IMG/VR virus record: IMGVR_UViG_3300043395_000119
Coordinates: 1 to 29,671 of that record
Direction: 5' to 3' (one strand)
DNA length: 29,671 nt
From: a virus
The notes beneath the pieces were generated by a model. The model ran no database searches. It worked only from the letters and a program-made list of their open reading frames with translations, and had not been told where the DNA came from. The first letter of the stretch is position 1, and each line of letters begins with the position of its first letter. A program made the translations under genes and the position numbers. Shown here piece after piece: positions 1 to 29,671 of this stretch.

Positions 1-86
1 TGCTCTGCAGAAGCATCATCAATAACTTTCCAGAAACCCTTTTTGACTGCGGTTTCATGCAGTTCCATTGCTAGTTCATCAAACAT
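1..86 (-). CDS. MazG-like nucleotide pyrophosphohydrolase, N-terminal fragment
   Basis: Only the first 28 codons are inside the window; the gene runs off the left edge. The start is ATG at 86, with a GGAGG ribosome binding site at about 96-100, nine bases upstream. The residues read MFDELAMELHETAVKKGFWK followed by VIDDASAE. The pattern of a short amphipathic helix, a conserved H.TA..KGFW and then an acidic stretch is typical of the N-terminus of phage MazG-like proteins, which hydrolyse (d)NTPs to monophosphates and are often placed beside replication genes. The catalytic EExxE/ExxD motifs lie outside the window, so the family call rests on the N-terminus alone. It overlaps the end of the polymerase gene by 8 bases, which suggests translational coupling. 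Confidence 0.6.
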   Translation of the reverse strand, partial: MFDELAMELHETAVKKGFWKVIDDASAE

Positions 87-3000
87 TGAACACGTCCTCC
101 ATAATTGTTGTACCATCTTTAGTTTTACCCAAAGAGAATTTGTATGCGTTACCTTCATCTATCTTCATGTATGCCTTGGCAAATGCTGTAGGGAATACAG
201 TAACGCTGTGTAGGTCTCTTGCTGTATCAGCCAAGACCAGTGATGCCATCTTTTTTCCAGCCTTTGTTACTCTGGGTTTAAATGATACCACGAATAGTTC
301 ATCATCTTTGTATGGCAATTGTCGTAGATTAAGAATCTTTAGCAATGCGGATGCATTACCCTTAATTTCATCTACAGGAACTGCTGTAACGATTCTGTTG
401 TCGCTTGCAAGCACGATATATGTTCTACCTGCTTCAATAGCAGTTTGTTCATCATCGAAGATGCCTGTGCTACCAGTCTTGTCTAGAATCTCAACCCTTG
501 ACCAGCCCTTGCCACGCTTAATGCCCTTAACCATACCCATCAGAATGAATGCACCCTTTTCTTCATACTCTTCGACATCGTTAATGAATGCGTGATAGTG
601 TGACGGAACAGACATATTAAACTCTGGCAAGTTTAGATATTCATAAAGGTTCTCTTTAATCTCTTCATCATTGCGTGGTTGGTCTGGGAATGTCGCAGCA
701 CCAATAACTCGTAGAGCCTGTAAAGCACGACTGTTTACCCCATTACCCTTACCAAAAGTGAACTCTTCAAGTTCTTTGTAGGAATTAAATGGACGAGCAG
801 CGATATACTTACTAGCGATGTTATCACTAATAAACTTAATAGCACTTAGACCAAATCGAATACCCTTGCCTTCAATCTTGAAATCGATGTCAGATTCGTT
901 GATGTGTGGCAAGCGAACTGGAATACCCATACGCTTTGCTTCAATCAAATACTCTGTGCGAGCATCCTTGTCGCTTTCGTTCTTGAGAAGAGCAAACATA
1001 AACTCTAGTGGGTAATAATACTTTAGCCAAGCAGTCCAGTAAGACACCGTTGAATAGGCAACAGCGTGAGACTTGTTGAATGAGTATCCAGCGTGAGCCT
1101 CAAAGTCATGCCATAGGTCTTCAGCCATGTTTGGTGATAGGAAGCGAGAAGCACCAGTCACAAACTTATCTTGGAACTGCTTGAATTCCTTGGCATCTTT
1201 CTTCTTACCAATAATCTTACGAACCTTATCGGCTTCTGCCATTGTCATACCGCCAAGTTCCACACAGGCAAGCATAACCTGTTCCTGATATAGAATACAT
1301 CCGTATGTTTCTTGAGTGAATGACTTTAGAACCTGATGCTTATAGTCTAGGTTTTGCTTACCATGCTTACGAGCAATGTAGTCTTTACCGATTGTGTTCA
1401 TAGCACCTGGACGAACCAAAGCATTAGAAGCAGCCAACTCTGCAAAGTTCTTTACACCCATCTTCACAAGTAGGTTTGTGTATGGTGTTGCTTCACACTG
1501 GAATACACCCTTAGTGTAACCATCAGAAAGCATGGCGTAAACCTTTTTGTCTTCCATGTCAATTGATTGTAGGTCAAGACTTTCTCCAGAACGCTCTTCG
1601 ATAATCTTTACAGTATCTTGAATTACGGATAGGGTCTTTAGACCAAGAGCATCAATCTTAATTAGACCAATACGTTCTGCCTCTTCCATGTCAACAGCAA
1701 CGACAGGAATGCGTTCCTTGGTTCCTGGAGCAGTACGAGTTTCTAGTGGAGCAAACTTAAAGATAGGCTCCTTAGATGTAACAACACCAGCAGCGTGAAT
1801 ACCAGTACCACGAATACGCCCACGAAGTTGCTCTCCATATAGTTCAATCTCTGGATACTTTTCACGGAACTCTACAGTCTGTTTTGAGTTTAGATAATCG
1901 TCCCAATCGTCAACAAGTTTAAGAACCTTGTTCACATCTGGTAGTGGAATGTTTAGCACACGAGCAATGTCACGAACCATACCCTTGCCCTTGAACTCAA
2001 GGAATGTGGCAATAGAAGCAACGTGACGATACTGGCGAACCAAATAGTCCTTTACGTCTTCACGGCGTGAGTCTTGGATATCTGTATCAATATCTGGGAA
2101 GTCATTACGCTCTGGATTGATAAATCGGAAGAAAAGCAAACCGTGAACGATTGGGTCAATGTCTGTGATACCTAGAGCATAGCAGAGTAACGAGCCAGCA
2201 GCCGAACCACGTCCTGGTCCAACCATGATGTCTTCTTTCTTAGCCCAGTTAATCATATTGCGAACAACTAGGAAGTAAGGACCAAACTTTTTATCTTTGA
2301 TGATTTCAAGTTCTTCGTTAAGACGGTCAAGGTATTCCTGCTTGTCTGCCAAGTTGCGAGCCTTAAGACCTTCAATTGCCAACTCATAAAGTTCTTGGTC
2401 TGGGTCTTGATATTGTGCAGGTAGCAAATCTAGGTGGTCTTGAATGCCATAGTCTTCAATCTGATTAGCAATATCAATACTGTTCTGATACATATCTTCA
2501 CGGTCAATGCCTTGCTTGAGCATAGCATTACGCATCTCTTCGTCAGAAAGTAGGTGAATCTCAAAGTTCTTGAAAGACATTTGACGTTCTGCACCATATA
2601 GATAGTCTAACTTATCCATAAGATTGTCATACTTCTGGCTACCTGCAAATGTAACATCCTTCTCTGTCTTATTAGAGTATGAGTTTAGGATTAGTTTGAG
2701 TTCCTGAATTTCACGCTGTGATGTATCTGCGTGGTGGCAGTCTGGAGTGATAACAGGCTTGATACCAAATTCATCTGCAAGTTCAAGAAGCATCTTGTTT
2801 ACTTCTGCAGGATTGTGTGGCATAACTTCAATATAGTAGTTGTCGCCAAACTCTGCCTTAGCCCACTGAATGTGCTCTTTAGCAGCAGCAAGATTATCAG
2901 CCTCAATAGCCTTAGCCAAGAAACCAGAAAGACATCCTGAAGTGATTACTAGACCTTCTTTGTACTTAGCAAGAACTTCCCAGTCAATGCGTGGCTTCTT

Positions 3001-3360
3001 GAAAAAGCCTTCTGTCCAAGCAATCTCATTAAGTTTATTTAGATTTTCTAGACCCTTGGCATTCTTAGCAAGAATAATAAGGTGATTATAGTTTAGGTCT
3101 AGTAGGTCATTCTTTTCTTTCTTGTCTTCGTGGTCAAAACGGTCTTTACAAATGTACCCTTCGATTCCGAGAATTGGTTTGATACCTGCTTCTTTAGCAG
3201 CACGATACATTTCACGGTGTCCAGATAGTGAACCGTGGTCAGTGATTGAGATAGAGGTCATACCAACAGCAACAGCACGGTCAACGTACTCCTGTGGTGT
3301 TGCAATGCCATCAAATAGGCTATAGTGTGTATGAACGTGAAGTGGAGCGTAACTGCTCAT
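79..3360 (-). CDS. dnaE: DNA polymerase III alpha subunit (DnaE-type replicative polymerase)
   Basis: This is the main replicative DNA polymerase of the phage, 1093 residues, close to the length of bacterial DnaE1. A PHP domain occupies about residues 5-215, with the metal-binding signature HVHTHYS at 8-14, TDHG at 40-43, E67 and PDCHH at 206-210. The polymerase palm contains GPGRGSAAGS at 381-390, the catalytic aspartates D425 and D427 in PDIDTD, and the third aspartate D570 in KIDALGLKTL. Then come the fingers and helix-hairpin-helix region (about 740-890) and an OB-like region after about 935. The retained PHP residues suggest metal binding and possibly proofreading, since no separate exonuclease is seen here. 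The ATG at 3360 is preceded by an AAAGGAAA ribosome binding site. The gene has its own promoter at 3395-3423. Confidence 0.96.
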   Translation of the reverse strand: MSSYAPLHVHTHYSLFDGIATPQEYVDRAVAVGMTSISITDHGSLSGHREMYRAAKEAGIKPILGIEGYICKDRFDHEDKKEKNDLLDLNYNHLIILAKNAKGLENLNKLNEIAWTEGFFKKPRIDWEVLAKYKEGLVITSGCLSGFLAKAIEADNLAAAKEHIQWAKAEFGDNYYIEVMPHNPAEVNKMLLELADEFGIKPVITPDCHHADTSQREIQELKLILNSYSNKTEKDVTFAGSQKYDNLMDKLDYLYGAERQMSFKNFEIHLLSDEEMRNAMLKQGIDREDMYQNSIDIANQIEDYGIQDHLDLLPAQYQDPDQELYELAIEGLKARNLADKQEYLDRLNEELEIIKDKKFGPYFLVVRNMINWAKKEDIMVGPGRGSAAGSLLCYALGITDIDPIVHGLLFFRFINPERNDFPDIDTDIQDSRREDVKDYLVRQYRHVASIATFLEFKGKGMVRDIARVLNIPLPDVNKVLKLVDDWDDYLNSKQTVEFREKYPEIELYGEQLRGRIRGTGIHAAGVVTSKEPIFKFAPLETRTAPGTKERIPVVAVDMEEAERIGLIKIDALGLKTLSVIQDTVKIIEERSGESLDLQSIDMEDKKVYAMLSDGYTKGVFQCEATPYTNLLVKMGVKNFAELAASNALVRPGAMNTIGKDYIARKHGKQNLDYKHQVLKSFTQETYGCILYQEQVMLACVELGGMTMAEADKVRKIIGKKKDAKEFKQFQDKFVTGASRFLSPNMAEDLWHDFEAHAGYSFNKSHAVAYSTVSYWTAWLKYYYPLEFMFALLKNESDKDARTEYLIEAKRMGIPVRLPHINESDIDFKIEGKGIRFGLSAIKFISDNIASKYIAARPFNSYKELEEFTFGKGNGVNSRALQALRVIGAATFPDQPRNDEEIKENLYEYLNLPEFNMSVPSHYHAFINDVEEYEEKGAFILMGMVKGIKRGKGWSRVEILDKTGSTGIFDDEQTAIEAGRTYIVLASDNRIVTAVPVDEIKGNASALLKILNLRQLPYKDDELFVVSFKPRVTKAGKKMASLVLADTARDLHSVTVFPTAFAKAYMKIDEGNAYKFSLGKTKDGTTIMEDVFNV

Positions 3361-3394
3361 TCATTTCCTTTGTTAGTAGTTATTGTGTATTACA

Positions 3395-3423
3395 AGTATA
3401 AAGCATTGGGAGTGCTTTGTCAA
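3395..3423 (-). promoter_or_regulatory. Sigma70-type promoter for the DNA polymerase gene
   Basis: On the minus strand the -35 box is TTGACA (3418-3423, perfect consensus) and the -10 box is TATACT (3395-3400, five of six), separated by exactly 17 bases. Transcription would start near 3388, leaving a leader of roughly 28 bases before the polymerase ATG at 3360. It is the best vegetative promoter match that I see in the window. Its -35 overlaps the T-tract of the preceding terminator. Confidence 0.85.
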
Positions 3424-3466
3424 ATAGAAAAGTGAGGGGTGGGGAAACACTCAACCCACCCCCCAC
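3421..3466 (-). terminator. Intrinsic terminator after the SSB gene
   Basis: Ten bases past the SSB stop codon the minus strand can form a 12-bp stem (arms 3455-3466 and 3432-3443; GTGGGGGGTGGG paired with CCCACCCCTCAC, one G-U wobble) with an 11-base loop. A T-rich tract, TTTTCTATTT, follows. On the plus strand the wobble becomes an A-C mismatch, so the structure favours minus-strand transcripts. It would stop SSB transcription just before the polymerase promoter. Confidence 0.8.
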
Positions 3467-3476
3467 GTTCTGTTAT

Positions 3477-4130
3477 TTACCAGTCAATGTTTGAAGATGT
3501 GACTGATGGAGCATCGAAACCGAAATAGAAGTTTTCCTGCTCTGCGTAGGCAACTTCACGAACAACCTTTTCAAGGTCAAACGCTTCAAGTTCACCCCAC
3601 TTGAAAGGCTCTGAATCTGGCTTGGTTGGAAGCAAGGTGTAACTGGTTTCAGTTCCCTGACCGTTACGCTTCATCTTCCACTCAAGATTTGAGATAGAGC
3701 CAGTCTCAATTGCATACTCACGAATAGTGTTGAATGCAGACTGCTTTGAAATGCCCTGTGACCATACTGCCACATATGGGGCTTCTGTACCATCATCGAT
3801 GATTACGTTTCCGTACCAACGAAGACGTGAACGCCATCCACCCTTTGGTTCCTTGCGAGCCATCTCACAGCCGTAGCAACGACCTTCAGTATCGATGGTG
3901 CAAGCAGCCTTACGCTTGTAGTCCTTTGGGTTGGTGTGTTCTGCGATTACAACAGAAAGACCACGGTCCTCGTTGTAGTTAGCAGAGTCGCTGTCAAGTT
4001 CCTCAACAAAGCGAATCTTTGCAGACTGTCCGTCAGCCAACTTGACCCAACGAACTTTCTGACCATTGTTTTCGTACTTTGGCTTATCAAGAATTGCATT
4101 GATATCTTTTAGCCCTTTAATTACGCTCAT
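3477..4130 (-). CDS. Single-stranded DNA-binding protein, T4 gp32-like with zinc site
   Basis: A 217-residue protein that I read as the phage single-strand-binding protein of the replisome. A putative zinc site is visible as H65-x11-C77-x7-C85-x2-C88. This closely matches the H-x12-C-x9-C-x2-C site of T4 gp32, and it sits within a segment rich in basic and aromatic residues (GGWRSRLRWYGNVII at about 96-110) suited to DNA binding. The N-terminus (VIKGLKDINAILDKPKYE) would correspond to the cooperative-binding part. The C-terminus is only weakly acidic and ends SSNIDW, unlike the long acidic tail of gp32. The ATG at 4130 has an AAGGAG site (4138-4143) at good spacing. It lies between primase and polymerase genes and is bounded by its own promoter and terminator, consistent with high separate expression. 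Confidence 0.78.
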   Translation of the reverse strand: MSVIKGLKDINAILDKPKYENNGQKVRWVKLADGQSAKIRFVEELDSDSANYNEDRGLSVVIAEHTNPKDYKRKAACTIDTEGRCYGCEMARKEPKGGWRSRLRWYGNVIIDDGTEAPYVAVWSQGISKQSAFNTIREYAIETGSISNLEWKMKRNGQGTETSYTLLPTKPDSEPFKWGELEAFDLEKVVREVAYAEQENFYFGFDAPSVTSSNIDW

Positions 4131-4162
4131 ATTTTTTCTCCTTATATGTTTTTAGCGGATAC

Positions 4163-5107
4163 CTAGTTTAGCATACTAGCGATGGTTTTGTCAAATGTTT
4201 CGTCAAGATTTTTTATATCTTCATCTGACATATCACCGATATCCTTATATTTTTTATTTAATTGAATTACGCTAACACGATTGCCAAGTTTTTCAATTAA
4301 CTTATCTTTCATGTTACCGCCAGCCTCGTCATTATCAGCAATAATATAAATATTGTTGAAGTATTTCTGAAGTAGGTCTATTTGGAAATTGGATACATTT
4401 GCACCCAAGGTTGCTACCGCTGGAAACCCACATTGGTCTAAGCGGATGGCATCAAATGATGATTCAACTACATAGACTTTTCCAGCAGTCTTGACACGAT
4501 GTAGATTGAATAAAGTTTTAGCCTTTGGAAGTCCTGGAGTATTCTTGAACTCCTTGCCTTCTATGGAACGTCCCACAAACCCCACAGAAACGCCTTCAGG
4601 GGACGCTACAGGGATTGTAACCATATCTTGTTTCTCGGAATACCCTAGATTAAATTTGCGGACAGAATCGCCATTTATGAGCCTATTTGAGTAGTATCTC
4701 ATGGCTCTGTCAGACTCAAGGGCTTGTTGGTGTAGTCGCTTAATCTGAACTTCATCATAAGCAATATAATCAGGCTTGTTGACTAGTGCTTGGTTAATTT
4801 GATACTCTAGGTCAGTTTGTGTTTCTTTGGATTTGATAAATCGTACCGCCTCAAAATAGGTACGTCCAGAAGTATGCATAATTAAACTAGTAAGGTCGCA
4901 GACATGCTGACAGGAAAAGCAGAAGAAATATCCAGAACTTTTGTCAACTTCTCCAGCAGGGGAACGATAGTTATTGTGAAATGGGCAGAAGATAATGTAG
5001 TCAGAGTCTACTTCTGATTCGATTTCGATACCTGACCCAGTGATGACTCTTTTAATTTGTTCTTTTGAATAGGAACTAGTGATGTTCCGTCTATCCCTTG
5101 TGTGCAT
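4163..5107 (-). CDS. DNA primase, DnaG type (zinc-binding plus Toprim)
   Basis: A 314-residue primase that makes RNA primers for DNA replication. The N-terminal CHC2 zinc domain has C41-x2-H44 and C63-x2-C66. A linker and RNA-polymerase-like basic region follow. The Toprim core then shows the glutamate in VVESSFDA (E215) and the metal-binding ADNDEAGG (D258, D260). It is about half the length of bacterial DnaG and lacks a helicase-binding C-terminal domain, as is usual in phages. The start is the ATG at 5107, preceded by AGGAAAGAAGAAGG. No later in-frame start keeps the zinc domain, so the 100-base overlap with the upstream gene appears real. The helicase is two genes upstream. Confidence 0.92.
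   Translation of the reverse strand: MHTRDRRNITSSYSKEQIKRVITGSGIEIESEVDSDYIIFCPFHNNYRSPAGEVDKSSGYFFCFSCQHVCDLTSLIMHTSGRTYFEAVRFIKSKETQTDLEYQINQALVNKPDYIAYDEVQIKRLHQQALESDRAMRYYSNRLINGDSVRKFNLGYSEKQDMVTIPVASPEGVSVGFVGRSIEGKEFKNTPGLPKAKTLFNLHRVKTAGKVYVVESSFDAIRLDQCGFPAVATLGANVSNFQIDLLQKYFNNIYIIADNDEAGGNMKDKLIEKLGNRVSVIQLNKKYKDIGDMSDEDIKNLDETFDKTIASMLN
4165..4194 (-). promoter_or_regulatory. Promoter for the SSB gene
   Basis: The minus strand has a perfect TTGACA -35 (4189-4194), an 18-base spacer and a TAAACT -10 (4165-4170) with an extended TGC just before it. The -10 sits on the primase stop codon. Transcription would start near 4158, leaving a leader of about 28 bases that contains the AAGGAG site. 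Together with the downstream terminator it would make a one-gene SSB transcript. Confidence 0.65.
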
Positions 5108-5352
5108 TGTGCCTTCTTCTTTCCTACATATGTTCCGTATACTGTTAATGTAAATTCGTAATAATCTTCTATATGGTTATATTGTATCGTGAAGTTAGGG
5201 TCTATGTCAAGTCTTTGAACATAGCCCTCTTCACGCATCTCTTCAATTTTTAATTTTGTTACTTCTAACCTTAACCTGCTGATAGCAGAATCACTCTTGA
5301 TGATACCGTCAAGTTTAAAAGTCTTAATAGATTTGTGATGTAATTGTTCCAC
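5008..5352 (-). CDS. Small protein of unknown function between helicase and primase
   Basis: A 114-residue protein starting at a GTG (5350-5352). I do not recognise the family. Residues 1-75 look like a compact alpha/beta domain: a helix rich in K and E (about 24-43), then alternating hydrophobic strands (FTIQYN, YEFTLTVYGTY). The last 33 or so residues are low-complexity, basic and probably disordered. They are encoded in the 100 bases shared with the primase gene in another frame, so they may be only a by-product of the overlap. No clear Shine-Dalgarno is seen, but TATAAT lies five bases upstream of the GTG. Position suggests a replication accessory role, which is inference. Confidence 0.65.
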   Translation of the reverse strand: MEQLHHKSIKTFKLDGIIKSDSAISRLRLEVTKLKIEEMREEGYVQRLDIDPNFTIQYNHIEDYYEFTLTVYGTYVGKKKAQCTQGIDGTSLVPIQKNKLKESSLGQVSKSNQK

Positions 5353-5357
5353 ACTCT

Positions 5358-5363
5358 ATTATA
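5358..5363 (-). promoter_or_regulatory. Possible -10 box just before the GTG start
   Basis: A perfect TATAAT sits in the 12-base gap between the helicase stop and the GTG of the 114-residue gene, with only five bases between box and start codon. No -35 and no extended TGn are seen. If used, transcription would begin at or next to the GTG, giving a leaderless message. In AT-rich DNA this could be chance. Confidence 0.3.
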
Positions 5364-5364
5364 A

Positions 5365-6585
5365 CTAGTTATCTTCATAATCCTTGTATTTGTACCAGCC
5401 CTTGTCAAAATCGACCTGAACTAGGAATTCACCCATAAATCCATTACGGTTCTTACGGAATACGCACTCAAGGATGTCTGAGTTTGTAGCACGACCTAGA
5501 GCCAATACCCAGTCAGCATCGTAGGCAATCTGGCGAGACCAAGCAGTTTGTCCCAAAGTAGGCACAGTGTCTAGTTTGGTAACATCGTCTGGTGTAGCAG
5601 ATGAAATGGCAATAATTGGAATTTCTTCACTAATAGCCATCAACTTCAATTCACGAGAAAGGTTCTTCATACGAACAGTCTCGTTGTCTGACTTCTGGTT
5701 GGGTGACATAAGTTGCAGGTAGTCAACGATTACTAGGTCTGGCTTGTACTGGTCAATCTTACCACGGATAACAGATGGTGTAACTTCTCCACCAGAATCA
5801 TTAGAGATGATGTGGAATTCTGGTTTACCAGCAAGTTCTTTAGAGTGCCAACGCTTTAAGTCATTGACATCTACCTGACCATTGCTCAATTTTCGATGTG
5901 ACCACAGACCATCGCCCATGATTGCAAACACACGGTTACGAACTTCTGTCTCCGACATTTCAAGCGAGATGATTAGTGGTGACTTACCCTGTCTCCATGC
6001 TTGAACTGCCATGTAAAGAGCAAACCAAGACTTACCAATTCCTGGGTATGCTAGGAACACACCCAACTGACCTGGAGTAATGCCAGCAGGTAGATAGTTG
6101 TCAAATCCTGGCAAACCAGTTTTAATACCAATTGAGCCAAGTGCTTGTTGTCTAGCCAAGTTTTCAAAGTAAGCCACAGCAGAATCAATATCAGTAGCAT
6201 CAATGTCACGAATAACTGCTGTATTCTTTTTTAGTTCTGATGTTTTCTGGATTAGGTCTTCAAGTGCTTTGCTTCCCTGACCAGCCTGAACATCTGTTGC
6301 TGTGGAACGAAGAACATCCTTTAGGCTATCGTTTAGAAATTCTGCCTGTAGTTCTTCTAGGTGATACTTGGTAGCACCAACACCATCGATAGGTGCAAAG
6401 TCACGGAACTTTTCTACAACCAATGACATTGGTGGAACTGTGCCATTTGTTTCAGAGTAGTTACGAATAAACTTCCAGATATCGTTGTGTGTGCGAAGAA
6501 TGTTATCTACGTTTGCTTGTAGCAAGACGTGAACTTGCTTATCTGCCAATACAGCAGAAATCAATTTTGATTCTGTATTACTCAC
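5365..6585 (-). CDS. Replicative DNA helicase, DnaB family
   Basis: A 406-residue RecA-fold hexameric helicase that would unwind DNA at the fork. The N-terminal helical domain (about 1-120) is shorter than in bacterial DnaB. The motor has the Walker A PGIGKSW at 181-187, the catalytic-glutamate motif SLEMSE (E209), and the Walker B/H2 VIVDYLQLM with D288. The sensor-like end includes GQTAWSRQIAYDADW at 345-359. The usual glutamine of DnaB motif H3 (SQL) is replaced by AISSATPDD, a divergence from the bacterial form. The start is GTG (6583-6585), overlapping the previous gene by 8 bases (GTGAGTAA), which implies translational coupling. Confidence 0.93.
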   Translation of the reverse strand: MSNTESKLISAVLADKQVHVLLQANVDNILRTHNDIWKFIRNYSETNGTVPPMSLVVEKFRDFAPIDGVGATKYHLEELQAEFLNDSLKDVLRSTATDVQAGQGSKALEDLIQKTSELKKNTAVIRDIDATDIDSAVAYFENLARQQALGSIGIKTGLPGFDNYLPAGITPGQLGVFLAYPGIGKSWFALYMAVQAWRQGKSPLIISLEMSETEVRNRVFAIMGDGLWSHRKLSNGQVDVNDLKRWHSKELAGKPEFHIISNDSGGEVTPSVIRGKIDQYKPDLVIVDYLQLMSPNQKSDNETVRMKNLSRELKLMAISEEIPIIAISSATPDDVTKLDTVPTLGQTAWSRQIAYDADWVLALGRATNSDILECVFRKNRNGFMGEFLVQVDFDKGWYKYKDYEDN

Positions 6586-6886
6586 TTAACCACTCTTTCG
6601 CTCTCTGTCTACGCTCTTGGCGTTCTTTTTCATCTTGCTTCCGTGCTTCGATTGCATCTACAATACGGTCAGCGTAGTTTGCAAACCATTTCCATGTAGG
6701 AGTTTGGCTTGCATCAAAATAATAGTCTAGCATATTGTAGCATTCTGGTAGACCATAGGATTCAACAAGAGCATCTGCTGCCCATTGTTCAACATTCAAA
6801 TTTAAAGATGGCTTCTGCCCATACCTTGTGGTATGCAATTTGCTGTAACGACTGAGCAAAGCCATTCGGTCTTTGCGGTCTGCCAT
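6578..6886 (-). CDS. Small helical protein upstream of helicase, possible helicase partner
   Basis: A 102-residue, mostly helical protein of unrecognised family. The middle carries tryptophan- and tyrosine-rich helices (LPECYNMLDYYFDA, PTWKWFANYADRI). The end is a strongly charged helix rich in K, E, R and Q that could form a coiled coil. It starts with ATG one base inside the stop of the preceding gene (TAATG) and ends 8 bases inside the helicase gene, so the two are very likely co-translated. Small proteins encoded directly before a phage DnaB-type helicase are often helicase loaders. That role is inferred from position only. Confidence 0.7.
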   Translation of the reverse strand: MADRKDRMALLSRYSKLHTTRYGQKPSLNLNVEQWAADALVESYGLPECYNMLDYYFDASQTPTWKWFANYADRIVDAIEARKQDEKERQERRQRAKEWLSE

Positions 6887-7095
6887 TACTTATTGTCAAT
6901 CTCTTCTGCTGATTCACGAACCTTCTCTGCAAGTTTGGCTTCTACAAATGAGTAGACACGCTCAAAAGCATCGTTCGTGTTTTCGCCCTCACGCTTGTTG
7001 TCAGTTACAGACAGGTCAATGCGTAGCGATTGGAAGTTGCCAAGGTTAAGTGTATAACCTAGTCCAACTGTTACTTTAGTGTTTTCATTTTCCAT
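6886..7095 (-). CDS. Conserved-looking small protein of unknown function
   Basis: A small acidic protein of 69 residues if translated from the ATG at 7095. An earlier in-frame ATG at 7104 would add three residues. The GAAAGGG site ends one base before the first ATG but ten bases before the second, so the second is the better start. The sequence has a beta-like first half (VTVGLGYTLNLGNFQSLRIDLSV) followed by a charged helix (DAFERVYSFVEAKLAEKVRE). No catalytic motif or membrane segment is seen. It resembles small phage proteins with a beta-hairpin plus helix layout, but I cannot assign a function. It is the first of a tight run leading to the helicase. Confidence 0.65.
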   Translation of the reverse strand: MENENTKVTVGLGYTLNLGNFQSLRIDLSVTDNKREGENTNDAFERVYSFVEAKLAEKVRESAEEIDNK

Positions 7096-7116
7096 TATTC
7101 TCATACCCTTTCAAGG

Positions 7117-7647
7117 TTAAATAGATTCAGACCAAATAGGGACAAATCGTCCATCGTCAGTCTTGGTATATACCAGTATACCATCCCCCATACGTCTTGT
7201 CAACTCCTGTTTTGTAGGAGTTACATCGTTGGTTATTAGACCATCTTTACGAGGTCTGCCATGATGATAGGATGCCAGTATATCACGAAGTTCACGAACT
7301 TGCGACTCCGAATAATAACTTCTTACCTGCCAGCCTCTGGCTCCGCCCTTTTGAGACCCCATAGGCTCTGGCACAATACCTTTTCTTACTAATTCTGGCA
7401 TATATTTTTTGTGACGATTAACCAAAGATGCAGTTTCGCCAACTGTATATGCACGTTCTCTGTTCTTTTTGAAATCACTAATTAAACAACTTTCAATCCT
7501 GTCTTGAATAATATTATAAACAGACATAATTCCATTAGATTTATTTAAGTGATGAACACGAACAAGTTCTCCATTCAGAAACCAGACTTTTTTACTACCT
7601 GGAATAATTGGAGCAGCGTTATACTCTTCCATTGTTAGGGCAGCCAT
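7117..7647 (-). CDS. MerR-like helix-turn-helix DNA-binding protein
   Basis: A 176-residue protein with a MerR/excisionase-type winged helix-turn-helix in the middle. Residues 66-95 (start AYTVGETASLVNRHKKYM, then PELVRKGIVPEP) match the family pattern Y-x-hGE-hA..., followed by helix 2 and the L-R-x-G-hhP turn. RSYYSESQVRELRDIL at 109-124 fits the wing and following helix. Flanking this are an N-terminal domain with a beta-like stretch (KKVWFLNGELVRVHHL) and a C-terminal basic tail with GRPRKDG at 130-136. It starts at the TAATG overlap with the last tail gene and sits exactly between the tail and replication modules. A regulator of phage transcription is the simplest reading; a DNA-end or recombination accessory is possible. 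Confidence 0.75.
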   Translation of the reverse strand: MAALTMEEYNAAPIIPGSKKVWFLNGELVRVHHLNKSNGIMSVYNIIQDRIESCLISDFKKNRERAYTVGETASLVNRHKKYMPELVRKGIVPEPMGSQKGGARGWQVRSYYSESQVRELRDILASYHHGRPRKDGLITNDVTPTKQELTRRMGDGILVYTKTDDGRFVPIWSESI

Positions 7648-8075
7648 TATACTCCAATAGCGATAATGCTTATATCTAGAGTAGTGTTGCCATCTTTATC
7701 ATAATCAATTTTATAATATACCGCAGAACTATCAACACCTGTGATTGTTAGTGTTGCTTTAACAGTAGAAGAACTACGAGACATCAGAGTTGCGGTAACA
7801 ATTGGTGTTTGACCAAACTGAGTATTAAAAGAAATTTGTCCAGTTGTTGGAGATTTAACGGTGACGTTAGAGGAGTTAATTACGTTAACAACCCTAGCCT
7901 GAAATTTAATATTATTTGTTTTAACAGAAACTGGTTGGTCTGTATATGTCTGAACCTGAGAAGTTCCTGTAGATGCCAATTCACCATTAATGCTAATAAG
8001 AGAATTAACAATATCGTACAAATATTGAGTGTCAATGGGTTGTCCATTGCTTGGTAGTGAAGGTACTGTTGCCAT
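7647..8075 (-). CDS. Small tail-tip or fibre protein with lectin-like C-terminal half
   Basis: A 142-residue virion-type protein. Residues 1-60 contain a short helix (TQYLYDIVNSLISINGEL) that could trimerise or anchor the protein. Residues 80-142 are a predicted beta-sandwich, with FNTQFGQTPIVTATLM and alternating strands to the end. The F-x-x-x-F-x-x-x-P-x-V spacing resembles H-type-lectin-like tail fibre domains, so a receptor- or sugar-binding role is plausible but not proven. It is the last gene of the tail module. No Shine-Dalgarno precedes its ATG. Instead TGGTATAAT sits six bases upstream, so it may be expressed from its own leaderless transcript. Confidence 0.65.
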   Translation of the reverse strand: MATVPSLPSNGQPIDTQYLYDIVNSLISINGELASTGTSQVQTYTDQPVSVKTNNIKFQARVVNVINSSNVTVKSPTTGQISFNTQFGQTPIVTATLMSRSSSTVKATLTITGVDSSAVYYKIDYDKDGNTTLDISIIAIGV

Positions 8076-8081
8076 GTCTTA

Positions 8082-8090
8082 ATTATACCA
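8082..8090 (-). promoter_or_regulatory. Extended -10 promoter directly before ATG (leaderless start candidate)
   Basis: The minus strand reads TGG-TATAAT, a perfect extended -10, six bases before the ATG at 8075. A start seven bases past the -10 would fall on the A of the ATG. No -35 box and no ribosome binding site are seen. The same motif with the same spacing precedes the chaperone gene at 27010. Confidence 0.5.
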
Positions 8091-8093
8091 CAA

Positions 8094-9854
8094 CTATAGT
8101 CTTAGCGATACCACAGTTCCAGCAGTGAATGTTGTGGTATTCATAAGGTCTACCCTCACACCATTAACATAATCTGCTATCTTGGTTTCACCAGAAACTG
8201 CACTAGCAGCACCCAAAGGAACTGCACCAGTAATTCCAGTTTCCGCATAAAGTCTAGCACCAACGTTAGCAATAGAAGACGTATATGGCAAACTCATGTT
8301 TGTTAATCTTGCTGTATATGGACCTGTTCCAGCAATGGTTCCAACTACTCCGTATCCATCAAAATAGGTTGATTGTGCTTCTGAAATGGCAAAAAGTGTA
8401 TATGAATTTGGGATACTGGCAGTTGGCTTATCTTCTGTTGATGCCATAGCAATTGCCTGAACAGACATTGGCTTTAAGAAGTATTGTTGAATTGGACCAA
8501 TTGTGTTTGCACTATCAGCATACAAGTTGGTTCCACCAGATGCCCAAAGTGTATTAACGGTTGCTACAGTTCCTGCAGCCTCTGGGTCAACGGTGGCAGC
8601 AACAAACTCAATATATCCACTAGCGGTATGATTGAGTGGTTCTGCTTGTAAAATATTGGTTACTGTGCCAGCAGTAAATGTTCTTGTTGAAGATACTGTA
8701 ATTGATGATGAAGATGGTATTGATGTTACCTTCATTGTTCCAGAACCAAAGTTTCCAGTACCTGCTGTTGCAGTAATTATTGCACCAACATATAACGTAG
8801 ATGTTCCCGACATACCTGTAATAGTTGCAGTATTTGAAGTAACTGTTCCAATGGTTCCAGTTGTTGATGCTGTTACTGTAGAAGATAGATATGGAGAAAT
8901 TGTCATTATATTATTTGTATAGTCTATTTGACTAATTGTTGCAGTACTTGCAGCAAATTTACCATCACCAGATTTTTTGACTAATATCATGCCAGGGACT
9001 ACACCAGAAGTAATCAAACTTTCATTTGTTTGAACTAGGCAACTACCGCTAGTAATTGTGGCTGTTAATTTATTTGATTTCATTTTTCTATCGAAAATAT
9101 ATGAACTCTGGTTTGTTGTTCCAACATATTCAAAATCAGTCCAACCGTGACTTCTTGAAATATTTTTTATAGTTCCTGTTGCTGTCCATGTTGATGCTGA
9201 CTGAACATTGAAAAGAATTGTTCCTGTTGAGTGCGTATATCCAGTAATTACAAATGTATTTCCAGGAGTCGCTGTACCAGGACCAGCAAATAGTTTAATT
9301 GAGTTAGTTGCCCCAGTTACATCATAAAATGTTTTAAGAGATACGTTTGCATTTGTAGAACCAGTTCCACTTAACTGAAGTGTTCCTGTATATGGACCTG
9401 TTCCAGATGGAGCACTTAAAGTTCCTATTGGACAAACATAAGACATAATGTTCCAAGAAGTATATACATCAAAATTTTTAATATTACAATTTACAGGTTT
9501 TGACCATGAGTACTTATATGAATCTATTTGTGGGTTATGAGAACTAGAAACTTGAGATGCCACTTGGTCAATTTGGCTTGCTGGTAATCCACTATCCGTA
9601 TTCAATGGACCATAATTATAGGACAGTCCTCCACGACTAGGATAACTAGTAGTATAACCATTAGTTTTAGCAATTTGATAGGTCAAAGTATCGCTATAAT
9701 ATGGTAAAAACTTTAAAAATTGTGTAGAAGACCATTGAGATACTTCTCCACTGTCTTTGTTTTTTAATCTATATCTAAGAGCAAGACCAACATATGTTCC
9801 ATCACTAATAAACTTATCTACACTGCTAATTGGTATTTTTACTTCTTTAGACAT
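8094..9854 (-). CDS. Minor tail / tail-tip protein with tandem beta-rich repeats
   Basis: A 586-residue structural protein rich in T, S, G and A with few charges, typical of tail fibres. Two beta-modules of about 60-70 residues occur in tandem at about 262-330 and 340-401, each with the pattern ...G-hh-V/A-G-x-G-x-F...T...I. Related modules occur in the large tail hub gene. A further segment at about 145-230 contains GTGPYTGTLQLSG-type strands that recur near 507-520 (GTGPYTARLTNMS). The N-terminus (KIPISSVDKFI, ALRYRLKNKDSGEVSQWS) looks like a fibronectin-like or attachment domain. It overlaps the previous gene by 8 bases. Role in host binding or tip assembly is inferred from composition and place. 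Confidence 0.75.
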   Translation of the reverse strand: MSKEVKIPISSVDKFISDGTYVGLALRYRLKNKDSGEVSQWSSTQFLKFLPYYSDTLTYQIAKTNGYTTSYPSRGGLSYNYGPLNTDSGLPASQIDQVASQVSSSHNPQIDSYKYSWSKPVNCNIKNFDVYTSWNIMSYVCPIGTLSAPSGTGPYTGTLQLSGTGSTNANVSLKTFYDVTGATNSIKLFAGPGTATPGNTFVITGYTHSTGTILFNVQSASTWTATGTIKNISRSHGWTDFEYVGTTNQSSYIFDRKMKSNKLTATITSGSCLVQTNESLITSGVVPGMILVKKSGDGKFAASTATISQIDYTNNIMTISPYLSSTVTASTTGTIGTVTSNTATITGMSGTSTLYVGAIITATAGTGNFGSGTMKVTSIPSSSSITVSSTRTFTAGTVTNILQAEPLNHTASGYIEFVAATVDPEAAGTVATVNTLWASGGTNLYADSANTIGPIQQYFLKPMSVQAIAMASTEDKPTASIPNSYTLFAISEAQSTYFDGYGVVGTIAGTGPYTARLTNMSLPYTSSIANVGARLYAETGITGAVPLGAASAVSGETKIADYVNGVRVDLMNTTTFTAGTVVSLRL

Positions 9855-11250
9855 TTGGATTTACTCCAAGAACAAATTTAAATTCTACTATATTATTGGT
9901 TCCACTATTCTTTGCAATTGGAGTACCGCTTGTATTTACAATTGTGTATCCAGATAAACCGTATAATGGATTAGTATTAGACTTATTCTCAAATCTGATG
10001 GCATCCAAACAAATAGAAAAATCTGAAGTTGGAACGCCAGAATAATCAGTACCAGTTTCAACACTGGCATAAATTTTTAATGCACGAACATCTTTCCAAT
10101 CAAAACTTACAGTCTTTGAAGTATATGTTGCCTGTCCTAGTTGTAGTGTTAAAATACCATATCTGCTAGAAGTAAATTTTCCAGTACCAGAAATTAAACT
10201 TGTTGCATCTGATGTTCTAAAGTGATAACTAGCACTACTAGAACCATCTGAAGAAATAAATTTTAGCATCACGTTAAGGCTTTTTGGAACTGTTGCTGTG
10301 GTTGCTAATTTATTTACTAAAGATAGTGCTATTCTCAATTCGTCCAATGATGAATTTTGACTTAGGTCTGCCGAGAATGGAACTGTAATATAGTCAGATG
10401 TTGTTGCTGGAGTAAGGTTTGCAGAAAAGTCTGACATATTTCCAGCAACAATTAATGCATCACTTAGGAATCTTGGCTGCTCTTGACGAGCAATTCTCGT
10501 AGCATTAAAAAATGCGTTTTCTGCATTTGTAATAAAGGCAATGTCTGTGAGGGTTATGTTATTTGTTGCATCTGTTATTGTAGAGTAATATGGAACACTT
10601 GAGAATGTTGTTTCTGTAGTACCAGAGTTGTAGTCAGCAAGTTGCCAAGATTCGTTTTGAGTAAAGTTTGCAAGAATATAACTATCTGTTCCATTTGAAT
10701 ATGAATTAGTACCGCTTGGATAAATGCCAAATTCAGTAATTCCATATCTATCAAGTACTGGCAATTCTGCACTAAAAACAATTTGTGGAGCATATCCACT
10801 AATAGTAATTGTTTGACCAGTTAATGTTTGTGGGTCTGTATCTCCTGTAGGGTCAGTGACAGTTATTGTTGTTGATGTTGATGAAAGAATTGTGTAGTTA
10901 CCATTTGAAGTTGTTGAGGTTGGGACAGAAGCATTTGTAAAGTTTCCTGCTCCCGAAACTGAAATTGATGTTCCAGCATTAAACTTGTTTCCATTCGGAA
11001 TGGTAAAAACAAATGTTCCATCCACTGTTTTCTGAACACTGGTTGCGGTTAGTCTTACTACTTCAGTTGATATGCTTTTTGATATGATTGGAACTCTGGT
11101 CATTTCAAAATCTAGTTCAGTTTTAGCACCATAATTTCCAAGCGTAGTGGATGGCACAGCCCCAGAACCAATAGCAATATGCGAAGCAAATGATGTGGTC
11201 TGACCAATCAAAAATTTGGAAATTATATCTCTACCAGTTGAAGTAATCAT
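9847..11250 (-). CDS. Minor tail protein with inserted beta-module and carbohydrate-binding-like region
   Basis: A 467-residue virion protein. The first 65 residues (ITSTGRDIISKFLIGQ, ASHIAIGSGAVPS) resemble the attachment segment common to phage minor tail proteins that start with a solvent-exposed helix and a GSG loop. Residues 77-150 hold an inserted beta-module (FTIPNGNKFNAGTSISVSG, NGNYTILSSTSTTITVTDP) related to one in the distal-tail-like gene. The C-terminal part (about 270-440) has LRIALSLVNK, SASYHFRT and KTVSFDWKDVRALKIYASVE, a jelly-roll-like layout seen in sugar-binding domains. Receptor binding is plausible but unproven. The ATG at 11250 has a weak AGGT site. An extended -10 box lies 12 bases upstream of the ATG. 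Confidence 0.75.
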   Translation of the reverse strand: MITSTGRDIISKFLIGQTTSFASHIAIGSGAVPSTTLGNYGAKTELDFEMTRVPIISKSISTEVVRLTATSVQKTVDGTFVFTIPNGNKFNAGTSISVSGAGNFTNASVPTSTTSNGNYTILSSTSTTITVTDPTGDTDPQTLTGQTITISGYAPQIVFSAELPVLDRYGITEFGIYPSGTNSYSNGTDSYILANFTQNESWQLADYNSGTTETTFSSVPYYSTITDATNNITLTDIAFITNAENAFFNATRIARQEQPRFLSDALIVAGNMSDFSANLTPATTSDYITVPFSADLSQNSSLDELRIALSLVNKLATTATVPKSLNVMLKFISSDGSSSASYHFRTSDATSLISGTGKFTSSRYGILTLQLGQATYTSKTVSFDWKDVRALKIYASVETGTDYSGVPTSDFSICLDAIRFENKSNTNPLYGLSGYTIVNTSGTPIAKNSGTNNIVEFKFVLGVNPNV

Positions 11251-11262
11251 ATTATCTACCTA

Positions 11263-11271
11263 ATTATAGCA
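11263..11271 (-). promoter_or_regulatory. Extended -10 promoter candidate before the minor tail gene
   Basis: TGC-TATAAT on the minus strand, located in the 24-base gap after the previous gene and 12 bases before the ATG at 11250. It would give a leader of only about five bases, too short to include the AGGT site. No -35 box is evident. It could add a secondary transcript for the last tail genes. Confidence 0.4.
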
Positions 11272-11274
11272 TAT

Positions 11275-11739
11275 CTAGACTGTACCAGACAAGAACTCTA
11301 CCTCTACCTCAAAGTTTTCAGCACCGTCTTCTAGCAAAATAATTACATTTTGAAAGTCTGAATCTATATAAACTAAAGGATTTGACAACTTGCGGTATTG
11401 ATTTGTGGTTGAGTCTGATGGCAATGTGTAACTATTTAAACTAATAGGAAACTGAGGAATAATGGATAGTGTTCCATCTACTGGGAATAATATCCTGCTA
11501 GAAGAGTATGTATTTAATGTTGTAGCAACATTGGCTATAGGGAAAGAGTTTGGATTAGTCAAGAAGTCTGATGGCTCATAAGCCAGGTATTCTTGACCAC
11601 CAATTTCACCAAAGATTGCACCAACCATATAGTCAACTGGGACCTGCCCAGTTTCTATAAATAGATTAGATGTAGCAATTTTTACTGGTTCTCTCTTATT
11701 GTACCCAACTTTAGTTATTGTTCTTGTTGGTTTTGCCAT
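11275..11739 (-). CDS. Small tail protein of unknown function
   Basis: A 154-residue protein that I do not recognise. It starts with a basic N-terminus (MAKPTRTITKVGYNKREP). It continues with a mixed alpha/beta domain (LFIETGQVPVDYMVGAIFGEIGGQEYLAYEP) and ends in acidic beta-strands (FQNVIILLEDGAENFEVEVEFLSG). The ATG at 11739 shares bases with the stop of the hub gene, with a GAGG site inside that gene, so it is translationally coupled to the hub. Placement between hub and fibre-like genes suggests a tail-tip structural protein. No enzymatic motif is seen. Confidence 0.65.
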   Translation of the reverse strand: MAKPTRTITKVGYNKREPVKIATSNLFIETGQVPVDYMVGAIFGEIGGQEYLAYEPSDFLTNPNSFPIANVATTLNTYSSSRILFPVDGTLSIIPQFPISLNSYTLPSDSTTNQYRKLSNPLVYIDSDFQNVIILLEDGAENFEVEVEFLSGTV

Positions 11740-14700
11740 TATATTACCTCGTCCAAATAAAGTGTCATTGATGGACCATTAGAACCTCGTTTATACTCTA
11801 TGTGATATACCACAAATCTAGAGTTTGGAAGTTGTTGTGTTCCATTAACCGTATAGTTTATTGTAACAATATCTCCTAGTTGAATCATTGGGTTAGCAAA
11901 AATTTCAACTGATACCGCCTTTTTTGGAACCATAACTTTATCAACCATCCATTGCATCAGGTTAGATGCCATGTCTAGATTTTGAATATAGGTTCCAGAT
12001 AGTGTAAAGTCTTTCTTACCATATGTATTTCTACTATTTTGAATATCTACATATCTATTGTTTAATTCAGAGTATCTATTATAGTTATCCAAACTGCTAG
12101 TCTTTGATAAGAATTCGTCAACAGTTAGTTCGTGGTCTGCTTGCTGAGTAAATGTAATGCCTTGAATTCTTAGATAGTTACCGCTTGTTTCATCTAGGTT
12201 AAGTGCAAAGTCCGTTACGTTAAAGACTAAGAATTCTGCAGAATATGGGTTAGCCCTAAATCCAGAAACAACATAGCCCTGTAGGTCATTAAAGGTTGGA
12301 GAAATTTTAGAGTATAGTGCTGGATATGCTTTGTCGTATTTAACATTAAAGTATGCACATTCACGCATGATTGTTCCAAACTCTTCGTAATATAGCAAGT
12401 TTTGAGTTTGTCCAGATGTTGTGATGCCAGTAAGATATGACTCAATTACACCAGGATTAACAAGATATTTTCTATAAGAATCTGATGTTAGATTTTCTAC
12501 AGATAGAATTTGATTAAGTGGTGAGTTAGCAGATTCAAACTGTGTCTTTGGATTATCAGAAATTGCATAGACATTATCAAACATACACTTTCCAGCACCA
12601 CGAACAAACAAAGCAAAGTTTTTATTATTAACTGTATCTGGGATTGCATCATTATCTTGAACAGTTGCAATTAGTTTATTATTTAGATATAGATAAAACT
12701 TTGCAGACTTCTTGCTAATGTTTTCAACCTTAATAGATAAATCATATACTGTTGAATTAGCCTGTCCAACAATCTTGCCCATACCAGAAAATAATCCAGT
12801 ATCAACAAGAATTGGAGCAGAACCATACCAAAGTGTTACTGGTACTGCTTCACCAGATGTCGCTCCCTTTAAAACTTTATAGAAATAAACATTTGGAATA
12901 TTTTCAATTGTCTGTGTTGAACTAGTTTGACTTATAACGCTATCACTAGTTAATGCATCAATTTCAAAATAGTATCCTGTATTTGTATTAGTTGATACGT
13001 CTAATCTTACTGCAATACCGCCACCAGTACCACTAATGATGGTATCTTTAATAATATCAATTGCGTCTGCACCGATAGGTATTTGAGAAACACCAGAAAT
13101 GTTCTTATCTTTTTGTTTTCCAAGAATCTTCATTCTTGTTCCAAAAGTGTTAAATGGCGTATCTGAACAATCTTTATAAATATAAGATAGATAATCATTT
13201 GAATTTCCTGTCTTATTAGAAACACCAGTAATTGTAAGTGCAGAAGCAGCAACACTGCCATTTGGCTTAGTATTATCTACAGTTGTGGTAGATGGAGATT
13301 CGGTAAAGTATGATGTATCAAACATATCCTTTGTTAATCCAGTTGCATCTGGCACACTTGATAAGTTTGAAATTGCTGCTTGAGATAGGGTTTCAATTGT
13401 TCTATCAACAACAGTTACGGTTGCATTAGATAATGTAGCAGTTAGTTTTTTATTTATTGTAAAACTCTTTTTATCTGCTGCAATTGTTTCAACAACAGTT
13501 CCAGTTGGCACACCAGATGCTGCTGTAACTATCCATCCAACCTCAACATTTCCAGTAGTTAGTGAGCCACCAAGAGTAATAGTTTTTCCATTCAGAGTTC
13601 CAGAGGAGCCAGTAAATACATATTTTGTTTGAGTATATTGGTGGTTATCTTTAAACATCCATTTAGATTGCATTTTAAATGCTTTTCTATAAGCAGTATT
13701 TAACCAATAGTTCGATGTATCAAGAATATTGTGACTTGTTACCTTTGTTCCAAATTGACCACGACCATGTTTTGCTACACCAATTATTGCACCAGTACCA
13801 TCAAATTTTGGTTCTGCATAAATTTTTACACGACCTGTTGGGAACATCTTTCCATTAAAAGCAATTTGTGCAAAATACTTTTGATAGTCATTTAAATTTT
13901 CTACCCAAACATTGTTTGTCTGTGCATCTGCAACAAAAGAAATTGCACCAGGAGTTCCGTGAGTAGAGGAAAGTGTTACAATCTTTTTTGCTCTATCGAT
14001 GCCTGTAATGATTGTAGTTACTCCAAAAGCACCTGCACCAGATGTCTTTGTAAGTTTTTGACCAACTGCCAAACTATAAATATTTCCAGATGTAAGTGTA
14101 AATGTATTTGTAGATGCAACTAGCGTTGCTCCCAAACCAGTAACCTGAGAACTTTGAACGGTATGTTCAACACCCTTATACTTTATAATTTCTCCATTTG
14201 CATAAAAGTAACCTTCATATCTTGTTAACCAATAAATTGATTGACCAAAATCAATAATGTTATCTATAATTGCTCCGCTAGATACTGAAGGTACTGCAGA
14301 AGACAGTGTTACGTTTAATGGCATAGCACTCAGAGTATAACTAGATTGAGTTGATACTTCTTCATTTGTTGGTCTTAGGGCTTCTGTTCCAGATACCTCC
14401 CAAAGTAGCACTGGTTTATATTTATAAGACTGACTATTATTTAATAGTGATGCTTCTTTAATTGTTCCATATGATTTTTGAATATATTTATTTGAATAAA
14501 TAATCTTGCCACCATTAAATACATCATTGTTTTCAGAAGAGATACTCATAATGTTTGCAAGTTGTGCCTGAGTTGCACCATTTCTTAAAACACCTGTATC
14601 ACTAAAATCTTTTGTTCCGTATAGAACAATATCATTAGAACGTTCAAGACTTGTTGGCATAATATAGTTTTTAGACATTACAATAAAGTTATTATCTTCA

Positions 14701-16547
14701 TCAAAGAACATTGCTGATTGAGTAGATTGTGCCAGTTGATTTAATACTTCTGCAACTGTAGTATCTGGTGCTACATAAAAATATGGAATAACATCTTCAG
14801 ATTCTTCTTCTGTTTTGTAAAACTTGTAATTTGAGAATCCAACATTGTCAAGCATTGTTGCAATAGCCTTGCTTAGTTTTACATTTCGCAAAAGTAAACT
14901 TGGAGCAATTAGTGATTCGAAATAAAAGTATAGGTCTCTTAATTCTATAGATACAGACCTATCCTCATTAGAAATTGATGGGAAACCATCTGCGTAATAT
15001 GTCTTTATTGGAACAAAATAATCTACAATTGTAGAAGTTCTATCATCAATAATTTGTTCATAGAATTTAACTTGTAGATTTTTAGACGATATATCTGAAA
15101 TTAAACTACCTGTAATTGTTCCCGAAGTTAATACTATATCATTATATGGATTTAGTGATTGGTCATAGTCAAAAATTGAAAGATTTCCATTTGATGCAGA
15201 TAGTTCGCCAACTGGAATTCCTGTATTGCCAATATCTGAAGCAATCTTAGTTACAGAATATTCTTTAACTCTATCAGAGATATTTGCTGTAAGTCTTGGA
15301 GACATTTCAATAAGTTCAAATGATGAATTTTGCTTGCTCATTGTATTAACAATAATTCTTAAACCTTTAATAAACTGAAATTCTCTATAGGTGGCGGTAT
15401 ACACATTTGATGGTGTTCCGTAAAAGTCTGGCGAAGTAAGTTTAGTTACATTTGGTGACTGTAGTGTTTCCCCCTCTTCTTTTACATACCAGCCATAAGT
15501 TGGAACAAAAGAGTTTGTGGTCCAGTTAGTGCCATTCCAGACATAATATGTTCCTGTTCCAGTATCTGGTACTAAATAAGCATCTCCAATGTCTCCAGAT
15601 ACAGGAAATGAAGCAAGCGATGGTTTTTGACCCAAATCTCTAAAACCAGTTGGCAAAGTATTTGTAAGTCCAAATGCAAGTTCTACATAACCATCAGAAC
15701 CAATGATTCGCTTTCCAGTAGAACGAGTAGAAGCACTTGTAAAAACTGTAGCGTCTTGCCAAGTATTATTATTGTCTAGATATTGAATCTTCCAATCTTC
15801 TGGTGTTTTCTGATTTACTAAAGCACCTGTATTTGTAGGACTTTCATAAAATGGGTCAGCAAAGGTTGTGTTATTCGATACTTTATAGGTTCCGCTATTA
15901 TAGTCGCTTGCGTGTGTTTGCATTTTTACAACAATTCTATTTGCTGGAACTGGGGTTGTATAAACAACAAATGGTGCTGCATCATCTATATAGTATTCTC
16001 CAGTTGTTTTAAGAGTTGTTGCAATACCCCTTGAAATTGCAGTAGTTGTTCCATCTATACGATATGAACTCCAATATTTAAACTTATCATCTTTTGATGC
16101 AATATAGTATCTTGGTTGCAAAAACATATTTTGATTTGGAAAGTTTACATATTGTCCACCTTTAAAATAACGAAGTTTGTTGATTCCAGAACGTGGTCTA
16201 AATCTACCAACACAATCCGTTAATGAATAAAGAATACTCTCTGTTTTATTTTTTGTAATAAAAAGATTTGGAGCATTTGTTGTTGTATCTAATAATCCAT
16301 TATGAATTAGTATGTTTGAGTCAGTAGCACCTGTATAAGCCCCAAGAACATCTGTGGCATCATATGCTAATGCAGTCACACCAAAGTTTGCCTCTGTTGG
16401 ACTAGCGATATTTGGTCTATTTCTATAATTACCAAGCAGTGCAATGTTATCTGAATAGTTTAAGTTCCATTCAGCAAGCACCAATGACTGCAAATTAATT
16501 GAAGAAGATTGTTCTAAATAATTTTGTAGAGATGTATTCTGGTACAT
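11739..16547 (-). CDS. Large tail hub / minor tail protein with LamG-like insertion
   Basis: A 1602-residue protein, probably the tail hub or tail-associated protein at the distal end of the tube. It appears mosaic. The N-terminal 300 residues include a beta-rich domain. A short module at about 312-345 (SFPVSGDIGDAYLV, YYVWNGTNWT) is common in phage fibres. Residues 405-640 look like hub beta-domains (SISNEDRSVSIELRDLYFYF; AEVLNQLAQSTQSAMFFDEDNNF). Two repeat-type beta modules lie at 810-870 and 976-1048. Residues 1090-1335 form a LamG/concanavalin-like sandwich (AKFYLYLNNKLIATVQD, KCMFDNVYAIS). The C-terminal 260 residues return to a hub-like region (IQLGDIVTINYTVNG, LYLDEVI). The ATG at 16547 overlaps the previous stop and has a GAGGT site only three bases upstream. 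Confidence 0.8.
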   Translation of the reverse strand: MYQNTSLQNYLEQSSSINLQSLVLAEWNLNYSDNIALLGNYRNRPNIASPTEANFGVTALAYDATDVLGAYTGATDSNILIHNGLLDTTTNAPNLFITKNKTESILYSLTDCVGRFRPRSGINKLRYFKGGQYVNFPNQNMFLQPRYYIASKDDKFKYWSSYRIDGTTTAISRGIATTLKTTGEYYIDDAAPFVVYTTPVPANRIVVKMQTHASDYNSGTYKVSNNTTFADPFYESPTNTGALVNQKTPEDWKIQYLDNNNTWQDATVFTSASTRSTGKRIIGSDGYVELAFGLTNTLPTGFRDLGQKPSLASFPVSGDIGDAYLVPDTGTGTYYVWNGTNWTTNSFVPTYGWYVKEEGETLQSPNVTKLTSPDFYGTPSNVYTATYREFQFIKGLRIIVNTMSKQNSSFELIEMSPRLTANISDRVKEYSVTKIASDIGNTGIPVGELSASNGNLSIFDYDQSLNPYNDIVLTSGTITGSLISDISSKNLQVKFYEQIIDDRTSTIVDYFVPIKTYYADGFPSISNEDRSVSIELRDLYFYFESLIAPSLLLRNVKLSKAIATMLDNVGFSNYKFYKTEEESEDVIPYFYVAPDTTVAEVLNQLAQSTQSAMFFDEDNNFIVMSKNYIMPTSLERSNDIVLYGTKDFSDTGVLRNGATQAQLANIMSISSENNDVFNGGKIIYSNKYIQKSYGTIKEASLLNNSQSYKYKPVLLWEVSGTEALRPTNEEVSTQSSYTLSAMPLNVTLSSAVPSVSSGAIIDNIIDFGQSIYWLTRYEGYFYANGEIIKYKGVEHTVQSSQVTGLGATLVASTNTFTLTSGNIYSLAVGQKLTKTSGAGAFGVTTIITGIDRAKKIVTLSSTHGTPGAISFVADAQTNNVWVENLNDYQKYFAQIAFNGKMFPTGRVKIYAEPKFDGTGAIIGVAKHGRGQFGTKVTSHNILDTSNYWLNTAYRKAFKMQSKWMFKDNHQYTQTKYVFTGSSGTLNGKTITLGGSLTTGNVEVGWIVTAASGVPTGTVVETIAADKKSFTINKKLTATLSNATVTVVDRTIETLSQAAISNLSSVPDATGLTKDMFDTSYFTESPSTTTVDNTKPNGSVAASALTITGVSNKTGNSNDYLSYIYKDCSDTPFNTFGTRMKILGKQKDKNISGVSQIPIGADAIDIIKDTIISGTGGGIAVRLDVSTNTNTGYYFEIDALTSDSVISQTSSTQTIENIPNVYFYKVLKGATSGEAVPVTLWYGSAPILVDTGLFSGMGKIVGQANSTVYDLSIKVENISKKSAKFYLYLNNKLIATVQDNDAIPDTVNNKNFALFVRGAGKCMFDNVYAISDNPKTQFESANSPLNQILSVENLTSDSYRKYLVNPGVIESYLTGITTSGQTQNLLYYEEFGTIMRECAYFNVKYDKAYPALYSKISPTFNDLQGYVVSGFRANPYSAEFLVFNVTDFALNLDETSGNYLRIQGITFTQQADHELTVDEFLSKTSSLDNYNRYSELNNRYVDIQNSRNTYGKKDFTLSGTYIQNLDMASNLMQWMVDKVMVPKKAVSVEIFANPMIQLGDIVTINYTVNGTQQLPNSRFVVYHIEYKRGSNGPSMTLYLDEVI

Positions 16548-17371
16548 TATACCTCTTCCAACGTTACAGAGATATTCCAGAAATCAAAATTGCTACCGCC
16601 ACGTTTTACAACTGTATAGTCAAAACTTGAAATAAACATTTCAATTACTTCATTGTATTCAGCAAGATGTCCATACTGACCAGATTCTGCAAAGTTACCC
16701 TTTTTATCATAGGCAAGAAATACATAGAATGAGCCTGTGTGATTATTATACCAATCAAGTAGTTCATTACCTCCAGCACCGCCATCAACTGTGTATTGTG
16801 TCAATCCTGTAGTTCCAACAGCACCTGTTGCTACGTTGAAAGATGGGTCACCACTAAACGCTCTAGATGGCAATAAATCCCAAGATGTAGATATAGTTAG
16901 TTTGTCAGCAATATGATATGAACGCATACGACCATTAATCATACGCTCACGCTTTTCAATACGTTCTGGCTTAAAAGAAATGTCTTTTCTATTGTGGTCA
17001 GATAAGACAAGGAATTCTCCTACTGGAACCGCCTTAGCGTTTGTTAGTGTTGGCACTCCAGTAGTAGAGTTAGCAACACGAAAATATGTAGATGTTGCAG
17101 CGGTAATAGTAAATGTTCCATTAAATCCAGCAATTGAAAAACCAGAAATAGATACAATATCACCAATTGAAAAATCATTAGCAGCAGTGTATTCAACAGT
17201 TCCAGCACTTGGATATGCATCATTTACCGCAGTAATAACTGCAGCAGACTGATTTTCATTTCCAGATGGGACATAAACACCACCAGAGACTATTGGAGAG
17301 TTCTCTGACCATAGCATTGCTTGGGGTCTACGGTACTTTTTTCTACCTGCTAAATATGTGCTCGTTGTCAT
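16547..17371 (-). CDS. Distal-tail-like (Dit-position) minor tail protein with inserted module
   Basis: A 274-residue protein encoded directly after the tape measure, the usual place of the distal tail protein that joins tube and tip. The scaffold is residues 1-50 and 120-274 (MINGRMRSYHIADKLTISTSWDLLPSRAF split around the core; SFYVFLAYDKKGNF; EYNEVIEMFISSFDYTVVKR; FWNISVTLEEV). These show the edge strands expected of a tube-like fold. Residues 55-116 are an inserted beta-module (SAGTVEYTAANDFSIGDIV, AGFNGTFTI) related to one in the minor tail gene at 9847-11250. Start is ATG overlapping the tape measure stop (TAATG), with AGGAG 12 bases upstream. Assignment rests on order and fold-like pattern rather than a diagnostic motif. 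Confidence 0.7.
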   Translation of the reverse strand: MTTSTYLAGRKKYRRPQAMLWSENSPIVSGGVYVPSGNENQSAAVITAVNDAYPSAGTVEYTAANDFSIGDIVSISGFSIAGFNGTFTITAATSTYFRVANSTTGVPTLTNAKAVPVGEFLVLSDHNRKDISFKPERIEKRERMINGRMRSYHIADKLTISTSWDLLPSRAFSGDPSFNVATGAVGTTGLTQYTVDGGAGGNELLDWYNNHTGSFYVFLAYDKKGNFAESGQYGHLAEYNEVIEMFISSFDYTVVKRGGSNFDFWNISVTLEEV

Positions 17372-20300
17372 TAAATGGTACTACTCCTAATTCTCTGTCC
17401 GTCAATTCTCTTAATTTGTCTTAGCACTGCATCTGCAATACCGTCTGCATCTGAAGAGTTGGCGTTTACTGTAATACTATAATTATACACTGAATTACCT
17501 GGTGTTGTGCCATTGTTCATGGCTGATAGGTTGTCTGAACCGATTCTATCTACCGCTGCCTTTGTCATTACAAATTCGCCTGGGGTAAGCATGGCAGGAA
17601 TTGTGTCAGTTCCAAGAGCATATTTACTACTAGATATCTCAATACCTCGGCTAGCATAAACCATACCACCTCGTGCATAACCAGCAAATAACTTTCTAGC
17701 ATCAAGACCATATCCTAGGGATGTGAGTCTTTTTTCGACTCCAGCAGAAAGTGCATCAAAATCTTGTAGTGCTTGATATTTCTCGTCATTAGATTTTTTA
17801 AGTGCATCGTGCTTTTTTGTGTCTGCTGCATTCCAAGGTGTTGGGTTTAGTCTTTCCCAATCTTTTAATTTTTTATTTGCATCCCTATATGGTTGTGCAA
17901 CAGCCTCACGTCCAGCATGATAGTCTTTAAGTTTGGTAAAGGCATCTTGTATTTCTGGTGGAAGACTATTAAATTCTTGTGTTTTTAATGCTTCAACATT
18001 TTCTGCAGCATTTGCAACATTAGCCTTTGCTTCTTTATATTGGGCATACAATGTATCAAACAATGTTTTATCTTCTGCTGTTTTTAATTGACCTCTATAT
18101 GCTGAAATTGTTCTTGCATCTGCACCACTAATAATTGCACTATAAAGTGTATTATCAAGTTTTTGAATATCCTTAAGAGCACTCTGTTGTCTACCATACT
18201 CTGTTGCACGATATTCAGTCAATCTTTCGCCTGAATTAAATTTAGCATATCTATTTGCTAAAACATTTACTGCTCTTGTTCCAGCGATACCCTTTACACC
18301 CTTTAAATTCTTCATAACACCGCCAAGAACTTTCTTGCCATCTGTTACTCCAGTATCTTGTGAACCAGTATCACTGCTACCTGCATCATTAATAGAATTG
18401 GTATTAATAACATTTGTATTGATTGCACTGAATTTTGGCAACTTAATCTTTGAATATCCCTTTAGTGTATTTAGAGTTCTGCTTACGGTATTAGCATTTT
18501 CAAGTGCTTGCTTTCCAATAGAAACTTGGTGATTTAATTCTTTTTCTTTAGCAATAGCAATCTTTTCTGCATTTGTTGCAATCATGCCTTCTAGTTGTGA
18601 ACGGTCTCTTGTAACACCAAGAATTCTTGTTGTAATTGTGTGTAGTTCATTTTGTCTTGCTAGTTCTAGAGATGATTTAGCATCTTCTAGTGCTTGTTTT
18701 TGGTCATTTTGTTTTGCTGTCATTGCAGCACGAGCAGCAGCAGCGATATCACCCTTTGAAAGAGCATCGGCGAGGGTTAGGGTATCCTGTTGACGTTGGT
18801 TATTCTTTTCCTGAATTTTTCCAACTTCGTCAAGAGCCTTGATTCTACTGTCATATTTATCATTAACCTTTTTCTCTTTTGCAGAAATTACATCAAGACC
18901 TGCCTGATATAGTTCGTTGTCTTTCTGCATTTGACCAGTTGCACCAGCAAGGATATACTCCATACCAATCTTTGCATCTTCTACCCTCTTTGCTTGTGCA
19001 ATAATAAACTTTCCAACATCAGAGATTCCGCCCTTAGCCCTAGCAAACATTCTGTTTTGGTCTTCTTCACTACCGCCAAGGAATGCCTGAATAAGACCCT
19101 CACTAGCACCTGCCTGTTTTAATAGAACTGCCTGACCAGACATTGTTTTTATAGATTGTGCACCATAGTTCTTTAGAGCAGCAAGAGATGCCTTCCATCC
19201 AACTGTAATGCCCTGTCCTAGTCTTACTGCCTCTCTTAATGTTTGCACATATGGGTCAATGAATGATGCTGAAGGTCCACCTGTGTCTGTAGTGCTTGTA
19301 TCAACTCCTGGGACTTTTGTATTGTCTAGCCCCATATCAGTTGTTGTTCTCCAAGATTGCCATGCTGCGTAGTCTGCCTGACTCTTCTTATATCCATTTT
19401 GAGCATTCCAGGTATTGTAAGACTTTATCATTTCTGTATCGCCTGACTTTAGCATGGTCATAATTTGTTGGAATTCTGACAGGAAGACAATCTTGTTTTG
19501 CTTATTAAACTTCTTAAAGTATGCACCAACACTCTTTTCACCGAGAGCCTTTGCTAAGTCTGGACCAAGTATCTTTTGTGCAACTGCAATAGTAAACGTT
19601 GTTCCATCAACGTCTTGTAGGTCTTTAATGTTTTGCTGGAATTCCAACATTTTTTCTGGATTATTAACAGCAAATTCCATAACAGCCTTTGCAGTCTTTT
19701 CTTCACCAAAGAAAACACCAGTTGCCTTTTGAGCCATCTCAACTGCATCATTCATTTGCTTTGCAGCCATAGGGTCTTTTAGACTCATGTCTACAACAAA
19801 CTTTTTACCTGTTTCAGCAGACATTCCTCCTGCTAGACCAAGTGCTCTGTTAAGTTCAATAGGACTATTTTCCATCATCTTTTGTAGTGTGTCTGCACCC
19901 TGTTGGCTACCACCAAATAATTGACCTGCAGTTTGAATCTGGTTAAGTCCAATTTGCTTCTGACCAACTGCAGAAAGTAACATAGTCTTTTGAGCATCTG
20001 AACCCTGCATTGCCTTAATGGTGTCTACTGCCATATTGGCTTGTACATCTAGACCAGTTCCCTCAAATGCTTTCTTTAGTCCTTCAGCAGCAGCATCTAG
20101 ATTAGCAGCCTGAGCATTAAAGATAAACCCTAATCCAGTACCCTGCTGATTAAGAATGTCATACATTTCTTGAGTCTTGTCTTTGTTAAATTGCAATAGT
20201 TGGGCTTGGTCAGCAAGGTATTGTTTCTCAAGTTTTCTAGCCTCAGCCATATCGCCAGTAGCCTTGGCTGATGCAATTCGTTTTTCATAATCTAGTTGTA

Positions 20301-23300
20301 GTGAGTCTACCATCTGCTGTTGAGTTTCCAAAGCACTACCCAAACTTGCTGAAAGATATCCAGCATTCTTAACAATTTCGCCTTGAGCATCAATTGCTGC
20401 TTTTGTTAAAATAGCAAGTCCAGCGATTGCACCAATTACTGGACCAAATGCTTGTGCACCAACTACGCTTCCAATTAATGCTCCTGTACTTCCTGCTGCA
20501 GAACCAGCCAAAACACCAGCAAGGGCTGCTCCACCAGCAGTAGCACCAAGACCTGCAACAACACCACCTGCAACACCCATAGTTGTACCCTGAGCCATTA
20601 TGTTACCTGCTTTTGTAGACGCTTTCTGTTGCTGTCCTGCAACTTGTTCGAATTGCTTAACTTCTTCTGCGACAATCTTCATTCTTACTTCAACAGGATT
20701 ATTCTTAAGGTTCTTTCCGTCAGGACCGATTAGGTCTGACATCTTTCCAATAACTTCAATACCAAACTGCATATCTCCTAATTGTGCACCAAGATTTGCA
20801 GCAACGCTTCTAGCCTGTTCTGGAGATAATGCACCAGACACAATGGCTGTTGTTAGTTGATTTACCATCAACTGTTTTGCTTGTTTTAGACCAACACTTT
20901 TAACAGCCTGTCCAACGTCTTTAACTAATTGCTTGCCGTTGTCTGTTTGCATATAAGATTCACCAAATGTCTGTTTACCTTCTACAACATTGTAGAATGC
21001 TCCAGCACTTGTTTCTCTACGCTTATTCATAATTTCGGTAGATGTTGCCTTCTTTGCAAATTCCGCAAATTTTCCAATAGCCTTACTACCAGTACCCAAA
21101 GCCTCTCCAAGTGTTCTTGCCTCTTCTGATAATTTGTGCCAGTGGTCATTGATTTGTACACCGATTGTATATATTGCTGTAAGAGCACCAACAACCATAC
21201 CAGCAGGACCAGGAATTAGTTGCATAGCACCAGTCATAGCACCAATGGCTGGTAATGCTGATTGGGCTGCTTGACCAATTTGACCAGGCATCATTGATGC
21301 AGCAGCAAGAAGTCCAGTCGCTCCATATAGTCCAGCCTGAACTCTACCAGTGGCTGTAGTTCTTGTAAATGCTTTTGTTAGGGCATCGCCAAAACCTTTT
21401 TTAGTTTCAGCATTTGCCTTTTGCTGTCTCTTATCTGCTTTTGCATCTTGCTGGTCAGCAGTGTCTTGTGCATCTTCTGCGGTAACAGGTGGAGTTGCAC
21501 TATAGTCTTTAATAACTGCAACTGGTAGTGGGTTTCCAAAGGTGTACATGCCACCGCCACCAGTATCTGGAATATTGCTATCTGCATATCCTGGAATAGT
21601 TCCGTGAACCATTTGTTGGATAAGTGGCTGATAACGCTGTGCCTTCTTTGCAGGAATTACAGCCTCACCTGGAGATAACATAGCAGGAATAACATCTCCA
21701 GCACCTTTTGGACCAGGAACTGAGAAAATTCCATCCGCAAGTTTTAGTGGTGCTGGCATGCTTTGTGGTTTTAGGAAGAATCCTATTTGTTGGTCATAAC
21801 TGAGACCAAATTTATTTGCCATCTTTTCAACATTGAAAACATCTCTATCCAAAATCTTAGAATATAAAGCACCTGCTTTTTCATAAGTTGATTGCTTCTT
21901 TGTAGAAAATTTACCAATAGACTGGCTTGTGTCACGGAAACCTAAACCAAGGGATTTTAGTTTTCCAAGTTGAATTGCCAAAAGTTCTGGATTGTTAAAT
22001 ACAGGTTGTGTTTCTTTTATCCAGTCTTTTTTATTGTTTTCTTCTATAGAACCAGGAGCAACGTCTTTCCATCTTCCCATCAGATAGTTCTTGCTATTTC
22101 TAGCAATAACTTGTTTACCATTAGGAGTAAATACTGCAGGTGGCAAACCAGTTTCATCTTTTACTGTAAGTGCTCTAAATACTGCTTCTTCGCCACTTAA
22201 CTTTCTACCGTCAATTACTGGCTTGGTTGTTCTTGATGTTCCAGGAATATTTGCCATACGTCTAAATGCATTAGAAACAGTTTGGAATATTCCACCCTTC
22301 TTTTCATATTCATCCAGAACTCTCTTGGTTGCTATGTCAATAGATGAATCATAGACTACTGGACTTATACTTGTTTTCTTATTACTTTGTTGTAGATTTT
22401 GAACTGCATAGTTGCCAATCTGACGGTCAATAGCATCGATTGCTGATGCTGCTTCTGGCGTTGGGTCAACCATTGGCATTCCATATTCGTCTTTTGCAAT
22501 TGATGCAGCAGAATAAAGTTTACCTTGTAGAGCATTCCAAGACTGGTGGAATAGTTCTGGTGGAATACCAATATCTACACTGTCACGCAATCTTTGGTTT
22601 ATCCATGTTGGAACGTTTGCTGTAAAGTTTCCAAGAATAGCACTATTCTCAATAGCAGAGTCTGGCATTTGTTCGCCAAATAGCCTTCTAATAAATCCCT
22701 TTACATCTTTAGTTTTTTCTAATTCTTTTGCAAGGTGTGCCTTTTGAGATGCAGTCTTTCCAAGACTTAGAACCCATTCGATATCTTCTTTTGATACAAG
22801 ACCAGAATTTATCCAACGTGCTTGTTCAGGAGTATATCCCTTTGGTACATTTCCTTTTGAATATTTCTTTGGAGTAACACTAGAATGCATAATTTGATAT
22901 TTACCCCAGTCAACCGACATACCGCCCTGAAGACGTTCTAGCATATTTCCATAGGCTGCTTTTTCATCTGTATTAAGATTGCCAAATCCCAAGATTGTTG
23001 ATTTTAGTCTTGGTAGTACTGCTTGAATTTCAGCCTTCATTGCTGCATCATATTCAGCAGGGGTCATGCTCTTTGCAAGTTCAGAAGTTGCTTCAGCAAA
23101 GAATCTCTTAGCCCCACCCTTTACACCAAGTAGGTTGATGATTGCTTGCTCTTCCATTGAGTTGATAGCACCACCAAGTTGACGCTTTCCAGATGCCCTT
23201 TGGAATACACCAGCAGTACCAACATCTGCAAGGATATCGCCACCGAGGTTTCCGAGTCCAAGGTCTTTGTCTCCACGAAGAAGTGATGCAACAAGTTGTT

Positions 23301-25917
23301 TGAAGTATTGGTCTTTTGTAAAAGTGGTTGGAATCTGAGCAAACTTTTCATCTACTGGAGATTCAAGAACGATGAAGCGTCTGCGATTTTGTGGGTCTGT
23401 TGGGTCCATCATTACACCAAGTTTTTGGCTTGGTGCTTGTAGACCATGTGCATCACGAGCAATTGTGGTTCCACGCATTTCTGCCATTGCAGAAACTAGG
23501 TCCATCTGTGGTTTAACGAAAACCTTTGAGCCATCTGGTTTTTGATATATTCCACCAACACCAAAAGCAGGGAATGAGTGACCAGTAGTTGGGGAAACCT
23601 GAGTGCCATAGTCTGTAGGAGCAACCTTGCCATATGGACCAGCCATAACTTCTTTACTAATTTCTTCAAGTTGTTGTGCTGTTCTTGCCATACCCTCTGT
23701 TTGCTTTTGAGTAAGTGGACCAATGATGCTTTGACGCATACCAACACCAGCAGTTCCAAACTCAAATCCTGGAAGATTGCCAGCAATCATTCCACTAATA
23801 ATTGGACGATATTTTGCTGCTTGCTTTGCTGGAATAACTGCTTCTCCTGGAGATAGCAATGCTGGAACAATGTCTCCTGCTCCAGATGGTCCTGGAACAG
23901 TGTGAGTACCACCAGCATATTTCTTTGGCGTTGCATTTGGATTACCAACTGGAACTCCTGGAACTCCAGCGTATCCCTGCTGTGCTTGAACTGATTCACG
24001 ATATGCTTTAGTAAGTTGTTCTACTGCAGTTCTTTCAGAGTCAAATGTTTGTTTTAGTTTTGCGTGTGCTTGGTCAAGAGATGCTGCAATTGCAGATGCC
24101 CTCAACTGTTCTTCGTTCATGTATTGTGTTTGTTCACCAAGAAGTTCTGAAGGCTTTGTTGATTTGTTAATCATGCTCTTTACGTTAGTAAAGAGTTTCA
24201 TAATGTTTGCAATACCGTTGGAAATTAGACCAAATGTCATAAGCAATAGTGGACCAATACCAGCAACTGCAGTAACTAGAATTGTAATGAATTGCTTTGA
24301 GCCTTCGCTAAGATTATTAAATCCATCAAGAATCTTGCTAACAAATTCAATGATTGGAGTAACAGCCTTTAAAAATGCTTCACCAACTGGTGCAAGTTTT
24401 GCTTGCATATCCTGAATAGACTTCTGGAACTTGAACATTGGAGAATCTTCAATTTTCTTCATTTCTCGTTCTGACAAGACTGCTAATTCTTCTGCTGTAG
24501 AGTTTGCTAGACCTGCAACCTTAGTTGCCTGGCTACCCTCTGAAATAACGTTTTGGAACAATGTTGAAATACGAGAGAACTGGAACTTACCAAACATTTG
24601 CTCAATAGCACGAGCACGGTTTAGTGGGTCAAGGGTGTCTAGGGCTTTAGCAAAATCAATAACTGTTTTTCTAATGTCTCCCTTATCTGCTTCAACAATA
24701 CCTTTAACGTTAATGCCAAACTGAGCCAAGAATTGTGATGCTTTTGCAGTTGGATTAATCAAAGATGCAAGACCAGACTTAATGGCGTTAGCACCTTCTG
24801 ATGCATTAATGCCACCTTCCTTCATAGCAGTCATAAAGAAGGCTAGGTCTTTTACGTCTCCACCAAGTTGCTTAATGACTGGGGCTGCCTTTGGAATAGC
24901 AACTGTAAGGTCTTCAATAGACAGAACTGTTTGGTTTTCTACTGCGTTTAGGAAGTCAATGTTTCCAGATAGTTTATCTGCTGCTACTCCGAATGCATTT
25001 GTTAGTGAGATAGTTGTTTCTAGAGCCTGACTCTGTTCTACCCCACCAAGAACTGCAAGTTTAGCAGACTGATTAATTTGTGCTAATAGGTCTGCACCAG
25101 TCTTACCCATAGCAGCAGCCTGAGCAGCCATATCCATAGTGTCTGCAACAGCAAGACCATACTTAGTAAATTCATTTGCAAGTGCTTGAACCTGCTTAAC
25201 CATCTTACCTGTTTCGGCAGATGTTGTATTCATGTCTCCATAGACACGCTTAAACTTAATTGATGCTGCTTCAATTTGCATATATGCTTTAGCAGCAGCA
25301 GCACCCATCATAGTTAGTGGCACGGTAAAACCAACCATCAACTGACGACCAGCCCACTGTGTATTCTTACCGAAGTTTAGAAGTTGGGTAGAACCCTGCT
25401 TCATAAGTTGGTTAAATAGTTGTTGGCGTTGAGCAGCCATCTGAGTCTTTACAGAAAGACTATCCATGTCAAGAGCAAGTGGTCTAACAGCGATAGCCTT
25501 CATAGCACCATTAGCATCACGACCAAGTTTAATGAACTGAGTTTGTAGGGTCTTTACTCGTTCTTCTGCTACTTGCTGAATTGTAGCAAATTCGGACTTA
25601 AATAATTTACCGAATGTCTTAGATGCTCCACCAGCATAGCGAAAGTATTCGCCAATGGACATCTTGTTTTTTTCAAGTGCTTCAGTAAATGATTCCGCAC
25701 TTGTTTTGATTGTTTGAATATTTGCTCTGAATTTACCAGTAGCATTAATAGAGTTTACAAGATTTTGCTGCATTGCAGCAGCAGCCTGTGCATTTGCTTG
25801 CCCTGCATTTCGCATGGCTTGCTGAAAGGCTGATATCTGTTGCTGAAGTAACTTAAGTTGCGCCAGAGCATCTGACGTATCTATATTTACTTTAATGTTG
25901 GATTCAATATCAGCCAT
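17371..25917 (-). CDS. Tail tape measure protein (very long, with internal inserted domain)
   Basis: At 2848 residues this is the largest gene. It sets tail length and is ejected with the DNA. The N-terminal part has heptad-like helices (1-130). A TP901-type tape measure core follows at about 170-560 (NTQWAGRQLMVGFTVPLTM; AAAMGKTGADLLAQINQSA; GGDVKDLAFFMTAMKEGG). A hydrophobic segment lies at about 541-575. Glycine-rich hydrophobic stretches at about 1525-1590 and 1775-1845 could enter the host membrane. Coiled-coil-like segments occupy about 2330-2480. A motif G-[AT]-D-x-[IV]-PA-[ML]-L-[ST]-PGE occurs three times (about 667-716, 1393-1445, 2746-2807). Between the first two lies an insert of about 680 residues. 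The ATG at 25917 has only a weak GGTG site. By the usual 1.5 angstrom per residue, the tail could exceed 300 nm even without the insert. Confidence 0.93.
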   Translation of the reverse strand: MADIESNIKVNIDTSDALAQLKLLQQQISAFQQAMRNAGQANAQAAAAMQQNLVNSINATGKFRANIQTIKTSAESFTEALEKNKMSIGEYFRYAGGASKTFGKLFKSEFATIQQVAEERVKTLQTQFIKLGRDANGAMKAIAVRPLALDMDSLSVKTQMAAQRQQLFNQLMKQGSTQLLNFGKNTQWAGRQLMVGFTVPLTMMGAAAAKAYMQIEAASIKFKRVYGDMNTTSAETGKMVKQVQALANEFTKYGLAVADTMDMAAQAAAMGKTGADLLAQINQSAKLAVLGGVEQSQALETTISLTNAFGVAADKLSGNIDFLNAVENQTVLSIEDLTVAIPKAAPVIKQLGGDVKDLAFFMTAMKEGGINASEGANAIKSGLASLINPTAKASQFLAQFGINVKGIVEADKGDIRKTVIDFAKALDTLDPLNRARAIEQMFGKFQFSRISTLFQNVISEGSQATKVAGLANSTAEELAVLSEREMKKIEDSPMFKFQKSIQDMQAKLAPVGEAFLKAVTPIIEFVSKILDGFNNLSEGSKQFITILVTAVAGIGPLLLMTFGLISNGIANIMKLFTNVKSMINKSTKPSELLGEQTQYMNEEQLRASAIAASLDQAHAKLKQTFDSERTAVEQLTKAYRESVQAQQGYAGVPGVPVGNPNATPKKYAGGTHTVPGPSGAGDIVPALLSPGEAVIPAKQAAKYRPIISGMIAGNLPGFEFGTAGVGMRQSIIGPLTQKQTEGMARTAQQLEEISKEVMAGPYGKVAPTDYGTQVSPTTGHSFPAFGVGGIYQKPDGSKVFVKPQMDLVSAMAEMRGTTIARDAHGLQAPSQKLGVMMDPTDPQNRRRFIVLESPVDEKFAQIPTTFTKDQYFKQLVASLLRGDKDLGLGNLGGDILADVGTAGVFQRASGKRQLGGAINSMEEQAIINLLGVKGGAKRFFAEATSELAKSMTPAEYDAAMKAEIQAVLPRLKSTILGFGNLNTDEKAAYGNMLERLQGGMSVDWGKYQIMHSSVTPKKYSKGNVPKGYTPEQARWINSGLVSKEDIEWVLSLGKTASQKAHLAKELEKTKDVKGFIRRLFGEQMPDSAIENSAILGNFTANVPTWINQRLRDSVDIGIPPELFHQSWNALQGKLYSAASIAKDEYGMPMVDPTPEAASAIDAIDRQIGNYAVQNLQQSNKKTSISPVVYDSSIDIATKRVLDEYEKKGGIFQTVSNAFRRMANIPGTSRTTKPVIDGRKLSGEEAVFRALTVKDETGLPPAVFTPNGKQVIARNSKNYLMGRWKDVAPGSIEENNKKDWIKETQPVFNNPELLAIQLGKLKSLGLGFRDTSQSIGKFSTKKQSTYEKAGALYSKILDRDVFNVEKMANKFGLSYDQQIGFFLKPQSMPAPLKLADGIFSVPGPKGAGDVIPAMLSPGEAVIPAKKAQRYQPLIQQMVHGTIPGYADSNIPDTGGGGMYTFGNPLPVAVIKDYSATPPVTAEDAQDTADQQDAKADKRQQKANAETKKGFGDALTKAFTRTTATGRVQAGLYGATGLLAAASMMPGQIGQAAQSALPAIGAMTGAMQLIPGPAGMVVGALTAIYTIGVQINDHWHKLSEEARTLGEALGTGSKAIGKFAEFAKKATSTEIMNKRRETSAGAFYNVVEGKQTFGESYMQTDNGKQLVKDVGQAVKSVGLKQAKQLMVNQLTTAIVSGALSPEQARSVAANLGAQLGDMQFGIEVIGKMSDLIGPDGKNLKNNPVEVRMKIVAEEVKQFEQVAGQQQKASTKAGNIMAQGTTMGVAGGVVAGLGATAGGAALAGVLAGSAAGSTGALIGSVVGAQAFGPVIGAIAGLAILTKAAIDAQGEIVKNAGYLSASLGSALETQQQMVDSLQLDYEKRIASAKATGDMAEARKLEKQYLADQAQLLQFNKDKTQEMYDILNQQGTGLGFIFNAQAANLDAAAEGLKKAFEGTGLDVQANMAVDTIKAMQGSDAQKTMLLSAVGQKQIGLNQIQTAGQLFGGSQQGADTLQKMMENSPIELNRALGLAGGMSAETGKKFVVDMSLKDPMAAKQMNDAVEMAQKATGVFFGEEKTAKAVMEFAVNNPEKMLEFQQNIKDLQDVDGTTFTIAVAQKILGPDLAKALGEKSVGAYFKKFNKQNKIVFLSEFQQIMTMLKSGDTEMIKSYNTWNAQNGYKKSQADYAAWQSWRTTTDMGLDNTKVPGVDTSTTDTGGPSASFIDPYVQTLREAVRLGQGITVGWKASLAALKNYGAQSIKTMSGQAVLLKQAGASEGLIQAFLGGSEEDQNRMFARAKGGISDVGKFIIAQAKRVEDAKIGMEYILAGATGQMQKDNELYQAGLDVISAKEKKVNDKYDSRIKALDEVGKIQEKNNQRQQDTLTLADALSKGDIAAAARAAMTAKQNDQKQALEDAKSSLELARQNELHTITTRILGVTRDRSQLEGMIATNAEKIAIAKEKELNHQVSIGKQALENANTVSRTLNTLKGYSKIKLPKFSAINTNVINTNSINDAGSSDTGSQDTGVTDGKKVLGGVMKNLKGVKGIAGTRAVNVLANRYAKFNSGERLTEYRATEYGRQQSALKDIQKLDNTLYSAIISGADARTISAYRGQLKTAEDKTLFDTLYAQYKEAKANVANAAENVEALKTQEFNSLPPEIQDAFTKLKDYHAGREAVAQPYRDANKKLKDWERLNPTPWNAADTKKHDALKKSNDEKYQALQDFDALSAGVEKRLTSLGYGLDARKLFAGYARGGMVYASRGIEISSSKYALGTDTIPAMLTPGEFVMTKAAVDRIGSDNLSAMNNGTTPGNSVYNYSITVNANSSDADGIADAVLRQIKRIDGQRIRSSTI

Positions 25918-25934
25918 TCAACTTACACCGCTTT

Positions 25935-26261
25935 TTAGCCGTTAATTAGACCACCCATTAGTGATGCTTCACTAAGTTTGATACCAGATGCCTCTTCGAC
26001 AATCTTGTATACGGTTGGAAGGTCTAGCAATTCTTCTAGTGCCTTCAGGTCTTCGGCTTTTTCTGGAGCGTACTGCTTAAGAGCAATCTGGACACACTCC
26101 ATGAGAAGAGTCATTGACTTTTCGTTATTATCTGCCACCTCGGCAATCTTTTCAAATTTTGACATGAAAGGACGAAGTAGTGAGATTTTAAGTGGACGAA
26201 CAGGAATGCTAGTTCCGTCCAATAGTTCTACAGTTTTTGTTTCGTTTACAGTTGTAGACAT
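25935..26261 (-). CDS. Tail assembly chaperone, short G-like protein
   Basis: A 108-residue chaperone-like protein that would coat the tape measure during tail assembly. It aligns end to end with residues 1-94 of the neighbouring 234-residue protein: E-T-x3-E-L-x-D-G-T, then PLKI-x2-LR-x-FM, KQY-x-P and DLPT-x-YKI-x-E-x3-GIK. It ends just after the shared domain, so it is the G-only form. Its ATG at 26261 has a strong AAGGAGG site (26266-26272) and its own extended -10 promoter. The tape measure starts 17 bases downstream. Unlike classical phages, I found no slippery site or out-of-frame extension that would give a G-T fusion from this gene. Confidence 0.8.
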   Translation of the reverse strand: MSTTVNETKTVELLDGTSIPVRPLKISLLRPFMSKFEKIAEVADNNEKSMTLLMECVQIALKQYAPEKAEDLKALEELLDLPTVYKIVEEASGIKLSEASLMGGLING

Positions 26262-26265
26262 GAAT

Positions 26266-26272
26266 CCTCCTT
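26266..26272 (-). promoter_or_regulatory. Strong ribosome binding site of the short chaperone gene
   Basis: AAGGAGG on the minus strand, four bases from the ATG at 26261. It is the strongest such site that I see in the tail module and contrasts with the absence of any site before the related long chaperone gene at 27010. Confidence 0.8.
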
Positions 26273-26286
26273 ATGGTTTCTAGTCA

Positions 26287-26295
26287 ATTATAACA
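26287..26295 (-). promoter_or_regulatory. Extended -10 promoter for the short chaperone and tape measure
   Basis: TGT-TATAAT on the minus strand, a perfect extended -10, lies in the 44-base gap between the two chaperone genes. A weak -35 candidate (CTCACA) is 17 bases upstream. Transcription would start near 26280, giving a leader of about 19 bases that still contains the AAGGAGG site. This would give the short chaperone a second source of mRNA. Confidence 0.55.
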
Positions 26296-26305
26296 TAAAG
26301 ATTGA

Positions 26306-27010
26306 CTATTGTGAGACAACTTCGTAGTCAAGACCGAAGCCAATACCGAATCCAGCCTTAGCAGCACGTTCTCCCTGATAAGAAATAATATCATTAGGGT
26401 CACTAGTAGCACCATTTGAGGCTACCCTGGCTTTCATTGCTTCCCAAGGGTCTACCTCATCATTCTTACCACTAGCATTATCTAAGTCTACCCCTTGCAT
26501 TGCAGCCAAGAACTTCTTTTCGTTATAATCCAGTTCTCTGATAGACTCAAGGATAGCCATTAGTTCTGGCATAGATAGGTTTGTTTCTATTTCATCAAAG
26601 TTTTTCCAAGCACCCAAGACAAACAATTCTGATTCCAATTTAACCAAATCTAGTTTTTCCCAACTATCGTCTTTGTCTCTTGGTTGTTGCTTTGGCTGTG
26701 GATTACTATTAGTTTCATCAACCTTATTCATCTTGATACCTGCACAATATTCAATAATTTTATAGATTGTTGGAAGGTCAATATTGTCTTCTACTTTTTC
26801 TACAGTTGCTAGTGATGGATAATACTGCTTCATTGATACCGCCACACATTTGGTTAAAACTACCAAGGATTGTTCGTCATTCATTGAATCATTAATTAAA
26901 TTAAAATACTCCATAAACTGTCTTAGGTATTTTATCTTCAATGGACCAATCTCTAATTTGGTTCCGTCAACTAGTTCTATTTCAGTAGTTTCGTATATTT
27001 TTGTAGGCAT
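26306..27010 (-). CDS. Tail assembly chaperone, long G+T-like protein in one frame
   Basis: A 234-residue protein. Residues 1-94 are the chaperone domain shared with the 108-residue neighbour. A P/Q/D-rich linker (SNPQPKQQPRDKDDSWEK) follows. The C-terminal region resembles the T part of frameshifted chaperones in other phages: ELDYNEKKFLAAMQGVDLD at about 165-184, DPWEAMKARVASNGATSDPNDI at 193-214, then AAKAGFGIGFGLDYEVVSQ at the end. Here the whole G+T layout is read in one frame. The start ATG at 27010 has no Shine-Dalgarno; an extended -10 box sits six bases upstream and a terminator just before that. Expression is therefore likely low compared with the short form. Confidence 0.8.
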   Translation of the reverse strand: MPTKIYETTEIELVDGTKLEIGPLKIKYLRQFMEYFNLINDSMNDEQSLVVLTKCVAVSMKQYYPSLATVEKVEDNIDLPTIYKIIEYCAGIKMNKVDETNSNPQPKQQPRDKDDSWEKLDLVKLESELFVLGAWKNFDEIETNLSMPELMAILESIRELDYNEKKFLAAMQGVDLDNASGKNDEVDPWEAMKARVASNGATSDPNDIISYQGERAAKAGFGIGFGLDYEVVSQ

Positions 27011-27016
27011 TAATAT

Positions 27017-27025
27017 ATTATACCA
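27017..27025 (-). promoter_or_regulatory. Extended -10 promoter directly before ATG (leaderless start candidate)
   Basis: TGG-TATAAT on the minus strand with six bases (ATATTA) before the ATG at 27010, so the expected start of transcription falls on the ATG itself. There is no -35; that region is taken up by the terminator stem. No ribosome binding site is present. Confidence 0.5.
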
Positions 27026-27060
27026 AAAAGAAACTGCCCCAGGAGCAATCCCAGGGCAGT
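27023..27060 (-). terminator. Intrinsic terminator after the major tail gene
   Basis: On the minus strand ACTGCCCTGGGA and TCCTGGGGCAGT form a 12-bp stem with two G-U wobbles and a four-base loop (TTGC), followed by TTTCTTTTT. On the plus strand the two wobbles become mismatches, so the terminator is oriented for minus-strand transcripts. It begins 17 bases after the major tail stop codon and would limit read-through into the chaperone and tape measure genes. Confidence 0.9.
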
Positions 27061-27077
27061 CTCAACACTATTAAATT

Positions 27078-27848
27078 TTAGTAGTTGCGGTCAACAATCT
27101 TACCGTAAGTACCGTTGTCGTCTGGAAGCAGACGGAATGATACTTCGAAAGCAGTTGCTGAGTCACGCTTCGCTGATACTGTAACTGAATCGATTGAAAC
27201 AGCACGGTATGCGATGTAGACACGCTCTGCCTGGTCGCTGAGTGAAGGAGTTCCTGTCACACCAGACTTGTTTCCAACTCCTGGACCAACAGCGATAATA
27301 CCACGTTCGATTGGGTAGTCACCAAGGTCACCAGATGTTAGGTTTAGGAATCGTCCTGAGTCAACTACAGTTGCAACTAGTGTTGCAGCAGTGACAGAAC
27401 TTCCGTATAGACCAGCGGTTAGGCTAGCAAGACCCTGTGTTTCAAGTTGAGTCTCGTTAAGGTTAACTGTACCAAAGTCAGATGTCTTACCAGCAATTGC
27501 TAGGAGAAGGTTCTCCAGGGTTGCTTCGGCAAGAGTTGTCTTCAGTGTAACCTTCATACCCTGCTTAAAGATTTTAGCGGTGTCTAGTAGTTGGTCTACC
27601 ATAACCTCACCAAAGTCTGGAGCAAAGGTAAGTTCCAAACCGTTGTTTGTGTAACCAACGTTGCGGAATGCTGGAGAACCAGTAGGAGTAATTGCAGGGT
27701 TGTATCGTAGTGAGAGAGTCTCACGGTATGATTCACCAGCAACAAAACCTGGGATGGTTGTAGCAGTTAGCGAGTTTGAGTCGGTTGTAACGAATAGAGC
27801 AGCAGCACCAACTAGAATGTTGGTATTTGTACCTCTTGTATATGCCAT
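27078..27848 (-). CDS. Major tail (tube) protein
   Basis: A 256-residue protein predicted to form the tail tube. It is beta-rich with few charges, and includes GLELTFAPDFGEVMVDQLLD (about 71-90), a pattern that fits phage tube proteins in which a strand leads to a helix. VSAKRDSATAFEVSFRLLPD near the end fits a final beta-hairpin. The size, the position between the tail terminator and chaperone genes, and the strong expression signals (own promoter, leader of about 47 bases, GAGGTG site at 27856-27861 seven bases from the ATG, terminator after it) all fit the most abundant tail protein. An added Ig-like domain is not evident. Confidence 0.88.
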   Translation of the reverse strand: MAYTRGTNTNILVGAAALFVTTDSNSLTATTIPGFVAGESYRETLSLRYNPAITPTGSPAFRNVGYTNNGLELTFAPDFGEVMVDQLLDTAKIFKQGMKVTLKTTLAEATLENLLLAIAGKTSDFGTVNLNETQLETQGLASLTAGLYGSSVTAATLVATVVDSGRFLNLTSGDLGDYPIERGIIAVGPGVGNKSGVTGTPSLSDQAERVYIAYRAVSIDSVTVSAKRDSATAFEVSFRLLPDDNGTYGKIVDRNY

Positions 27849-27901
27849 ATTTTTTCACCTCTTTTTCATATGTAAAATATGGACGGTGTTTCCTCTGTAT
27901 T

Positions 27902-27930
27902 AGTATACCATGCCTTTTAAAACTAATCAA
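27902..27930 (-). promoter_or_regulatory. Promoter for the major tail gene
   Basis: Minus strand: TTGATT (-35, 27925-27930, four of six), a 17-base spacer and TATACT (-10, 27902-27907, five of six) with an extended TGG in front. The -35 touches the stop codon of the tail-terminator gene. Transcription would start near 27895, giving a leader of about 47 bases that contains a small hairpin (CATAT/ATATG) and the GAGGTG site. Confidence 0.75.
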
Positions 27931-28447
27931 GTTCAAGCATGGTATAGTCGTAGTAGACTACTAGTTTGTTACCGCCATAAGTTCTGGCAGTTCCAAAATT
28001 GATAATATCCCTAGTTTCTTGAAGTTGGAATACCTTAAAATTATGGAATCTAAAGTTTGGCTCAAGGCTTTCACCTTCTACAGTAATAGAACCTTTTTTG
28101 ACACACCACTCATTTAGTTCTTCGGCTGATTCATCTTCTCTATCAAGAAGTCTATTTACTTTTTCAGTAATTTTAATCATGTTGATGATTGAGTTTTCAG
28201 CAGTAGCATAAAAGTAATAAAGTAGTTCTTCACATTTAATGTGTGGAAATGGTGACTTACGCATACGAAGAAGTCTGTCATATGTACACATCACTCCACC
28301 TGGTGGAAAGTATTCAGTCACATCGTTTATAGTAGATGGTGTAGTTGGAAAGAATGGAACAGTGTCAAAACCAAGACCTTCAAGTTTTTCCTGTAGATAG
28401 GCATTAACCCAAAGTACTGGCGTATTCAAAATAGATGTTTTACTCAT
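27923..28447 (-). CDS. Tail terminator-like protein
   Basis: A 174-residue protein in the standard tail-terminator position just before the major tail gene. It has an alpha/beta layout: an N-terminal helix (VLWVNAYLQEKLEGLG), a proline-rich loop (FFPTTPS), strand-like VMCTYDRLLRMRKSPF, a long helix (ENSIINMIKITEKVNRLLD) and final strands (KLVVYYDYTMLELD). Tail terminators cap the tube and join it to the head. The call depends mainly on gene order and size. Its ATG overlaps the preceding stop (ATGA), so it is translationally coupled to the neck gene. Confidence 0.65.
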   Translation of the reverse strand: MSKTSILNTPVLWVNAYLQEKLEGLGFDTVPFFPTTPSTINDVTEYFPPGGVMCTYDRLLRMRKSPFPHIKCEELLYYFYATAENSIINMIKITEKVNRLLDREDESAEELNEWCVKKGSITVEGESLEPNFRFHNFKVFQLQETRDIINFGTARTYGGNKLVVYYDYTMLELD

Positions 28448-29127
28448 TGTTCTATTTTACCACCTTTAATGACCCATTCGTAGCCAACTCTAAAGCCTAG
28501 TGGCTTACCCTGTATAGAACCACTCTTAAGATTATCCTTATATGGTTTAGGATTGTTGAAGTGTTCTAGAATACCGCTTGAAACTATGAATGACTGAGAG
28601 AAATAGTTGTCAAAGAAGTTTTTTAAAGTCTTTTCAAATCCACCCTGTACTCCAGAACCACCAGGATTTGTAACAACTATTGGCTTCTTAGTAAAAATTT
28701 GTTCGCCATTATCGTCAAATGATAGGACTCCGCCCTTCACTCTTGGTCTAATAATTACTGGATTGCCATCTTCCATAATGGTTGCTTTGTTATAAAATGG
28801 TTCTGTAGAGCCATTGGAGTAAGAGGTTGATTGTGAAAATGTATAGTTAAATGACAATGTATTTTTACCTTGAACTATATAATCAATATCAAACAATCTT
28901 GCTTCTGGACTACCAGTTTGATACCACTCATAGACATGGTGTAGTGTTTCTGGATTTACTCTAGCATTAGAGTCAATAAAGTTTTTCATAAGTTCTATGA
29001 CAGATGTTCCAAGGTTATTCATAAACTCTGGTTTGGCTGCTTCGATGCCATCTAGAAATCCTGTTGAATATTGGACTATATTGTTTAATTGATTTATTAA
29101 AGACTTTGCTTCAAGGTTTACAATCAT
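28444..29127 (-). CDS. Neck / head-tail joining protein
   Basis: A 227-residue protein. The N-terminal half is helical (AKSLINQLNNIVQYSTGFLDGI; LGTSVIELMKNFIDSNARV) and contains PETLHHVYEWYQTGS, followed by beta-strands (NTLSFNYTFSQSTSYS; PVIIRPRVKGGVLSFDDNG). The C-terminal part has a long helix and RVGYEWVIKGGKIEQ. This resembles HK97 gp10-like neck proteins in layout but is longer. It sits between a head-closure-like gene and the tail terminator, with ATGA overlaps on both sides. The exact neck role is inferred from gene order. Confidence 0.6.
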   Translation of the reverse strand: MIVNLEAKSLINQLNNIVQYSTGFLDGIEAAKPEFMNNLGTSVIELMKNFIDSNARVNPETLHHVYEWYQTGSPEARLFDIDYIVQGKNTLSFNYTFSQSTSYSNGSTEPFYNKATIMEDGNPVIIRPRVKGGVLSFDDNGEQIFTKKPIVVTNPGGSGVQGGFEKTLKNFFDNYFSQSFIVSSGILEHFNNPKPYKDNLKSGSIQGKPLGFRVGYEWVIKGGKIEQ

Positions 29128-29570
29128 AGGTCAACCGCCTGATTCTCTGAGCGTCTAAGAATAACTTTATAATATTCAACTTTACCAAATGGTCCAACGA
29201 TGGGATTTAGTGTTGCAATCTCAAACAATGTTGGATTACCAGAACGTGGTCCTGAACTTTCGTTATAAATAATTTGTCCATCATTGCCACGAATATTAGT
29301 AATAATAATGTTAGTGATAGAATACAGAGATTCAGTGCTTGCCACTGTTGGGTCATTTTTAACCCTACCGATAATAGAATTATCAATATTGATATTGGCT
29401 TCTGTGCCAACATCTTGTTTATATTTGCTTCCAGCAACATTGAAAAAGCAAGCAATAGTCTTATCTAAAACCCATTGCTTCTTTACATTGCCATATGCCC
29501 CAACATCAACTATTGGATAATAGATGTCCGCAAGTAGTGGGTAAGCAAAGTCTGTAGTTTCGCATATCAT
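29124..29570 (-). CDS. Head closure / head-tail stopper-like protein
   Basis: A 148-residue, beta-rich protein (VKKQWVLDKTIACFFNVAG; SLYSITNIIITNIRGNDG; FGKVEYYKVILRRSEN). The order and size fit the head-closure or stopper protein that sits under the portal and adaptor. No diagnostic motif is visible, so the call is positional. The start ATG at 29570 overlaps the stop of the upstream gene (ATGA), with an AGGA site about seven bases upstream. Confidence 0.55.
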   Translation of the reverse strand: MICETTDFAYPLLADIYYPIVDVGAYGNVKKQWVLDKTIACFFNVAGSKYKQDVGTEANINIDNSIIGRVKNDPTVASTESLYSITNIIITNIRGNDGQIIYNESSGPRSGNPTLFEIATLNPIVGPFGKVEYYKVILRRSENQAVDL

Positions 29571-29671
29571 AGCAATCCTGGTTTAATGAGTGTGCCCTTA
29601 TAGTTACTAAGGATTTTATCTACAATCATGTTTCCAGTACCCTCCAAAAATTGTGGTGCAAACTTAATGTC
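29567..29671 (-). CDS. C-terminal fragment of an upstream connector gene
   Basis: An open frame enters from the right edge and ends with TGA at 29567-29569. The last residues include FAPQFLEGTGNMIVDKILSN and end KGTLIKPGLL. The ATGA overlap with the next gene, the shared direction and the close packing support a real gene end. In this position a head-tail adaptor or other connector protein is expected, but 34 residues are too few to identify it. Confidence 0.55.
   Translation of the reverse strand, partial: DIKFAPQFLEGTGNMIVDKILSNYKGTLIKPGLL

Follow-up and report, generated by a model that had tools for sequence, protein, structure and literature searches.

Two adjacent genes, one encoding an in-frame GT protein and the other a paralogous G protein, likely form a tail chaperone system in which, on the evidence of sequence comparison, gene duplication and unequal initiation have replaced ribosome slippage. 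Most long-tailed phages obtain the two forms of the tail chaperone by such slippage, and the G/GT frameshift is among the most conserved recoding events of these phages. The replacement, proposed in a preliminary description of the sequence, was supported by the paralogy of the two proteins, by the missing slippery site and by opposed start signals in 171 related loci. From these signals, and from what is known of phages lambda and TP901-1, we infer an excess of G over GT.

The sequence analysed (the window) is the whole 29,671-base IMG/VR record. On the minus strand, the genes follow each other in the order of major tail protein, GT, G and tape measure protein. The preliminary description had reported a long ORF of 234 aa in one frame and a separate G-only ORF of 108 aa, and both were recovered with exactly the same coordinates on the minus strand. 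The features of the locus are as follows.

27078..27848, minus strand: major tail protein gene; matches phrog_2175 (Ig domain) at 1.9e-28 and phrog_885 (major tail protein) at 2e-4
27026..27059, minus strand: intrinsic terminator of the major tail gene; hairpin CTGCCCTGGG/CCTGGGGCAG with a T-run
27017..27025, minus strand: extended -10 promoter TGGTATAAT of GT; consensus match, predicted leaderless start
26306..27010, minus strand: GT gene, 234 aa, single reading frame; G domain at residues 1-96, linker at 97-116, T domain at 117-234
26287..26295, minus strand: extended -10 promoter TGTTATAAT of G, located between the two genes; consensus match
26266..26272, minus strand: Shine-Dalgarno AAGGAGG of G; duplex -11.1 kcal/mol
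25935..26261, minus strand: G gene, the G-only paralogue, 108 aa
17371..25917, minus strand: tape measure protein gene, 2848 aa; matches annotated relatives in position and length

The tape measure gene starts 17 nt past the G stop, and the major tail gene has the position of the annotated major tail proteins in Coruscant, Kenrey, Sham and BillNye. All promoters given here are consensus matches only.

Alignment of the two proteins, which had been described as related, gave 42 identical residues out of 98 (43%) for G against residues 1-98 of GT, with the E-value of 8e-26; the two proteins are therefore paralogues. The median dN/dS was 0.10 for the G part of GT (G1), 0.064 for the separate G (G2) and 0.068 for T, values that indicate purifying selection. 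A chance similarity of two ORFs is excluded by the E-value together with dN/dS, and the low dN/dS shows that both genes have been maintained.

The survey of relatives combined five IMG/VR scans with phage records and produced 347 loci, some of which share a contig. We observed that the arrangement of the window is retained in relatives, 270 of the 347 loci having GT in one frame and a separate G behind it. Another 73 loci, including those of the Streptomyces phages of Stanwilliamsviridae, had a single G, with T in an overlap in the -1 frame and a second G absent (frameshift-type loci). The remaining four loci were incomplete, three of them cut at a contig edge (L068, L223 and L274) and one, L089, with a frame break. 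This last one (L089:1-647) is a two-gene locus with the break in the GT frame near the contig edge, either a sequencing error or a real mutation. None of the 347 loci combined a frameshift with a second G, and none had an in-frame GT with a complete downstream region from which G was missing.

With incomplete copies and identical proteins taken out, 171 two-gene loci and 53 frameshift-type loci were left. The 171 distinct homologous loci share the T domain, the G paralogue, a GT without a Shine-Dalgarno (with the few exceptions counted below) and a G with one. Since relatives retain all the features of the arrangement, it is not a matter of chance.

At the same place in the genome, the Streptomyces phages of Stanwilliamsviridae have a single G gene with T in the -1 frame, and several GenBank records name the two as tail assembly chaperones connected through a frameshift. 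An overlap of G and T was also seen in the Rhodococcus phages Trina and Francesca. No second place matching the GT or the G query was found in the phage records searched. By sequence relationship, the window belongs to an uncultured siphovirus lineage related to Stanwilliamsviridae, and the host is probably actinobacterial, judging from the kinship with the Streptomyces and Rhodococcus phages.

An attempt to find the host through GTDB genomes was set aside, as the sole match was weak evidence on a host. This match is a frameshift-type relative (L188, CAINGU010000031.1) situated on a 110-kb contig, likely a phage contig, in a MAG of an 'uncultured cyanobacterium'.

The start signals of the two genes are of opposite kinds. 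In the window, GT has no Shine-Dalgarno, and TGGTATAAT is located exactly 6 nt before its ATG, a spacing that puts the predicted transcription start on the ATG itself. Among the 171 two-gene loci, the -10 box of GT was within 10 nt of the ATG in 162 and at exactly 6 nt in 107. With the threshold for a Shine-Dalgarno-like duplex set at -6 kcal/mol or better, only four of the 171 GT upstream regions reached it (mean -2.9), leaving 167 GT genes without a Shine-Dalgarno. The near -10 box and the missing Shine-Dalgarno are the sequence features of leaderless genes, which have been described as lacking a Shine-Dalgarno and having a -10 box that precedes the start codon by about 10-12 bp (PMC3160421). 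The earlier suggestion of a possible leaderless start of GT, as a prediction, extends to nearly all of the two-gene loci.

Conversely, the G gene of the window has TGTTATAAT 25 nt before its ATG as well as AAGGAGG, as had been noticed initially. The Shine-Dalgarno of G was strong in all 171 loci (mean -10.5), and a -10 box was found 20 to 44 nt before the start in all 171, with the sequence TATAAT in 167. When the -10 boxes of the two genes were compared within each locus, the consensus match of G was better than that of GT in 121 loci, equal in 49 and worse in one.

A terminator upstream of GT had been listed in the preliminary description among the particulars of the long gene. The terminator is indeed present (27059-27026), and a terminator-like hairpin precedes GT in 94 of 94 distinct two-gene loci compared to 5 of 94 shuffled sequences. 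It is not specific to the two-gene arrangement, though, as 43 of the 45 frameshift-type relatives have it too, at the end of the major tail gene. Because the frameshift types share it, we consider it to be the ancestral terminator of the major tail gene, and for the same reason a role as a part of the ratio device is excluded. No terminator was found between GT and G in the two-gene loci.

The most likely course of events is as follows. The ancestor had one gene that gave G and, by -1 frameshifting, a minor G-T fusion. As the trees described below show, G was then duplicated once. Comparison of the locus types shows that the upstream copy was fused in frame to T, with a loss of the slippery site and of the Shine-Dalgarno, and that the downstream copy lost T and kept a promoter, a leader and a Shine-Dalgarno of the ancestral type. 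GT would now be made from a leaderless transcript predicted to begin at its ATG, and such transcripts could continue through G, since no terminator separates the two genes. G would be made both from this read-through and from its own, usually better-matching promoter, with a predicted strong Shine-Dalgarno-led translation. As in lambda, many G molecules would coat the tape measure protein per molecule of GT, and the T domain of GT would recruit the tube subunit.

A forced gpG-gpT fusion in phage TP901-1 gave normal-looking but non-infectious particles (PMC4493119), which argues that an in-frame fusion needs a separate G beside it. The absence of loci with only an in-frame GT fits that result.

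It is conceivable, if rather unlikely in our judgment, that the ratio is not set by initiation, with the leaderless GT translated about as well as G and with the transcript levels, turnover or selective incorporation acting instead. Leaderless genes are normal in Actinobacteria, where they make up about 19% of the genes (PMC3160421); since leaderless mRNAs are common there and can be translated well, the missing Shine-Dalgarno does not prove a low level of GT. Also, transcription by itself could yield an excess of G, as G has its own promoter and is reached by GT transcripts. On the other hand, it is GT alone that has lost the Shine-Dalgarno. The frameshift-type G resembles the separate G in this respect, with a Shine-Dalgarno in 51 of 53 loci and a near -10 box in only 2 of 53, compared to a Shine-Dalgarno in 171 of 171 for the separate G. 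Besides, leaderless-type starts are otherwise rare around the locus, with 69 observed at GT and 3 elsewhere.

The history of the duplication was read from trees. In the G2 + T tree, the two-gene loci grouped together as a single clade (100/99), which lies inside a grade of frameshift-type loci. An earlier T-only tree, with fewer frameshift-type rows, implied a second transition (L154 beside L182) with weak support, which was dropped after denser sampling and the G2 + T tree. The tree of G domains grouped the G part of GT into one clade (100/99) on a long branch, and the separate G into another (100/98) beside the closest frameshift-type G (99/85). As G1 and G2 each make one clade, repeated or ongoing duplication and gene conversion are ruled out.

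The topologies and branch lengths show one duplication, to the frameshift as the ancestral state and to a separate G that continued to evolve at the ancestral pace. From these sequences, frameshifting appears to have been lost a single time, together with the acquisition of the separate G. Since the start signals were fixed by that single evolutionary event, the counts of loci given above speak of maintenance and not of independent origins. Fisher tests across the loci are given no weight for the same reason, the loci being no independent samples.

Pairwise identity averaged 70% for the separate G, 67% for T and 53% for the G part of GT. In 93% of locus pairs the identity was higher for the separate G, and the G part of GT (26723..27010, minus strand) and its homologues are thus the faster-evolving copy. 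These rates, together with the long branch of the G part of GT, could be taken to mean that the separate G is a subfunctionalised paralogue, serving another stretch of the tape measure or another partner, and that the G part of GT has an altered role. We regard this as improbable, because the separate G keeps the ancestral branch, the rate and the promoter and Shine-Dalgarno layout of the frameshift-type G. Moreover, frameshift and second G never occur in the same locus, which is what one would expect of a second G that does no more than supply the G form again.

The reading by duplication and initiation implies that slippage is gone from the two-gene loci. In the frameshift-type loci, canonical in-frame slippery heptamers (CCCAAAT, CCCAAAC, GGGAAAC or GGGAAAA) were found in 43 of 53 cases, and the remaining 10 had CCCGGAA at the corresponding place. 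The Stanwilliamsviridae phages (Coruscant, Kenrey, BillNye, Yaboi, Wakanda and Sham) have homologous G and T domains, the same neighbours and the same major-tail terminator as the window. They differ in having a single G with a Shine-Dalgarno, T in the -1 frame and, in the overlap, either CCCAAAT, in frame as C_CCA_AAT, or, in the Coruscant-like phages, CCCGGAA. None of the 94 distinct two-gene loci had an in-frame X_XXY_YYZ heptamer within the last 25 codons of G. Past the G stop of the two-gene loci, the median length of the open -1 frame is 7 codons, and the start of the tape measure gene lies in most cases within about 15-29 nt. Frameshift-type loci are recognised by T in another frame that overlaps G at its end and by a slippery site; in the 270 two-gene loci GT is read in one frame.

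A slippery site with an out-of-frame extension was thus sought in the two-gene relatives, and none was conserved, in agreement with the original claim of no frameshift. A cryptic recoding that is still active, for example slippage in the GT linker leading to a short G-like product, seems very improbable to us. Codons 80-130 of GT do contain some in-frame X_XXY_YYZ heptamer in 37 of the 94 loci, but these heptamers are scattered, of many kinds and not conserved among the 94 loci, most of which have none, and the last 25 codons of G are free of them throughout.

The proteins are identified as chaperones from their homology, their place in the genome and a fold match, which is weak. In the profile search that the preliminary description had recommended, G and the N-terminal part of GT both matched phrog_10504, and the C-terminal part of GT matched another family, phrog_10474. 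The PHROG families are unnamed, and the Pfam and NCBIfam searches of the GT and G proteins gave nothing over the cut-off. A sequence search of the PDB gave no credible match. With tblastn, the matches to the G and T pieces of Coruscant had E-values down to 7e-35; the annotations of these pieces are themselves based on homology, place and frameshift.

The AlphaFold model of G (pLDDT 78) has a beta-hairpin and four helices, and that of GT (pLDDT 66) has a G-like fold followed by a helical T region. Tail assembly chaperones were the named best neighbours of the models in a viral structure library, and the top PDB match of the G model was the HK97 tail assembly chaperone 2ob9, which is a weak match (E 0.44, TM 0.33). 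Despite the unnamed families, the empty Pfam and NCBIfam searches and the weak PDB match, it is hardly credible that the genes are something other than tail assembly chaperones, as homologues with the same neighbours are annotated as such, with G/GT frameshift pairs, and the structural neighbours, the weak PDB match included, are chaperones.

In lambda, a G:GT ratio of about 30:1 is produced by -1 slippage in one gene, unlike the two genes of the system studied here. The division of labour in lambda, where G binds the tape measure and T recruits the tail tube (PMC5009743), would be shared by our system.

The two-gene principle is not new, because Hardies et al. (2007) gave the same logic for the Bacillus phage 0305phi8-36, in which gp143/gp144 make a two-gene tail chaperonin without a frameshift (PMC2147016). 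There, too, paralogous genes act as G and GT, and the GT-like gene was reported to have no recognisable ribosome binding site (PMC2147016). Compared by description, our locus has the same traits, separate paralogous G and GT genes and a GT without a Shine-Dalgarno (167/171). Unlike that myovirus, the lineage studied here is a siphovirus lineage with GT first and a predicted leaderless promoter, and it has close frameshift-type relatives, so that the change can be polarised. An origin independent of gp143/gp144 is likely, since the duplication studied here arose inside frameshift-type relatives. Microbacterium cluster EA phages are similar in having two separately expressed chaperone ORFs with no evident frameshift (PMC7302621); by description only, and in the part of that paper used here, a G paralogue beside an in-frame GT is not reported.

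With respect to the open-access literature, the GT-G order, the leaderless and leadered pair, the breadth of the clade and the polarised single transition are new. We favour, by a modest degree, the broader reading that a phage lineage swapped the near-universal frameshift for a duplicated gene with opposed start modes, the leaderless one for the minor product and the Shine-Dalgarno-led one for the major product, and has retained them together since. If true, the control of the chaperone ratio would have moved from elongation to initiation, where it could respond to the state of the promoter and of the ribosome.

One clade without the frameshift among close relatives that have it would provide a natural experiment that separates the importance of slippage as such from that of the G:GT ratio alone, because the loss of the frameshift coincides with the gain of the second G. 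The order of GT then G ahead of the tape measure gene could also serve as an annotation signature for many environmental viral contigs, whose PHROG families are unnamed.

Two other genes of the window have leaderless-looking starts, both on the minus strand. The gene at 8075..7647 is preceded by TGGTATAAT-TAAGAC-ATG and the gene at 5352 by TATAAT-AGAGT-GTG. Extended -10 sites (TGnTAYAHT) occur 15 times in the window on the gene strand and four times on the other, compared to about 6 expected per strand from shuffles. Several of these sites directly precede genes, which suggests more promoters within the late region.
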